From positions 122,479 through 186,478 of the forward strand of contig JAADJD010000038.1 in the NCBI GenBank assembly GCA_013150955.1: a stretch of 64,000 bases of DNA. Direction: 5' to 3'. This stretch comes from Calditrichota bacterium (lineage in GTDB: Bacteria > Calditrichota > Calditrichia > RBG-13-44-9 > J042). Position numbers and translations under genes: made by a program. Shown in pieces: positions 1-64,000 of this stretch; the first letter of the stretch is position 1, and every line of letters begins with the position of its first letter. The notes below the pieces were generated by a model that was not told the DNA's origin, did no database searches, and saw nothing but the letters and a program-made list of their open reading frames with translations.

Positions 1-194
1 TGACGAATCCGGCGCTCCAGCCCTTTATCGTCCTGCTGGCGACGCCGTTCGTAATAATACAGCTCCGAATACAACAACCGTCCCTGTTCGAACACCTCGC
101 TTTTGATAAACCCGCCATCAATATTGGTCGATGTCTGGATATGAAACTTCCGTTGATCGACTTCCAGATTACTATTCAAGCCAACATCAGCCAT
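1..194 (-). CDS. Hypothetical protein, N-terminal part (runs off the left edge)
   Basis: The minus-strand frame is open from the window edge up to an ATG at 194 and encodes about 65 residues beginning MADVGLNSNL. The visible part is hydrophilic and has no signal peptide. Stretches such as FHIQTSTN and a Tyr/Arg-rich YSELYYYERR segment suggest a soluble protein. An in-frame ATG at 209 and a TTG at 236 are alternative starts; none has a convincing ribosome-binding site. I do not recognise the family from this fragment. Confidence 0.5.
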   Translation of the reverse strand, partial: MADVGLNSNLEVDQRKFHIQTSTNIDGGFIKSEVFEQGRLLYSELYYYERRRQQDDKGLERRIR

Positions 195-320
195 TGGGGT
201 ACCGATCATCCGTTCCGATTTTTCATTCAGGATCAATTAACCAAAAAATCATTTAAAGTTAGGCATCGAATGCAGGTAATTCAAGAAAATTCATCGTCTG
301 GCGCAAATTGTCGTTTCAGG

Positions 321-707
321 CTACCGTTTTTCTTTCAATACATCCAGGAAGGCCCGAATGGCACGCGCCACGGCCGCCAGCGTGGTAAAGGTTTCTACAA
401 ATGGATCCTCTATGCGGCGTTTGATGTCTTTCTCCAACTGGACAATATCATCTACCATGCCCTTCACCTCCTGGGCCGCTTCTTCCAGCATCATCACCTG
501 CCGGCGACCCGAGGTTAAAATGCTGGTGAGATTGGTGGTGATTTCATCCAGGTTGGTCAAAATCGCGGGTAGATGGTGATTCAATGAATCGGAAATCACC
601 TCTACCCGCTTGGCCGTTCGCCGCAACTGAACGATGGTGGGCACCAGAAAGGCAACCAGAATCACAAATCCAATGCTCACGATCAGTAAACTGATTTCCC
701 AGATCAT
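321..707 (-). CDS. DUF948 family membrane-anchored protein
   Basis: This 128-residue protein starts with a single hydrophobic helix (about residues 4-26, ISLLIVSIGFVILVAFLV) followed by a long amphipathic helical region, as in DUF948 proteins. The topology predicts an N-terminal membrane anchor and a helical domain of unknown function. The start is supported by GGGAGAAG 6 bases before the ATG. It lies 33 bases downstream of the YtxH gene on the same strand; DUF948 and YtxH proteins are commonly paired in bacteria and linked to envelope or stress functions, so the two probably form one small operon. The exact function is unknown. Confidence 0.8.
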   Translation of the reverse strand: MIWEISLLIVSIGFVILVAFLVPTIVQLRRTAKRVEVISDSLNHHLPAILTNLDEITTNLTSILTSGRRQVMMLEEAAQEVKGMVDDIVQLEKDIKRRIEDPFVETFTTLAAVARAIRAFLDVLKEKR

Positions 708-740
708 GGATTCTTCTCCCTTTTATTCACCGCAGTGGAT

Positions 741-1148
741 TCAGGCCTTCTTCTTGCTTTCCTTCTTCTCTTTCTTTTCTTTCTCTTCCATAAATGCGGT
801 CTTCCCCGCCTCAATGGCTTTTTTCAATCGGGACTTGCTCTCTTCCACCTCTTCCTTGCCCTTTTCCACCATCTCTTCCACCAGGTGCTCCATTTCTTCG
901 GCTTTTTTCTTGGCCTCTTCTTCCAGTTCTTTCAGCCGGGCCATTGCCTTTTCGTACGATTTCTTTGCAGCTTCCAGTGCCCGGTCGTAATCCTTCTTCG
1001 CCTGTTCGTAAAACTCCTCCGCCTTCTGGCTCAGCTCCTCACGCGTCTCCCGCCCACTCTTCGGGGCATACAATAAGGCCACAATTGCACCGACTGCACC
1101 ACCAATAATAAATCCCTTCAGAAAATCCAGACCTCGATTTTCCGCCAT
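741..1148 (-). CDS. YtxH-domain (gas-vesicle-protein-like) protein
   Basis: The 135-residue protein begins MAENRGLDFLKGF and has a glycine-rich hydrophobic segment (FIIGGAVGAIVALLYAPKSG, about residues 12-31), the hallmark of the YtxH domain. The rest is almost entirely charged coiled coil, ending in a Lys/Glu-rich tail (KEKKEKKESKKKA). AAGGAGGG lies 6 bases upstream of the ATG. It is probably a small membrane-associated stress protein, and it precedes the DUF948 gene in a two-gene operon. The gas vesicle label is historical; no gas vesicle genes are present here. Confidence 0.82.
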   Translation of the reverse strand: MAENRGLDFLKGFIIGGAVGAIVALLYAPKSGRETREELSQKAEEFYEQAKKDYDRALEAAKKSYEKAMARLKELEEEAKKKAEEMEHLVEEMVEKGKEEVEESKSRLKKAIEAGKTAFMEEKEKKEKKESKKKA

Positions 1149-1281
1149 GATGACCCTCCTTTAGTTTCATTCATTTTTTTCAAACGATCCTGTTGTTTCC
1201 GAGATTCCCTTTGTGCAAAAAATTAACCGCAAAAGGATTATTTTACAAGCATATTCGAGAAAGGCAGGGTCAGAGTTGAGC

Positions 1282-1446
1282 CCCAAATCATGCAGTGAAC
1301 CACGAATCACGCGAATGAATTCGAAAAAAATTAACAAAATAGCGAATATATCCGGGAAAATATTTTCATCCAGATAGAATCAAGTGCATTTTGTTATTTT
1401 TATTGGTGTTAATTCGTGTCATTCGTAGGCTAATGCATAATCTGGG
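1282..1446. mobile_element. Miniature inverted-repeat element, copy R1
   Basis: This 165-bp unit starts CCCAAATCATGCAGTGAACC and ends with GCATAATCTGGG. The outer 45-50 bp form an imperfect inverted repeat (CCACGAATCACGCGAATGAA against the complement of the right end), with a central core containing GCGAATATATCC and CATTTTCATCCAGATAG. It fills most of the gap between the YtxH gene and the phosphatase-fold lipoprotein. No matching target duplication is visible at its flanks, so this copy may be old. It encodes no protein. Confidence 0.85.
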
Positions 1447-1501
1447 TTTATAAGAAGAATCTCTCAAAAGGGAATGTTTTCCTCCGACAATTTTCCAATG
1501 T

Positions 1502-2440
1502 TTACTGGACTATCGGGATGCGCGCAGCGACCGGCCGATGGTCGGAAACGTCCTGATAAAAATTGCTCAGGAGCTGATCCAGTTTAATGATCTGGGTTTC
1601 GATATTGGGATACGCCTGCTGAATGCTGGTGGTGATTAAAATGTGGTCAATCAGGCTGCGGTAATTTCCCACATAATACGATACTTCGCCATTCTTTGCC
1701 AGCGGAAGCGTCAGGAAGATAAACTGCTCCGGATTATTCAAAAACGGCAGAAACACATTGTGCAGGTCTTCGTCGGTGAGTTCATCGTTCCAGTCGCCGG
1801 CCAGGATAAAATCAGGATCGGCACCCGCGGCGATCTGATCTTCCACGTACTTCTTTAACTTCTGTACTGCACTGCGCCGACGATCCTCGTTTTCGGCACC
1901 ACTAAACGCCTTTAAATGCAGGACAATCAGGTAAAAATCAAAATCCACCGTGCCAAAATCGGCGGTGACATACACCTGAAGCGGCGGCCGGGGAAAACTG
2001 AACCGGTCGTTCCAGTACAGCTGCTTTTTATCGGCCAGCGTCACCAGCTGCTTTTTGTAAATCACCCCGGTCTTTTGATACCAGCTGGAGTAGGTATCGG
2101 CGGAATAAATTCCCTCATAATCGGGAAGCCGCTGCAGCAACTGCCGGAACGCCACCGTGTCCTGAATCTCCTGCACCGCATAAACATCAATGTTCAGGGA
2201 CTGGATAATCTCGGCCAGCAATTTCAGGGTGTTCTCTCCGGCCTTGGGAAAATTTTGAATATTCCAGGTGGCAATTTCGAAGGTCTGGTCGCTACCAAAA
2301 GCCGGAATCCGGGATTTTTCTCCGTCTTCCGGGGTTACCGGCAAATCGCCATTGGTGACCCGCTTATTGCACCCGAAGATTCCCAGCAGGAATAGGCCGA
2401 TCAGCAAGAACAATCGGATAAACGGGGTCAGTCGCGTCAT
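1502..2440 (-). CDS. Endonuclease/exonuclease/phosphatase-family lipoprotein
   Basis: This 312-residue protein begins MTRLTPFIRLFLLIGLFLLG with a lipobox ending at the Cys of GIFGC, so it should be a secreted lipoprotein. The mature part shows the EEP fold signatures in order: ATWNIQNF, the metal-ligand glutamate in AVQEIQ, the acidic/Asn motif AGDWNDE, and the terminal SDHRPVAAR. These residues fit a Mg-dependent nuclease or phosphodiesterase acting outside the cytoplasm; the substrate cannot be read from the sequence. The frame stays open further upstream into ndk (to 2599), but the signal peptide places the start at 2440. Confidence 0.82.
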   Translation of the reverse strand: MTRLTPFIRLFLLIGLFLLGIFGCNKRVTNGDLPVTPEDGEKSRIPAFGSDQTFEIATWNIQNFPKAGENTLKLLAEIIQSLNIDVYAVQEIQDTVAFRQLLQRLPDYEGIYSADTYSSWYQKTGVIYKKQLVTLADKKQLYWNDRFSFPRPPLQVYVTADFGTVDFDFYLIVLHLKAFSGAENEDRRRSAVQKLKKYVEDQIAAGADPDFILAGDWNDELTDEDLHNVFLPFLNNPEQFIFLTLPLAKNGEVSYYVGNYRSLIDHILITTSIQQAYPNIETQIIKLDQLLSNFYQDVSDHRPVAARIPIVQ

Positions 2441-2519
2441 GGTCAAAGCAAAGCCCTGCGGACAGGCGCTGTCGGCAGGGCCTCTGGTTTCGTTTCCTTC
2501 CATTTTCTCTAACGTTCCA

Positions 2520-2939
2520 TCAATCCATGATTTCCCGATCGGAGAAATAAAAATAAATTTCCCGGACGGCATTTTCCGGGGAATCGGAGGCGTGCACACA
2601 ATTCATCTGAATGTCCTTTCCAAACTCCTTACGGATGGTGCCCTCGGCCGCCTCTTTGGGATTGGTGGCTCCAATGAAGTTTCGAAAATCGGCAATGCAA
2701 TTTTCTTTTTCCAGCACCATGGCCACAATCGGGCCGCTGCTCATGTATTCGGTTAATTCCCCATAAAAAGGGCGTTCCCGGTGCACTTCATAAAACTTTT
2801 CGGCTTCTCGCCTGGATAATTGCAACATCTTGATGGCTTTAATCCGAAAGCCAGCCTTTTCAATTCGGGAAATCACATCCCCGATGTGCTTTTCGGCCAC
2901 ACACTCCGGCTTAATTAACGTCAGTGTTCGTTCTACCAC
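2520..2939 (-). CDS. ndk: Nucleoside diphosphate kinase
   Basis: The enzyme transfers the gamma phosphate of ATP to NDPs through a phosphohistidine. The protein has the normal length of 139 residues, the N-terminal TLTLIKPECV strand, the GATNPKEAAEGTIR segment and the catalytic His116 in NCVHASDS. The start is GTG, with GGAGG 6 bases upstream (GGAGGAACAAGGTG). It lies on the minus strand, about 190 bases beyond the end of sucD, and is followed closely by the lipoprotein gene. Confidence 0.95.
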   Translation of the reverse strand: MVERTLTLIKPECVAEKHIGDVISRIEKAGFRIKAIKMLQLSRREAEKFYEVHRERPFYGELTEYMSSGPIVAMVLEKENCIADFRNFIGATNPKEAAEGTIRKEFGKDIQMNCVHASDSPENAVREIYFYFSDREIMD

Positions 2940-3126
2940 CTTGTTCCTCCTGTTCCTTTAAATATGACCTTTCCTTTTTGCCGCGTAAAATTAGCGCGCA
3001 ATGATTCGGTTCCCAAATGCTGATTTATTTTTTCGCCTCCGCAACCGAACGATCCGATGTTCCGTTACCCATTTCCACACGCGAGCCCCCACGGTCACCA
3101 CAGCGGTTCGGTTGAATGCCCGGATT

Positions 3127-4002
3127 TTATTTTCCCAGCACTTCGGCAACCGTGCGACCAATCACCGCCGGGCTTTCCACCACGGTAATGCCCGCATCCC
3201 GCAGCGCCTTCATCTTTTCCGCCGCCGTGCCTTTTCCACCGCTGATGATGGCACCGGCATGACCCATTCGCTTACCCGGAGGCGCAGTTTGTCCGGCAAT
3301 AAAGGCCACCACCGGCTTGTTAAAATGCTCTTTAATCCAGGCCGCCGCTTCTTCCTCCGCCGTACCCCCAATCTCCCCAATCAGCACCACCGCTTCTGTT
3401 TCGTCATCTTCTTTGAACAGCTTCAACGCGTCGATGAATCGGGTGCCAATGACCGGATCGCCGCCAATCCCGATGCAGGTGGATTGCCCCAGCCCCATTT
3501 TGGTGATCTGATCCACCGCCTCATACGTCAGGGTACCGCTGCGGCTGATGATCCCCACCGTCCCTTCGCGATGAATGAATCCGGGCATGATGCCCACCTT
3601 GCACTTTCCGGGAGAAATGACGCCGGGACAATTGGGGCCAATCAAACGGGTAGAGGTCTTTTGCAGGTAATTGTACACCTTTACCATGTCCATTGCGGGA
3701 ATACCTTCGGTAATACACACCACCGTCTCGATGCCGGCATCGGCGGCTTCGTAGATGGCATCGGGAGCAAATGCCGGGGGAACAAACACCACCGAAACAT
3801 TGGCCCCGGTTTCCCGCACGGCTTCTTCCATGGTATTAAACACGGGAACGGTATCGTTAAACTTTTGCCCCCCTTTGCCAGGAGTGACGCCGGCAACCAC
3901 ACGGGTACCGTATTCGATCATCTGCTGGGCATGAAAGGATCCCTCTTTACCGGTAATTCCCTGAACCACCACACGGGTATTTTCATCCACAATGATGCTC
4001 AT
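3127..4002 (-). CDS. sucD: Succinyl-CoA synthetase alpha subunit
   Basis: This is the 291-residue alpha subunit of the TCA-cycle ligase that converts succinyl-CoA to succinate with NTP synthesis. The CoA-binding fold at the N-terminus ([18 protein letters not shown]) and the phosphohistidine loop ([12 protein letters not shown], near residue 247) are intact. GAGGAG precedes the ATG by 5 bases. It starts 26 bases after sucC ends, so the pair is co-transcribed as sucC-sucD. Confidence 0.96.
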
Positions 4003-4028
4003 GTTGTCTCCTCTTCCATTTTTGCGTT

Positions 4029-5189
4029 CTATTGAATCAGGCGAACCACTTTCTGAGCGGCTTCTTCCAGGGAAGAGGCCACTTCAAAATTCATACCGGA
4101 ATTTTTCAGCAGTTCGGCCGCCTCTTCGGCGTTGGTACCGGCCAGACGAATGACCATGGGCACTCGAATGTCAATGGACTTGGCTGCCTCGATGATTCCC
4201 CTGGCCACCCGATCGCAGCGCACGATACCGCCAAAGATGTTCACCAGCACCGCTTTGACGTTGGGATCGGATAGTAAAATTTGAAACCCATTGCGCACGG
4301 TCTCCACGCTGGCGCCGCCACCCACATCCAGAAAGTTTGCCGGCATGCCCCCCGCCAGCTTAATGATGTCCATGGTCGCCATGGCCAGACCGGCACCATT
4401 CACCATACAGCCCACATTCCCATCCAACTTGATGTAGTTCAGGTGATACTTCGAAGCTTCCACTTCCAGCGGATCCTCCTCGTTGGTGTCCCGCATTTCG
4501 GCAATTTCGGGATGGCGGTAAAGGGCGTTATCATCAAAGTTCATTTTCGCATCCAGTGCCAGCACGTCGCCGGAACCGGTCACGACCAGAGGATTGATTT
4601 CCGCCAGCGAGGCGTCGCTCTCCACATACGCCCGATACAGCGCCAGGATAAACTTCACACCGTTTTTTACCTGATTTCCCGTCAGCCCCAGCTTGAAAGC
4701 CAAACGGCGCGCCTGAAAGGGCTGCAAACCAATTTCGGGATCCACATATTCTTTGAAGATGGCCTCCGGATGTTCTTCGGCAACCTTTTCGATTTCCACC
4801 CCGCCTTCGGTGGAGGCCATGATCACCAGCTTAGAAACCGATCGATCCAGCACAATGCCCAGATACAACTCACGGGCAATATCCACCCCTTCTTCGATCA
4901 GTACTCGCTGAACCACCTTGCCTTCGGGCCCGGTCTGGTGGGTAACCAGCTTGCTGCCCAGCATCTGGGCAGCCAGTTCCTGAACTTCCTCCGGGCTTTT
5001 GGCCAGCTTCACCCCACCGGCTTTACCCCGCCCTCCAGCATGGATCTGTGCCTTTACCACAAATACGTCCCCACCCAGGGATTCCGCCGCCTCCCGGGCT
5101 TCTTCCGGGGTAAATGCCACCTGTCCCCGGGGCACCGCCACACCATATTTCCGTAAAATCTCTTTGGCCTGATGTTCGTGAATGTTCAT
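4029..5189 (-). CDS. sucC: Succinyl-CoA synthetase beta subunit
   Basis: This is the 386-residue beta subunit, beginning [17 protein letters not shown]. It carries the ATP-grasp domain in the N-terminal half ([20 protein letters not shown]), the Mg-binding AEINPLVV motif, and a C-terminal flavodoxin-like ligase domain with FLDVGGGAS and [17 protein letters not shown] lies 7 bases before the ATG. It is the first gene of sucCD. The partner region and length are standard, so the holoenzyme should be functional. Confidence 0.96.
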
Positions 5190-5345
5190 GCGCTGCTCCT
5201 TCGGTTATTTTTGAAAAATGCTTTCCTGAATTTCACACCGCCATTTATTATCGCGAAACCATCCCACTCGTATTCCGATAAAAAAGAAAGTTAATGCTTC
5301 CCGCGCGCAATATCCACCCTGGATCGGATTTGTTCTTCACCCGCC

Positions 5346-6320
5346 TCACGCATCCGGCAGGATGACCGTGCCCGCGCGACCGTACACCGCATCGATGGAT
5401 TTTTCGATGGAGGTGATGATGACCTTTCTCCCGCCATTGCGGATAAAATTGATGGCCGCCTGAATTTTGGGGCCCATACTGCCGGGCGGGAAATGTCCCT
5501 CTGCCAGATAGCGTTCGGCCTCGCTGACGGTCATCCGATCCAGAAACCGCTGCTGGGGGGTGCCAAAATGCAACGCCACCCGTTCCACACCGGTCAGAAT
5601 CATCAACTCCTGCGCCCCGATATCATTCCCCAGCACTGCCGAAGCCAGATCTTTGTCGATGACCGCGTCCAGTCCCTCCAACCAGCCGTTGTCTTCGATG
5701 TAAACCGGGATACCCCCGCCACCCGCAGCAATCACCACCACATCGTTTTCCACCAGCAGACGGATCACCTCGCGTTCCACCACCGATTTGGGTTGGGGGG
5801 AAGGTACCACCCGCCGCCAGCCCCGACCGGGATCCTCCTTCATGATCCAGCCGCGTTTCTCCACCAGCTCCGGCACCTGCTCCTTTTTAAAAAATGGCCC
5901 CACGTATTTGGTGGGATTCTTGATGGATGGGTCGTGCTTATCCACCAGCATCTGGGTCACAATGCAGGCCACCTGCTTTTCTATGCCATGATCATGCAGA
6001 ATGTTCTGCAGGCACTGTTCAATCATGTACCCCATGCCCCCTTCCGTATCGGCCACGATGATGCCCAGTGGCAGGGGAGGTACCAGGTGCCGGGATTCCT
6101 CCACCCGGATCAGATAATTTCCCACCTGAGGGCCATTCCCGTGGGTAATGAGCACCCGATGCCCCATGCGAATCAGTTCCGCAACGCCTTCCAGACTGCG
6201 GCGGGTATTGGCGAACTGTTCGTGAATGTTGCCTTCTTCAAATTGCTGGGTAATGGCGTTGCCCCCCAGCGCCACCACCACAGTTTTTCGATCGATCGCT
6301 TCAGTGGAATGCGTACGCAA
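5346..6320 (-). CDS. arcC: Carbamate kinase
   Basis: This is a 324-residue amino-acid-kinase-fold enzyme that interconverts carbamoyl phosphate plus ADP with carbamate plus ATP. Visible motifs are VVVALGGNAI at the N-terminus, LITHGNGPQVGN, the VVIAAGGGGIPV nucleotide loop, and the PGSMGPKIQAA segment near the C-terminus. The start is taken as TTG at 6320 because AAGGAG lies exactly 7 bases upstream; an upstream TTG at 6338 overlaps that Shine-Dalgarno sequence. No arginine deiminase or ornithine carbamoyltransferase gene is adjacent; the immediate partner is the GTPase gene upstream. Confidence 0.92.
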   Translation of the reverse strand: MRTHSTEAIDRKTVVVALGGNAITQQFEEGNIHEQFANTRRSLEGVAELIRMGHRVLITHGNGPQVGNYLIRVEESRHLVPPLPLGIIVADTEGGMGYMIEQCLQNILHDHGIEKQVACIVTQMLVDKHDPSIKNPTKYVGPFFKKEQVPELVEKRGWIMKEDPGRGWRRVVPSPQPKSVVEREVIRLLVENDVVVIAAGGGGIPVYIEDNGWLEGLDAVIDKDLASAVLGNDIGAQELMILTGVERVALHFGTPQQRFLDRMTVSEAERYLAEGHFPPGSMGPKIQAAINFIRNGGRKVIITSIEKSIDAVYGRAGTVILPDA

Positions 6321-6413
6321 GCAGGCTCTCCTTTTCAATGGTTAAAAAACAATGGTGGCGCTGCCGAATAAAACATCCGCCAACGCCACCGGTCGTTTCC
6401 TACCCGATTTCAA

Positions 6414-7730
6414 CTATTTCAGGAAATCGCTTAAAACATCCTTCAAATCCGGCGTGCCGATCTCCTGCAATTCGTAAGTGACCCGAACCGCCGGTTTGTT
6501 TAGTTTCACCAGCTTCCGCAGGTCAATGGGGGTCCCCACAATCACCAGATCGCACTCGGTCCGGTTGATGGTTTCCTCCAGGTCGCGGATCTGCTGTTCG
6601 CCATATCCCATGGCCGGCAACAAGGTGCCAATGTCCGGATATTTCTCGAACGTTTCTGTGATGGTACCTACCGTGTAAGGCCGCGGATCCACCAGCTCTG
6701 CGGCACCATATTTTTCCGCAGCAACCACCGCGGCACCATAGGTCATTTCTCCATGGGTCAGGGTGGGACCATCCTCCACCGCCAGAATGCGCTTCCCCTG
6801 AATGAGATGGTAATCCTCTACAAAAATGGGGGATGCTGCCTCGATGATGGTCGCACCGGGATTGACTTCGTAAATGGATTCGCGCACCATGTTGACGCTT
6901 TCAGGATCGGCGGTGTCGATCTTATTGATCACCACCGCATGCGCCATGCGCAAATTCGCTTCTCCGGGATAATAGAAACGCTCGTCTCCTGGCCGATGCG
7001 GATCCACCACGGTGATGTGCAAATCGGGTTTGAAAAAGGGCAAATCGTTATTGCCCCCATCCCACACCACCACATCGGCTTCTTTTTCGGCTTCCCGAAG
7101 AATGGCCTCGTAATCCACCCCGGCATACACCACGTGGCCACGTACGATGTGGGGTTCGTATTCCTCCCGTTCTTCGATGGTGCACTTATGTTTATCCAAG
7201 TCCTCCAGCGAGGCAAATCGTTGCACCCGCTGGGCCACCAAATCGCCATATGGCATGGGATGCCGGACCACGGCCACTTTCTTCCCGGCCTCGCGCAACA
7301 TCTGCACCACCTTCCGGGTGGTCTGGCTTTTTCCGCAACCGGTGCGCACCGCACACACAGCAATAACCGGTTTACTGGACGCCAACATCGTATGCCGCGG
7401 CCCCATCACCTTAAAATCCGCCCCGGCCGCATTCACGATGGCGGATCGTTCCATGACATAATCGTAAGGTACATCGGAGTAGGCAAAAACCACCTCCTGA
7501 ACGTCCATTTTTTCAATCAACTCTGGCAGCTGGCTTTCGGGATAAATATCGATGCCGTTGGGATACAACTTCCCGGCCAGCTGTGGTGGATATTTTCGTC
7601 CTTCTATATTGGGGATCTGGGTTGCCGTAAAAGCCACCACTTCGTATTGATCGTTGTCCCGGAAATACACGTTGAAATTATGAAAATCACGCCCTGCCGC
7701 ACCCATGATGATCACGCGCTTTTTGGCCAT
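6414..7730 (-). CDS. Cyclic 2,3-diphosphoglycerate synthetase-like GTPase (COG2403 type)
   Basis: This 438-residue cytoplasmic protein has an N-terminal Rossmann-like region (RVIIMGAAGRDFHNFNVYFR), a central P-loop (CAVRTGCGKSQTTRKV, about residues 130-145), a DGGNNDLPF motif and a switch-like VINKIDTAD guanine-specificity motif. These features match the predicted-GTPase family related to archaeal cyclic 2,3-diphosphoglycerate synthetase. The start at 7730 is chosen because AAGGAGG lies 8 bases upstream; an upstream in-frame ATG at 7748 overlaps that site. It lies 93 bases upstream of carbamate kinase on the same strand and is probably co-transcribed with it. The substrate is not proven. Confidence 0.75.
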   Translation of the reverse strand: MAKKRVIIMGAAGRDFHNFNVYFRDNDQYEVVAFTATQIPNIEGRKYPPQLAGKLYPNGIDIYPESQLPELIEKMDVQEVVFAYSDVPYDYVMERSAIVNAAGADFKVMGPRHTMLASSKPVIAVCAVRTGCGKSQTTRKVVQMLREAGKKVAVVRHPMPYGDLVAQRVQRFASLEDLDKHKCTIEEREEYEPHIVRGHVVYAGVDYEAILREAEKEADVVVWDGGNNDLPFFKPDLHITVVDPHRPGDERFYYPGEANLRMAHAVVINKIDTADPESVNMVRESIYEVNPGATIIEAASPIFVEDYHLIQGKRILAVEDGPTLTHGEMTYGAAVVAAEKYGAAELVDPRPYTVGTITETFEKYPDIGTLLPAMGYGEQQIRDLEETINRTECDLVIVGTPIDLRKLVKLNKPAVRVTYELQEIGTPDLKDVLSDFLK

Positions 7731-8087
7731 GGACATGTCCTCCTTCATGGTTTTTGGTTTGTATCCATCGACGAAAATCAGAAAAAAATAATCATGTACC
7801 GGCGAAAATGCAGGGTGGGCAGTTAGCTAAACCCGTACCATTGCTGACAGGCAATCAAATATGTTTCTAAAATGAAGTTATACTCCATGGAAACGTGATG
7901 ATTTTCCGGTTTATCATTGGGTGGAAAATATACATCATGGCAACAAAAAAGAAAACTGGAATTTGAAATGATGAGAGCCAACAGGGAGATTCCTTTCAGG
8001 AATCGGCGAAAAATTCCAGAAAAATTGTATTTTTACCCGCCGGAAGGGAGAGGATTTACAGGATTTTTTCTCCAGGCTGTCAATAAA

Positions 8088-8116
8088 TTGAAATGTTATT
8101 TATATTTGAATAAAAC
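8088..8116 (+). promoter_or_regulatory. Candidate promoter for pckA
   Basis: TTGAAA at 8088-8093 and TAAAAC at 8111-8116 are separated by 17 bases, which fits a weak sigma70 promoter about 50 bases before the pckA start. The gap 7731-8167 between the divergent GTPase and pckA genes is AT-rich and otherwise empty; the open frame through it has no ribosome-binding site. Confidence 0.3.
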
Positions 8117-8167
8117 GCAGGTATTTGAAATGACGCGGGTAGAACCAAAATGCGCTATGGAGGTGAC

Positions 8168-9754
8168 ATGGACTTACTTATTAAGCAACTGAACGGTCTG
8201 GGTCTTTCGAACTGGAAAGACCTGCATGTGAACTGGTCCTCTCCGCAGCTGGTGGAGGAGGCCATTCGTCGCCGGGAAGGCGTGCTGGCAAACAACGGGG
8301 CGTTAATTGTGGAAACGGGGGAACGCACGGGTCGCTCACCGAATGACCGCTACGTGGTGGAAGAGCCTTCAACCCGAGATCACATTGCCTGGGGTAAAGT
8401 GAACAAACCTATGTCCGAAGCCCAGTTTGAACGCCTGCTGGGCAAAATTCAATCCTATTTCCAGGGAAGAGACCTTTTTGTGCAGGATCTGTTTGCGGGT
8501 CAGGATCCCGAATATCGGCTACCCATTCGGGTGGTTTCGGAGCTGGCCTGGGGTGCCCTGTTTGCCCGCACCATGTTTGTGCGGCCCAGGAGTGTGGATG
8601 AAGTGGCCAATCATCAACCGGAATTTACCGTGCTCCATGCACCCAGATTGCATGCCGTACCGGAAGTGGATGGAACCCGCTCCCACGTGTTTGTGGTGAT
8701 CCATTTTGCGCGGAAGCTGATCCTGATTGGGGGCACCATGTATGGCGGCGAAATTAAAAAGTCTATCTTTTCGGTGATGAACTTCCTGCTACCGTTTAAG
8801 AATGTGTTTCCGATGCACTGTTCTGCAAACGTGGGTGCCGATGGCGACGTGGCGTTGTTTTTCGGGCTGTCCGGAACCGGAAAGACCAGCCTTTCGGCCG
8901 ATCCAGAGCGGAAGCTGATAGGCGACGATGAACACGGCTGGAGCGATCGGGGCATCTTCAACTTCGAGGGGGGCTGTTACGCCAAAACCATTCGATTGTC
9001 CCCGGAAAAGGAGCCGCAGATTTACAATGCGATCCGGTTCGGCTCCATCACCGAAAACGTGGTGTATGATCCGATCACCCGGGCCATTGATTACGATTCG
9101 GACAAAATCACCGAAAACACCCGGGCCACCTACCCCCTGGAACACATCGATAACATCCAGCTCCCGGCAATTGGAGGCCATCCCCGAAACGTACTGTTCC
9201 TCACGGCAGATGCTTTCGGGGTGTTGCCCCCCATTGCCAAACTGACTCCGGAAATGGCCATGTACCACTTCATCTCGGGCTACACCTCCAAGCTGGCGGG
9301 TACCGAAACCGGCATTGATGAACCGGTGGCCACCTTTAGCGAATGTTTTGCCGCCCCCTTTCTGCCGCTGCCAGCCACCCGATACGCCGAAATGCTGGGT
9401 GAGAAAATGCGCCAGCACAAGGTCAATGTCTGGCTGGTCAATACCGGCTGGTCGGGTGGACCGTATGGTGTGGGCAAACGGATTGATATCCGTTTTACCC
9501 GGGCAATGGTTAAAGCGGCGTTGAACGGGGATCTGGATCGGGTGGAATTTCGTCCGGATCCGATTTTCAGGGTGCTGGTTCCCACGCAATGCCCGGGGGT
9601 GCCAGCAGAGATTCTCAATCCCCGTAATACCTGGGAAGACAAAAGCGCATACGACCTCAAGGCACGTGAGTTGGCACGGCGGTTTCAGGAGAATTTCAAG
9701 CGATTTCCGAATGCCTCGGAGGAAATTAAAGCAGCGGGACCCAAATCCGATTGA
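8168..9754 (+). CDS. pckA: ATP-dependent phosphoenolpyruvate carboxykinase
   Basis: This 528-residue enzyme converts oxaloacetate and ATP to PEP, CO2 and ADP. Recognisable elements are the substrate-binding [10 protein letters not shown] near residue 50, the kinase-1a P-loop GLSGTGKTS near residue 233, the metal-binding [10 protein letters not shown] (kinase-2) just after it, and [10 protein letters not shown] and [12 protein letters not shown] in the C-terminal half. The start is the ATG at 8168, preceded by GGAGGTG; an in-frame ATG at 8150 lies upstream of that site and is unlikely. It is a single-gene transcription unit closed by a strong terminator. Confidence 0.95.
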
Positions 9755-9759
9755 TTCCT

Positions 9760-9795
9760 AAAGCGGTTGCGGTACGTTGCCGCAACCGCTTTTTC
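9760..9795 (+). terminator. Rho-independent terminator of pckA
   Basis: A perfect 12-bp stem (AAGCGGTTGCGG at 9761-9772 and CCGCAACCGCTT at 9780-9791) closes a 7-base loop and is followed by a T run. It begins 6 bases after the pckA stop codon. Confidence 0.93.
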
Positions 9796-9837
9796 AGGCT
9801 CTAAACCGGGAACACGATTTTCATCCTGCAAAATAAA

Positions 9838-10117
9838 CCCAGATTATGCATTCGCCTACGAATGACACGAATGAACATTAATAAAACAAATAAACCCAAA
9901 TAAAGCGTTAAACCACGAATCACGCGAATGAATTCTAAAATAATCAATAAAAAAGCGAATATATCCGGGAAAGCATTTTCATCCAGATAGAATCAAGTGC
10001 ATTTTATTATTTTTATTGGTATTCATTCGTGTAATTCGTGGTTCTAATGCATAATCTGGGTTTATTATTTTTATTGGTGTTAATTCGTGTAATTCGTAGG
10101 ATAATGCATAATCTGGG
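9838..10117. mobile_element. Composite miniature inverted-repeat element, copy R2
   Basis: A full element (CCCAAATAAAGCG at 9895 to CTGGG at 10060) is bracketed by two end fragments in mirror orientation. On the left, 9838-9894 starts CCCAGATTATGCATTCGCC; on the right, 10061-10117 ends GCATAATCTGGG. The right fragment resumes with ATTATTTTTATTGG, the position where other copies are interrupted. The structure suggests an element inserted in an earlier one, although here a direct target duplication is not evident. Its right end overlaps the 3' end of the acyltransferase gene. Confidence 0.8.
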
Positions 10118-11387
10118 TTAATCTTTCCTGAAAATACGATACCAGAAACTGTTGCTGCTCTTCCAGAGAACGATCGGGCAACAGGCAAAAGGGCGGATTG
10201 ACCTCCAGAACAACCGAGGCCCGAGACGGCCAGGAAGCCCATCGGGGCCAGAACTGGTAAGCGCCATGGATAATCACCGGATATATGGGTTGGCGGGACT
10301 GCATCAATAGCTTTACCACGCTCCATTTAAAAGGCTGTAAGCCGCCACCCCAGCAGCGCTCGCCTTCGGGGAAAATCCCCACCCGCACACCTCGACTCAA
10401 CAATCGGTGAATCTGACGGATGACCACCGGATCGCGCTGATAACGGGTGGTGGGAATGCCCATGGCCCACCGCAAAAACGCACGCGGAATCGCACTCCCA
10501 AAGGAGGTGCTTTTGGTCAAAAATGCAATTTGATAATCCAGAAATGCGCCAATGATGAATGGATCCATGATGCTTTGATGATTGGCGATGACAAATCCCT
10601 TTCCGGATCGCAACAAATCCACCGCACCGCGTACCTGCACTCGAATCCAGAACCGCAACACCCCCCTTAATACTCTCCGGGCAAGGGATTTCAAGAATCG
10701 ATCCGTCCAGGGAAAATCCGGTCTGGTTTGAATTGGATCAGGTGAACGGAAATTTGCGGATTTGCGAGGAAGGGTTGTGATAACCCGGGGCTGAAATTCC
10801 ACCACCTGCTTTCCCATCCGGTGATACCATCCCCGTAACCACTTCTGAAGAATTAATTCATACTTCAGGGGACTTTCTTTCTGAAAATCCAGATGGTAGA
10901 CCGGTTCCCCCCTGATTTTAAGTTCCAGGTAATGCCCATCGGTGGTGATGCAGGTGACGTTTTCCGCCGGCCAGTCGAGACATTGATTTGCTCCCCAGAA
11001 ACAAAGACGGTCTTCATAAATCACCAGCCGCCCTTTTGCCCGGGAACGATATCGCACCAGCCAGCGGCGGAACCAGTTTCGGTATCCCCGGAAGAAAAAT
11101 TGCACATCGCCGCTGTACAGGGTTACCGGGCCACTGACCCGCAGCGGCGAAAGTTTATCGGCATCGCACGGGGGATTTTCGTTGGGCATTTCCGGCAAAG
11201 GCCGAGCCACTGGTAAATGATCGCGTAAAAAATGATAATACGCATCCGTAGTAAATTCCCGATTCCCCACACGAATTCCCTTCCGATGGAACACCACCGG
11301 CTGATGACAGCTCTGGCAGCGGCCATCATGGAAGGATTCTTCGGCCTGACAGTGGGGACACAGAAAATAAAATCGGTGTGCTTTCAT
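10080..11387 (-). CDS. Zinc-ribbon/PlsC-type acyltransferase fusion
   Basis: This 435-residue protein has three parts. Residues 8-33 form a zinc ribbon (CPHCQ and CQSCH). Residues about 90-180 form a beta-rich region resembling a PH/GRAM-like module (GRLVIYEDRLCFWG). A C-terminal PlsC acyltransferase domain carries the HX4D motif in NHQSIMDP and the substrate motif FPEGER. PlsC proteins acylate lysophospholipids at the membrane; the zinc ribbon is unusual for the family. The last dozen residues (QIMHYPTNYTN) and the TAA stop are encoded by mobile element R2, so the native C-terminus has been replaced. The gene is transcribed away from the rplS cluster. Confidence 0.72.
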   Translation of the reverse strand: MKAHRFYFLCPHCQAEESFHDGRCQSCHQPVVFHRKGIRVGNREFTTDAYYHFLRDHLPVARPLPEMPNENPPCDADKLSPLRVSGPVTLYSGDVQFFFRGYRNWFRRWLVRYRSRAKGRLVIYEDRLCFWGANQCLDWPAENVTCITTDGHYLELKIRGEPVYHLDFQKESPLKYELILQKWLRGWYHRMGKQVVEFQPRVITTLPRKSANFRSPDPIQTRPDFPWTDRFLKSLARRVLRGVLRFWIRVQVRGAVDLLRSGKGFVIANHQSIMDPFIIGAFLDYQIAFLTKSTSFGSAIPRAFLRWAMGIPTTRYQRDPVVIRQIHRLLSRGVRVGIFPEGERCWGGGLQPFKWSVVKLLMQSRQPIYPVIIHGAYQFWPRWASWPSRASVVLEVNPPFCLLPDRSLEEQQQFLVSYFQERLTQIMHYPTNYTN

Positions 11388-11448
11388 ATGGGTTTATTTG
11401 TGGTCATATGATGGATTTGCCCCGGCCAATCGATTCGTTCCCGGATAA

Positions 11449-11473
11449 CAAAAAAGCCGCTCCGTAGAGCGGC
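11449..11473 (-). terminator. Terminator of the rplS cluster
   Basis: GCCGCTC (11456-11462) and GAGCGGC (11467-11473) form a 7-bp stem with a 4-base loop. Read on the minus strand it is followed by TTTTTTG. It lies 14 bases beyond the rplS stop. Confidence 0.9.
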
Positions 11474-11486
11474 CATTTGTTCGGAC

Positions 11487-11828
11487 CTACCGTTTTTCCT
11501 TGATGCGTGCGGCTTTCCCCTGACGATTGCGCAGGTAATACAGTTTGGCACGGCGCACCCGCCCTACTTTCAGTACCTCAATTTTTTCGATCCGTGGGGA
11601 ATGCAGGGGAAAAATTCGCTCCACACCAACGCCATTGGAGATTTTCCGCACCGTAAAGGTGGCATTAATTCCCGAACCCCGTTTTTTAATGCACACTCCG
11701 GTAAACACCTGAATGCGCTCTTTGTCCCCTTCCCGTACTTTAAAATGCACGGCAATTGTGTCTCCGGCTTTAAAATCGGGCAGGTCTGTTCGCAGTTGCT
11801 CTGCCGTCACCGCGTTTAAAATATCCAT
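11487..11828 (-). CDS. rplS: Ribosomal protein L19
   Basis: This 113-residue large-subunit protein sits at the interface with the 30S subunit. The family pattern is clear: [46 protein letters not shown] and [20 protein letters not shown]. It is the last gene of the ffh-rpsP-khpA-rimM-trmD-rplS cluster, 62 bases after trmD, and is closed by a terminator. Confidence 0.96.
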
Positions 11829-11890
11829 GGTCGCCTCCAGCTTTTATTTTTTACCCGTTGTTCATTTTGTTCAATGGTTTTATCGATCAC

Positions 11891-12613
11891 TTACCCGGAC
11901 TTTTGTTTTCCCTTCCGGGAATTTAGAAATTTTTCGTACAAATCCGGTCGTCGCGCCCGGGTTCGTTCCAGACGTTGTTCCATGCGCCAGCGGGCAATCT
12001 TTTGATGATTCCCGGACAACAGCACCTCTGGTACCCGCATTCCCCGATACACTTCTGGACGGGTGTAGTATGGGCAATCCAGTAAAAAGTCCTGAAAAGA
12101 ATCGGTTCGAGCCGATTCGATGTCGCTGATGACCCCGGGAATCAGTCGCACAATGGCATCAATCATCAGCAGGCTGGGGATCTCGCCACCGGTCAGGATA
12201 AAATCTCCGATGGAAATTTCATCCGTCACCCAGTAATCGATGACCCGCTGATCCACTGCCTTATAATGCCCACACAGAAATACCAGGTGGCTTTCCCCGG
12301 CCAGTTCCTGAGCCACCTGCTGATCGAACATCCGTCCCTGCGGTGTGGGAAAAATAATCCGGGCACTTCGCCGATCCCCACTCTGCCGAAAAATATAATC
12401 CAGCGCCTCAAAAAACGGTTCCGGTTTCAGGACCATCCCAGGTCCTCCACCGTAGGGTACATCATCCACCGTTCGGTGTTTATCGGTGGTAAAATCCCGC
12501 AAATCCCACAATCGCAAATCCAGTTCCACCCGTTTGCGCGCCTGTTTAAGGATGCTCTCGTTCAGGGGTTCACGCAGGATTCGGGGAAACGCTGTGATGA
12601 CGTCAATCCGCAT
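11891..12613 (-). CDS. trmD: tRNA (guanine-N1)-methyltransferase
   Basis: This 240-residue SPOUT methyltransferase makes m1G37 in tRNA. It starts MRIDVITAFPRIL and contains VDDVPYGGGPGMVLKPEPFF, FLCGHYKAVDQRVID and the knot segment EISIGDFILTGGE. The start at 12613 has GAGGAGG 4 bases upstream and lies inside the last codons of rimM (11-base overlap), pointing to translational coupling. The frame is open up to 12640, but that region lacks a start with a ribosome-binding site. Confidence 0.95.
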   Translation of the reverse strand: MRIDVITAFPRILREPLNESILKQARKRVELDLRLWDLRDFTTDKHRTVDDVPYGGGPGMVLKPEPFFEALDYIFRQSGDRRSARIIFPTPQGRMFDQQVAQELAGESHLVFLCGHYKAVDQRVIDYWVTDEISIGDFILTGGEIPSLLMIDAIVRLIPGVISDIESARTDSFQDFLLDCPYYTRPEVYRGMRVPEVLLSGNHQKIARWRMEQRLERTRARRPDLYEKFLNSRKGKQKSG

Positions 12614-13121
12614 TTTCCTCCTCTTCCAGCATTCCCTCAATCAACTGCACCACCACTTTCCCGGCGTTCAGATCCACGGCCTTAACAAACTGGGAGATGG
12701 CCGGGATCAAAACCTCGCGTTTCCCCTGGCGGACCACATACACATCGTGGGCACCCCGGGTCCAGACTTCCTCCAGTGTCCCCAGAAACTGTCCTTCCGT
12801 GTCAAAGACCTTCAAACCAATCAAATCGTGAATAAAATAGGTATCCTCTGGCAATTCAATTTTTTCCGTTTCGGGCACAAACAATTCCTTTTGAGTTAGC
12901 TGCCGGGCTAACTCCTTGGTGTGAACCCCCTTTAATTTCAACAGGATCGTGGATCCTCTCAGTTGCACATCTTCGACGATGAATCCACGATACCCCTCAT
13001 CCGTCTCGACATAAACGGTTTTTAATTGCAAAAACCGTTCTGGAATTCCCGAATAGGCTACGGCTTTGACATACCCCTGAACGCCATGGGTTTGCAAAAC
13101 CCGCCCGATTGCTATATACAT
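12603..13121 (-). CDS. rimM: 16S rRNA processing protein RimM
   Basis: This 172-residue 30S maturation factor has an N-terminal RimM domain (YIAIGRVLQTHGVQGYVKAV) and a C-terminal PRC barrel (FIHDLIGLKVFD, VYVVRQGKREVLIPAI). ATG at 13121 is preferred over TTG at 13130; the only upstream purine signal is GGATG, which is weak. A strong terminator-like hairpin ends about 15 bases before this start, which is discussed separately. The 3' end overlaps trmD. Confidence 0.92.
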   Translation of the reverse strand: MYIAIGRVLQTHGVQGYVKAVAYSGIPERFLQLKTVYVETDEGYRGFIVEDVQLRGSTILLKLKGVHTKELARQLTQKELFVPETEKIELPEDTYFIHDLIGLKVFDTEGQFLGTLEEVWTRGAHDVYVVRQGKREVLIPAISQFVKAVDLNAGKVVVQLIEGMLEEEENAD

Positions 13122-13135
13122 GGCATCCAAACATT

Positions 13136-13174
13136 AAAAAACAAGATTCGGGAAAACCCCCTTCCCGAATCTTG
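13136..13174 (-). terminator. Intra-operon terminator or attenuator between khpA and rimM
   Basis: Read on the minus strand, CAAGATTCGGGAA (13174-13162) pairs perfectly with TTCCCGAATCTTG (13154-13142) over 13 bp around a 7-base loop. The stem is followed immediately by TTTTTT (13141-13136). The hairpin lies between khpA and rimM in a cluster normally transcribed as one unit. Only about 15 bases separate the T run from the rimM ATG, so no promoter fits downstream of it; rimM-trmD-rplS expression must depend on readthrough or regulated antitermination. Confidence 0.85.
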
Positions 13175-13199
13175 CAGGCATCCATTGGTCAATAAATTT

Positions 13200-13430
13200 T
13201 TATTCAAGGATTTCCAATACGGCTCGCTTCCCCATTTTGGCGGCCGCCGCGCTCAAGAGGGTTCGAATGGCCTTGGCGGTTTGACCGCGCTTTCCAATCA
13301 CTTTACCCAGGTCGCCATCACCCACGCGCAGTTCGTAAACCGTAACTCGCTCTCCTTCCACTTCCGTCACCTGAACCTCTTCCGGCTTATCCACAAGATG
13401 CTTAGCAATGAACTCCACGAATTCTTTCAT
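13200..13430 (-). CDS. khpA: KH-domain RNA-binding protein KhpA
   Basis: This 76-residue single-KH protein has the GxxG-containing loop [20 protein letters not shown] that contacts RNA. KhpA is a small RNA chaperone found between rpsP and rimM in many bacteria, as here. AAAGGAGG precedes the ATG by 8 bases. A strong hairpin follows the gene. Confidence 0.94.
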
Positions 13431-13487
13431 CGACCATACCTCCTTTAACCTATTTGAAGTTGTGAATTATTTAGGAGATGTTTTGCC

Positions 13488-14030
13488 TTACCCTTCTTTC
13501 TTCTCGTCCTTCTCTTCGGTCGTTTCTTCTGTGGATGCTGCATTGGTTTCGGTTTCTGCGCTTTCCGGAGTTGCCGGTGCTTCGGTTGCGGATTCCGCTT
13601 CTGCCTCCGCTGTGGCTGCCTCTTCCGGTGCCGGTTCCGCTTCCTCGGCCTTCTGGGCAGCTGCTTTCTTTTCCTGAGCCTTCTTGGCTTCCAGACGTTT
13701 TCGACGCTCTATCTGCAGGACCTCCCACTTCTTCATTTCTTCTTCAATTTTTTCCGGGGGAAGTCCGCGACGCATCAAATCAAATTTTAAGATAATGCCT
13801 TTCCGCCGCAGCAAGCTCTTCACCGTATCCGTGGGAATTGCGCCCTGACTTAACCAGTACAACGCCCGATCTTCTTTGACTTCAATGACGTGCGGATCGG
13901 TCATCGGGTTGTAATAACCAATTTCTTCAATAAACCGGCCATCCCGGGGCGAACGCGCATCGGCAGCCACAATGCGATAAAACGGGCGCTTCTTCCGACC
14001 CATCCGACGCAGTCTTAGTTTAACAGCCAA
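13488..14030 (-). CDS. rpsP: Ribosomal protein S16 with long acidic C-terminal extension
   Basis: Residues 1-85 are canonical S16 ([48 protein letters not shown]). The remaining 95 residues are a basic helical segment followed by a low-complexity Ala/Glu/Thr tail ending in EEKDEKKEG. Typical S16 is 80-90 residues; long tails occur in Bacteroidota and relatives. The start is TTG with GGAGGTC upstream. The tail is inferred to be disordered and its role is unknown. Confidence 0.94.
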
Positions 14031-14144
14031 TCCTGACCTCCATCCTTTTGTTCGTTTATGTTCACTTAATTTAACCGTTCACCGTAATTTCTATGGTAAA
14101 ATAAACGTTTCCGTGCAAAGGTTCAATCTTTTTTGATGGAAATT

Positions 14145-15482
14145 TTAGGAAAATGGAAATCCTCCGGGATTTATCCCGCCGCGAAATTTCATGCGTTTCA
14201 TTCGGCGGATCATTTTCCGCATTTCGTCGAATTGTTTTAATAACTGATTCACGTCCTGAACGCGGGTACCGCTCCCCATGGCAATCCGGCGGCGCCGGCT
14301 GCCATTAATGATTCGCGGATTGCGCCGCTCCTCCGGGGTCATGGAATTGATGATGGCCTCGATGCGCACCAGGGCCTTTTCATCCACCTGAACATTGCGC
14401 AGTTGCTTGCCCACTCCAGGGATCATCCCCAGCAGCTGTTCCAGAGGCCCCATCTTTTTAATTTGCTGCAGCTGATCGTAAAAATCCTCCAGCGTAAATT
14501 CATCCCGCCGCAACTTCTGTTCCAGCTTCCTGGCTTTCTCCACATCGATGGCTTCCTGGGCTTTTTCCACCAGCGTCACCACATCGCCCATGCCCAGGAT
14601 GCGCGAGGCCATGCGATCGGGATGAAAGTCCTCGATGGCATCCAATTTTTCGCCGGTACCAATGAATTTAATGGGTCGCCCGGTCACCGCCCGAATGCTC
14701 AGGGCAGCACCGCCACGGGCATCGCCATCCATCTTGGTCAACACCACGCCGGAAAAGTCCAGTCGATCCAGGAATGCCTTCGCCGCATTCACGGCATCCT
14801 GACCGGTCATGCTATCGGCCACAAACAGGATTTCGTGTGGCTTAACTTCCTTTTTGATGCGTTCCAGTTCCTGCATCATCTCATCATCAATGTGCAGGCG
14901 ACCCGCCGTATCCAGGATCAACACATCGCATCCCTGCTTGCGGCACGCCTGAATGGATTCCTTACAAATGGCCACCGCATCCTGCGAATCGGTGGCATAG
15001 ACCGGAATCCCCAGATTTTTGCCGATGATTTTCAGCTGTTCCTTTGCTGCCGGACGATACACATCCGCGGCGACCAGCATAGGCCGACGCCCTTTTTTCC
15101 GCAGGTAATTGGCCAGCTTCCCGGCAAATGTCGTTTTACCGGAGCCCTGCAGTCCGGCCAACATGATGATGGTCGGCGGAATCCCGGCCATTTTTATTTC
15201 GGCATGGGATTCCCCCATCAACCGCACCAGCTCATCATGGACGATTTTTACAACTTGCTGACCGGGAGTGACGCTTCGTAAGACTTCGGCCCCCACAGCC
15301 TTTTGTCGAACCGCATCGATAAAATCCTTTGCCACCCGATAGTTCACATCCGCTTCCAGCAACGCCCGCCGTATTTCCTTCAGCGAATCCGCAATGTTTT
15401 TTTCGGTCAGCTTCCCCTGTCCGCGAATCTTCTTTAACGCCGTTTCCAGCTTCGCCGTTAAGTCCTCAAGCATATTCGCCAC
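14145..15482 (-). CDS. ffh: Signal recognition particle protein Ffh
   Basis: This 445-residue SRP54 GTPase targets nascent membrane and secreted proteins to the translocon. It shows the N domain, the G domain with GLQGSGKTTFAGKLA (G1), DTAGR (G3) and TKMDGDARGG (G4), and a Met-rich M domain with MTPEERRNPRIINGSRRRRI. The start is GTG at 15482 or ATG at 15473; AAAGG lies 6 bases before the GTG. It is the first gene of the translation cluster, about 115 bases ahead of rpsP. Confidence 0.96.
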   Translation of the reverse strand: MANMLEDLTAKLETALKKIRGQGKLTEKNIADSLKEIRRALLEADVNYRVAKDFIDAVRQKAVGAEVLRSVTPGQQVVKIVHDELVRLMGESHAEIKMAGIPPTIIMLAGLQGSGKTTFAGKLANYLRKKGRRPMLVAADVYRPAAKEQLKIIGKNLGIPVYATDSQDAVAICKESIQACRKQGCDVLILDTAGRLHIDDEMMQELERIKKEVKPHEILFVADSMTGQDAVNAAKAFLDRLDFSGVVLTKMDGDARGGAALSIRAVTGRPIKFIGTGEKLDAIEDFHPDRMASRILGMGDVVTLVEKAQEAIDVEKARKLEQKLRRDEFTLEDFYDQLQQIKKMGPLEQLLGMIPGVGKQLRNVQVDEKALVRIEAIINSMTPEERRNPRIINGSRRRRIAMGSGTRVQDVNQLLKQFDEMRKMIRRMKRMKFRGGINPGGFPFS

Positions 15483-15527
15483 TCTGCGCCTTTGTCCATA
15501 GCAATCCCAATCTAATTAAAGCGGGTA

Positions 15528-15556
15528 AATTTACGGAAACTGTAATATCTTTGCAA
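15528..15556 (-). promoter_or_regulatory. Candidate promoter for the ffh cluster
   Basis: On the minus strand, TTGCAA (15556-15551) and TAAATT (15533-15528) are spaced by 17 bases, and the ffh start follows about 45 bases downstream. This fits a moderate sigma70 promoter. The assignment rests on the hexamers alone. Confidence 0.35.
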
Positions 15557-15751
15557 ATATTTTTTATTAATCAAACGGGTGGTCCGCAGCTCTCAGACAC
15601 CGAAATCGTCAAGGGCTTTCCGGGTCGAAAATCGGCCTGAAAGTCCAGGCATCAGCTCCGGGAAAATCCTGACTTTTCTGCCAAAACCGTGCGGCCCCTC
15701 CCTTCGTTTTTCCTGGATAACACAAACCCGGAAAGCCTCCTCTCAAATCGA

Positions 15752-16255
15752 TTAAAATTCCTCAAATATGCGGCGACCGTCAACCTTTTTCATATTCAAC
15801 AACACTTTTTTCCCTTCGTTTACATACGCTTCCAGAATGCGGCCGATGAAAATGATGTGATCCCCGGAGTCAACTTCCTTCTCCAGCACACATTCAAAAT
15901 TGATGGTCGCATCCCGGATGAGCGGTGACTGGATGTGACGGGCAGGGAGTGTTGCCAACCCGGTCTCCTTAAATTTATCCACCTGATCCCCGTGAGTCGA
16001 TCCAAAAAATTCCACCGCGGATTGCAGTCCCTTGTTGGGTACGGCGATGACAAACTCCCCACTTTCGCGGATCAAACGGTGGGTATATCCGGTTTTGGAC
16101 AGGGCCACAGCAAACAGCGGGGGATCGTATGAGCACTTCATGTTCCATCCAGCAATCATCCCGCTGGGTCGCCCACCCCGATCCACAGAAATGACAAATA
16201 CACAACTTTCAGGTTTAAATCGATCAAACGCTTCTCGGGGTGTAACGGTTTTCAT
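15752..16255 (-). CDS. Flavin reductase-like (FMN-binding split barrel) protein
   Basis: This 167-residue protein matches the flavin-reductase-like family. It contains SCVFVISVDRGGRPSGMIAG and DPPLFAVALSKTGYTHRLI near the N-terminus, a GEFVIAVP strand, and DSGDHIIFIGRILEA. Such proteins bind FMN and reduce flavins or serve as small flavoproteins. The ATG at 16255 has GGGAG 6 bases upstream. It stands alone between the ffh promoter region and repeat R3; the physiological partner is unknown. Confidence 0.82.
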   Translation of the reverse strand: MKTVTPREAFDRFKPESCVFVISVDRGGRPSGMIAGWNMKCSYDPPLFAVALSKTGYTHRLIRESGEFVIAVPNKGLQSAVEFFGSTHGDQVDKFKETGLATLPARHIQSPLIRDATINFECVLEKEVDSGDHIIFIGRILEAYVNEGKKVLLNMKKVDGRRIFEEF

Positions 16256-16411
16256 CAAATCTCCCTTTATTTTTTTTGGCTAAAAATTAATGATTCATTG
16301 GTGATGCGAAAATCTGAATTTATCTTTTTCGCCGCCCTTACCTGCCTCCCAAGATGGTTCAATTTTGACTTTGCAGGGAATCGGGGGTTACCCAAATTCA
16401 TACCAAATAAA

Positions 16412-16597
16412 CTCAGATTATGGATTCGCCTACGAATGACACGAATGAACACCAATAAAAATGTTATCTGGATGAAAATGTTTTCCCGGATATATTCGCT
16501 ATCTTGTTGATGCTTTTAGAATTCATTCGCGTGATTCGTGGTTTAACGCTTTATTTGGGATTATTCGCGTAATTCGTGATCAAAAGCATAATTTGGG
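16412..16597. mobile_element. Composite miniature inverted-repeat element, copy R3
   Basis: A unit in reverse orientation runs from CTCAGATTATGGATTCGCC (16412) to TTTATTTGGG (16559). It is followed directly by ATTAT plus a second, short right end (CGCGTAATTCGTGATC... AATTTGGG, ending at 16597). The rest of the 16256-16860 gap shows no gene; a short reverse frame at 16622-16804 lacks a ribosome-binding site. Confidence 0.8.
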
Positions 16598-16860
16598 TTT
16601 AATTCCCTCATCGGTTTCGTCTCAGGCTTGAATGGAACCGCAAGCTATCTGGCGATTTTTGTCAAAAAAATTTGACACCGGAAAGGTATCCATCTTCAAA
16701 GACACATCCAACAACCTTTTGAAAAACCAGAAATTAGAAGCACTGGCAAGCTTTTTGAAAAAACGCCTCCACTGAGCGGCATGCGCCGTGAGCAGTCTGA
16801 ACACCTGTCACCTCTTCAGGTGAAAGGAAATATGGATCCATCATTAAGGAGGGGAATCGA

Positions 16861-17850
16861 TTGGGTCGTTTGCTTATCACCCACCTGCGCCGACTGGGCG
16901 TTCTTTTCCTGGATGCCCTTTTCGATCACGACCGCTTTTACGCATTCCTGGGATGGATGCAGCGTCGACTGGGCTGGCCTCGCATTCAGACCGTCTTTCT
17001 GATGTACCCGGAAACGCTGGCTTATGCGCTGGCGTTTGTGTATCCTTCGCGACTGGAACGAGTCAAATGGCGGCCATTTCTGGCAGGGTTCTTTCGCCAG
17101 AACCGTCGGTGGGGACTTATGTTTGCCATTTCGGCCACCCAGCAAGATTTCCGGGATCCCCAAAATCTCCCCTATCTCCAACAGCTGGTCGATCGGATGG
17201 AAACGATACGTCGTCTGGTGGGGGGACGACAAAAGACGTTTGCCGGGATTCTGCCCGGGGTTCTCTTTGCACGTCGGATTTTACGGGATGCTCCGGAAGC
17301 CGACCTCACCGTGGCCGCCGTCATTCAGGCAATTCAGCAGATCGAGAAAAGGGAATCGCTATCGCCATCACCTCCCATCCTGGTGCTGGGCGGTCGGGGC
17401 TTTATCGGGCGCCGGCTGGTCAAAGCGTTGCAATCCAGGGGGCGGATGGTGTTTACCGTGGACAGGGACGAAGCCTGGCCGGTTTTTCCCGGGGATACCC
17501 GTTTCGTTGTCGTAAACGTGGCCTCCAATCGAGCCCTTCTGGAATATATGGGACACCTGCAACCCGGTATGGTGGTGATTAACGAAGCCTACCCGCCGCC
17601 ACCTTCTTACCTGCTCCAGTTCACTGGAATCGTTTTATATCACATCAAGGGCATCCGCGCCTGGGCAATGCCACCCTTTCCCCATGCCTACCAAGGGGGA
17701 ATCCCCTGTTGTGCTGCCTTTCCCGACGATCAAATGGAGGTGCTGGTGGAAAGATTGCTGGATGGTGTCAAAAGGGTATCGATTCAAAAATCAAAAAAAG
17801 TGTCTACAACGACAACCGCAAAATTCAAATCAGAAAATGACTTTTCATAA
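16861..17850 (+). CDS. Unknown protein with C-terminal Rossmann-type domain
   Basis: This 329-residue protein is not assigned to a family. Residues 1-165 are rich in Arg, Phe and Trp (for example RRLGVLFLDALFDHDRFYAF) without a clear membrane helix. From about residue 175 a dinucleotide-binding fold appears: ILVLGGRGFIGRRLVKAL, an acidic FTVDRDE end-of-strand position, then VVVNVASNRALLEY and PGMVVINEAYPPP. This suggests an NAD(P)-dependent enzyme or a sensor of a nucleotide cofactor. The start is TTG at 16861 with AAGGAGG 8 bases upstream. The C-terminal 25 residues are polar and low in complexity. It is monocistronic. Confidence 0.6.
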   Translation: MGRLLITHLRRLGVLFLDALFDHDRFYAFLGWMQRRLGWPRIQTVFLMYPETLAYALAFVYPSRLERVKWRPFLAGFFRQNRRWGLMFAISATQQDFRDPQNLPYLQQLVDRMETIRRLVGGRQKTFAGILPGVLFARRILRDAPEADLTVAAVIQAIQQIEKRESLSPSPPILVLGGRGFIGRRLVKALQSRGRMVFTVDRDEAWPVFPGDTRFVVVNVASNRALLEYMGHLQPGMVVINEAYPPPPSYLLQFTGIVLYHIKGIRAWAMPPFPHAYQGGIPCCAAFPDDQMEVLVERLLDGVKRVSIQKSKKVSTTTTAKFKSENDFS

Positions 17851-17930
17851 AATAGGTTTAGCCACAATAAAAAATTTTTGACACTCAAACCATTGAAAAA
17901 TCAAGTTAAAACATTAACTATTTGTTTATC

Positions 17931-18132
17931 CAAGATTATGCATTAACCTACGAATTGCACGAATTAACCCAGATTATGCATTAAAACCACGAATTACACG
18001 AATAAACACAAATAAAAATAATAGAATACACTTGATTCTATCAGGATAAAATGTTTTCCCGGATATATTCGCTATTTTGTTAATATTATTCGAATTCATT
18101 CGCGTGATTCGTGGTTTAACGTATTATTTGGG
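17931..18132. mobile_element. Miniature inverted-repeat element, copy R4, with an extra left-end fragment
   Basis: A full element runs from CCCAGATTATGCATTAAAAC at 17968 to GTATTATTTGGG at 18132 (reverse orientation, with GGATATATTCGC in the core). A 37-base end fragment (AAGATTATGCATTAACCTAC...) lies directly before it at 17931-17967. The copy fills the gap between the Rossmann protein and the large exported protein. Confidence 0.82.
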
Positions 18133-18291
18133 TTTATCTCAAATGATTCTTCAATAACGAAAAACGCCCAAAAGTAAAAAAAATCGCACAAGTCCTTAAA
18201 ATTCAATTTTCTTTTTGACACAATCCTTTCTGCAGTAGAAATTGTGACATGAAATAACCGAGAATCATATCAATGCTTAATGAATTTGGAA

Positions 18292-20937
18292 TCACTTTAC
18301 CAATAACATCTTGCGGATGTGAACAAATTCTCCTGCCTGGAACCGATATACATAAATTCCACTGGATACAGCTTTTCCACGATCGTCCCGACCATTCCAA
18401 AAAACCCTATATTCTCCTGCCGGTTGTTGTGCACGGACTAATTTCCGCACCCGCTGTCCCAGCAAATTGAATATTTCAATTTCTACTTTTGCCGCTTTAG
18501 AAAGCCGATAAACAATTGTTGTTCCTGAATTAAATGGATTGGGATAATTTTTTATTAATGTAACTGTTCTATTATAGGCTTCGTTTGACCGAACAATATT
18601 TGTGATTTCAGAATTGACATCCAGCACATTGCTCCAGATATCCCATCCCGTGTGAAGATCACTTAACTGAGACCAAAACGAGATCAATTGATCCTGCCGT
18701 AATAACATGTATATATCTTTCTGATCAAATTTATCATTTCGGGGAATTTGAAAAACCGTGTCCAGAGGTTGGGAAAAACGCTGAAATCTTTGAGCAAATA
18801 TCCGCGATCCGTTGGTATTCACCTGCTGCCAACTCGCCACCCAATTTCTGTCGTCATCCATGGCCAAAGATATTTTTTTATGAAAATCAAATTGAATGCC
18901 ATCAGGCAATTGGAAGATCAACGAATCCTGAATGGAGCCATGGGATATAAGTTTCGCATAAATTGCTGACGGTGCCAGAACACTATCCTGGTCGATCCAG
19001 GCAACCAGAATATCGCCTTTTGAATTACCAATTATACCTGGAATACCTTGACCCAAAATAATTCGAACTGGATCATGAAGCACAATCTTTTCCCCTACAG
19101 GTTGAAATTGGTCGTCAAAATATCGCAAGACAAACATTGACGAATCATTGCCAAAGTCATAAGTTAGTAAGGTAACCTGGTTATTATAGAGGCTACCCAA
19201 TAAGACGATTTTTCCCGGTGGATCGAGAATTGGTTGCAGGCGTTTAAGAGTTTCTCCTTCCCTTGAAATAATTAAGGCATTTACATTTCCCATGTTTTCG
19301 CCATTCCAGAGAACGGCGAAACCTTGATCCGCCAATCCAATCAATTGAAAATTGGCATCCATCCACTCATCAATATCTAACCTCACCTTGGTGATTTCAG
19401 GATTGGTTGGATGACCGGTGATAATGGCCAACCAAATCAATACTTCGGCATACGTTCTTTCCTGCCATAGTACCGCCCAATCTCCCTGAGAATTGACCGC
19501 AACGCGAACCAGCTTATCGGCTTTCCCAGAGGGTTCTCCCCGAAGTTCGAATTCATTCCCCAACGCCGTTCCCTCAGCAGTTAAAAATCTTGCAAAAATG
19601 GAAGGCGTCCAATCTCGCTCATCTACCCAGGCAACCAGAATTCTTCCCAGACCATCCATTGTAGCTACCGGTAAGTATTGGGGAGCAGCAGAAAGTGTGT
19701 CATCCGATACCTGCCAATCCTCCATCAAATACTGCCCTTCAGTATCCATTCGGCTTAAGACTACTTGGCTAAGAACCCCAAGACCCGCCAATCGGGTTAT
19801 TAATACACCGTCCGGGAAAACAGCGAGATTTGGGGAATAATGCCGGTTATCCGTGTTTATAGTATCGATAAGTAATTTCTCAAAAAGGATTTCCCCCGAA
19901 AGGGGGTTCACTTTTTGCAAGATTACCCCAACTGCCGGGCCATTTTGCGACCAATAGACAACATCGGTGGTAAAGTAAAAATGGCCGCTGGTGTCAAATT
20001 CGACCTCCATTTTATCCAAATCGGGCTCAAACAACCACTCCCCTAACAAAAATACCGAATCAGGGGATTGGCCATCGGCTGTGAAATACCGTCCCTTTAA
20101 AAAATTATCTTCCCGCCAGACAATAACAAAATTATTATTCCGGTCATGAGCAATATCGATGGCAACAAAATATCTCCCCTCAAATGGGCTTACCAAAACC
20201 AGTGGATCAAATTCTCCGGTACTGCGAACAAATTTTTGATAATAAATCGAATTTCTTCCCTGAGTTGACCCTAAGTTAGCAAAATACAAATCTCCATTGG
20301 AATTAATGGACAAAGCTGGAATTCTATAGCCTCTTCCAACTGCTCCACTCAATGACAGCAATGGCGTCAGTGGTTGACCGTATACATCCAATACCTGAAA
20401 AAACGTTTGCCCTGTGTAATACAAATAAACCAGGGTTGTATCCGTAATAAATTGCACATCAAAACCATAAAGCAATCCTGGTAAATCTAGCTGCAATAAA
20501 TCTCTGATTTTTTGTCCCGATTCATTAAAAAGCTGTATGAAAATGGTTGCAATAAACCGAGAGGATGCTTGTTCTCGCTCCCCCCGCACATAGCCAATGA
20601 CAATTTGATTCCTCCGATTAATATCCGTTTCATAATAAAAAATTGTTTTCCTGCCGTCGGGGGGAACGAACAGAATTGTCTCGGTGGAAGAATTCCCCCT
20701 GGGCAATATCTGTTTACCTCTTATGGTGTACTGATAATAATCCCATTCCTTCCATGTTACCACGGCCAATTGATTGTTAGTGACCACCCGGGGTGAATAA
20801 TAGATCTGTTTTACTTGACCGGTGAGGCCATTTACACGATAATCCGGAATGAAGGTATCCAGAAACTGGGCGTGAATTATAAAAGGAAACCACCCTACCA
20901 TTCCCCCGAAAATCCAAAGCAAACGGGAAATTGACAT
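18292..20937 (-). CDS. Large exported protein with Por/FlgD-like C-terminal sorting tail
   Basis: This 881-residue protein has an N-terminal signal peptide (MSISRLLWIFGGMVGWFPFI, cleavage after HAQ). It then has about 750 residues of beta-rich, loosely repeating sequence with recurring blocks such as DGLGRILVAWVDERD and NSKGDILVAWIDQD, reminiscent of a beta-propeller. The C-terminus has a FlgD-type Ig-like module: NYPNPFNSGTTIVYRLSK, FNLLGQRVRKLV, and SSGIYVYRFQAGE. In FCB bacteria such tails direct secretion across the outer membrane. The function of the mature protein is unknown. Long AT-rich DNA lies upstream. Confidence 0.8.
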   Translation of the reverse strand: MSISRLLWIFGGMVGWFPFIIHAQFLDTFIPDYRVNGLTGQVKQIYYSPRVVTNNQLAVVTWKEWDYYQYTIRGKQILPRGNSSTETILFVPPDGRKTIFYYETDINRRNQIVIGYVRGEREQASSRFIATIFIQLFNESGQKIRDLLQLDLPGLLYGFDVQFITDTTLVYLYYTGQTFFQVLDVYGQPLTPLLSLSGAVGRGYRIPALSINSNGDLYFANLGSTQGRNSIYYQKFVRSTGEFDPLVLVSPFEGRYFVAIDIAHDRNNNFVIVWREDNFLKGRYFTADGQSPDSVFLLGEWLFEPDLDKMEVEFDTSGHFYFTTDVVYWSQNGPAVGVILQKVNPLSGEILFEKLLIDTINTDNRHYSPNLAVFPDGVLITRLAGLGVLSQVVLSRMDTEGQYLMEDWQVSDDTLSAAPQYLPVATMDGLGRILVAWVDERDWTPSIFARFLTAEGTALGNEFELRGEPSGKADKLVRVAVNSQGDWAVLWQERTYAEVLIWLAIITGHPTNPEITKVRLDIDEWMDANFQLIGLADQGFAVLWNGENMGNVNALIISREGETLKRLQPILDPPGKIVLLGSLYNNQVTLLTYDFGNDSSMFVLRYFDDQFQPVGEKIVLHDPVRIILGQGIPGIIGNSKGDILVAWIDQDSVLAPSAIYAKLISHGSIQDSLIFQLPDGIQFDFHKKISLAMDDDRNWVASWQQVNTNGSRIFAQRFQRFSQPLDTVFQIPRNDKFDQKDIYMLLRQDQLISFWSQLSDLHTGWDIWSNVLDVNSEITNIVRSNEAYNRTVTLIKNYPNPFNSGTTIVYRLSKAAKVEIEIFNLLGQRVRKLVRAQQPAGEYRVFWNGRDDRGKAVSSGIYVYRFQAGEFVHIRKMLLVK

Positions 20938-21704
20938 GGGAGTACCTTTTTTATTAAAATTTAATTCATTCGCATTTATCTGTCCAGCTTAATTTTTCCA
21001 GGCGCATTTTTTCAAAACCTGTAACACAAGAATTAAAGGAAAAACCTATCTCAAAATCCCTCTCCATCTTATCCCATCTTTAACGCAAAACTACAAAAAA
21101 GCCAATAAATACAAGCATTACGAATTTTTTATTCCCACTACGGATTTTATTTTTAGTATTGAGAGATGTATTTTCAAGGAAAATGTGGAGTGGAGTTCAA
21201 TCTCATGTTGTTTTTTCTTTTTAGCTGATAACATAGAAAGAAAGTTTTACAAAGTCAATAAAAATAATACATTATGATCACTACACTTGCTGCTTAGACG
21301 AAAAAATAATAACTTAGATGTGATTTTTGGGTTTTTCGGGGCAATTTTTAGTGAAAACGGCCGTTTTCCGTTAAAGATGGGTTATGGGAATTTCCCAATA
21401 CCAGATCAATTTTCATGATCAATATAACTGGATGTGCTAATTGGAAATTAATTATAGAAAGTTGATCTAAGAAGATTCGCTTTTTTATGAATTGCTAACC
21501 TTTTCCCCGGCCCACTCCTATCGAGAAAGAAAATGGAGAATGGGGACGGGCTTATTTGCGCGTCACAATGCTTTATCTGAAGATAAAACCAGGGTGAACA
21601 ACATTGATAAGTTCTGGGATTCCACTTAAACTAGCACAGCGGATAAAAATAAATTCTTTTTATTATATCTTTGTTTGTTCAAGATGATTCATAGCAAACT
21701 TAAA
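20938..21704. other. AT-rich region without a recognisable gene
   Basis: No convincing coding region was found in this 767-base stretch. It should contain the promoter of the minus-strand exported protein. A perfect 16-bp palindrome, GAAAACGGCCGTTTTC, lies at 21353-21368; a near-match, GAAAACGGCCTTTTC, occurs near 22042. Composition is markedly lower in GC than the neighbouring genes. Confidence 0.6.
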
Positions 21705-21927
21705 CCCAAATTATGCATTAAACCGCGAATCACACGAATGAAACCCAAAAATATCTACAAAATCACGAATAAATCACGATAACAAGCTTTCATCCAGAAA
21801 CAATTCAATTTATTTTATTAATTTTATTTGTGTTAATTCGTGTAATTCGTGGTCTAACGCATAATCTGGGTTTATTATTTTTATTGGTGTGAATTCATGT
21901 CATTCGTATGCTATTGCTTAATCCGGG
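21705..21927. mobile_element. Composite miniature inverted-repeat element, copy R5, flanked by TTAAA
   Basis: The copy begins CCCAAATTATGCATTAAACC (subfamily with ATCTACAAAATCACGAATAA in the core), reaches one right end at 21870 (ATAATCTGGG), and continues with ATTATTTTTATTGG to a second right end at 21927 (TTAATCCGGG). The whole unit is flanked by the direct repeat TTAAA (21700-21704 and 21928-21932), consistent with a 5-bp target duplication. Confidence 0.85.
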
Positions 21928-21936
21928 TTAAAATAA

Positions 21937-21976
21937 AAAACCGCCCCGGGGACACCTCCCCCCAAAGGCGGCTTTT
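21937..21976. terminator. Bidirectional terminator-like hairpin
   Basis: CCGCC (21941-21945) pairs with GGCGG (21967-21971), and an inner GGGG/CCCC extends the structure. An A run lies on the left and TTTT on the right, so it could act on either strand. The nearest minus-strand gene is the glutamate synthase fusion, whose stop is about 490 bases away; the hairpin may end that transcript. Confidence 0.6.
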
Positions 21977-22192
21977 GCGAGACATGTGGGCTGTGGGGAC
22001 TTTTTCAAATTTCAAAATTCATGCCAGCCAATATTTCCCGGAGAAAACGGCCTTTTCGGCGTCTATTGTGGAAAAAATTGCAACACGCAACTGAAAGAAA
22101 GGTTGCAAAATTAACCACACTTGTTCCTTTCCTACGATCAAAGGCCAACGCAGGGGATGCATATCACATTTCATCCCACACAATGCATTAAA

Positions 22193-22348
22193 CCCAGATA
22201 ATGCATTAAACCGCAAATCACGCGAATGAAATCAAAAAATATCTACAAAATCGCGAATAAACTCTGGACCATATTTTCAACCATACACAATCCAATGCAT
22301 TTTATTGGTTTTATTTGTGTTCATTCGTGTCATTCGTAGGGTAATGCA
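22193..22348. mobile_element. Miniature inverted-repeat element, copy R6, with TTAAA target duplication
   Basis: This 156-bp element starts CCCAGATAATGCATTAAACC and ends TGCATTATTTGGG. It is flanked on both sides by the direct repeat TTAAA (22188-22192 and 22349-22353). The core (ATCTACAAAATCGCGAATAA, ATTTTATTGGTTTTATTTG) belongs to the second subfamily, shared with R5, R10 and the inner copy of R11. It lies 120 bases beyond the stop of the glutamate synthase fusion. Confidence 0.9.
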
Positions 22349-22467
22349 TTATTTGGGTTAAAAGGAAGGGATATAACCGTCATTAAACGGTCGGGTGCAA
22401 TGGCACCAAAGATCCGCGTTTGCCCAAACACAGCCCTACCGGGATCAGGCCATCTTGCCGCGATGGA

Positions 22468-25400
22468 TTAATGAGATTCGTAGCCTTTCAGCCCACCTTT
22501 GGGAACCACCAGTTTGAACAGATTGGGTGCGATCTCAAACACCCGATCATCCGCCACAAATCGGTAAACACCCCGGTGTTCTTCCACATGCACACCGGCC
22601 AGTTGGAGCGTATCCAGCACCATCTGCTGCCACCGGGGCCATTCCCGGGGTTCGATCTGTTCCAGCTTGCCATGAGTATACTGCCTGGGATGCAGCCGAT
22701 CGTAGGGGTCGAAAAACAACATCTTTCCGCGGGATGCGCCTCCCAGCAATTTGGTTCCCCGATAGGGTCGCTCCTGAATGCGCAACCGCCCCTGACTGTC
22801 GAAATACATCCCCCCAAAGAAAAACCGTCCCCCCATCAGCGATTCGCCGCAATATTTACTGGCACTTCCCAGAATGTGCACTTTCAGTTCCTGACAGCGG
22901 GGATCGTTCACCGAGTTCGTCCACGCGCGATCCACGATGTCCCCCAGGATGAACACACTACCCCCCTTTGACGCATATCCACACACCTTTCCAGCATTGC
23001 CAAACACGTACAGATTGCCGTGATGCATGGTCATGGCGCAAAAGTTCTGGGCGTTACCGTGCAATCGGATAGTACCGCCCTGCATGAACGCACCGAAATA
23101 CTCGCCCGGTATCCCGTACACATCCATTTCCACGTCATCGGTGTCGCCCTGCCCCATTACAGCGGTGGAGATGAGGCGTTGTCCATTCACCCGATACAGG
23201 ATGAAGCGACGCCAGCCCCGATCGTATGCCAGACTCAAAAATGCCGCCAGCGATCGTTGGGGATCGGTGCCCTCCGCGGCAAATCCACTGGCATCGATCA
23301 GCAGAGTCTGCCGTTCGGGATCCCTGGCCATGGGCACCTCCGTCTGCTGGCGGGTAGCCCGCACCCATCGATCCGGCTGACGATCGGCCAGTTCATCCAG
23401 CCACTGGTAGAACAACTTCCGGGTAACATCCAGCAGGGAACTCTTTGCTTTCTCCCCGGTATTCATCCGGCGCAAATAATCAATAAAATAAGTAAAGATG
23501 CGATTCACATCTGCAACGTGCGCATCTTCCGCCAGCTGCATCATCCGGGTAAATACCCAGCGGTACGTGTTAAAATCCCATTCCGGAAGCTGCTCCTCTA
23601 CCCATCGGCACAAAAACGTCACCCGGGATTCGCCATCCCGGCTCAATCCATCCTGAATGATGGCCTCCAGTTCCGGAGCATTTGCCGGCGTCTTCAACGC
23701 CTGTCGGCGCAGACTGTAATGCTGGCCGAATTTTTCCAGCGGAAGCGGCTGGCCATAGCGATCGATCAATTCGTAGCGCGTGATCCGTCCCTGCTCATCG
23801 TAATGATAGCGACTGATCATTCCATTGCTGACCAGCACCCGGTCTGCGGCGGCTCCATCGATCAGGCCTTCCTGATCCAGCAATTCCAGCATTTGTTGAA
23901 TGGCCTGTTCTTCAGACGCGATGATACTGAATGCCCGGGTTTCCCCGTTGCGTTCATCCACCCAGAATGCCGTGGTACTGGGTCGCAGATCGGCCGGATC
24001 CTTCAAATCCACCCGCTCGGTGACCCGCCTGTCCGGAAGATGCCGCAGACAGAGATATTGATAGGGGCCATCCGGTGAACTGGTAAATTCCACCCGCTGT
24101 ACCTCCTCCAGCTGCTGGCGAATCTCCGGTGGCATCAGGGCCAGGTCGTCCCCGGTGGTTGGGGAAAAACTCTCGAACAACGCCCAGTCCGGATACTCCA
24201 GCTCTTCCGCCAGCAGGTGAAATTTCAGGGACGCCACTTCGGTGTCCGTGGTAGCCAGCGGTGGCAGGCCGAACTGTTCCACCCGCTGTTTCAGGGTTTC
24301 GTAGTTGGTGGTTTCTCCATTGTGCGTCAGCGCGGTGTGAAGTTTGGCAAACGGATGCGCATTCATCTGTTCCACAATGGAACCGGTGGCCAGGCGCACG
24401 TGGATAATGTTGTTGGGGGATGGTGGGGTATCCCAGGGAATTTCCCGTCCAGCAGTCTTCCAGACGGCGAAATTCTTACCACAGGACATCACCGCCGCGA
24501 TGCGCCGAATGCGCTGCCGGTATTTCTCCTTGTGCCAGCGCCAGGGATGGGTACGGATAAAATCGCGCAGCAAGTACAGGAAGGTTTCACCATAAATATC
24601 AATAAATTCATCCGATAGCGGATCCGACTGGGTGAGTACCGGTAAATATTCTTTAAACGCGCGATTGGCTTTCACAAACTGCACCCAGCTTTCTGGCTCC
24701 ACTTCCCACACGTACAGAATCTGAGTCAACATCACGGAGTGGTTGAACACGAACAAATCCTCGGCCTTGCGGAGAAATTTTTCATGGGATCGGTAATTGT
24801 GTGCCTTCACGTCCGGAAAATATTCGCGAATGTAAGCAAACCGGGGAGACAACAGGATCTCCTGCTCAATAAACTCCTGCAGCACCCGCGGCTTGACCCG
24901 CACAAAAAACCGGTACACGTCTCCGGGATCGGTATTCTCATTCCCAAATTCCCGATAGTCGCGTTCCCGACCCCGGGAATCCCGTTTGTAGGGTTCCCTT
25001 ACCTTCTCGATTTCGGTTTCGCCGGCAAAATCGAAATAGGGATCCAGAAAGACTTTCTTGATTTTTTCCGCCAGTTTCGATCGGTATCTCAGCAATACTT
25101 GCCGCGCCTGGTAGCGAAACTCCGCCTCATCGGCAGGCACTTCCCCCTGCCGGCGCAGGGCATCCTCCACTTCCAGCTGCAGCTTCCCTTTCACCATGAT
25201 GCGATAGGCATAGTGATCGGGAAACTCCGGGAAGCAGAGCGTTTTCCCCACTCCAACACCGTCCATGCCACGATTCTTCATGGCGGCCAGCGTGCGATCC
25301 AGCACGTAGCTGGGAATGTTGTGAGTACCAATCACCGCGGCCACTCCACAATTGGATTGTCCTGTGGGATGGACAGCCTCTTTCTGCGCCGCCCGCTGCT

Positions 25401-28400
25401 TCAGATAATCCCGATACTGCCGGATGCGGAAATCCACCCGTTCCTTGAGTCCCAGCCACTGTATCTTGTCGAAGCGTCCCCGCAATTCCCGAATATCCCG
25501 AAAGCCCAGTCCCGCCAGCGCACGGATCACCTGCATCTGCATGATTAGAAAGGCATTGATCATCTGGCGGGAATTTTTCTCCACATCCCGCAGGTTTTGC
25601 ATGATCAAATTGCTGGTGGCAATGCCGCGGGAACAACCATCGTGACAGTTGCGATTGCGATCGCAGCCAATGGCCACCATGGGTGCGGTTCCCCAGATCA
25701 CACCATCGGCACCCAGGGCAATGGCTTTGATGACGTCTTCATAGGTACGAATGCCCCCGCTGACGAAGAACTTCACGTAGTTGCGCAACCCATCCTGCAC
25801 AAGCCGATCGTGAATCAGGGGAATGGCGTACTCGATGTGCATGCCCATCTGCCCCTTAATGATATTGGGAGATGCCCCGGTTCCCCCGCGGGGGCCGTCC
25901 AGCCAGAGCTCAATCTTCATCCCGTATTTGCGGGCATATTCGGAAAGCACCCGCGAGAGTTCTACCGTGTTGTCCTGAATTTCCCGCGCTTTTTCCCGCA
26001 GCACCTCCTCGGTATTGTCCTTGGCAATGCGTCCCAGTCCCGCGGCAATAAATTCAATATCCACCGATGGCGACACCTTAACGCTGACCACGGCGCGGGG
26101 GTTGATCATCCGCACAATATCAATAAACGCCTTCACATCCTCAATGGAATAACAATTGTGAAACGGGAATGGGGAGATGATGCTGGTGTACGACAGGCCG
26201 ATGACTTCCTCGGTCAGGCGCAAAATGTGCTCAAACTCGATGGGATCCAGTTTCCCTTCCGCATTCAGCTGATACGCCGTCTGTTGAATCTGCCACAGCC
26301 AGTGTTTCAATTCCGGAAAGATCTCGTTTTCATCGTAAGCGCGCTGCAGATGTGGCGAGGCCTCCTGCGCCACCGCTTTTAACGGATGATGGGCTTCTCG
26401 CTCAATCTTTTCGATTTTCTGGATCAGCTGCTGGATCTTCTCGTTGTCCAGGTATTCCAGCCCTTCCACGCCCCGCAAATAGGCCACCAGCTTGTTCACC
26501 TTTTGCGCCAGGATGTGCCCCCCAATGCCCATCTTGGCCCCCTGGCTGTAGGCAATTACCACCCGGCGGGCCTTCTTGATGGTTTCCTTGGTGACGCCAA
26601 ACAGGCCCGTTTTTAACTCCGTGGACACGTACGGCTCATCTTCTTTGTCCACCACCACATAGAACAAAAACGGCTGCAATTCCGGGTACTGATTGAGCGT
26701 TTCAAAAATGCGGGGGTGTTTTTCCGGTGTAATCCCATTTTTTTGCAAAATTTCCTTGATCTCCCGAACGGTGTAGTGCCGATCGTGCTGGAAGTAGGGT
26801 TTCATGACCTGAATATCCGGCTCGGTAAAGAAGATTGGCTCCCCTTTGCGATTCAGGAAGAAACAGGTGGGATAGCCTCCCTCACCGGTGTCGTACTGAA
26901 TGCCCAGTTCTCGGGCGGCAATCACGTGGGCCCGCCAGCTGTCCAGACCAATCGACCCCACGGACTTTCCGCCAAACATCCAGGGTGCGCGCAAAATTAG
27001 GTCTTTATCCAGCATCACCGCGGTTTTTACCCGATCCAGCTCCTCCTCTGGAATGCGATCCGGATCCCGCTGGTACAGAATTTTCATCACATCGAAACCA
27101 TCACCCAGCAGGCCGGTGCCTTTCACATTGCGCAGCTCGGCCATCTGCAAATCCCCGGCAGCCATGCGTCCCAGCGTCTCAATCACCTCGCCCGGCCAGA
27201 CGTGATCCCGGTGATAAACCGACAGGTTCACCTCATCCAGGTGGTAAAAATCGTGTGGCGGACGCAACGGCACCACCCGCTGCTTCAATTCCGTGTACCG
27301 GGGCGAAGCGTCTTCGGGCAGCGGTTCCGCCTCAATCAATTCCCGATTGAGCCGCTCGTAGACCTCCAGACGACGCTCATCTTCAAAGATTTGCTTCTGG
27401 ATGCGCTCTTCCAGTTCGTAAAAATCGATCAGGCGTCCCTCTTCCCCCACGGTTTTCTTCAAGTCCTTGAATCCGGCTGCACCCAGCACCTCCAGAATCT
27501 GCACCTTGCGGGATTCCATCTGATTATTCAGGCGCTGAACCGCCCAGTCAATGTCCAGATTCATCAGCTTCTCGGTGGTGGTTTTCCGCTCCAGAATGGC
27601 CCGGTAGGCGTAGGGATCCAGCGCCAGCAGGGCAGCAAAATCGATCAGAGTCGCGGCTGCCCCCCGCTGAATGGTCTTTTGACTGTCGGAAGCCAGCCGG
27701 ATGCCACCGGAAGCGATCAACGAAACCAGATGCCGCCGACCACTGGCCAGCAGGTAATGGTGAATGGCGCGCACGGCCTGAGAGGTCACAAAATAATTAT
27801 CTTTGTTCCGCAATCCATGAATGTGAATGACGTCCACACCCAGTTTCAAAAAGTCCTCGATCTTTTGCTGCAGGTGGGGCAAAATCTCCATTCCCCCGAT
27901 GATGTCGTACTCGGACACCTCCAGGTAACCGCAAATCAGCGGCGATTTGCCATTGGTCGCCGCCACCGAATTGCGAATGAACTCCACGGTTTGATCCATT
28001 TTGGGGTGATACAACACCTCGAACATGGGCATGCCCCATAGATCCGTCAAAAATTCTCGCGTCACATGGGGATGCACCTGCAAATGATCGATCAGCTCCT
28101 GATCAAAACGGGGAACAATGACCGGGGGTAGCTGGGTGTACCCGCCCTCTTCCTTCCAGAAATCATAATATTCCAGGAATCGATTGAATTTGATCACCAC
28201 CAGGGTGCCCTGCTGCTCGGCCACTTTAATGAAGGCCAGTTCCACCCGCCCGTTGCTTTCCAGTGGCACCGCGTTGTAAAGGATCGGGCTTTTTAATTTG
28301 AGGGTGGGGAATTCCGGATTGTGCAGGTTACCCGCTTCGTCGAACCGGCAATACCGGTAGCGGCGTCCCAGCGTGACCGAAAGCTCTTCATCGGGATCGC

Positions 28401-31137
28401 CCTCATGCAAACGATTCTGCGCCGGCCCCACGATGTGGAAATGGCTAAAACGCTCCGCATCGAAGCCAATCCCCATATGTCGATCGCCCTGCCCCATGCC
28501 GGAGACCGGTATCTGCCCGGTGGAGGCCTCCTTGTCGATTTCCATCAAAATGTCCTCGGTCAAATAAATATCGGCCATCTCGGTCAGCTCCGGCGACCGC
28601 TGGATGATGGTGGTATCCCGCAAAAACTGCTTGCGGCTTTCCCAGTAGCGTTTTTCCTCCAGATCCACCGCGTGTTCAATCAATTCATCAATGTATTCCC
28701 GTTCCGCCTGAATGGCCTTGTTCTGGGGACAGAAATTGATGCAGGCGTTGCACAGGGCACAGTTCTCATCCAGCAGAACCGGAATTTCCCGCGGTTTCCC
28801 GATGCGCGCACCATAGGTGCAGGCATTTTCGTGGGCACACATGCCACAACGGATGCAGGTTTCGGGATCGATGAACAGTTTTCCGTAGGGAAATCCCCGC
28901 GGATAAATAATTTTCAATCCGTGCTCCAGATGGGAGCGTTCTTCCTTCTGTTCCGCCAGGGTGTGTTCCCGGTACAGGGGACTCTGCTTCATGATGTCCC
29001 AGAAGCGCTCGATGAAATCGGACTTTTCCTCCTGGGAAATCCCCAGAGCCAGCTGGAAGCGGGTATCGGCTTCCACCAGATCGAACATACGCGTCAGGGG
29101 AATATCGGTGGGACACACGCGGGTGCAGTTGTCACAACGGGTGCAGACCAGGAATCCCAGCGCTTCCTGCTGACTGATCGTTTCCCCGCGAGCCAGGCGA
29201 ACGGCCGTCTTTCGCCGGGTGATGGGGGTGGCCACTCCCAGCAGTCCGAAAACGTCGCTGGTGGGACACACCCGCTCACAGCTGTCGCACTCGGCACAAT
29301 TCACCGCCATTTGCAAAATGGGATCGCGCTGGGTCTCCAGCCGGGGTGGAATGACCCGTGGAAAAATCAGTTTATTCAATTTCCAGAACAATCGGGGGAT
29401 GGAATACAGAGACATGCGGCGCCCATTCTCCTGGCCCCGCTGAAGCAGGCGCACGCCGTATTCCATGAAAATTGGGGTGAGCTTTTGAAATATTCGCAAA
29501 CTGAGCTTGCGACCCACCGGATTGACGAATTTTACCTGATTTATCAGCCGATGGGGATCCTGTTCTTTTTTCAACGCCCATAATTGTTGTACACGACCGG
29601 CCTGTCCTGGGCCCTCCATGCGCTTCATGAACGGCAAATTCCAGATGCCCACCCCATAGGGTCGGCCCCCAAAATGAATGGCCGCCTGCGTCATAAAGGG
29701 TACCAGTCCCAGATAGGTTTTGTGACGCAGGGTATCGGTATTGGCCAGCAAAATGGTCTGCAACAAAATTTCTCCACCGTTCAGGACATGGCCTTCGGTT
29801 TTCACGGGATTTTGTGTCCAGTCAGAAATGGCCGACTGAATGAAGGCCATGTATTCCGGGAAGCGGGCCAGGGGGACAATCGTTTCGCTGACCAGCATGG
29901 AAGGGCCTTTTTGCTTCATCTGCACCGGCTGGTAGCGGTGATCCCACAGCTTATGAGCCACCGATGCAGGCAGGCGATCGTACACCAGCCCCTGATAGCG
30001 CCGCCTCTCCCGCGAAGCACTGAACAATGGATATTTCAGCGCCGCCTGATAGTCCTCCCGGGTATCGAATTCCAGCACCACGGTGTGGTTTAGATCCTTC
30101 AGCTGCTCCACCACTTCCTGCTCCGCACGGGCACGGCGAATGAGCAGATCGTCCTCCTTCTCCAGCGCCCGATTCAGCTCCTGCTGCAATTTCTCCTTCT
30201 CAATTTCATAGGTGGTGATCAGGTAATTGCGATCGAAATACAGGATGGACGTGGGGCGCAATCCCCAGGCCTGGATCAGCTCCACAAACCGCTGAACGGA
30301 CTGGGCATTGGGGAAGGAAAAGGCAAACGGCTTGGAGACGTACGTCAGCGGCTGTACCCGGAGGGTTATTCCCGCAATAATACCCAGCTGGCCCTCGCTG
30401 GAAAACAGTTGATCAAAGGCTTCGTGCCCGGGATGTACGCTGATCCATTCCCCCTGCGGATTTAACAGCAGAATGGCCTCCACCGATTGCCGCACGTGAC
30501 CGTATTTATAGGCACCCAGTCCCAATCCACCGGTCGCCACCCAGCCGCAAATGGTTCCCGAATGGGGATTGGTAATATCCTGCCGTAAGGTAAATCCCTT
30601 TTGCCGCAGGTATTTGCGCATGTCCGCAAAAATAACGCCCGGCCCAACCGTCAACAGATTCTCCGCCGCATGCAGATGATAAAAATCCAGATGGGACAGA
30701 TCCAGAATCACCTCGTGGTTCATAGGAACCGCGCCGCCAAACGGCCAGGTACCCGCCCCCCGAATGGTATAATGCAGGCGATGTTGCCCGGCATACCGAA
30801 CGAACTGGCGCAAATCCTCCAGCGTGCCAGGACGCACCACAAAGCGGGCACGAATGGTCAGCAACACTTTCTTAAAAAATTCGGGAATGAAAGCCGTTCC
30901 CGAATCATTATGGTAAATGCGCTGTTGTACGTCAGACAGGGAGAACAGAACACTGGCATCGCTCAACAGGCCCCGCAACTCCGTATAAACGGGATCGCGT
31001 TCCAGGCCCTGCCCATCCTTTAATTCCGGGAACTTTTCGAACAACAGATCCAGCGCCTGATGTTGCGCCCGTACCCGATGCGCTGCCGATTGCTGAAACA
31101 GGGGATCAAAATAGGAAGAAATTGCCGAATTGCTCAT
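22468..31137 (-). CDS. Giant FAD-oxidase / polyferredoxin / permuted glutamate synthase fusion protein
   Basis: This is one uninterrupted 2889-residue frame. Domain order: a GlcD-like PCMH FAD domain (about 90-265, TIRGAGTWPFGGAVP) with its oxidase C-terminal part to about 560; two [4Fe-4S] motifs (CAECDSCERVCP at 614, CTRCDNCTRVCP at 665) and two more (CIRCGMC at 761, CALCNACINFCP at 793); a degenerate barrel like the GltB central domain (about 870-1260); the FMN-binding synthase domain (about 1385-1845; GSIGLDS, DTGEGG, GPRGGTGASP, FVSGGIRTYEDV) with a cluster motif Cx5Cx3C at 1825; a class-II glutaminase domain from Cys1930 (NCGVAAVIG, HVRLATGS, THNGETTNYE, TDTE); and a GXGXG beta-helix (about 2640-2800). 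Canonical GltB has the glutaminase domain first. No gltD neighbour is present. Inferred role: glutamine plus 2-oxoglutarate to two glutamate, using electrons from an organic acid. The start is ATG at 31137; an adjacent TTG is possible. Confidence 0.85.
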   Translation of the reverse strand: MSNSAISSYFDPLFQQSAAHRVRAQHQALDLLFEKFPELKDGQGLERDPVYTELRGLLSDASVLFSLSDVQQRIYHNDSGTAFIPEFFKKVLLTIRARFVVRPGTLEDLRQFVRYAGQHRLHYTIRGAGTWPFGGAVPMNHEVILDLSHLDFYHLHAAENLLTVGPGVIFADMRKYLRQKGFTLRQDITNPHSGTICGWVATGGLGLGAYKYGHVRQSVEAILLLNPQGEWISVHPGHEAFDQLFSSEGQLGIIAGITLRVQPLTYVSKPFAFSFPNAQSVQRFVELIQAWGLRPTSILYFDRNYLITTYEIEKEKLQQELNRALEKEDDLLIRRARAEQEVVEQLKDLNHTVVLEFDTREDYQAALKYPLFSASRERRRYQGLVYDRLPASVAHKLWDHRYQPVQMKQKGPSMLVSETIVPLARFPEYMAFIQSAISDWTQNPVKTEGHVLNGGEILLQTILLANTDTLRHKTYLGLVPFMTQAAIHFGGRPYGVGIWNLPFMKRMEGPGQAGRVQQLWALKKEQDPHRLINQVKFVNPVGRKLSLRIFQKLTPIFMEYGVRLLQRGQENGRRMSLYSIPRLFWKLNKLIFPRVIPPRLETQRDPILQMAVNCAECDSCERVCPTSDVFGLLGVATPITRRKTAVRLARGETISQQEALGFLVCTRCDNCTRVCPTDIPLTRMFDLVEADTRFQLALGISQEEKSDFIERFWDIMKQSPLYREHTLAEQKEERSHLEHGLKIIYPRGFPYGKLFIDPETCIRCGMCAHENACTYGARIGKPREIPVLLDENCALCNACINFCPQNKAIQAEREYIDELIEHAVDLEEKRYWESRKQFLRDTTIIQRSPELTEMADIYLTEDILMEIDKEASTGQIPVSGMGQGDRHMGIGFDAERFSHFHIVGPAQNRLHEGDPDEELSVTLGRRYRYCRFDEAGNLHNPEFPTLKLKSPILYNAVPLESNGRVELAFIKVAEQQGTLVVIKFNRFLEYYDFWKEEGGYTQLPPVIVPRFDQELIDHLQVHPHVTREFLTDLWGMPMFEVLYHPKMDQTVEFIRNSVAATNGKSPLICGYLEVSEYDIIGGMEILPHLQQKIEDFLKLGVDVIHIHGLRNKDNYFVTSQAVRAIHHYLLASGRRHLVSLIASGGIRLASDSQKTIQRGAAATLIDFAALLALDPYAYRAILERKTTTEKLMNLDIDWAVQRLNNQMESRKVQILEVLGAAGFKDLKKTVGEEGRLIDFYELEERIQKQIFEDERRLEVYERLNRELIEAEPLPEDASPRYTELKQRVVPLRPPHDFYHLDEVNLSVYHRDHVWPGEVIETLGRMAAGDLQMAELRNVKGTGLLGDGFDVMKILYQRDPDRIPEEELDRVKTAVMLDKDLILRAPWMFGGKSVGSIGLDSWRAHVIAARELGIQYDTGEGGYPTCFFLNRKGEPIFFTEPDIQVMKPYFQHDRHYTVREIKEILQKNGITPEKHPRIFETLNQYPELQPFLFYVVVDKEDEPYVSTELKTGLFGVTKETIKKARRVVIAYSQGAKMGIGGHILAQKVNKLVAYLRGVEGLEYLDNEKIQQLIQKIEKIEREAHHPLKAVAQEASPHLQRAYDENEIFPELKHWLWQIQQTAYQLNAEGKLDPIEFEHILRLTEEVIGLSYTSIISPFPFHNCYSIEDVKAFIDIVRMINPRAVVSVKVSPSVDIEFIAAGLGRIAKDNTEEVLREKAREIQDNTVELSRVLSEYARKYGMKIELWLDGPRGGTGASPNIIKGQMGMHIEYAIPLIHDRLVQDGLRNYVKFFVSGGIRTYEDVIKAIALGADGVIWGTAPMVAIGCDRNRNCHDGCSRGIATSNLIMQNLRDVEKNSRQMINAFLIMQMQVIRALAGLGFRDIRELRGRFDKIQWLGLKERVDFRIRQYRDYLKQRAAQKEAVHPTGQSNCGVAAVIGTHNIPSYVLDRTLAAMKNRGMDGVGVGKTLCFPEFPDHYAYRIMVKGKLQLEVEDALRRQGEVPADEAEFRYQARQVLLRYRSKLAEKIKKVFLDPYFDFAGETEIEKVREPYKRDSRGRERDYREFGNENTDPGDVYRFFVRVKPRVLQEFIEQEILLSPRFAYIREYFPDVKAHNYRSHEKFLRKAEDLFVFNHSVMLTQILYVWEVEPESWVQFVKANRAFKEYLPVLTQSDPLSDEFIDIYGETFLYLLRDFIRTHPWRWHKEKYRQRIRRIAAVMSCGKNFAVWKTAGREIPWDTPPSPNNIIHVRLATGSIVEQMNAHPFAKLHTALTHNGETTNYETLKQRVEQFGLPPLATTDTEVASLKFHLLAEELEYPDWALFESFSPTTGDDLALMPPEIRQQLEEVQRVEFTSSPDGPYQYLCLRHLPDRRVTERVDLKDPADLRPSTTAFWVDERNGETRAFSIIASEEQAIQQMLELLDQEGLIDGAAADRVLVSNGMISRYHYDEQGRITRYELIDRYGQPLPLEKFGQHYSLRRQALKTPANAPELEAIIQDGLSRDGESRVTFLCRWVEEQLPEWDFNTYRWVFTRMMQLAEDAHVADVNRIFTYFIDYLRRMNTGEKAKSSLLDVTRKLFYQWLDELADRQPDRWVRATRQQTEVPMARDPERQTLLIDASGFAAEGTDPQRSLAAFLSLAYDRGWRRFILYRVNGQRLISTAVMGQGDTDDVEMDVYGIPGEYFGAFMQGGTIRLHGNAQNFCAMTMHHGNLYVFGNAGKVCGYASKGGSVFILGDIVDRAWTNSVNDPRCQELKVHILGSASKYCGESLMGGRFFFGGMYFDSQGRLRIQERPYRGTKLLGGASRGKMLFFDPYDRLHPRQYTHGKLEQIEPREWPRWQQMVLDTLQLAGVHVEEHRGVYRFVADDRVFEIAPNLFKLVVPKGGLKGYESH

Positions 31138-31446
31138 CAAAATATTCCAATTTTGTTTAATTTGAATTTCACAATTTCAAAGGGAGCCAAAATTATGCCC
31201 GAATGAACATCATTTTTTTGCAAACCATCAAAATTTAAAAATCAATTTTACGAAGAAAATCTACCAATTAAAAATCGGAAAATTTTTTCTGAAAATGAGG
31301 AAAAAGCGGAACTTGTGGAACCCGGAAAGGATTGCGAACGATGCGGTCAATATTTTCCATGGGGAATGCCGCAGATTACAAGCCTGCGGTACCTTTCCCT
31401 TTCCTTTCAGAAGAATCCGCCGTTTTTCCGGAGAAAAAGCAATCCA
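31138..31446. other. Intergenic region upstream of the glutamate synthase fusion
   Basis: These 309 bases hold no gene that I can support. The stretch directly upstream of the giant gene is AT-rich and should carry its promoter, but no pair of clear -35/-10 hexamers stands out. No element copy is present here. Confidence 0.5.
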
Positions 31447-32043
31447 TCAGGGCTCGTAAATATCGCTGAATCGCCGACGCGTGCGCTGCACATCCTTCCA
31501 GAATTTTACCTTGTAATAGATGGAGTCCAGGCGGGAGACGGAAATGCCAAATTGCCGGGCCACTTTTTGTTCCAGCTCGGTGGTCGAATCCAGTGGGGGA
31601 ATGCCGTACTTAAACAGGGTATCCAGATAGCAATTGTACACACAAATTTCCCAGTCGCTGGGTGCCGTCAACCAGGACGAATCCGGCTTCCAGTCTCGTA
31701 AATCCCACAAAATGCCTTTACCCGGTTTATACACGCATCCGGTCTTGGATTCGGTGCCAATGGGATCCGTTTCCTTAAACACATAGACATAGGTTTTGCG
31801 TTTGGGGGGATCGGTACCCGGGAAAAAGAGCATCAGTCGAATTTGTTCCATTAATTCCGCGGTGGTTAAAAACGGGGGAACCATGATTTTGATGGTGTTA
31901 AAAAACGGGCCGTAATCCTGGTAAATAATCTGGTATTGGATGTTTAACGTGTCCCACATGGAAGGCTGAGCCTTAGAGATTCCGGTCAACCCCAGCAGAA
32001 TGGCCACGATTAGGACACGTACGTGCCTGTTCCATTTCCCCAT
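31447..32043 (-). CDS. Exported hypothetical protein
   Basis: This 198-residue protein has an N-terminal signal peptide (RVLIVAILLGLTGISKAQ, cleavage likely after KAQ). The mature part is a mixed sequence with many aromatic residues and two Cys close together (EICVYNCYLD), plus a basic C-terminus (QRTRRRFSDIYEP). No family is recognised. GGTGAG precedes the ATG. It is followed by element R7 and the exported kelch protein, in a run of secreted proteins. Confidence 0.65.
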   Translation of the reverse strand: MGKWNRHVRVLIVAILLGLTGISKAQPSMWDTLNIQYQIIYQDYGPFFNTIKIMVPPFLTTAELMEQIRLMLFFPGTDPPKRKTYVYVFKETDPIGTESKTGCVYKPGKGILWDLRDWKPDSSWLTAPSDWEICVYNCYLDTLFKYGIPPLDSTTELEQKVARQFGISVSRLDSIYYKVKFWKDVQRTRRRFSDIYEP

Positions 32044-32180
32044 GGCTCACCGCAATCTTTCTGTTTTAAGAATAATAAGGCCTGGCGTCGGACATTTCCA
32101 CAAAAAAATGGCGGGCAATTAATTTTTTCCTGGTTTTCAGCAGTTGACGGTACCAGTCAAATCTCGACGGGTGATTTCAT

Positions 32181-32345
32181 CCCAGATTAAGCATTAGAAC
32201 CACGAATTACACGAATTAACACCAATAAAAATAATAAAATGCACTTGATTCTATCTGGATGAAAATGTTTGCCCGGATATATTCGCTATTTTGTTGATTT
32301 TTTTCGAATTCATTCGCGTGATTCGCGGTTTAATCATCATTTGGG
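32181..32345. mobile_element. Miniature inverted-repeat element, copy R7
   Basis: This 165-bp single copy in reverse orientation starts CCCAGATTAAGCATTAGAAC and ends ATCATTTGGG. The core GGATATATTCGCTATTTTG is the first subfamily. The flanks TTCAT and TTAAA do not match. It lies between the two exported protein genes; the rest of the gap holds nothing evident. Confidence 0.85.
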
Positions 32346-32385
32346 TTAAAACGAACTGAAGTCGATGGCCTGGAGTTACTGGATA

Positions 32386-33771
32386 CTATTTTAAAACCAC
32401 CATTTTCCGGATGGTGGTTTGGTCATTTACTCTGAGCACATAAAAATAGGTTCCCGATGGTAATAGAAAAGAGGACACCCTTACCTGATAAAAGCCCGGC
32501 AAATGCCGCTCATCCACCAAAACGTCCACCTCCCGACCCAGAAGATCATATATCTTCAGACTCACATGAGAGCTCAGCGGCACATAATAACGGATGATCG
32601 TTTCGCCATTAAAAGGGTTCGGGTAGTTTTGGAACAACTGAAATCTGGCTGAAAGATTTGGGGAATCGTGAATAATACCGGTTAAATCCGGATCGTAAAT
32701 CTCACACATTTCTGTGGGGAAAACAAGTGGAATACCTGTGGTATCCGTCCAGGAACGGCCACCAATACTCAAAATGCGTCCATCCGGAAGCAGATTCATG
32801 GTTGGGATCTCTTTGACAACGGGATAAGATCCCAAATAAACCGGCTGGAAGTTCTCCGGATCATACAACTCCCAGGTAATATTCACCGACCCACCCGCAA
32901 CCAGAATTCTTCCATTGGGCAACAATAAGGAGTAATGACTTATTCTTCCTTCAAACATATCCCCAACCCTTTGCCAGCTATTATTTTCAGGATCGTAAAG
33001 CTCACAGGAAGATAACCATTTGCGACGCTCCCTATCCCTTCCTCCCATGACCAAAACCCTTCCATCTGGAAGCAATATATCCGAATGCCGCTCCCTGGAG
33101 GAATCCAGTTCGGCGGCAAGCTGCCATTGCCCGGTATTCGGATCGAACAGCTCGCACCTCTTGACACTGGAACCGCCCACAACCAAAACCCGGCCATCCA
33201 TCAACAGGGTCGCCGTATGCCCTTTCCGCCCATAACGCATCGAATCAACGAATTGCCACCGTTCCAACCAGGGATCATAAATCTCCGCGCTTTTCTCATA
33301 GGGATAAGATAAACCCACAAATCCGCCCGTCACCAGCACCCTCCCATCCGATAAAAGCGTCGCGGTAAAAAAAGAATTCCTTTCCGTGTTCAATGAATCC
33401 GTCCACCGCCATTGCTCCGTTTCGGGATCAAAAATCTCGCAACTGCGGTTCTTATAACCCCCAATGGCCAATACTTCTCCTGTGTGCAATAGCACCAGCT
33501 TATGATTGGCCCGTCCACTGTTCATATTCGATGTATAGCGCCATTTGCCAGTGGATACATCATAGATCTCACAACTATCAGTAGGAGATTCCCTGTATAT
33601 GCTCCATCCACCGGTGACCAATACATCCCCACCTGGCAATACCACAGAGGCGTGTCCCTGCCTGGGGATACGCATCGAATCCGCAGCAATCCAGCCCCCA
33701 TATTGCTGGGAATAAGTGGATAAAGAAATACCGAATACCCAAAATAGAGAGAAAACAATATATCTTTTCAT
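32386..33771 (-). CDS. Exported kelch-repeat protein with Por-type sorting tail
   Basis: This 461-residue protein starts MKRYIVFSLFWVFGISLSTY, a signal peptide ending near YSQ. It has about seven kelch-type blades, recognisable as DGRVLVMGGRDRE, DGRVLVVGGSSVK, NGRILVAGGSVN and DGRILSIGGRSW, each with CEIYDPE-like strands; together these predict a beta-propeller. The C-terminus is a FlgD-like sorting module (NYPNPFNGETIIRYYVPLSS, IYDLLGREVDVLVD, SGTYFYVLRV). It is likely secreted or cell-surface, binding an unknown ligand. AAAGGA lies very close to the ATG at 33771; an in-frame TTG at 33783 is an alternative. The gene follows the next one by 18 bases, forming an operon. Confidence 0.83.
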   Translation of the reverse strand: MKRYIVFSLFWVFGISLSTYSQQYGGWIAADSMRIPRQGHASVVLPGGDVLVTGGWSIYRESPTDSCEIYDVSTGKWRYTSNMNSGRANHKLVLLHTGEVLAIGGYKNRSCEIFDPETEQWRWTDSLNTERNSFFTATLLSDGRVLVTGGFVGLSYPYEKSAEIYDPWLERWQFVDSMRYGRKGHTATLLMDGRVLVVGGSSVKRCELFDPNTGQWQLAAELDSSRERHSDILLPDGRVLVMGGRDRERRKWLSSCELYDPENNSWQRVGDMFEGRISHYSLLLPNGRILVAGGSVNITWELYDPENFQPVYLGSYPVVKEIPTMNLLPDGRILSIGGRSWTDTTGIPLVFPTEMCEIYDPDLTGIIHDSPNLSARFQLFQNYPNPFNGETIIRYYVPLSSHVSLKIYDLLGREVDVLVDERHLPGFYQVRVSSFLLPSGTYFYVLRVNDQTTIRKMVVLK

Positions 33772-33789
33772 TTCCTTTATCAACCGGAT

Positions 33790-34686
33790 CTACCGCATCA
33801 AAATCATCCTTTTTGCCGACACAAAAACGCCATTAATTTTCATTACATACAGGTAAATCCCACTGGACAAATCCCAGGCCTCAAAATCCACCAAATAGTT
33901 CCCCGGATAATGGACTTTAGAAACCAGCGTTGCGATTTGCCGACCCAGGCCATCGTAGACGATGATTTCCACAAACGCTTTTTCTTTTATCGTATAAGGG
34001 ATTTGCGTAACACCCGGATTAAATGGATTGGGAAGGTTTTGATGCAGGATGAAATCGTCTAAATATGCCTCGTCCGCGGGGGGAATGAATGTTGGCTTTT
34101 TATACAGCACAATCGCTTCCATCATAAAATCGCAGGCGTGATGCCACTTTTGTTCCTCTTTAGAATAGAAATAGCTATTCCCATATTTTTGAGCAGGAGT
34201 ATCGATTGATATTGTACTAAACACATCGAAAACGTTTTGCTCGAGCAAAATCCAGAAGGTATCCTCAATAGAAATATTCCTTAATCCCACACTGGTTAGA
34301 TCCACCTCCTTAAAAATTTTTATTCCATTGTCAGCAAATGTTGGGTTGTATTCACCATCCTGAACAGAAAACCAATACTTATAGACCTGGTTCTCCGACG
34401 AAGGAAATCTCCCACCCAAATGAATTGAATACGATACACTATCATACGGCTTGCCATATTGAACCCGGAAGGCCAATATATCATAAACGACGTATCCGGA
34501 GTCCCTGGCGTTGCTGTCCGCCTTAAACAACACCGCAATGGGGCTCCTCTCTTCCGATTGAAAAACATAAGCACAAAAATTTCCAGAATCGGGTACATAT
34601 TCGTAATAATATTTCAGGGTGTCCAATCGTTGAGAATATGCATTATACATGCATAAAAAAAGCATAAACGCAATCACCCGATACAT
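33790..34686 (-). CDS. Exported protein with Por-type sorting tail
   Basis: This 298-residue protein starts MYRVIAFMLFLCMYNAYSQ (signal peptide), with GGAG 8 bases before the ATG at 34686; an in-frame ATG at 34716 lies further upstream without such a site. The middle 190 residues are unassigned beta-rich sequence. The tail is typical: NLPNPFNPGVTQIPYTIKEK, YDGLGRQIATLVS, SSGIYLYVMKINGVFVS. It is the first gene of a pair with the kelch protein. The function is unknown; export by a sorting-tail pathway is inferred. Confidence 0.75.
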   Translation of the reverse strand: MYRVIAFMLFLCMYNAYSQRLDTLKYYYEYVPDSGNFCAYVFQSEERSPIAVLFKADSNARDSGYVVYDILAFRVQYGKPYDSVSYSIHLGGRFPSSENQVYKYWFSVQDGEYNPTFADNGIKIFKEVDLTSVGLRNISIEDTFWILLEQNVFDVFSTISIDTPAQKYGNSYFYSKEEQKWHHACDFMMEAIVLYKKPTFIPPADEAYLDDFILHQNLPNPFNPGVTQIPYTIKEKAFVEIIVYDGLGRQIATLVSKVHYPGNYLVDFEAWDLSSGIYLYVMKINGVFVSAKRMILMR

Positions 34687-35112
34687 TGGATTTTCTCCGT
34701 AAATTTTTAATTTCATTTCTTCGAATTTTAAAACTCACCCGGAAATGCGGTTTAAAAGCATATCTAAAATTCCCTGATAAATTTGAAAGATTCGAAGAAA
34801 TAAGAAGTAAGACGATGAATGAAAATTCGTATTTTCATTCCTATCTATCGTTTGCCCACCCGAATTCTTCTGCATCCGGTTTGGTCTTTCCTGGGGGCAA
34901 TTCCACCTGTAAGGATCCGTTCAAGAAATGCGATTTCATTTTAATGAATATTTTCTTTGTTTTCAATAAAGAATCGATGGACAACTCATTTTTTTTAACG
35001 ATATGGCCATTGCCACACCACCGCTTTCACCCGCGACAGGCCGTTTATCCCTCACCAAACGCAACAATTTCAAACAGTCTCATTTTTTAGAATCTCATAA
35101 GCCCGGTTTAAA
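34687..35112. other. Intergenic region with no supported gene
   Basis: A plus-strand frame (34686-35090) is open here but lacks a ribosome-binding site and recognisable composition. The sequence should contain the promoter of the minus-strand sorting-tail pair. Nothing else stands out before element R8 begins. Confidence 0.45.
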
Positions 35113-35447
35113 CCCAGATTATGCAATAGACCACGAATTGCACGAATTAACACAAATAAAAATAATCTCAAATAAAGCGTTAAACCACGAATCACGCGAA
35201 TGAATTCGAATAAAATCAACAAAATAGCGAATATATCCAAGAGAACATTTTCATCCAGATAGAATCAAGTGTATTTTATTATTTTTATTGGTGTTAATTC
35301 GTGTAATTCGTAGGCTATCGCATAATTTGGGATAATCAAATCCATTAGATCAGATCTAAATGAAAATTTCTTTCGGGGTATATTTGCGATTCTGTGGATA
35401 TGGTTTGGGTTCATTCACGTAATTCGCGGTTTTATGCATGATTTGGG
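35113..35447. mobile_element. Miniature element copy R8 interrupted by a second copy
   Basis: The host copy starts CCCAGATTATGCAATAGACC at 35113, runs to AATAAAAATAAT at 35166, and resumes after the insertion with ATAATCAAATCC, a diverged core (CTAAATGAAAATTTC, TATTTGCGATTCTGTGGAT) and a right end at GCATGATTTGGG (35447). The host is more diverged than the inserted copy, which fits an older element. Confidence 0.9.
35167..35331. mobile_element. Inserted miniature element inside R8, with ATAAT target duplication
   Basis: This 165-bp element starts CTCAAATAAAGCGTTAAACC and ends GCATAATTTGGG. It is inserted in host copy R8 and flanked by exact ATAAT repeats at 35162-35166 and 35332-35336. Removing it and one ATAAT restores a continuous host consensus. 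This demonstrates precise ends and a 5-bp target duplication. Confidence 0.92.
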
Positions 35448-35527
35448 ATTAAGGGGAGGGGGAGAACAGGGGATCCGGGACATCAATGGATAACCTAAAG
35501 ATTGCGCCCTGCCGGATGTACAAACAA

Positions 35528-35559
35528 GATGGCCGCAAAGACCCCTCTTTGCGGCCATC
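35528..35559 (-). terminator. Terminator of rng
   Basis: A perfect 14-bp stem (GATGGCCGCAAAGA at 35528-35541, TCTTTGCGGCCATC at 35546-35559) with a CCCC loop; read on the minus strand it is followed by TTGTTTG. It lies about 50 bases after the rng stop. Confidence 0.88.
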
Positions 35560-35607
35560 AGCAAACGAACCGATGAGACTTGCAGGTTCACCTCAACGGA
35601 TTCCCCG

Positions 35608-37131
35608 TCAATACACAAAGCGCTCGGTCACATCTTCCCGGGTCTTTTTAATTAAGATCCGGAACTCGAACGGCTTCAGGGTGGGATCCTCCTCGGTGTC
35701 AATCTTAATCCAGTACTTCCACATCAGGCGCAACCGCCGGCTCAATCGCTTGTTGTTCAGATATTCGACGACGTTCGGGTGCGCCCGAAGAATGATTCGG
35801 CGATCCAGGTCAGTGGCCACGTAGCGCCGCAAGGCCCGCTCTATATTGGCCAGAATGGTCCCCTTGGTAGGTACCAATCCGGAACCCTCGCACAGGGGAC
35901 ACGGCTCGTTTATGTTGTAAATCAGGCTGGGGCGGATCCGCTGGCGGGTCATTTCCACCAGTCCAAACCGACTCATCCCCTCAATTTTGGTCACCGCCCG
36001 GTCGCGGGCAAATTCCTTGCGCAACTCATTCAGCACCTTTTGCTTGTTGTTCTCTTCCAGCATATCGATGAAATCAATCACAATCAGGCCGCCCACATCC
36101 CGCAAACGCAGCTGTCGGGCAATCTCGCGGGCCGCTTCCAGATTGATCTTCAACGAGTTGCGCTCGTGATCCTTTTTGCCAAAGTATCGCCCGCTGTTGA
36201 CATCCACCACCGTCAAAGCCTCGGTGTGTTCGATGATGATGTAGCCACCATTCTTCATCCAGACCTTCTTTTGCAGGCTCTTCTGAATTTCTTCCTCAAT
36301 GTGAAACACATCGAAGATGGGTTCTTTGGACTTGAAGTATTCCACCCGCTCGTGCAGCTCGGAACCCACTTCCCGTAAATACTTCACAATATCGCGATAC
36401 ATTTTCCGGCTATCCACCACCACCCGATGCACATCCTTGGTAAACAGATCCCGAATGACGCTGGAAGCCATGCCCAGGTCTTTAAACAACAGCATGGGGG
36501 CACGGGAATTTTTGATTTTGTTTTGAATTTTGTTCCAGGTCTTCAGCAGTTTTTGCAGATCCTGCTTCAGCACCTCATCGCTTTTCCCTTCGGCGACCGT
36601 GCGGATGATTAAGCCGAAGTTTTTGGGCAGGATTTTCCGGGCCATCTGCCGCAACCGCCGGCGTTCCCGCGCACTGGAAATTTTGCGGGACACCCCAATC
36701 CGATGCTGATTGGGCACCAGCACCACAAAACGGCCGGGCAGGGTCAGCTCCGTGGTTACCCGCGGCCCCTTATTACTAATTGGCTCCTTGATAATCTGCA
36801 CCACAATTTCCTGCCCATTGCGCAGGAGATCCGCCGGATCCACATCGTCTCCGCCATTGGTCTCCAGCAACTCCTCGTCAATATCGGCAAACAGCTGATT
36901 CACATTGGATCCCATGTCCGAAAAGTGCAGGAAGGCATCCTGTTCAAATCCAATGTCAATAAACGCCGCCTGCATTCCTTTCACCACTTTGCGTACCTTG
37001 CCTTTGTAAATGTCGCCCACCATGCGTTCATTATCCGGGCGTTCCACAAAAAGTTCAACCAGTTTACCATCTTCCAGCAACGCAATGCGTGTATCTTCAT
37101 TGGTTGAATTGATAATAATTTCCTTTTTCAT
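35608..37131 (-). CDS. rng: Ribonuclease E/G family endoribonuclease
   Basis: This 507-residue protein of RNase G size cleaves single-stranded RNA in rRNA processing and mRNA decay. It starts MKKEIIINSTNEDTRIALLE and has an S1 domain at about 37-120 (VGDIYKGKVRKVVKGMQAAF), the DNase-I-like catalytic region with VVDVNSGRYFG and the metal ligand in VIDFIDM, and the zinc-link CPLCEGSG. The start at 37131 follows AGAGGATGG and matches the family N-terminus; the frame is open to 37194 without support. It lies just downstream of the radical SAM gene, a common arrangement. Confidence 0.94.
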   Translation of the reverse strand: MKKEIIINSTNEDTRIALLEDGKLVELFVERPDNERMVGDIYKGKVRKVVKGMQAAFIDIGFEQDAFLHFSDMGSNVNQLFADIDEELLETNGGDDVDPADLLRNGQEIVVQIIKEPISNKGPRVTTELTLPGRFVVLVPNQHRIGVSRKISSARERRRLRQMARKILPKNFGLIIRTVAEGKSDEVLKQDLQKLLKTWNKIQNKIKNSRAPMLLFKDLGMASSVIRDLFTKDVHRVVVDSRKMYRDIVKYLREVGSELHERVEYFKSKEPIFDVFHIEEEIQKSLQKKVWMKNGGYIIIEHTEALTVVDVNSGRYFGKKDHERNSLKINLEAAREIARQLRLRDVGGLIVIDFIDMLEENNKQKVLNELRKEFARDRAVTKIEGMSRFGLVEMTRQRIRPSLIYNINEPCPLCEGSGLVPTKGTILANIERALRRYVATDLDRRIILRAHPNVVEYLNNKRLSRRLRLMWKYWIKIDTEEDPTLKPFEFRILIKKTREDVTERFVY

Positions 37132-37240
37132 AAAAACCATCCTCTCCGTCGTTAATCCTACTTCACACCTCACCGTTCGCGGTTCCGGTTGCACCGCCAG
37201 AGGTCACCACGGATTGGCAGGGTTTTCAGGGATGGGGCAA

Positions 37241-39880
37241 TTAAATCACATCGAAAGGCGTTAAGAGGGTCTCGCCATCCACGATGTACTGCCCCGTCCG
37301 CTGAATCACAAACTGCCGATAATCCATTCCATGTGGTGCCAGCAGCGACTCCAGAACCTCGGTCACTTTCGCTGTGCGTCCGTCTTTCACGTCAATGCTT
37401 AATTGCAGTGTGTCCCCGGAAAGTTCCATCCGCGTGACAAAAGGCCGGATATCGACGCTGCGAATCTCTTCCTTAACCTGGCGTTGCACCACCACTTCCG
37501 GTTGAGCCAGCCAGTCGTCAATCCAGTCCTGCGGAATGGTTACCCCTTCCAGGAACACTTCGTACGTTGAGCGGTTAATGATTGCAGCCAGGGCAGGTAC
37601 TTTGGTGTAGATGGCTTTAAATTGCAGGATTTTCATGCCTTCGGGAAGAAACAGATTCAACTTATATTGAATGTCGGCCTCTCGCCCGATCATGACCTCC
37701 ATGTCCAGATATTCCGCAACGGAGGCAATGCCGGTTGCCAGAGGCGGACCAAAGGACAATTTGGGATGGGGATTGAATCCCTGCGTATAGACCATGGGGA
37801 TATTGGCCCGACGGGTGGCCCGATCAAAGATGCGAACAATGTCCAGATGGGAAATGTAGCGGGCCGGTCCGGTTTTGGAATAACGCACTCGAATTTTCTT
37901 TTTGACCAGCGGCTGGGGAACGGTGCGTTTCCGGCTGCGACGTCCATAACGAATGGGAGCTTCCTCTGCGACCGCATCCACCGAACTGGCCGCTGCCGAC
38001 AGGGACACGGACGCCTGCTGGGGACGGCCCTGTACCTGTTGCTTGTAGCAGGAAACGTACTTTTCAAACACCTTCCGTTGCAACCCACAGCCCAGGCAGA
38101 TGTGATCCTTGCAGTCCGGGCTGGCTTCGCCGGCATAGGCCCGCAACCGTTCCTTTTTCAAATAAGATTTCAAGACCCCGATGTCGATGTGATCCCAGGG
38201 CAGGGGAACGGTTACGGAGATGGGATCCAGCCGCTTTTGCCAGTCGATGCCGTGCTGCTGGAAGGCTTCTTCCCACAGCTCCCAGCGGAATTGTTCCTTC
38301 CAGCCGTCGAAGCGGGCCCCGGCGCGCCAGGCCGTCTCAATCACGTCGGCCAGACGGCGATCACCCCGTGCCAGGGCCGTTTCCAGACTGACCACCAGGG
38401 GATCGCGCCAGGTTAAACGAATGCGATCACTGGTAAGCTGATCGCGCAATAATTGAAGTTTTTTCTCCAATACCTGGGGATGTTCCTGCTTTTCCCATTG
38501 AAATGGAGTATGCGGTTTGGGCGAAAATGGGGAAACCCCAACGTGAAATTTCACTTTTCCGTAGCCTCTGGCAAATTGAAGGATCCGATTCATGAGATCG
38601 GCGATAGCGTTAACATCTTCAATAGTCTCGGTGGGTAAACCAATCATAAAATAAAACTTGACCAATTGCCAGCCATTCTCCAGCACCATGTTCAAGGTGC
38701 GAAAGATATCTTCTTCCCGAATATTTTTGCTGATCACATTGCGTAGACGCTGGCTACCTGCCTCTGGCGCAAAGGTAAAACCGCTCTTTTTTACCATTGC
38801 TGCAAAATCCACCATATCCACCGTTACCGCATCCAGCCGCAACGATGGAAAGGAAAACCTGACATTTTGATTTGCCACCAGCGCCTTTTCTTTGGCCATT
38901 AACCAGTGCAATTGATCATAATCGGATGTGTTGAGGGACAGGAGTCCCACTTCATCGTAACCGGAGCTTTCCAGTGCCCGACGGGTTTGCTCCACAATAT
39001 CGGACACCGGCCGCTGACGCACCGGCCGGTAAATCATGCCCGCACTGCAAAACCGGCACCCCTCGGTGCACCCGCGCATAATTTCTACCGAAATCCGATC
39101 GTGGGTGATTTCGGTAATGGGAACCAGCGGCTTTACCGGATAATTCTCCGACTTCAATTCGGGTAAAACACGCTTCACAATCCGATCCGGCGCCTCTGGC
39201 TCCACTTTCTTTATCCCCTGGTATTCCCCAAATGCGTTGTAAATGGGCTGATAAAATGCCGGGACGTACATGCCCTGGATGCCTGCCAGCCGCTTTAAAA
39301 TGGTCTGCTTGTCCCAACCCTCTTTTCGGGCCTGGATGAACAGGCGGCTCATTTCCAGCACCGCCTCCTCTCCATCACCCACCAGCACCGCATCAAAAAA
39401 TTCGGCCACTGGCTCCGGATTGCCGCTCAATGGCCCACCCGCAATGACCAGCGGCCAGATAAAGGAACGATCCCTGGACCGAACCGGTATGCCGGCCAGA
39501 TCCAGCATGTTTAAAATGTTGGTGAAGGTTAACTCGTACTGAAGCGTAAACCCCAGTACATGAAATTCCGATAACGGGGTCTTGGATTCCAGCGAAAATA
39601 AGGGAATTTGCTTCTCCCGCAATATCGCTTCGGCATCCACCCAGGGCGCATACACCCGCTCTGCCCAGATGTTGGGCTCCCGATTCAATATGTGGTACAA
39701 AATCTCGAACCCCACATGGGACATGCCCAGCTCGTACAGCTCCGGAAAACACAGGGCCACCCGCAATTCCACGTCCTGGGGGTTCTTGATCACAACATTG
39801 TATTCATTCCCGAGATACCGGGTTGCTTTCAACACGTAAGGATAAAACGCCTTCTCCAGCTGTTTCTTTAAATCGCTCAT
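37241..39880 (-). CDS. Radical SAM protein (TIGR03960 type) fused to a DUF2344 domain
   Basis: This 879-residue fusion has a B12-binding-like N-terminal region (about 20-170; PELYELGMSHVGFEILYHIL), a radical SAM core with the cluster motif CTEGCRFCSAG near residue 270, and after a Cys-containing linker (CKDHICLGCG) a C-terminal DUF2344 domain (about 640-860; RVRYSKTGPARYISHLDIVR, GFNPHPKLSFGPPL). These parts occur as separate or fused proteins next to RNase G and ribosomal L21/L27 genes in many bacteria. An RNA- or cofactor-modification role is inferred; the substrate is unknown. The ATG overlaps the argR stop by 4 bases (ATGA). Confidence 0.88.
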   Translation of the reverse strand: MSDLKKQLEKAFYPYVLKATRYLGNEYNVVIKNPQDVELRVALCFPELYELGMSHVGFEILYHILNREPNIWAERVYAPWVDAEAILREKQIPLFSLESKTPLSEFHVLGFTLQYELTFTNILNMLDLAGIPVRSRDRSFIWPLVIAGGPLSGNPEPVAEFFDAVLVGDGEEAVLEMSRLFIQARKEGWDKQTILKRLAGIQGMYVPAFYQPIYNAFGEYQGIKKVEPEAPDRIVKRVLPELKSENYPVKPLVPITEITHDRISVEIMRGCTEGCRFCSAGMIYRPVRQRPVSDIVEQTRRALESSGYDEVGLLSLNTSDYDQLHWLMAKEKALVANQNVRFSFPSLRLDAVTVDMVDFAAMVKKSGFTFAPEAGSQRLRNVISKNIREEDIFRTLNMVLENGWQLVKFYFMIGLPTETIEDVNAIADLMNRILQFARGYGKVKFHVGVSPFSPKPHTPFQWEKQEHPQVLEKKLQLLRDQLTSDRIRLTWRDPLVVSLETALARGDRRLADVIETAWRAGARFDGWKEQFRWELWEEAFQQHGIDWQKRLDPISVTVPLPWDHIDIGVLKSYLKKERLRAYAGEASPDCKDHICLGCGLQRKVFEKYVSCYKQQVQGRPQQASVSLSAAASSVDAVAEEAPIRYGRRSRKRTVPQPLVKKKIRVRYSKTGPARYISHLDIVRIFDRATRRANIPMVYTQGFNPHPKLSFGPPLATGIASVAEYLDMEVMIGREADIQYKLNLFLPEGMKILQFKAIYTKVPALAAIINRSTYEVFLEGVTIPQDWIDDWLAQPEVVVQRQVKEEIRSVDIRPFVTRMELSGDTLQLSIDVKDGRTAKVTEVLESLLAPHGMDYRQFVIQRTGQYIVDGETLLTPFDVI

Positions 39881-40323
39881 TGATAAGCAATCTTCTCCAG
39901 TTCTTCTTTGATCTTGGGAATATTCTCCACCGTATCCGGCACCACAATAATGGCATTTTCGCCAGCAACCGTTCCCAGGATATGCTTATTCTTCAACTGA
40001 TCGATGAAAATGGCCACACCTTTAGCGCGTCCGGTCAGGGTTTTGATGACGATTAGATTTTCGTTATGATAGATTCCCAGAATCTCCATGCCAATGACTT
40101 TTACAAAGGACTGGCTACCTTCCTCCTCAGAAATCACGTAGCGGTAACCGTCCTGGGTGGGGGTACGAATAATCCCCATTTCATGAAGATCCCGGGACAA
40201 GGTTGCCTGGGTGGTCTGGTAACCCCGTTCTCTGAGTTTTTGCAACAACTCCGCCTGATTGGAAATATGCTCCTCCTGCACGATCTGCTTAATCACGAAC
40301 TGTCGTTCTTTCTTCTTTGCCAT
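39877..40323 (-). CDS. argR: Arginine repressor ArgR
   Basis: This 148-residue hexameric transcription factor has an N-terminal winged helix (ISNQAELLQKLRERGYQTTQ, ATLSRDLHEMGI) and a C-terminal arginine-binding/oligomerisation domain with LGTVAGENAIIVVP. Arginine-bound ArgR normally represses biosynthesis genes. GGGAG precedes the ATG. It is translationally coupled to the radical SAM gene (4-base overlap), an uncommon partner. I saw no clear ARG box pair upstream of the LysW operon, so its targets here are unknown. Confidence 0.93.
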   Translation of the reverse strand: MAKKKERQFVIKQIVQEEHISNQAELLQKLRERGYQTTQATLSRDLHEMGIIRTPTQDGYRYVISEEEGSQSFVKVIGMEILGIYHNENLIVIKTLTGRAKGVAIFIDQLKNKHILGTVAGENAIIVVPDTVENIPKIKEELEKIAYQ

Positions 40324-40395
40324 TTTCTTCTCCCTTGCTACTGGTTTAATCCCCTAATCCAAAACGTTTAACATCAAAACCGAAAATAGAACATT

Positions 40396-40425
40396 CGGTT
40401 GACCGGAAAAAGTTCCAGTCAACCG
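40396..40425 (-). terminator. Possible weak terminator after ppdK
   Basis: CGGTTGAC (40396-40403) pairs with GTCAACCG (40418-40425) around a 14-base loop, just beyond the ppdK stop. The trailing sequence on the minus strand is T-rich but not a clean T run, so termination may be partial. Confidence 0.5.
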
Positions 40426-40436
40426 CTGATTTTCAT

Positions 40437-43154
40437 TTAAGATTTTTCTTTTAAAGCGGCCTGAGCCGCAGCCAGCCGGGCAATGGGCACCCGGTAAGGC
40501 GAGCAACTGACGTAATCCAGATGGATGCGATGGCAGAATTCCACCGAGGGCGGATCGCCACCGTGCTCACCGCAAATACCGACCTTCAGATCCGGTCGGG
40601 TTTCCCGGCCACGCTGGACACCCCACTCCATCAGCACCCCCACCCCTTCTTCGTCAATGGACTGGAAGGGATCGGTGGGCAGAATGTCGTGTTCCAGATA
40701 ATACGGGATGAATTTACCGGAATCATCCCGGGACATGCCAAAGGTGGTCTGGGTCAGGTCGTTGGTGCCAAAGCTGAAGAACTCGGCGGCACGGGCAATC
40801 TGATCGGCACGCACGGCTGCTCGTGGCACTTCGATCATGGTGCCCACTTTGAAATCCACCTCAAAGCCATATTTTTCGAAGACTTTCCTGGCTACTTCCC
40901 GGACGACCTTCTCCTGCTCCCGCAATTCGTTGACGTGGGCCACCAGCGGAATCATAATTTCGGGCTGTACGTTAATGCCCATTTTCTTCACCTCGCAGGC
41001 GGCTTCCAGAATGGCCTGCGCCTGCATCTCGGTAATTTCGGGATAGGTGATTCCCAGGCGGCACCCCCGATGCCCCAGCATGGGGTTGAATTCCTGCAGG
41101 GATTCCACCCGCGCCTTCAGCTTATCGAACGGCACGTTCAATTTCTCGGCCAGTTCCTTTAACTCGGCATCGGTATGGGGCAGGAATTCGTGTAACGGCG
41201 GATCCAGCGTGCGGATGGTAACCGGCCGATCTTCCATTACCTTAAAGATGCCGATGAAATCTTCCCGCTGCATGGGCAGCAATTTTTGCAGGGCCTTGCG
41301 TCGACCTTCGGCATCTTCGGCCACGATCATTTCCCGCACCGCATCGATGCGATTGCCACCAAAGAACATGTGCTCGGTACGGCACAACCCGATGCCTTCG
41401 GCCCCAAAAGCAATGGCCGTGGCCGCCTGATCGGGCTGATCGGCATTGGTGCGTACCCGCAGCCGACGAAACTCATCGGCCCATTCCATGATCTTTTCAT
41501 AGGTATGATAGGTTTTCGAGTCTTCCGGACGCAGGGTTTTGTCCAGCAATACCTGAATCACCTCGCTGGGTCGGGTTTGAATTTGCCCCTCAATCACCTC
41601 GCCGGTGGTGCCATCGATGGAGATCCAATCGCCTTCCCGGACCACCTTGCTTCCCACGGTAAACTGGCGCTTTTTATAATCGATGTACAGATCGCCAGCG
41701 CCGGCCACACACACCTTCCCCATTTGCCGGGCAACCAGGGCGGCATGGGAGGTCATGCCACCACGGGCGGTCAGGATCCCCACCGCTGCGTTCATCCCTT
41801 TAATATCTTCCGGCGAGGTTTCAATCCGAACCAGGATCACCCTGTCCCCGCGTCGCGTCCATTCCACGGCATCGGACGCGTTGAACACCACTTTACCGGA
41901 AGCCGCACCCGGCCCCGCATTCAATCCGCGGGCCAGTAGTCGGCCGGCCTCGATGGCCTTGCGCTTTTCCTCCACATCAAATACCGGGCGCAGAAGCTGA
42001 TTCAATTGATCGGGCTCCACCCGCAGCAGGGCTTCTTCCTTGGATATCAACCCCTCTTCCACCATGTCCACCGCAATCCGGAATGCGGCAAATCCGGTGC
42101 GCTTGCCCACGCGGGTTTGCAACATCCATAGTTTACCCTGCTGAATGGTGAACTCCATGTCCTGCATATCGCGGTAATGGCGTTCCAGTTTATCCGCAAT
42201 CTGCTCCAGCTCCCGATACACGTCCGGCATAATCTCGGCCAATTTATCGATTTTCAACGGGGTTCGGATACCCGCCACCACGTCTTCGCCCTGGGCATTC
42301 ATCAGGAATTCCCCGTACAGGTGTTTTTCCCCGGTCGCGGGATCCCGGCTAAAGGCCACGCCCGTGCCGGAATCTTCGCCCATGTTGCCGAACACCATGC
42401 TCTGCACGTTCACCGCGGTTCCCCAGTCATCCGGGATGTTGTTCAATTTTCGGTAAACCTTGGCCCGTTCGTTGTCCCAGGAACGAAACACCGCGCCTAT
42501 GGCGCCCCACAGTTGCTCCATGGGATCTTCCGGAAACGGCTTGCCGGTACGTTCCTGGATCGCCTGCTTGAACTCCTGCACCAGCTCCTGCAAATCTTCC
42601 GCAGTCAATTCGGTATCGAACTCCACGCCACGGGACTTCTTTTTTGCCTCCAGAATTTCTTCGAAAGGATCAATATCATCCTCGGTTTCCGGTTTTAAAC
42701 CCAGCACCACATCCCCGTACATCTGCACAAATCGCCGGTAACTATCGTATCCAAACCGCGGATTGTTGGTCTTTTTAATCAATCCCTGAACAGTCACATC
42801 GTTCAACCCCAGATTCAGCACCGTGTCCATCATTCCGGGCATGGACACCCGCGCCCCGGAACGCACGGAAACCAGCAGGGGATTTTCGGGATCTCCAAAT
42901 TTCGATCCCATTACCTCTTCGACCTTTCGCAGGGCCTGGATCACCTGCTCTTCCAGACCTTCGGGATAGGTGTAATGATTCTGGTAATAGTAGGTACACA
43001 CTTCGGTGGAAATGGTAAATCCAGCGGGCACCGGAATGCCCAGATGGGTCATTTCCGCCAGATTTGCCCCTTTACCACCCAGAAGGTTTTTCATGTCGGC
43101 GCGCCCTTCGGCTTTGCCGGCACCAAAAAAGAAAACGTATTTTTTACCGCTCAT
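40437..43154 (-). CDS. ppdK: Pyruvate, phosphate dikinase
   Basis: This 905-residue enzyme interconverts pyruvate, ATP and phosphate with PEP, AMP and PPi. It has the N-terminal ATP-grasp domain ([32 protein letters not shown]), the phosphohistidine domain ([20 protein letters not shown], catalytic His in GGMTSHAA), and the PEP-binding TIM barrel ([42 protein letters not shown]). The start at 43154 follows AGGAGG by 10 bases; an upstream frame to 43193 has no support. Together with pckA, it sits at the PEP-pyruvate-oxaloacetate node. Confidence 0.95.
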
Positions 43155-43659
43155 AACAATGGTTCCTCCTCTGAATTGATTGTGAGACGCCAATTAGTGC
43201 TAAGCATTGCGGATAAAAGAGGGGAGTATGGCCGGACTCGTTTCCGCTGAAGCCCTGCTTGTTGTGTATATCGAATTTTCGCTCCCATTTCCTCAACCCA
43301 GTGAATGTTCAAATGCTATTTTCACTTACCCTCTTTTTTAACAGAATCAAAATTTAATATTTTACCCAATATATTGCAAAAGAATAAAAATTGCCCCTTT
43401 CGGCGACGCAATTTTTTTCAGCGGGGTTGCATGCCCCTGCCGGGTAAAGGTTTCCCGGATGCCCCCGCCACGCACATCCCGGATTCCGGGCCTTTCAAAT
43501 TAATGCATAAATACCCGTTCATGCCAGAATTTGTTTATTTAGTCGCAAAGTTTTGATTTTTTTCAAACGATTGATAACTCCCTGCAAGACGCGGCTCCCT
43601 TGAATTTACTGCCCCGGGGTTGTATATTTGATGAATCAAAAATAGAAAGGATTCTTCTG
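43155..43659. other. Divergent intergenic region between ppdK and plsX
   Basis: The 505 bases separate two divergent genes and must contain both promoters. A short plus-strand frame (43305-43556) lacks a ribosome-binding site and is rejected. Apart from GC-rich runs (GGGTAAAGGTTTCCCGG near 43441), no structured feature is convincing. No element copy is found here. Confidence 0.5.
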
Positions 43660-44700
43660 GTGTACACAATTATTATCGATGCCATGGGGGGCGATTATGC
43701 CCCGGAAGAAATCGTTCAGGGGGTGATTCGGGCCTGTCAGGAAGATCAGGAAATTTTCTGCCTGCTGGTCGGAGACGAAGGGAAAATCCTTCCGCTGCTG
43801 TCGGAAGCGAACCTCTCATCGGAACGCTATGACATTTACCATACCACAGAATTTATCACCATGGACGATCCGCCCAGGGAGGCCATAGAATACAAAAAAG
43901 AGGCGTCCATTAACATCGCGGCTCAGCTGATTGCCCGGGGCAAAGGAGATGCGCTGGTGAGCGCGGGCAACACCGGTGCCACCATTCTGGCTGCTTCGAA
44001 ATTCATTCCTCGAATGCCCGGCATTGAACGGGCCGCCCTGGCTGCCGTATTTCCCGCGGTGAAAAACACCCCGGAAGACCCCGGAAAAACGGTCATGCTG
44101 GACGTGGGTGCCACGCTTCACTGTACGCCCAATCAATTGATCAGCTTTGCCATCATGGGCATGCACTACGCCCGGGAAGTACTGGGGATCGCCAATCCTC
44201 GTGTGGGATTGTTGAACATCGGGGAAGAAGATACCAAAGGACACGAAGTGCTTATCGAAACCAACACCCGTTTGCGGGAACTGCCCGAAATTCATTTCAT
44301 TGGCAATGTGGAAGGCAAAGACATCATGCGGGGCATTGCGGACGTCATCGTCACCGAAGGATTTGTGGGCAACATTGTGCTGAAGGCGCTGGAAGGTCTG
44401 GCTGAACTGGCCTTTGAAATGGGCAAACGGGCCTGGCAGAAGAACGTGCTATCCAAAATGGGAATCGCCATGCTGTCGCCCCTGCTCAAAAAAGTAAAAC
44501 AGCGGGTGGATTATACCGAGTACGGCGGCGCACCCATTCTGGGATTCGAGAAGCTGGTGGTCAAAGCCCACGGCCGCTCCAACGCCAAGGCCATTAAAAA
44601 CGCCATCTTACTGGCCAAAAAATCGATTGAACATCAAATGGTACCGCTGATTCAGGCATCCATTCGGGATTACTACATGCGCCTGCTGGAGAAAGCCTGA
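43660..44700 (+). CDS. plsX: Phosphate acyltransferase PlsX
   Basis: This 346-residue peripheral-membrane enzyme makes acyl-phosphate from acyl-ACP for phospholipid synthesis. Signature sequences are IIIDAMGGDYAPEEIVQGV at the N-terminus, GDALVSAGNTGATILAA, FPAVKNTPEDPGKTVMLDVG, LLNIGEEDTKGHE, VIVTEGFVGNIVLKALEG and YTEYGGAPILGF. GTG at 43660 is chosen because AAAGGA lies 8 bases upstream and the protein then begins at the conserved strand; the frame is open 60 bases further. It precedes mrp by 70 bases and is possibly co-transcribed with it. Confidence 0.94.
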   Translation: MYTIIIDAMGGDYAPEEIVQGVIRACQEDQEIFCLLVGDEGKILPLLSEANLSSERYDIYHTTEFITMDDPPREAIEYKKEASINIAAQLIARGKGDALVSAGNTGATILAASKFIPRMPGIERAALAAVFPAVKNTPEDPGKTVMLDVGATLHCTPNQLISFAIMGMHYAREVLGIANPRVGLLNIGEEDTKGHEVLIETNTRLRELPEIHFIGNVEGKDIMRGIADVIVTEGFVGNIVLKALEGLAELAFEMGKRAWQKNVLSKMGIAMLSPLLKKVKQRVDYTEYGGAPILGFEKLVVKAHGRSNAKAIKNAILLAKKSIEHQMVPLIQASIRDYYMRLLEKA

Positions 44701-44770
44701 TTGAAAAAATGTGCAACTTTTTTGGATCTGAAGAAACCAAGTATTAAACGGACAAAGAAAGGACGGGAGT

Positions 44771-45844
44771 ATGGCGGAAGTAACCCAGGAACAGATCATT
44801 GCATTGTTGCGGCAAATCCAATATCCCGGACAGGCGCACGACATTGTGTCCTACGGGATTATTAAAGATATATCGATCCAGAACACCCGGGTAACGGTGA
44901 CGTTAAAATTTCCCACCCAGGATCCGGGCATCAAAGGACAAATCAAAAGTGCGGTGGAGCAGGTATTGCGGGAAGCCCTGCCGGACAACAAGATCATGGT
45001 GATCGAAAGCATCCCCATTTTAACCACGGGTGGACAGAAGGCACCCGGTGCGGCTCCGGATCCCTGGGCGGATCGGGCACGCATTCCCGGTGTCGCCAGG
45101 GTACTGGCGGTGGCCTCCGGAAAGGGCGGCGTGGGCAAATCGACGGTCAGCACCAACCTGGCCATTGCGCTGGCACAAACCGGTTTGCAGGTGGGTCTAA
45201 TGGATAGCGATATCTACGGCCCCAGCATCCATATTATGATGGGCATCGACCAGAAGCCCAGGGTCTCTCCGGAAGAAAAGCTGCTTCCCATCGAGAAATA
45301 CGGCATTCGGATGATGTCCATGGGCTTTCTGGTGGACAGGGAAGCGCCGCTCATCTGGCGCGGGCCCATTGTGACCAAGGCCGTCCAGCAGTTTCTGCGG
45401 GATGTGGACTGGGGCCAGCTGGACATCCTGGTCATCGATTTGCCACCGGGAACGGGCGATATTCAGCTAACCCTGGTTCAGAAAACGCCACTGGATGGGG
45501 CCATTGTGGTCACCACCCCCCAGGAAGTGGCGGTGGTGGATGCCCGACGCGGATACCGCATGTTCGAGAAAGTTCAGACACCGGTGTACGGCATTGTGGA
45601 AAATATGAGTTATTTTGTGTGCGATCAATGCGGTAGCAAGCACTACATTTTTGGCAAGGGGGGCGGAGCCCAGGCGGCGAAGGCACTGGGGGTACCCTTC
45701 CTGGGAGAAATCCCCATCGAAGCGGCGGTAACCGAGGCTGGTGATGCAGGCGCCCCGGTGGTCATCCGAAATCCCGAAAGCCCGTCGGCCGTTGCCTTTA
45801 AACATATCGCCAATCAGTTGATCCAATCGCGCCTGTTTCAATAA
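44771..45844 (+). CDS. mrp: Mrp/ApbC-type iron-sulfur cluster carrier ATPase
   Basis: This 357-residue protein has an N-terminal MIP18/DUF59 domain (1-90) and a ParA-like ATPase domain with the deviant Walker A AVASGKGGVGKSTVSTNLAI (about 112-131), LMDSDIYGPSIHIMMG, and LVIDLPPGTGD. The cluster-binding pair is CDQC (near 283). Such proteins bind and hand over [4Fe-4S] clusters to apo-proteins. A four-cluster client, the glutamate synthase fusion, is elsewhere in this window. GGGAG lies close to the ATG. Confidence 0.94.
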   Translation: MAEVTQEQIIALLRQIQYPGQAHDIVSYGIIKDISIQNTRVTVTLKFPTQDPGIKGQIKSAVEQVLREALPDNKIMVIESIPILTTGGQKAPGAAPDPWADRARIPGVARVLAVASGKGGVGKSTVSTNLAIALAQTGLQVGLMDSDIYGPSIHIMMGIDQKPRVSPEEKLLPIEKYGIRMMSMGFLVDREAPLIWRGPIVTKAVQQFLRDVDWGQLDILVIDLPPGTGDIQLTLVQKTPLDGAIVVTTPQEVAVVDARRGYRMFEKVQTPVYGIVENMSYFVCDQCGSKHYIFGKGGGAQAAKALGVPFLGEIPIEAAVTEAGDAGAPVVIRNPESPSAVAFKHIANQLIQSRLFQ

Positions 45845-45886
45845 ACACCGCGGAAGTTTCAGCGGATCATCGGGAAGGCTGCGGAA

Positions 45887-47482
45887 TCAAAATGCGTACA
45901 CCAGTCCCACATTAAACACGGAATTGCGGCTGTCGCTGTTTTCGTAATCGGGATGTCGCTGCTGATCGTAGTTTACCGACAGCTGAAGTTGCCAGCGCGG
46001 GGACAGAGGAATCCACCCCACGGCCATCATCGAATGGGAAATCCGATTGGAATAAAAGGTGGGCAAGCTGGTGGTGCGGGACTGGGGATAGGTAACATAC
46101 AGAAGCTGATATTCCAGGCTTATGAACCAATCCCGATCGTTTAAATAATTGACCTGTAGGACGCCACCCCGCAGGGTGTAATCCTGCTGCCGAACCACAC
46201 CGGCGATGGTGCCGGGCGCCCGGTGCCAGCGTCCGCCCCACACCGTTCCCAATCCCACGGAATGGGTCAGCTGAAAAAAGTATTTTAGAATGAATTTCCC
46301 CTCGGCATCGACAAAATCGGGATTAATTTCATCGGCCTGGCGATGCGTTCGACGGGTGACCGCAACCTCCAGGGCACCGTTCCAGTTCTGGACAAGCGGC
46401 CAATCCCCCAGCAAACGTCCGGCAACTTCCCAAAAGCGATTCCGATACTGTTCCCGATTCAATTGCGTGCGAAATTGACGGTCAGTAGCGACCAGCGAGA
46501 CGCTGAATTGCTGACGGTAAGAACGGCGCAGATCGTACCGGGTTCGCAAACGGTGTTGCACATAAAACTGTCCCACCCCCCGCGTTTCCTGATACATTTC
46601 TGGACTGTACTCCAGCAAGCCCGAAGCGTACAAAGAAAACGCATGCTCCACCACCAGACGGGCCGTTAGAAAATTCAAATCGGCCCGTAAAGAATCCTTT
46701 TGCAAATACCGTTTCAGGCGCACCCGACCGGTAACGTACCACCGGGTTGGCCAGCGGTACAACTTCCCCCAGGTCATACCCAGTTGCCCATCCAGAAAAT
46801 GCCCCAGGGAATCGGTGGCCGACCGATACATGCTTCCATCAAACTGAAAGCGGGACAAATACTCACCCGCCTGCCACTGAAACTGGTTGAAAAAATTGTA
46901 CACGAAAAATTGACGATCCCAGCGGATGCGATGAAACAGATCCAACCGATACGGCTCGCTGCCCAGACTTTGCGAATATTGCAAGGCCAGGTAGGGATTG
47001 CGCAATTCATCCACAATCAAGCTATCCACATTTAAATACGTCATTTCAAACTCCTGGCGGGAATAATCCACCCCCATCTCCCACTGGAATGCCAGCGGCG
47101 GTGACCAGGCCGCATGCGGATTGGTCGAGGTGGGTCGGTCTTCTGTGGATGCCGTGGAAGTGGCATCGTCACTGGATTGATCCGGGGAGACGGTTTCACG
47201 AACCATTCCCTGCACCAGTTCCAGCATATCCAGTGCCGCCATCCAGTCGCCCTGGCGGGCAAACTCGCGCGCATCCTGAAACAGGGCACTGGCCAGGCTA
47301 TCGGGATGCTGCAACAGTTGAAATTCCACCCGGGCCGCAACGGCTTCATACATGTTCTGCCAGAAAATCCGGGTCGAATCCACCCCGGCCTGCGCCAATA
47401 ACCCGGAGGCGCATCCCAGCCAGATGATTCCGGCAAGGCACAATGTGTTCGTTCGCCATCTAACGATCATCAGGCATTCCAT
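45887..47482 (-). CDS. Predicted outer-membrane beta-barrel protein
   Basis: This 531-residue exported protein has a signal peptide around residues 5-31 (TNTLCLAGIIWLGCASGLLA, cleavage near LAQ). Residues 35-125 are helical and Ser/Thr-rich. From residue 130 onward, alternating polar/aromatic strands (RFQFDGSMYRS, RWYVTGRVRLKRYL, QQFSVSLVATDRQF, WQLQLSVNYDQQRH) end with a terminal Phe (FNVGLVYAF), as in outer-membrane barrels. No family is recognised. ATG at 47470 is an alternative start. It follows mrp convergently and starts a run of envelope genes. Confidence 0.62.
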   Translation of the reverse strand: MECLMIVRWRTNTLCLAGIIWLGCASGLLAQAGVDSTRIFWQNMYEAVAARVEFQLLQHPDSLASALFQDAREFARQGDWMAALDMLELVQGMVRETVSPDQSSDDATSTASTEDRPTSTNPHAAWSPPLAFQWEMGVDYSRQEFEMTYLNVDSLIVDELRNPYLALQYSQSLGSEPYRLDLFHRIRWDRQFFVYNFFNQFQWQAGEYLSRFQFDGSMYRSATDSLGHFLDGQLGMTWGKLYRWPTRWYVTGRVRLKRYLQKDSLRADLNFLTARLVVEHAFSLYASGLLEYSPEMYQETRGVGQFYVQHRLRTRYDLRRSYRQQFSVSLVATDRQFRTQLNREQYRNRFWEVAGRLLGDWPLVQNWNGALEVAVTRRTHRQADEINPDFVDAEGKFILKYFFQLTHSVGLGTVWGGRWHRAPGTIAGVVRQQDYTLRGGVLQVNYLNDRDWFISLEYQLLYVTYPQSRTTSLPTFYSNRISHSMMAVGWIPLSPRWQLQLSVNYDQQRHPDYENSDSRNSVFNVGLVYAF

Positions 47483-47594
47483 TTCATATTCACTTCACAA
47501 AAGATGCTTCCATCCTCTTATTCGATGAACAGATTGCCACTTCAGGATGAACCCGACGTTCGGGGTTTCCCACCAGCCTCACTCCCGGCACCAT

Positions 47595-47627
47595 AAAAAG
47601 AGCTGCCAGATGCGAATCTGGCAGCTC
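47595..47627 (-). terminator. Terminator after the lipoprotein gene
   Basis: GAGCTGCCAGAT (47600-47611) pairs perfectly with ATCTGGCAGCTC (47616-47627) over 12 bp with a 4-base loop. On the minus strand it is followed by TTTTTA. It lies 23 bases after the lipoprotein stop. Confidence 0.92.
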
Positions 47628-47649
47628 CACAGGAGGCCAAAATGAGGCA

Positions 47650-48630
47650 TTAGCGCTCCACAATGTACGGACAGCTCCAGGTTACTGAATTATAGGGGTA
47701 CATCTCCGGATCACTGTCAAAGATGGTTCCATTGTCGATTACATCCACGATGACGTGGTAGACCCGGGGCGCTTCCTGCACCTTCCAGGTACCCTGGTAA
47801 ATATTCACCCCGTCCTCATTTGTCCCCATAAAGGTGAATAGCTTGCGCCCACGTTTCTTTCGGCTACGGCTATAATGCAGGATCACCGTTTCCGTGGCGC
47901 CAGTATCCGGATGGTAAACGGGATGACTCGTATTGTTGGTCAGGTAGACCTGTACGGTAACCTCTTCCCCACGGGAAAAGCGCGGAATGTCCTCGGGTAT
48001 CTGCATCATGGTTTTCAGGGGATCGGTGAACACCAGGGAATCGCCAGCGGTATTGATAACCACCAATTTTTGAATCCGAATGGTCGAGCGGGGACTGTTG
48101 CCCTGTCCTAAAGAAATGGCTTTCAGTTTCCACCCCCGGCGACCCTGGGGATTTTCCGTTCGTGGGACAAATACCGCCTTACGCCGCACGATGTGGCGCA
48201 GCGGTTTTCGGTAAACAACCATGCTGTCCGCATTGCTGCTATCGCTACCGATCCTGGACATGATCACGAATCGGCCTTCCAGAACCCGTTCCAGAAACAA
48301 CAAGGCGCTGTCCCGTGCCGTCCGCCGATAAATGATGGTTCGCGGATAGCGTTGTTTAATGATGCGCCCAAACCGCACCACATTTTCGATCGGCGTTAGC
48401 GGTTTGTTGAACCCATCGGGATAGGACATGCGGAAATTCAGGGAAAAGAGATTGTCTTCGCTCCCATCGTCGATACCCCAGTCAAACAAGTAATCGTTTT
48501 CCTCATCCAGCACCAGTTCCTCCAGTTCCGCTTCCTCATCCAGAATGGTGGTCACGTTCTTTTCACAACCGACAAACAATATTCCAGCGATTAAAATGGA
48601 CAATCCAAACATCAATAGATGGCGTTTCAT
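47650..48630 (-). CDS. Lipoprotein of unknown function
   Basis: This 326-residue protein has a signal peptide and lipobox (LLMFGLSILIAGILFVGC, lipidated Cys22). An acidic linker follows (DEEAELEELVLDEENDYLFD), then a beta-rich domain ending in EMYPYNSVTWSCPYIVER. The pattern of basic strands (RKAVFVPRTENPQGRRG, HYSRSRKKRGRKLF) is not assigned to a family. AAGGAGGTG gives a strong ribosome-binding site. It lies just downstream of the helical exported protein and is likely co-transcribed with it. Confidence 0.72.
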   Translation of the reverse strand: MKRHLLMFGLSILIAGILFVGCEKNVTTILDEEAELEELVLDEENDYLFDWGIDDGSEDNLFSLNFRMSYPDGFNKPLTPIENVVRFGRIIKQRYPRTIIYRRTARDSALLFLERVLEGRFVIMSRIGSDSSNADSMVVYRKPLRHIVRRKAVFVPRTENPQGRRGWKLKAISLGQGNSPRSTIRIQKLVVINTAGDSLVFTDPLKTMMQIPEDIPRFSRGEEVTVQVYLTNNTSHPVYHPDTGATETVILHYSRSRKKRGRKLFTFMGTNEDGVNIYQGTWKVQEAPRVYHVIVDVIDNGTIFDSDPEMYPYNSVTWSCPYIVER

Positions 48631-48731
48631 GACAATTCACCTCCTTGGTTTTGTTTATTCAGAATCCTTTCCGGGCCCGGAATTGGATTTCTTTATCGAT
48701 TCTTCATGGGGCACATCGCCCCGGCAAAGCA

Positions 48732-50222
48732 CTATCGGGTCAACAATTTCAGTGCAAAGCGGGTAATTTCCCATGCCTGCATGCGATGTCCTCGCTCGTA
48801 TGCCTGACGGGCCACCTGCAACAGCCGTTCCGCCGTTTGACGGGTGGCCTGCTGTCGGGCATCGCGGATCTCCCCTTGATTGATTCGTTCCAGCAAGCGC
48901 TCCAGGCGATTCATTTCCGCCTCCACGCGAGACCGATCAATATCCCCTCCCTCCCGAACCACATTCAATTGATACAACTTGGTCATCAATTGATTGGCAA
49001 TGTTCAAATGGATGCTGGCCTGCATGAAATGCCCGTTTTCCAGGTGCCAGCGGCTCTTCTGGTAATATTCCTCCACCAGCTGAATCAGAGGACGGGTTTC
49101 CGTTGTTTCCGGAATATCCTGTCGAAGTTGCTCCATGGCAGAACGAGTCATTTCTATCTGCTGGCGAATGATGTCCTCGCGATCGGCCATTCCGTTTTGC
49201 CGGCGCTGCTCCAGCCGATACAACAACCGATTGGCCACCCGCAGCTTCTCCCGGGCCAGTTGAAATTCCTGTTTCTGCAAATGCTGCTGGATTTCCCGGG
49301 AGAGGGCATTCAGTCGCCGGAACAGCGTTTGGGCGACCCGATCGGGTGCAGCTCCCTGCGGTGGCCTCAGCTCCTGAAAGGCCATCAGGAATCGCTGATA
49401 TTCTTCCTGCAAGCGGGGTGGCTGACTTTCATTCTCCAGCTGATCAATCCAGCGGTACATAGCATGCAGCGCCGCCCGCAATTTATCAATGGCCAATTGG
49501 GGCTTGCGATTTTCAAACAGCTGTCGGGCTTCCTGTAATTGTTGTTCCAATCGGGTCAGGGCGGATCGCCAGCGAGGCCGTTCTTCCTGTAACGCCAGTT
49601 GTTGCAGTTGCTGAAACAATTCCTCCGCCCGGGCAAACATGCTCGGGAAATCGCCCTCGCGTCCCCCCGGGCCTTTTTCCACCAGTCGGATGGCGTTGTC
49701 GGCAAAAAACATGGCCAGCCGTAAAAATTCCAGTGCCTGCATGGGGCGCTGCTGCCGCAATGCCAGGTTGGCCCGGCGACGGAAGAATTTGGCCCGATTG
49801 AGCATGCGCAATGCCTGAGGATCATCCACTCCCTGAAGTCGCCGTTCGGCTTCCTGAATGCGGCGATCCAGCTCTTCCTTGAATTTGAATTTGAAATAAG
49901 GTTGATCTTTAAAAATGTTTTCCAGATTTCGCAGAATGGCATAAGCCGCCCGAATGTGCAGGGTTGCCTGGCGGAATTTCTTCTGCAGAAAAAACTGACG
50001 CGCCTTCTGATATTCGCTGTAAGCCTGCTTTAACTGTTGCTGCACCTTCTGGCGAATCTGGGGATTCCGAATCACCCGCATCAGCGATTCTGCCTGCCGC
50101 AAACGATTCTCCAGTCGATCCAGCTCTGTTTTCAGGCGCGGCGCCGGCTGGGCCAAAAGGCCAACCCCTGCCCACATCACCAATACCACACAGATTCCGA
50201 TGAAGCCCCAAAATCGTTTCAT
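48732..50222 (-). CDS. Exported alpha-helical repeat protein
   Basis: This 496-residue protein starts MKRFWGFIGICVVLVMWAGV with a signal peptide ending near LLAQ. The mature part is nearly all helix, rich in Gln, Arg, Glu and Leu (QQQLKQAYSEYQKARQFFLQ, KKFRQATLHIRAAYAILRNL), with TPR-like helical hairpins repeated along its length. The FLQKKFRQATLHIRAAYAIL, FENRKPQLAIDKLRAALHAM and LENGHFMQASIHLNIANQLM segments show a similar spacing. It is probably a periplasmic scaffold; the function is unknown. AAAGGTGAAGAA precedes the ATG at 50222; the ATG at 50240 is less likely. Confidence 0.7.
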   Translation of the reverse strand: MKRFWGFIGICVVLVMWAGVGLLAQPAPRLKTELDRLENRLRQAESLMRVIRNPQIRQKVQQQLKQAYSEYQKARQFFLQKKFRQATLHIRAAYAILRNLENIFKDQPYFKFKFKEELDRRIQEAERRLQGVDDPQALRMLNRAKFFRRRANLALRQQRPMQALEFLRLAMFFADNAIRLVEKGPGGREGDFPSMFARAEELFQQLQQLALQEERPRWRSALTRLEQQLQEARQLFENRKPQLAIDKLRAALHAMYRWIDQLENESQPPRLQEEYQRFLMAFQELRPPQGAAPDRVAQTLFRRLNALSREIQQHLQKQEFQLAREKLRVANRLLYRLEQRRQNGMADREDIIRQQIEMTRSAMEQLRQDIPETTETRPLIQLVEEYYQKSRWHLENGHFMQASIHLNIANQLMTKLYQLNVVREGGDIDRSRVEAEMNRLERLLERINQGEIRDARQQATRQTAERLLQVARQAYERGHRMQAWEITRFALKLLTR

Positions 50223-50365
50223 TTCTTCACCTTTTTCCATTGCAATTTGTTTTTATTCAAACCGTATGCCAGAATGTATCCCAAAACCGCAATCCTTTGT
50301 ATTTTAATGATTTGGGAAACTCGCTCCAACCTTTCCTCGTAAGGGGAGTATCCCATTGGGTACAC

Positions 50366-50391
50366 CCCGATGTACCGTACGGTACACCGGG
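50366..50391. promoter_or_regulatory. 26-bp near-perfect palindrome
   Basis: The core TGTACCGTACGGTACA (50371-50386) is a perfect 16-bp palindrome, extended by CCCG/CGGG arms with one mismatch. It lies 144 bases upstream of the helical exported protein start and on the opposite side from the tricorn-like gene. It may be an operator for a dimeric regulator or an RNA hairpin. No T run follows, so it is not a typical terminator. Confidence 0.5.
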
Positions 50392-50418
50392 TGCGGTATC
50401 GGACTGGTTAAAGTTAAT

Positions 50419-50674
50419 CCCAAATGATGCGATAAACCACGAATCACACAAATGAATTCGAAAAAATCAACAAAATAGCGAATATATCCGGGAAAACATT
50501 TTCATCCAGATAGGATCAAGGGTATTTCATTATTTTTATTCGTTTTAATTCGTGTCATTCGTAGGCTATTGCATAATCTGGGATAAATAAAGCCTAAAAC
50601 AAATTTTCATCCAGGTAGTATCCAATGGATTTGTGATATTTCGTGTTATTCGCGGTTCTAAAGCATAATCTGGG
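50419..50674. mobile_element. Miniature inverted-repeat element, copy R9, plus a right-half fragment
   Basis: A complete 164-bp copy (CCCAAATGATGCGATAAACC at 50419 to CATAATCTGGG at 50582) is followed by the right half of a more diverged copy (ATTTTCATCCAGGTAGTATC... AGCATAATCTGGG, ending at 50674). The left half of the second copy is not found, so this is a tandem truncated arrangement. The rest of the 50223-50859 gap should contain the tricorn-like gene promoter. Confidence 0.82.
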
Positions 50675-50859
50675 TTAATGGTTGCCTGGGATAAACGCCA
50701 CCGACGGAACCGGAAAATTCCGGTCGTGTTGTTTTCACTTTTGCATTTTTTCGTTCCCCTGGCGTGCTTAAGTTTACCATCGATGAGTGAGGACTTAAAA
50801 TTCAGGCAACTGGCAGACAAAACATTCCGGGACGACATCCAAAACAGGAGGTCTGAATT

Positions 50860-53800
50860 ATGAAGACGGCAAAATACGGGATCATTGCAGTGATTATGCT
50901 GGCGTGGCTTTCCCTGCTGGCGCAGGATCGGCTATTCCGATTTCCCACCATTCATGGCAACCGCATTGTGTTTACTTATGCCGGCGATTTGTGGGAGGTG
51001 ACCCTGCCCGACAGCGTAGCCCGCAAGCTAACCAATAGTGAAGGATTGGAAATCTTTGCCCGCTTCAGCCCGGATGGGAAATGGATCGCCTTCAGCGGGG
51101 AGTATGATGGCGATCGGGATGTGTACGTCATCCCGGCCGATGGCGGGGAACCGCGTCGATTAACCTATTACCCCAAGCGCGACATCCCCGAACGCTTTGG
51201 CTTCGATCATCTGGTGTTTGGGTGGACACCGGACAGCAAAAAAATCCTGTTCCGATCCATGCGGGAAAGCTTCAACAGCTGGCTGGGACGTCTCTATCTC
51301 ATCGATGTGAATGGGGTTTTTCCCGAACCCCTGCCCTTCCCCTATGGGGGATTTGCCAGCTTTTCTCCCGATGGTAAAAAACTGGCCATGAACCGCATTT
51401 TCCGGGACTTTCGTACCTGGAAGCGTTACAAAGGCGGGCAACAACAGGACATCTGGATCTATGATCTGGAAAACCATACCATCCAGAAAATCACCCAATA
51501 CGAGGGGATGGATCACATCCCCATGTGGTATGGCGATCGGATTTACTTCGTTTCCGACCGCAGCCACACGGCCAACATTTTTTACTACGACCTCACCACC
51601 AGAGAAGTTAAACAGGTGACTTTCCATGACGAATACGATGTGAACTGGCCGTCCCTGGGAGACGGAAAAATTGTTTACGAAAACGGCGGACAGCTTTTTG
51701 TGCTGGATCTGAGAACGCACGAATATCGGGCAGTACCGATTTACATCAAGAGTGATCATTTGCTGGCACGCCCTCGATTCAAAAACGTGTCCGAAAACAT
51801 TTCCGAGATGGCAATTGCCCCCGGGGGCAAACGGGCTTTAATGGTAGCGCGCGGAGAAATCTTCACCGTTCCGCAAAAGAAAGGCGATCCCCGAAATTTG
51901 ACTAACAGTTCGGGCATCCGGGAACGGGCCGCCAGCTGGTCACCAGATGGAAAATGGATCGCCTACATCTCCGATGCCAGCGGAGAAGACGAAATCTACA
52001 TCATCCCGCAACATGGCAGGGGCAAACCCAAACAGCTAACCCGGAATAGCCAGGGATATCGGTTCAAACCGGTCTGGTCGCCCGACAGCCGTAAGCTGGC
52101 CTACGCAGACAAAAACCTGAAGCTGTACATCGTGGATGTCCTCAGCCGGAAGGTCACTTTTGTGGACAGCGCAACCCGCTGGGAAATTCGCGATTACGAT
52201 TGGTCACCCGACAGTCGGTGGCTGGTGTACGCCAAGCCCGGTAGCAATGACATGTCGTCCATTTATCTCTATTCCCTGGATGAACAGCGCATTTACCCCG
52301 TTACTTCCGGGATGACCAATGACTACAATCCGGTGTTCGATCCAGAAGGGAAGTATCTCTATTTCCTTTCTCAAAGGGATTACAATGCCCTGCTGGGGAA
52401 TTTTGAGATGAGTTACGTCTACCGGCACATGGATCGGGTGTTTCTGGTGACCCTGCAGAAGGATTTGCCCTCGCCGTTTGCGCCGGAAAGCGATGAAGTG
52501 GAGCCGAAGACGGATGAAGACCAGAAAAACAACCAGAAAGAAGATTCGGAGAAAAAACAAAAATCCCGGACTCCCCTTCGCATTGACGTTGACGGCATCC
52601 AGCAGCGGGTGATTGCCCTGCCCATTAAAGCAGGAAATTACAGCAATTTAAGAGCCATTAAAGGGAAGGTGTTTTACCTGTCGCATCCCATGCGCGGACT
52701 GAGTGGCACCATTGGAGAAGGCAAAACGCAGTTGAAAGTGTTCGATTTTTCCGAAAAGAAGGAAAGCACCTTCATGGAGGGCATTCAAACTTATGCCTTA
52801 TCCCCGGATGGAGAGTATTTAATTTACCGCAGCAAGAAAACCTTCGGGATTGTCAAGACATCTCAAAAATCCGCCAAAGTGGGTGATGGGAAAATTGACG
52901 TCTCCCGCCTGGAGATGTACTGGAATCCCAGAGAAGAATGGGCCCAGATTTTCCACGAGGCCTGGCGACTGGAACGCGATTACTTTTATGCGGAGAACCT
53001 CCATGGGGTGGACTGGGAAGCCATGCGACAAAAATACGAAAAACTGCTGCCATTCGTGACCCATCGATTTGATTTGACCTACATCCTGGGTGAAATGGTG
53101 GCGGAACTGTCCACCTCCCATGCCTACGTGGGTGGCGGCGACATGCCCAAAGTGAAACCGGTCAAAACTGCCCTTCTGGGAGCGCGACTGGAACCCGACC
53201 ACCGGGCAAAGCGCTATCGGATTCGGGAAATTCTCTACGGCGAAAACTGGATTGCTTCCCGGCGCTCCCCACTCACAGAGCCTGGTATCCAGGTAAAAGA
53301 AGGGGACTATCTGCTGGCCATCAACGGCCAGGAGTTGACCACCGATCAAAATCCATACGCTCTGCTGCAGAATCTGGCCGATAAAGCAATAACCATCACC
53401 GTGAACGATCAGCCCGGCCTGCAGGGCGCCCGCACCTACACCATTAAACCCATTTCCAGTGAATTCAATTTGAATTACCTGACCTGGGTGGAAAAGAACC
53501 GCCGTTATGTGGAAGAAAAAACCAACGGAGAGATTGGCTACATCCACATTCCGGACATGGGTGCCCGTGGACTGAACGAATTCGTTAAGTCGTTTTATGC
53601 TCAGATTAAGAAGAAAGGGTTGATCATTGACGTGCGCTACAATGGCGGTGGATTTGTCAGTCAGATGATTCTGGAACGGCTGCGGCGCATTCTGGTGGGA
53701 CTGGGGAAAGCCCGTAACATGAAGGAGCTGTACACCTATCCCGATGCAGCGTATTACGGCCATCTGGTGTGTCTGATCAATGAGTACTCCGCTTCCGATG

Positions 53801-54132
53801 GGGATATCTTTCCGTATTATTTTCGCAAATACGGTCTGGGTGAACTGATTGGTACCCGCACCTGGGGCGGCGTCATTGGCATCCGCGGATACACTCCCCT
53901 GATTGACGGAGGCTACATCACCCGGCCGGAATTTGGCCTGTTGAGCGACGAAGGCAAGTGGATCATTGAGAATCGCGGTGTGGAGCCGGATATTTATGTG
54001 GATACGCTGCCCAGCGATCAGGCACAGGGGAAGGATCCACAGCTGGACAAGGCCATCGAGATTCTGTTGCAGAAAATTAAAGCCGAACCGCCCCGGTTGC
54101 CGGAGCCGGAACCGTATCCCATTAAGCGGTAA
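50860..54132 (+). CDS. Tricorn-like S41-family peptidase, exported
   Basis: This 1090-residue protein has a signal peptide (MKTAKYGIIAVIMLAWLSLL, cleavage near LAQ). Two beta-propeller regions follow (about 25-310 and 315-680), with repeated FSPDGKWIAF, WTPDSKKILFR and WSPDGKWIAYISD blades. A Lys/Glu linker lies near 550 and a PDZ-like region near 795-880. The C-terminal tricorn core has His754 in TSHAYVGGGD and nucleophile Ser979 in NEYSASDGDIFP, then GTRTWGGVIGIRG. It is a processive peptide-degrading serine protease; periplasmic location is inferred from the signal peptide. AGGAGG lies 8 bases before the ATG. Confidence 0.9.
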   Translation: MKTAKYGIIAVIMLAWLSLLAQDRLFRFPTIHGNRIVFTYAGDLWEVTLPDSVARKLTNSEGLEIFARFSPDGKWIAFSGEYDGDRDVYVIPADGGEPRRLTYYPKRDIPERFGFDHLVFGWTPDSKKILFRSMRESFNSWLGRLYLIDVNGVFPEPLPFPYGGFASFSPDGKKLAMNRIFRDFRTWKRYKGGQQQDIWIYDLENHTIQKITQYEGMDHIPMWYGDRIYFVSDRSHTANIFYYDLTTREVKQVTFHDEYDVNWPSLGDGKIVYENGGQLFVLDLRTHEYRAVPIYIKSDHLLARPRFKNVSENISEMAIAPGGKRALMVARGEIFTVPQKKGDPRNLTNSSGIRERAASWSPDGKWIAYISDASGEDEIYIIPQHGRGKPKQLTRNSQGYRFKPVWSPDSRKLAYADKNLKLYIVDVLSRKVTFVDSATRWEIRDYDWSPDSRWLVYAKPGSNDMSSIYLYSLDEQRIYPVTSGMTNDYNPVFDPEGKYLYFLSQRDYNALLGNFEMSYVYRHMDRVFLVTLQKDLPSPFAPESDEVEPKTDEDQKNNQKEDSEKKQKSRTPLRIDVDGIQQRVIALPIKAGNYSNLRAIKGKVFYLSHPMRGLSGTIGEGKTQLKVFDFSEKKESTFMEGIQTYALSPDGEYLIYRSKKTFGIVKTSQKSAKVGDGKIDVSRLEMYWNPREEWAQIFHEAWRLERDYFYAENLHGVDWEAMRQKYEKLLPFVTHRFDLTYILGEMVAELSTSHAYVGGGDMPKVKPVKTALLGARLEPDHRAKRYRIREILYGENWIASRRSPLTEPGIQVKEGDYLLAINGQELTTDQNPYALLQNLADKAITITVNDQPGLQGARTYTIKPISSEFNLNYLTWVEKNRRYVEEKTNGEIGYIHIPDMGARGLNEFVKSFYAQIKKKGLIIDVRYNGGGFVSQMILERLRRILVGLGKARNMKELYTYPDAAYYGHLVCLINEYSASDGDIFPYYFRKYGLGELIGTRTWGGVIGIRGYTPLIDGGYITRPEFGLLSDEGKWIIENRGVEPDIYVDTLPSDQAQGKDPQLDKAIEILLQKIKAEPPRLPEPEPYPIKR

Positions 54133-54199
54133 CAGTAAAAATAATCATGGAATTTTTTGTGCGGGTGTGAAGCCCACATCACCGTCCCGTTCAAATGGG

Positions 54200-54233
54200 G
54201 TTGCCGCAGGATGGATTCCTGCGGCAACTTTTT
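54200..54233 (+). terminator. Terminator of the tricorn-like gene
   Basis: GTTGCCGCAGGA (54200-54211) pairs perfectly with TCCTGCGGCAAC (54217-54228) over 12 bp, followed by TTTTTA. It lies 68 bases after the stop codon. Confidence 0.92.
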
Positions 54234-54270
54234 ACACCCCACCCACCCAAATAGTAGCCGCGGGATTTAT

Positions 54271-54426
54271 CCCAGATTATGCATTCGTCTGCGAATTACA
54301 CGAATTAACGCAAATAAAACCAATAAAATGAATTGGATTGTGTCTGGATGAAAATGTGTTCCCCGGTTTATTCGCGATTTTGTGGATATGTTTTGGCGTG
54401 ATTCGCGGTTGAATGCATTATTTGAG
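54271..54426. mobile_element. Miniature inverted-repeat element, copy R10
   Basis: A diverged 156-bp copy in reverse orientation starts CCCAGATTATGCATTCGTC and ends TGCATTATTTGAG. Its core (GGTTTATTCGCGATTTTGTG) belongs to the second subfamily. No target duplication is seen at its flanks. Confidence 0.8.
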
Positions 54427-54462
54427 ATTCATTCCAATCGGAATATTCCAGAAAAATGTTTC

Positions 54463-54483
54463 GCGCAGGCATAAAGCCTGCGC
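54463..54483. repeat. Short hairpin GCGCAGGC-ATAAA-GCCTGCGC with a degenerate second copy
   Basis: GCGCAGGC (54463-54470) and GCCTGCGC (54476-54483) form an 8-bp stem with a 5-base loop. A related half, ACAAAGCCTGCGCCGACCG, recurs near 54533. It lies in the gene-free stretch 54427-54795 and looks like a small intergenic repeat. No T run follows. Confidence 0.55.
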
Positions 54484-54795
54484 CTACCGTTGCCAACTGC
54501 ATATTGCCTACTGCCAGCTGGTCAAATGGGCACAAAGCCTGCGCCGACCGTATCACGAATTCTGCCCGACAAATTGGGTGGACATATTGTCCGCATTTCC
54601 CGGCCAGCCTTTTCAATTCCCCACCCGCCAGGCATTGATTTTAATAGGTGAACCCGTTATATTTCATTTTGTGGAAATAACGGGAAAACAGGAAACATCG
54701 CCGATTCTGCCAAAAATTTCACCGGCCAATTCCTGCTTTTCCCGAAAATCCGAAATAGATTGGAGTCCTAAACTCCGGTGGAGTTGTAAAACCCA

Positions 54796-55320
54796 ATGAT
54801 CGACGCATCGGACTTAAAAGATTTCGATTTCTCCCGCAACTATTTTGAACTCGAAGAACGCTTCATCAGTGAAATCGAAAATTTAATCTTTGATACGCTG
54901 ATTCGTGAGGGGCGCGTGGCCATTGAGGGGGATGAAAACAACGTCCTTGAATTTTACAACCGCACGAATTTCAAAGTCCGGGTAAAACGTCCACAAAAAA
55001 ATGTCTGGAGCGTTCCCATCCAGCTCCTGCGCGATGCCATTCGTAAAGTCCTCCGTGAGGGACACCTCCGCAAGTCCGACGGTTCCCTGGCCATTAAAAT
55101 CGATACCCGTCCGGCCAAACTGGACATCCCCGTCCAGCTCCTGTTGCGAATCGTCCCCGAACAGGAATACGTGAAGCGCAGCCTGGTGGGCAACAAAGTG
55201 CGACACAACGTATATGGCGAAGGCCGCATCCAGCGCATTACCGAAACCGGTAACGTGGAAGTGGCCTTCAAGGATAAGGTGGTTAAGCTCAAGCCGCAGT
55301 ATTTTCAGCTGGTGCCGTAG
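54796..55320 (+). CDS. Unknown protein with C-terminal UvrD-C/tudor-like domain
   Basis: This 174-residue cytoplasmic protein is not assigned to a family. Its first 120 residues are acidic then mixed (LEERFISEIENLIFDTLIRE, KVRVKRPQKNVWSVPIQLLR). The last 45 residues (GNKVRHNVYGEGRIQRITET, then VEVAFKDKVVKLKPQYFQLV) match the pattern of small beta-barrel modules at the end of UvrD/PcrA helicases, which bind RNA polymerase or nucleic acid. GGTGGAG is 12 bases before the ATG, somewhat far. No operon partner exists. Confidence 0.65.
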   Translation: MIDASDLKDFDFSRNYFELEERFISEIENLIFDTLIREGRVAIEGDENNVLEFYNRTNFKVRVKRPQKNVWSVPIQLLRDAIRKVLREGHLRKSDGSLAIKIDTRPAKLDIPVQLLLRIVPEQEYVKRSLVGNKVRHNVYGEGRIQRITETGNVEVAFKDKVVKLKPQYFQLVP

Positions 55321-55379
55321 CACCCTTCCGGTGGTCTGCCTGGTGACCCGCAACCCGTCGTGTTACCATTCCCTCCCCT

Positions 55380-57440
55380 TCAATTTAGTGGAAAATCGCT
55401 GGCAGAACCAAGCCGCTGGGGCGTCACCGGATGTTGTCCATCGCCATCAACCGGGGGATGATCGCCAATTTTAAATCTCCGGGTTAGATCGTAAATCTCC
55501 GTGGACACACCGGCCAGCTGGGTAACCGCATTATTGATCTCGTAAACCTGCGCGTTCATTTCTTCGACCATGGCGCTGACCTCTTCGGCCGCCGCGCTGT
55601 TCTCGTTACTGACCAGGGCAATCTCTTCGATGCTTTCCTTTATTTTTTTACTGCTGACTGCCACGGTGTTTAATTCATTGGTGCTCTGTTCTACCGTAAA
55701 GGAAACACTGTTCATGGCCTTTTCAACCTCTTCGCTGGCCACGGCCATCTCCTTGGCTGCCATGGCGATCTGCTCCACCTGAGTGGCCACTTCCTTGATG
55801 CCATCGGTGATGTTGCGTAAGGCACTGTTGGCATCCTTGGCATTGTTGGCCACCGTCTCCACAATCTGAATGCTGTTTTCCATAGCACGCTTGGTTTCCG
55901 CGGTTTCTTCATGAACCTGCCGGATTAGCTGATTAATCTGTTTGGCCGCCTCTCCCGATCGTTCCGCCAGTTTCCGCACCTCTTCGGCCACGATGGCAAA
56001 TCCCTTTCCATGCTCGCCGGCCTGCGCCGCCTCGATGGCGGCGTTGATGGCCAGTAAGTTGGTCTGATCGGCAATCTCATCAATGGTTTCCACAAACTTG
56101 CTGATCTGAGCGGCCCGATCCAGCATGCGTTGAACTTTGTCCCCCACTTCGGTAACGGTATTCTTGATTAATTCCATGGAGTGGATGGTACGATCGATAG
56201 TCTTCGCCCCGGTGTCTGCCGCCTGTACGGTTTCCTGACTGATCTTTTTGCTGGTCTGAGCATTGGAGCTGACCTGCTGAATCTGGGTGGCCATCTGGGT
56301 AATGCTGGCTGCCACCCGTTCCACCGCATTGGCCTGCTCCTGCGCACCCGAAGCGATATTCTCAATGGCATTCACCACTTTTTCGATGGCTTCATTGGTT
56401 TGGTTGATGGAATTGCTCTGCTGGGTAGAGCCCTTGGCAATTTCGTGTACCGCAATGGCCACCTGTCCAACTGCCTGATTGCTTTGCTCTGCAGAGGTGT
56501 TGAGATGCTCGGTGGTCTCCTTTATCTTGTTGGCATTTTCAATCAAATCGCTGACCATCTTGCGCAAATTCCGGGTGGTGTTATTAAACGCCTCCCCGGT
56601 GGCGTGCAACTGTTCGATCATTTTATTGAACACCTCGCCCAGCTCACCAATCTCATCCCGGCTCTTCACAATGACGGTAGAGGATTGGATGGAGACTTCT
56701 TTGGTCAGATCCCCGGTGGCCATGGCCGACACCGCATTGGCCAGATTCACCAGATCTTTCTGGGCGATTTCCTGTGCGGTTCGGGACATTTGCCGTGCAG
56801 CATTCACAATATTCTTAGAAATCAACAGGCTGATGATTACGCTTAAAATGATGGCGGCAACCACCAGCCCAATGATGAATGATCGTTGAGAGGCGTAAAT
56901 TTCATTGGAATGATCCCGGCGTTTTTCCGCACGGGCCACATTATAATCCATCAGCTCGTTGATGGCCTCTCGGGCTTTGCGAAATTGATTGACCATCACC
57001 TTCCGGGCATAGTTTTCCGCTTCTTCCTTCTTTCCCTGCGCCACCAGCTGACTCACCCGATCGATCTGCTGCGAATACTCATCCCAGTAATTCATAAAAA
57101 CCGACAGCAGGCGCTCTTCCTCATCACTCAAACGGGTGCTACGGTAAATTTCAATCTTCTTCTGGATGCGCTCCTGCTGCTCGGCAATTTCGCCCATTAA
57201 CCGCTGTTTGCTGCTTTCCCGCCGCGCCAGGATGAATTCCAGCACATCTCCGCGCACCCGGTAAGTTGCGGATTTCAAATCATCCAGGTTTTCCAGCACC
57301 ACCACTTCCTGGGTGTACATGTCATCCACCCGCTGATTGATCTCCTCCCCCTGACGAATCCCCACAACGCCCACAATCACCAGCAACACAATGATCACCG
57401 AAAAAGCGATCATGAGTTTCAACCGCAAACCGACTTTCAT
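55380..57440 (-). CDS. Methyl-accepting chemotaxis protein
   Basis: This 686-residue chemoreceptor has an N-terminal transmembrane helix ([20 protein letters not shown]), a periplasmic four-helix-bundle ligand domain (about 30-190), a second transmembrane helix near 190-210 ([20 protein letters not shown]), a HAMP region (about 210-290) and a long cytoplasmic coiled coil. The kinase-contact hairpin tip (about 451-495) reads [20 protein letters not shown] and then [20 protein letters not shown], which is strongly conserved. Methylation-type Gln/Glu pairs flank the tip. No che genes lie in this window; the ligand is unknown. The C-terminal 25 residues are polar. Confidence 0.92.
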
Positions 57441-57786
57441 GATGCATCCCCTTCTGATTGATGATTCAATTTTTTTGTATTTTTCGACAAGACTTTCGTA
57501 TTCTTTATTTTTTTGCGGCTCACTCCCGCATTTTTTTGCATGTTCTGCGGACAGAGGGAAAAGTGGGTATCGATGCAGGGAATCCTACCATCGGCCTGAA
57601 TCCCTTAAATTTTCTGGCGCTGGCGCAAATCGATCCGCCCATCCCCATCGCGAATAAAAATAACATTTTTTTGAAAATTCATTTTGGCTCTCCCTCCATA
57701 CGGTTTCCTGACACACGAAAATCCTGTCCCAGATAAGCGCCTGAAGCACACCAGAAATCCGAACATTCAGAAAAATGAAAAATCCG

Positions 57787-57815
57787 TTGGATTGTCTCCA
57801 ATTTTTCCTTATAAT
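57787..57815 (+). promoter_or_regulatory. Promoter of the LysW operon leader
   Basis: TTGGAT (57787-57792) and a perfect TATAAT (57810-57815) are separated by exactly 17 bases, a good sigma70 arrangement. A start near 57822 would give a leader RNA of about 230 bases up to the terminator before lysW. The divergent receptor gene start is about 370 bases away. Confidence 0.65.
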
Positions 57816-57864
57816 TGTGCCTTATTTTGACGGATGAAGTTATTTTAACCAACGGGTTGAACGA

Positions 57865-57981
57865 ATGATACACCTTTTCAAGAGCCACAAGAAGTCCAAG
57901 CGGTTTCAGAAGCAGTCCAAGCAGGGGCTCAAGCGGATCGTTGTCCCCGGCTCTTGGAAAGGTGATGCCCATATGACGTAA
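57865..57981 (+). CDS. Lysine-rich leader peptide candidate
   Basis: This 38-codon frame (ATG 57865, TAA 57979-57981) encodes a peptide with 8 Lys and 2 Arg, concentrated as FKSHKKSKRFQKQSKQGLKR at residues 5-24. It lies between the promoter and a strong terminator ahead of a LysW-pathway operon. Its early codons overlap one arm, and its late codons the other arm, of the 16-bp stem described in the attenuator entry. This is the layout of a leader-peptide attenuator in which scarce charged tRNA-Lys stalls the ribosome. The ribosome-binding site (CGGG about 8 bases upstream) is weak. It is shorter than ORF-calling cut-offs. Translation is not proven. Confidence 0.55.
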   Translation: MIHLFKSHKKSKRFQKQSKQGLKRIVVPGSWKGDAHMT

Positions 57982-58049
57982 TTTTTTTAAACATCGGTGT
58001 GAATATTGAAGCCTTTCCGGAGCCGGTTCCGGAAAGGCTTTTTTATTTT
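57871..58049 (+). terminator. Transcription attenuator upstream of lysW
   Basis: Three mutually exclusive pairings are visible. Stem 1:2 pairs CACCTTTTCAAGAGCC (57871-57886) with GGCTCTTGGAAAGGTG (57949-57964), 16 bp with one G-U. Antiterminator 2:3 pairs GGAAAGG (57956-57962) with CCTTTCC (58012-58018), plus wobble extensions. Terminator 3:4 pairs AAGCCTTTCCGGA (58009-58021) with TCCGGAAAGGCTT (58028-58040), perfect over 13 bp, followed by TTTTTTATTTTT. Blocking arm 1 frees arm 2 to pair with arm 3 and allows readthrough into lysW; otherwise the terminator forms. The same geometry would also suit a riboswitch; no known aptamer consensus was recognised. Confidence 0.75.
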
Positions 58050-58073
58050 TAACCCAAAACAGGAGGAATGGCA

Positions 58074-58244
58074 ATGCTTACAGGATTATGTCCCATCTGC
58101 GATGGTGAAATCCAGCTCGATTCGGATACCATGCTGGGTGAGATTGTGGAGTGTGGCGATTGTGGAAGCGAACTGGAAGTCACCGGATTGAATCCCCTGC
58201 AGCTGGAAGAGGCGCCCCAGGAAGAAGAAGACTGGGGAGAATGA
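58074..58244 (+). CDS. lysW: LysW amino-group carrier protein
   Basis: This 56-residue carrier for lysine (and possibly arginine) biosynthesis protects the alpha-amino group of aminoadipate or glutamate by attachment to its C-terminal Glu. A zinc knuckle is formed by CPIC (residues 6-9) and CGDC (27-30), and the protein ends in the diagnostic EDWGE. The start is ATG 58074 with AGGAGG 7 bases upstream; the ATG at 58068 is too close to that site. It is the first gene after the attenuator and lies 3 bases before lysX. It is below common length cut-offs and easily missed. Confidence 0.96.
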   Translation: MLTGLCPICDGEIQLDSDTMLGEIVECGDCGSELEVTGLNPLQLEEAPQEEEDWGE

Positions 58245-58247
58245 GCC

Positions 58248-59102
58248 ATGCGTGTGGGCTTACTGCATTCCCTGATTCGCAAAGAAGAGAAGCTGCTCAT
58301 CCAGGCCTTTCGTTCCCGTCCCGAAGTCGAGCTGGTGCTGATCAATGACCGGGAGCTGATCTTCCAGCCGGGACGGGATGCCTTTGCACTGGACGTTCTG
58401 CTGGAGCGAAGCATCCACCATTCCCGCGCCCTGCATGCACTAAAATTATTTGAGAGTGCCGGGGTGCGGTGCATCAATGCCTTTTCCGTGGCGCTAATCT
58501 GCGGCGATAAGTTGTTAACCACCGATGCCCTGGCCCGCCATGGCGTACCCCAGCCGCGGGTAAAAATTGCCTTCACAGAATCCTCTGCCCTGCAGGCGAT
58601 TGAAGAACTGGGCTACCCCGTGGTGCTGAAACCGGCAGTGGGTTCCTGGGGACGGCTGCTGGCAAAAATCAACGATCGCGATGCGGCCGAAGCGGTGCTG
58701 GAGCATAAAACGATCCTGGGATCGTACCACCATTCCATTTTCTACATTCAGGAATATGTGGAAAAACGGGGTCGGGACATTCGCAGCTTCGTGATTGGCG
58801 ATCAGTGCGTGGCGGCCATCTACCGCCAATCGGATCACTGGATTACCAACACCGCTCGCGGTGGCCGGGCAGAAAACTGCCCGATCACCGATGCCCTGCG
58901 GGATATCTCCCTGCAAGCAACACGGGCCGTTGGCGGTGGCATCGTGGCCATCGACCTCTTCGAGACCGATCAGGGACTGCTGGTGAACGAGGTCAATTAC
59001 ACCATGGAATTCAAAAATAGCATTCATACCACCGGTGTCCCCATTCACGAGCGCATTGTGGATTACGTTTTACAAACAGCCAGGGGGGAAACCGATGCGT
59101 AA
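58248..59102 (+). CDS. lysX: LysW-aminoadipate (or glutamate) ligase LysX
   Basis: This 284-residue ATP-grasp ligase joins the C-terminal Glu of LysW to the substrate amino group. It shows the N-terminal [20 protein letters not shown], the ATP-grasp [20 protein letters not shown] segment, [13 protein letters not shown], and the metal/substrate loop [15 protein letters not shown] near the C-terminus. Start ATG 58248 follows GGGGAG within the end of lysW. It overlaps argC by 8 bases. The sequence does not settle whether aminoadipate, glutamate or both are used. Confidence 0.92.
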
Positions 59103-60141
59103 AGTACGGGTATCCATCGTGGGCGGATCGGGCTACACCGGTGGGGAACTGCTGCGTCTGCTGCTGTTCCATCCGGGTGTACAGATTCAACAGGTCACCT
59201 CCGAACGCCATGCCGGGAAACCTGTATCCCGCCTCCATCCCAATCTCCGCAAAATTACCCGATTGTCGTTCTGCTCCCTGGAACAACTGGAAGCCTGTGA
59301 TGTGCTTTTTCTCTGCCTGCCTCACGGTCAATCGATGCACCACCTGCCGCAGTTCCTGGAAAAGGCAGAACGCATCATCGATTTGAGCGGGGATTTTCGC
59401 CTGAACGATCCACAGGCCTATCGCACCTGGTATGGGCAGGAACACAACCATCCAGAGTGGCTTTCCCGGTTCGTCTACGGCATTCCGGAATTGCACCGGG
59501 AACGGATGCGCTCAGCCCGCTTCATTTCCAGCGCCGGTTGCAATGCCACGGCGGTGATCCTGGCCCTGTATCCGCTCTTCCGGCAACAGCTGGTGGAAAC
59601 CGATATCACGGTGGTGGAGGTAAAGGGCGGTTCCAGCGAGGGCGGGCAAACGCCATCGGCGGCCAGCCACCACCCCGAACGCAACGATGTGGTGCGCTCC
59701 TACAAACCCACCGGCCACCGCCACATCGGCGAGATTGAACAGGAACTGGGACTTTCCCCCAACCACCGCATTCATTTTTCAGCCACGGCGCTGGGGATCG
59801 TTCGGGGTATCCTGGCCACCTGTCACCTCTTTTTAAAAGAGCCTCTGGAGGAGAAAGAGATCTGGCAGATCTACCGGCAGGCCTATGGTCAGGAGCCATT
59901 CATCCGGATTGTCAAAGAGCGGCGGGGAATTTACCGTTACCCGGAACCGAAAATCCTGATCGGATCCAATTTTTGCGATATTGGATTCGAAAAAGATAAT
60001 CGCAGCCATCGTCTGGTGGTGATGAGTGCCATCGACAATTTAATGAAAGGAGCCGCCGGTCAGGCCGTGCAGGCATTCAACATCATGTGCGGATTCGACG
60101 AAACCACCGCACTGGAATTCCCTGGCCTGCATCCGGTGTAA
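59095..60141 (+). CDS. argC: LysW-gamma-aminoadipyl/glutamyl-phosphate reductase (ArgC/LysY)
   Basis: This 348-residue NADPH-dependent reductase of the ArgC family acts on LysW-bound acyl phosphate. It has the N-terminal nucleotide-binding [18 protein letters not shown], the catalytic Cys149 in [15 protein letters not shown], and the PHGQS and conserved [11 protein letters not shown] segments. The start is ATG 59095, placed by AGGGGGG upstream; the longer open frame from 59035 lies inside lysX. Its place in the operon corresponds to LysY. Confidence 0.93.
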
Positions 60142-60193
60142 GGCACGGAAGAACACCTGAAAACAAAACCATTTGCAAAGGAGAAATGCCTTT

Positions 60194-60829
60194 ATGTGCC
60201 GGTTACTGGTTGTCAAATCCCAAAGGCCTTTTGACATCGCCTTGCACCTGCAGCCGTTTGCACAGATCGCCAGGCACAGTAAGGAGTATCAGGGACATGG
60301 CTGGGGATGCGGCTACCAGGTTAACGGCAAGTGGCGCTGGTACCGCTCGATCGTTCCCATCTGGGAGGACGATCTTACCCAATTTGGGGAAACCCACCTG
60401 CTGATTGCCCATGCCCGCAGCGCCTTCCGGGATCAGGGCATTGTGGTGGAAAACAATATGCCCTTCTTCGATGGACGATACATGTTCATCTTTAACGGGG
60501 AATTGCGGGGTGTCCGCATTCGGGAAACCGGTCGCACGGGTGCGGAAAAGATCTTCCGGTTCCTGAAGCGCTTCAACAGCGGCGATCTGCAACTGGCCAT
60601 TCGGAAGGCCGTTCCCATCATCCTCAAGCGTACCCAATACGTAAGGGCCATGAATTTCATCATCGCCGATGACCGACACATTCACCTGGTTTCTTATTTT
60701 AATGAAGATCCGGATTACTTCACCCTGCGCCTGAAACGCACATCGGAGCAATTCATACTGTGTTCTCAGGCGTATCCGGGCGAAACCGGCTGGCAGCCCA
60801 TTCCCAACGCAACCATGGAGGTTTACTAA
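60194..60829 (+). CDS. Class-II glutamine amidotransferase domain protein in the LysW operon
   Basis: This 211-residue protein begins MCRLLVVKSQRPFDIALHLQ; removal of Met would expose Cys at the N-terminus, the nucleophile of class-II (Ntn) glutaminases. Further matches are HGWGCGYQVNGKW, LLIAHARSAF (the Arg of the substrate site), NNMPFFDGRYMFIFNGELRG and NEDPDYFTLRLK. The start is decided by AAAGGAGA 9-10 bases before ATG 60194; the frame is open to 60173. It ends one base before lysZ starts and so is part of the operon. It has no synthetase domain and no classical role in the LysW pathway; ammonia or glutamate supply is a guess. Confidence 0.8.
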   Translation: MCRLLVVKSQRPFDIALHLQPFAQIARHSKEYQGHGWGCGYQVNGKWRWYRSIVPIWEDDLTQFGETHLLIAHARSAFRDQGIVVENNMPFFDGRYMFIFNGELRGVRIRETGRTGAEKIFRFLKRFNSGDLQLAIRKAVPIILKRTQYVRAMNFIIADDRHIHLVSYFNEDPDYFTLRLKRTSEQFILCSQAYPGETGWQPIPNATMEVY

Positions 60830-61639
60830 ATGCTGATCATAAAAATTGGAGGAGGTGCCGCCATCAACATTGAAGGCATTGTTGCCGATCTGGCCAATTT
60901 GAGGGAGCCGTTTTTGATTGTCCATGGCGCCAATGCGCTACGTGACCGGCTGGCCACCTCACTGGACATTCCCCGTAAAACCCTCACCTCGGTTTCCGGG
61001 TACAGCAGCGTTTACTCCGACGCATCCATGCTGGATTTGCTGATGATGGCTTACGCTGGACTGAAAAATAAACGGATTGTGGAACGGTGTCAGCAGCACG
61101 GCCTGAATACCATTGGTTTGACCGGATTGGATGGGGCCATCATTCGGGGACGCCGGAACCGCGGCATTCGCATTCGTGAAAACGGAAAGGTGCGGATTGT
61201 GCGCGATCTTTCGGGCAAACCGCGGGAAATCAACCTCGAATTACTGCAGTGGCTGCTTTCCAGCGGGTACGTACCGGTGCTGACCGTCCCCATCATTGAT
61301 GAAACCGGAACGGCCATTAATTCCGAAAACGACGACCTGGTGGTGCTGTTGCAGCAGGCCACCGGTGCGCAGCGGATCATTCAGCTGATCGAAGCGCCGG
61401 GGCTGCTGGCCAATCCCGCCGATCCCACCTCCCGCATCGCTCATCTGACCCCATCGGAACTGGCGGAATGGGAAGAGCGGGTCACCGGACGGATGAAGCG
61501 CAAGTTGCGTGCCCTGAAACGCCTGGTTGAGCAGGGGGTTCAACAAATCCTCATCAGCGATGGGCGAACGGAGCACCCCATTCAGGATGCACTAAACGGG
61601 AAAGGAACCATCATCCAATGCATGCCATTCGGGAATTAG
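60830..61639 (+). CDS. lysZ: LysW-aminoadipate/glutamate kinase LysZ
   Basis: This 269-residue amino-acid kinase of the ArgB/LysZ type phosphorylates the side chain of the LysW-bound substrate. It has LIIKIGGGAA at the N-terminus, FLIVHGANAL, GLTGLDGAIIRGRR, VPVLTVPIIDETGTAINSEN and, near the C-terminus, GRMKRKLRALKRLVEQGVQQ. It starts directly after the amidotransferase stop and overlaps lysJ by 22 bases, which points to coupled translation. Confidence 0.93.
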   Translation: MLIIKIGGGAAINIEGIVADLANLREPFLIVHGANALRDRLATSLDIPRKTLTSVSGYSSVYSDASMLDLLMMAYAGLKNKRIVERCQQHGLNTIGLTGLDGAIIRGRRNRGIRIRENGKVRIVRDLSGKPREINLELLQWLLSSGYVPVLTVPIIDETGTAINSENDDLVVLLQQATGAQRIIQLIEAPGLLANPADPTSRIAHLTPSELAEWEERVTGRMKRKLRALKRLVEQGVQQILISDGRTEHPIQDALNGKGTIIQCMPFGN

Positions 61640-62826
61640 AAGATCGGTTCAGTTTGAACGTTTATCCCAAACGCCCCCTCGTGATTGTAAAAGGGGAGGG
61701 CGCACGGGTCTGGGATGATCAGGGCCGTGTATACATCGATTGCGTTTCCGGGAACGGCGTGGCCAACATTGGTCACGCTAATCCTGCGGTCATTGAGGCC
61801 ATAACCCGGCAGGCGCAAGAATTGATCACCTGCCCCGGCATTTTTTACAACCCCGTTCGTGCCAGACTGCTGGAAAAATTGGTGGAAATCGCGCCGGACA
61901 CTATTTCTCGAACCTTTTTGTGCAACAGCGGTGCGGAAAGCATCGAGGCGGCAATCAAATTTGCGCGCTACACCACCGGGAAAACGGAAATCCTTTGCGC
62001 CACGCGCGGGTTCCATGGACGTACCCTGGGCGCCCTCAGCGCCACGCACCATCCAAAACATAAAAAAGGGTTTGGGCCCCTCGTTCCCGGCTTCCGCCAT
62101 GTTCCTTTTAATCGATTTGATGAACTGGTAGCCCATACCACGAAGGAAACCGCAGCGGTGTTGCTGGAGATTGTTCAGGGAGAAGGCGGTGTCCACGTCG
62201 GTCATCCGGAGTATTTCCAGCAGGTTCAGGAATTGTGTCGACAAAGGGACATTCTGCTGATTATCGATGAAGTTCAAACGGGATTCTGCCGCACCGGAAA
62301 AATGTTTGCCTGCGAGCATTTTGATTTGCAACCGGATATCCTCTGTGTGGCCAAGGCCATCGCCGGTGGGCTTCCCATGGGCGCGGTGTTGTGCTCGGAG
62401 CGCATTCAGCTGCCGGTGGGAGCGCATGGGAGCACGTTCGGGGGCAATCCTCTGGTTTGTGCCGCTGCCCACGCCGCCATCGATTTTATGGTGACCCACA
62501 AGCTGGATCAACAGGCGGCAGAAAAGGGACAATACCTGGTCGATCGGTTACATCAACAGGATTTTCCCATCGTCCGGGAAATTCGCCACCTGGGATTAAT
62601 GATCGGCATCGAGCTTCGCACACGGGTCAAACCTTACATTCTCAAACTCCTCGATGCCGGTGTACTGGCGTTGCCGGCGGGTCGAACCGTGTTGCGTCTG
62701 CTCCCGCCTTTGACCATTTCGTATCCGGAATTGGACATTGTGGTGGAAGCGTTGGTCAAGGTTCTGAAAGGAAATGAGGGAAATTTAAACCCAAATAACA
62801 CACGAAAACACGAATCACGTGAATGA
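61618..62826 (+). CDS. lysJ: LysW-aminoadipate semialdehyde/glutamate semialdehyde aminotransferase LysJ
   Basis: This 402-residue PLP enzyme of the ArgD/LysJ class III group aminates the LysW-linked semialdehyde. Evident motifs are [31 protein letters not shown], the PLP-phosphate region [16 protein letters not shown], Lys246 in [13 protein letters not shown], and [18 protein letters not shown]. The last 11 residues ([11 protein letters not shown]) and the stop are encoded by element R11, so the native end was replaced. The operon seems to stop here; the carboxypeptidase LysK that releases the product is not in the window. Confidence 0.93.
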
Positions 62827-63124
62827 ATTCGAATCATATCAACAAAATAGCGAATATATCCGGGAAAACATTTTCATCCAGATAGAATCAAGTGCATTTT
62901 ATTATCCCAAATTATGCACTAAACCACGAATCACACGAATGAAACCAAAAAATATATACAAAAACGCGAACAAACCCGGGAACACATTTTCATCCAGACA
63001 CAATACAATGTATTTTATTGGTTTTATTAGTGTTCATTCGTGTAATTCGTAGGCTATTGCTTAATCCGGGATTATTTTTATTGGTGTTCATTCGTGTGAT
63101 TCAAGGTCTAAAACATAATCTTGG
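62790..63124. mobile_element. Miniature element copy R11 interrupted by a second copy
   Basis: The host copy starts CCCAAATAACACACGAAAAC within the lysJ coding end, continues through GCGAATATATCCGGG and GCATTTTATTAT (62905), and resumes after the insert with ATTATTTTTATTGG (63071) to a degenerate right end near 63124. It belongs to the first subfamily. A TTAAA stands at its left edge; the right flank is too diverged to confirm. Confidence 0.9.
62906..63070. mobile_element. Inserted second-subfamily element inside R11, with ATTAT target duplication
   Basis: This 165-bp element (CCCAAATTATGCACTAAACC to TTGCTTAATCCGGG) is flanked by exact ATTAT repeats at 62901-62905 and 63071-63075. Excision with one ATTAT restores the host sequence GCATTTTATTATTTTTATTG. 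The two subfamilies were therefore mobile at different times, the second inserting into the first. Confidence 0.93.
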
Positions 63125-63177
63125 ATCAACATCTCAATTTCCCGCATTACACATTACCCAATCGCCAATAAACGATG

Positions 63178-63207
63178 TTTCCCCGGCAGCTTTCACCACC
63201 GGGGAAA
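63178..63207 (-). terminator. Hairpin beyond the sorting-tail gene
   Basis: TTTCCCCGG (63178-63186) pairs with CCGGGGAAA (63199-63207), a 9-bp stem with a 12-base loop, about 65 bases after the stop of the minus-strand gene. There is no clear T run, so termination is uncertain. Confidence 0.5.
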
Positions 63208-63224
63208 CGTCGGTGCTCCCAGTG

Positions 63225-63264
63225 TTCCAATTTTCCAATCTTCCAATTTTCCAATCTTCCAATC
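63225..63264. repeat. Short tandem repeat, 16-bp unit
   Basis: The unit TTCCAATTTTCCAATC is present two and a half times without mismatch, immediately beyond the 3' end of the partial gene. It is a simple tandem array with no evident function. Confidence 0.85.
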
Positions 63265-63269
63265 CCCCA

Positions 63270-64000
63270 TCACTTCACCAGCAGCATCTTCCGCTTGGCC
63301 TCAAACACCTCCCGGCGGCCTTCCAGCCCCTCGGCATGTAATCGATAAATGTACACCCCGCTGGGCAGGTGGGTGGCATCAAATGGCACTTCGTAGCGTC
63401 CGGCCGGCTTCACCCCATCCACCAGCCGGGCCACCTCCCGACCCAGCACATCATACACCTGCAGCCGCACCCGGCTACGAACTGGAAGGGAGAAAGCAAT
63501 GGTGGTTATCGGATTGAAGGGGTTGGGGTAGTTGGGATGAAGGGCAAATACCGAAGGTACCTCAACCGGTTGCTGAACTGAAAAAGGCGTGGCCGGGAGA
63601 CTTTGTTCCTCTGATGCATCCACCCTGTAAATACGGGTCAGCTTAATTGCGGAAGCATTTACCGCCGATCCCGGCTGAAGCCGAAGACGATAGGTGACAT
63701 CTGGCCGCAAGGGAATGTCGACCCAAAGGGTGTCGCTATAGCGGCGATGGGCTAAAAACGTGGTGATCTCGCTTAACAAAAATTCCCTCAATACTGTCAC
63801 CACGCTTCCCTCGGAGGATTCGACCAATTGAACTTGTACCACCGGCTCATCCCCTACAAAAGACAGTGCCTGCAGATCGACCCTCAATCCCTCCACTTCC
63901 CACTGCAGAATCACGGAAAAGGGAAACTGATCTCTGGACAGGGGAATGCTTTCCACCCGACGCTCCTGTGATTCTTCTGAAGTCAGAGAAAACGTAATCC
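63270..64000 (-). CDS. Exported protein with Por/FlgD-like sorting tail, C-terminal part (runs off the right edge)
   Basis: The minus-strand frame is open to the window edge and gives at least 243 residues. An in-frame GTG at 63956 is not the true start because coding sequence continues beyond it. Residues before the tail form beta-rich sequence (FSVILQWEVEGLRVDLQALS, DVTYRLRLQPGSA). The tail reads HPNYPNPFNPITTIAFSLPV, QVYDVLGREVARLVDG and LPSGVYIYRLHAEGLEGRRE, the FCB sorting module, and ends KMLLVK. It is the fourth such protein in the window. The function is unknown. Confidence 0.82.
   Translation of the reverse strand, partial: ITFSLTSEESQERRVESIPLSRDQFPFSVILQWEVEGLRVDLQALSFVGDEPVVQVQLVESSEGSVVTVLREFLLSEITTFLAHRRYSDTLWVDIPLRPDVTYRLRLQPGSAVNASAIKLTRIYRVDASEEQSLPATPFSVQQPVEVPSVFALHPNYPNPFNPITTIAFSLPVRSRVRLQVYDVLGREVARLVDGVKPAGRYEVPFDATHLPSGVYIYRLHAEGLEGRREVFEAKRKMLLVK

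What the first reader, a model, noticed from the sequence alone, without database searches (positions are those of the whole stretch)
22468..31137. Single-chain glutamate synthase with its own organic-acid oxidase module and four Fe-S motifs
Seen directly: one 2889-codon frame with a PCMH/GlcD-like FAD domain, four CxxCxxC-type motifs, the GltB central, FMN, glutaminase and GXGXG domains. Known glutamate synthases take electrons from NADPH through GltD, from NADH, or from ferredoxin. Here the GltD role seems replaced by a lactate/glycolate-oxidase-like front end. Inference: the enzyme couples oxidation of a 2-hydroxyacid to glutamate formation.
Basis: partly seen in the sequence, partly recalled or inferred. 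Interest (0 to 1): 0.92.

Follow-up and report, generated by a model that had tools for sequence, protein, structure and literature searches.

The report
Giant glutamate synthase, new electron module
A single 2,890-residue bacterial gene joins a complete glutamate-making enzyme to its own flavin and iron-sulfur electron-input unit; the fusion is real and conserved in relatives, but the input unit lacks the residues that known lactate- or glycolate-type oxidases need, so what powers it is unknown.

Summary
Observation confirmed: one open frame (22468-31140, minus strand, 2890 codons) holds a VAO/PCMH FAD module, four [4Fe-4S] motifs, two alpha/beta barrels (one FMN-type with [3Fe-4S] cysteines), a class-II glutaminase and a GXGXG domain. 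It is not a misassembly. Full-length homologues (55-86% identity) occur in about ten other genomes, all modules are under purifying selection (omega about 0.02-0.06), and more divergent giants exist. In the window's genome it is the only glutamate synthase found; no GltD Fe-S domain was found.

Interpretation partly supported. A GlcD/LctD-fold Fe-S module does stand where GltD would. But of the five residues strictly conserved and essential in D-2-hydroxyacid dehydrogenases, all homologues lack the Glu-His pair (Pro-Tyr instead) and the second metal histidine; only the arginine is kept everywhere. Oxidation of a 2-hydroxyacid by the known mechanism is therefore unlikely, and the donor is open.

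New points: the glutaminase nucleophile (Cys1931) is internal, so activity predicts cleavage at Asn1930|Cys1931 into two chains. Relatives encode the same parts as two or three genes. The synthase core is a distinct lineage, neither canonical GltB nor archaeal-type. Verdict: new variant of a known kind.

The parts
22468..31140 (-). whole gene, 2890 codons from TTG (2889 from the ATG at 31137); residue numbers count the TTG as 1
   Evidence: full-length homologues
30439..30846 (-). FAD_binding_4 domain, residues 99-234 (VAO/PCMH fold)
   Evidence: fold of 46-542 matches LctD/D2HGDH/D-LDH, Z about 22
29536..30324 (-). FAD-oxidase_C substrate (cap) domain, residues 273-535
29641..29667 (-). GRPYGVGIW, residues 492-500: PYG invariant in homologues, in place of the EHG of 2-hydroxyacid dehydrogenases
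29113..29298 (-). first pair of [4Fe-4S] motifs (C615-C676), Fer4_8/GlcF-like
28729..28857 (-). second pair of [4Fe-4S] motifs (C762-C804), as in front of the FMN barrel of archaeal-type glutamate synthase
27391..28563 (-). first alpha/beta barrel (residues 860-1250), a duplicate of the FMN barrel without the GGTGASP motif; equivalent in place to the GltB central domain
25426..27009 (-). catalytic FMN barrel (residues 1378-1905), with Q1533, K1536, R1556 and GGTGASP
25633..25665 (-). [3Fe-4S] cysteines C1826, C1832, C1836
25351..25425 (-). variable linker 1906-1930 ending TGQSN before the glutaminase Cys; predicted cleavage after Asn1930 (inference)
25348..25350 (-). Cys1931, predicted glutaminase nucleophile
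23671..25350 (-). class-II glutamine amidotransferase, residues 1931-2490
24244..24396 (-). glutaminase residues R2249, N2274-G2275, D2299
22822..23145 (-). GXGXG domain, residues 2666-2773

Best explanation
A giant glutamate synthase. The second half hydrolyses glutamine at Cys1931, and the ammonia would pass to 2-oxoglutarate bound at the FMN barrel and be reduced to glutamate. A VAO/PCMH-type FAD module with two [4Fe-4S] clusters stands in for GltD: an unidentified donor reduces the FAD, and electrons run FAD -> first 2[4Fe-4S] -> second 2[4Fe-4S] -> [3Fe-4S] -> FMN. The donor is probably not a D-2-hydroxyacid oxidised by the usual metal/histidine mechanism. The translated chain is probably a precursor, cut (perhaps by itself) at Asn1930|Cys1931 into an electron-transfer/synthase chain of about 1930 residues and a glutaminase-GXGXG chain of about 960, the same parts that relatives encode as separate genes. 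Shown: domain content, conserved ligand and catalytic residues, conservation of the fusion, purifying selection, loss of hydroxyacid catalytic residues. Inferred: glutamate product, electron path, cleavage, donor class.
For: Domains. Invariant cysteines for four [4Fe-4S], and [3Fe-4S] cysteines aligned to GltB. Q1533/K1536/R1556 fall at the spacing of Azospirillum Q969/K972/R992 (role of those residues from memory). Glutaminase set C1931, R2249, N2274, G2275, D2299 conserved. Full-length homologues in many genomes, divergent giants, omega 0.02-0.06 in the main modules. Own genome: no canonical central domain, no GltD Fer4_20, one GlnA. Relatives with the core as 2-3 genes, including a glutaminase-GXGXG protein whose Cys follows a short leader. 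E. coli GltB reads RDN|CGFG, the same residue before Cys. Hydroxyacid residues lost but kept in two other proteins of this genome. FAD/Fe-S module a separate ORF in G110.
Against: No biochemistry; FAD, FMN and cluster binding inferred from sequence. The 1290-2480 model is poor (pLDDT 54), so glutaminase geometry around an internal Cys could not be examined. The genome also has three Glu/Leu/Phe/Val-type dehydrogenases, so it does not depend only on GS/GltS. No gene-neighbour support. An internal-Cys class-II glutaminase could be inactive, with free ammonia used instead.
Confidence: 0.7

Rival explanations
1. One reading: the FAD module oxidises a 2-hydroxyacid (lactate, glycolate, 2-hydroxyglutarate) and these electrons drive glutamate formation.
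For: Fold and profile are closest to LctD, D2HGDH and D-LDH; the carboxylate-binding arginine equivalent R402 is kept; from general knowledge of redox potentials the coupling is feasible for lactate.
Against: Glu475-His476 replaced by Pro-Tyr and the second metal His absent in every homologue aligned; each of these is essential in D-2-HGDH and strictly conserved in D-LDH and GlcD. The fold Z-scores do not separate hydroxyacid enzymes clearly from other VAO/PCMH enzymes.
Confidence: 0.15
2. Electrons come from a protein or NAD(P)H rather than an organic acid: ferredoxin or an electron-transfer flavoprotein docks on the Fe-S/FAD module, or NAD(P)H reduces the FAD as in MurB.
For: Established donors of glutamate synthases are NAD(P)H and ferredoxin (PMC8097209), and F420H2-dependent forms with a swapped input subunit have been proposed (PMC3448663). 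The fold is shared with LctD of the Ldh-EtfAB complex. A PY-motif relative lies in an Rnf/Nqr-like gene cluster.
Against: No NAD(P)-binding domain found; a pure ferredoxin-dependent enzyme would not need the FAD; no partner gene next to the giant.
Confidence: 0.4
3. The synthase half makes something other than glutamate, as N-methylglutamate synthase does with the same set of domains (from memory), or the glutaminase is inactive and ammonia or another amine is used.
For: Internal Cys1931; glutamate dehydrogenases present; the FMN barrel is a lineage distinct from GltB, 30% identity.
Against: All five glutaminase residues and the 2-oxoglutarate-site residues conserved; no other glutamate synthase found in the genome.
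Confidence: 0.12
4. Misassembly or chance fusion of separate genes.
For: A few homologues are split, at contig ends, assembly gaps or a probable frameshift.
Against: One frame in about ten independent assemblies at 55-86% identity, plus divergent 3.2-3.3 thousand-residue giants.
Confidence: 0.01

Closest known systems
Canonical bacterial glutamate synthase GltB/GltD (NADPH) and ferredoxin-GltS
   Same: Glutaminase, barrel pair, FMN with [3Fe-4S], GXGXG; FAD and two [4Fe-4S] on the input side in GltD
   Different: Order is FAD-FeS-FeS-barrel-FMN barrel-glutaminase-GXGXG in one chain; input FAD module is VAO/PCMH, not adrenodoxin-reductase-like; four rather than two [4Fe-4S]; FMN barrel only 30% identical to E. 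coli GltB
Archaeal-type multi-gene glutamate synthase (e.g. L077: glutaminase, Fe-S+FMN barrel, GXGXG, with a FAD oxidoreductase)
   Same: Fe-S pair directly before a barrel; separate glutaminase and GXGXG parts; GGH in the FMN barrel
   Different: Unfused, one barrel, pyridine-nucleotide-type FAD oxidoreductase; 35% identity in the FMN barrel
Unfused relatives with two barrels and a glutaminase-GXGXG protein (L072, L073, L096)
   Same: Same core, 42-45% identity in the FMN barrel (L072, L073)
   Different: Two or three genes, no FAD module attached, Cys after a leader of about 35 residues
LctD / GlcD / D-2-hydroxyglutarate dehydrogenase (VAO/PCMH)
   Same: Fold (Z about 22), FAD-binding regions, GlcF-like Fe-S pair
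   Different: Metal site and catalytic Glu-His absent
[quoted passage not shown]
   Same: A glutamate synthase core with an exchanged electron-input subunit (PMC3448663)
   Different: FrhB/Fsr-N-type input, separate subunits

Membership tests
Glutamate synthase superfamily | FMN (Glu_synthase) barrel with GGTGASP and [3Fe-4S] cysteines | tested here: met
Glutamate synthase superfamily | class-II glutaminase with Cys, Arg, Asn-Gly, Asp | tested here: met
   mature N-terminal Cys not testable
Glutamate synthase superfamily | GXGXG domain | tested here: met
   above curated cut-off
Glutamate synthase superfamily | glutamine- and 2-oxoglutarate-dependent glutamate formation | not testable with these tools
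   needs assay
Canonical GltB | N-terminal glutaminase followed by the Pfam central domain | tested here: not met
   glutaminase at 1931; Glu_syn_central below cut-off (15.3 vs 22.8 bits); order differs
NAD(P)H-type GltS with GltD | GltD Fer4_20 domain in the genome | tested here: not met
   none in a 99.7% complete genome; controls positive
D-2-hydroxyacid dehydrogenases (GlcD, D-LDH, D2HGDH) | VAO/PCMH fold with FAD_binding_4 | tested here: met
D-2-hydroxyacid dehydrogenases (GlcD, D-LDH, D2HGDH) | Arg, His, His, Glu, His of the active site | tested here: not met
   Arg kept; second His and Glu-His absent in all homologues aligned; first His uncertain
Ntn hydrolases | nucleophile freed at the N-terminus by proteolysis | not testable with these tools
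   internal invariant Cys1931 after variable linker

The most novel reading that the evidence does not exclude
A glutamate synthase made as one about 320-kDa precursor that cuts itself in the middle to free its glutaminase cysteine, and that is driven by a new class of electron donor through a VAO/PCMH FAD module, bypassing NAD(P)H and ferredoxin.
Probability: 0.25. Interest if true: 0.85.

Novelty: new variant of a known kind. Interest (0 to 1): 0.62.

Why it matters
Glutamate synthase is a main entry point for nitrogen, and the known forms draw on NAD(P)H or ferredoxin. This family shows that the electron-input part has been exchanged for an unrelated flavoprotein in Calditrichota and KSB1-type bacteria, where in several genomes it is the only glutamate synthase found. 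The series from three genes to one giant chain makes the assembly of a complex enzyme traceable, and the internal glutaminase cysteine gives a sharp, testable prediction of cleavage.

Tried and rejected
Misassembly: rejected. Operon partner as donor clue: no conserved neighbours beyond one sister genome. Structure of 1290-2480: too low in confidence (pLDDT 54) to use; the model of 1-1190 is reliable only for the FAD module and parts of the first barrel. PDB profile search of the first barrel alone: no clear match. Literature: nothing on a glutamate synthase of this kind in Calditrichota or KSB1 in the library held, which lacks most subscription papers. Plasmid records: no place covering 80% of the chain. 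Residue-level review of GltS catalysis not held, so the 2-oxoglutarate-site residues are from memory.

Full report
OBSERVATION. Pfam finds FAD_binding_4 (99-234), FAD-oxidase_C (273-535), Fer4_8 (613-680), a second ferredoxin-type pair (756-811), Glu_synthase (up to 1880), a class-II glutaminase (2245-2303) and GXGXG (2666-2773). All sixteen cysteines of the four [4Fe-4S] motifs are invariant in 13 homologues. The profile alignment to GltB structures also places C1826, C1832 and C1836 on the [3Fe-4S] ligands.

REALITY OF THE FUSION. Homologues run the full length in one frame in about ten other genomes, at 58-86% identity in the alignment and down to about 55% in the collection scan. These are metagenome-assembled genomes labelled Calditrichota, Calditrichia, KSB1 and a few other names. 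Between the window and its nearest relative dN/dS is 0.05 overall and 0.02-0.06 in every main module. Chance or misassembly is excluded.

DISTRIBUTION. In the window's phylum 15 of 40 genomes have the first barrel and 14 of 40 have canonical GltB (PF04898); only three (G006, G018, G021) have both. The window's genome has the giant but no canonical central domain, no GltD Fer4_20 domain, one glutamine synthetase and three dehydrogenases of the Glu/Leu/Phe/Val type. A second group (around G040) and a third (around G043) also hold members; the names of these groups were not given.

ANATOMY OF THE SYNTHASE HALF. The FMN barrel keeps GGTGASP, the [3Fe-4S] cysteines and Q1533/K1536/R1556, at the spacing of residues I recall as binding 2-oxoglutarate in Azospirillum GltS. 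Its identity is 41-45% to divergent and unfused relatives, 35% to an archaeal-type enzyme and 30% to E. coli GltB, so the core is a lineage of its own. The glutaminase keeps Cys1931, Arg2249, Asn2274-Gly2275 and Asp2299.

RELATIVES IN PIECES. L072 and L096 encode first barrel, FMN barrel and glutaminase-GXGXG as three genes. L073 has two genes (both barrels; glutaminase-GXGXG). L075 and L076 are giants of 3294 and 3229 residues, only about 22-30% identical to the window's. In G110 the FAD/Fe-S module is a separate 695-residue ORF, with an unrelated ORF between it and the rest.

INTERNAL NUCLEOPHILE. Class-II glutaminases use an N-terminal cysteine, freed by removal of Met or a propeptide (established knowledge). 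In unfused relatives the Cys follows about 15-35 residues, as in E. coli GltB (MLYDKSLERDN|CGFG). In the giant it follows 1930 residues and a variable linker ending in Q-S/T-N. If the glutaminase works, cleavage at Asn1930|Cys1931 is expected; this would restore the two-chain arrangement seen in relatives. This is inference.

THE FAD MODULE. A model of residues 1-1190 (mean pLDDT 64, better in the FAD module) matches LctD (Z 22.6), D-2-hydroxyglutarate dehydrogenase (22.4) and D-lactate dehydrogenase (22.4), with other VAO/PCMH enzymes close behind (about 20-21). [quoted passage not shown] Alignment with E. coli GlcD and YdiJ and the divergent giants shows Pro494-Tyr495 in place of Glu-His in every homologue, no second His, a possible first His (H451) only in the close group, and the Arg kept as R402. 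As a control, two other proteins of the same genome keep HASAGCLH and EHG. Free-standing relatives with the same PY motif and CCG domains exist; one (L093) lies in an Rnf/Nqr-like gene cluster. The module is therefore best read as an electron-input unit of unknown donor, and the 2-hydroxyacid inference is not supported.

MECHANISM PROPOSED. Donor -> FAD -> 2[4Fe-4S] -> 2[4Fe-4S] -> [3Fe-4S] -> FMN, by analogy with the linear path shown for NADPH-GltS (PMC8097209), with ammonia from the glutaminase adding to 2-oxoglutarate at FMN. Donor classes in my order: protein donor or NAD(P)H; a small organic reductant oxidised by a non-canonical site; a classical 2-hydroxyacid last.

NOVELTY. Exchange of the electron-input part has a precedent in the proposed F420H2-dependent enzyme of methanogens (PMC3448663), so this is a new variant of a known kind. 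No description of this fusion was found in the held literature.

Noticed in passing
L093:5415-8504 with L093:3-5338: A free-standing 1030-residue FAD_4/Fe-S/CCG protein with the motif GGRPYATG, next to a full set of Rnf/Nqr-like genes; an uncharacterised electron-input or -output protein for an ion pump.
   Followed up: partly
L079:4375-5757: In G110 an ORF with AlbA_2 and HATPase_c_4 domains sits exactly between the FAD/Fe-S module and the rest of the giant, splitting the gene at a module boundary.
   Followed up: partly
L075:6082-15963, L076:6496-16182, L078:3-3614: Short repetitive or repeat-like peptides (e.g. ASSLPGRQDVCATF copies, ISSEARNLFI, KSEVQSPKSE) lie in frame in linkers of these giants, as if small repeats had inserted without breaking the frame.
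   Followed up: no
L077:3072-10117: Archaeal-type glutamate synthase gene set with a gene that looks like GTP-dependent PEP carboxykinase (by eye), a ferredoxin-type and a FAD oxidoreductase gene between the FMN and GXGXG genes.
   Followed up: no
L041:9974-18573: Giant gene in two overlapping frames at about residue 1849, inside the FMN barrel; probably a frameshift in the assembly.
   Followed up: no
window 18292-20937 (-) and 32386-34716 (-): Genes beside the giant: one has a Por_Secre_tail sorting domain and two more end in similar tails by eye; they look like secreted surface proteins unrelated to the enzyme.
   Followed up: partly
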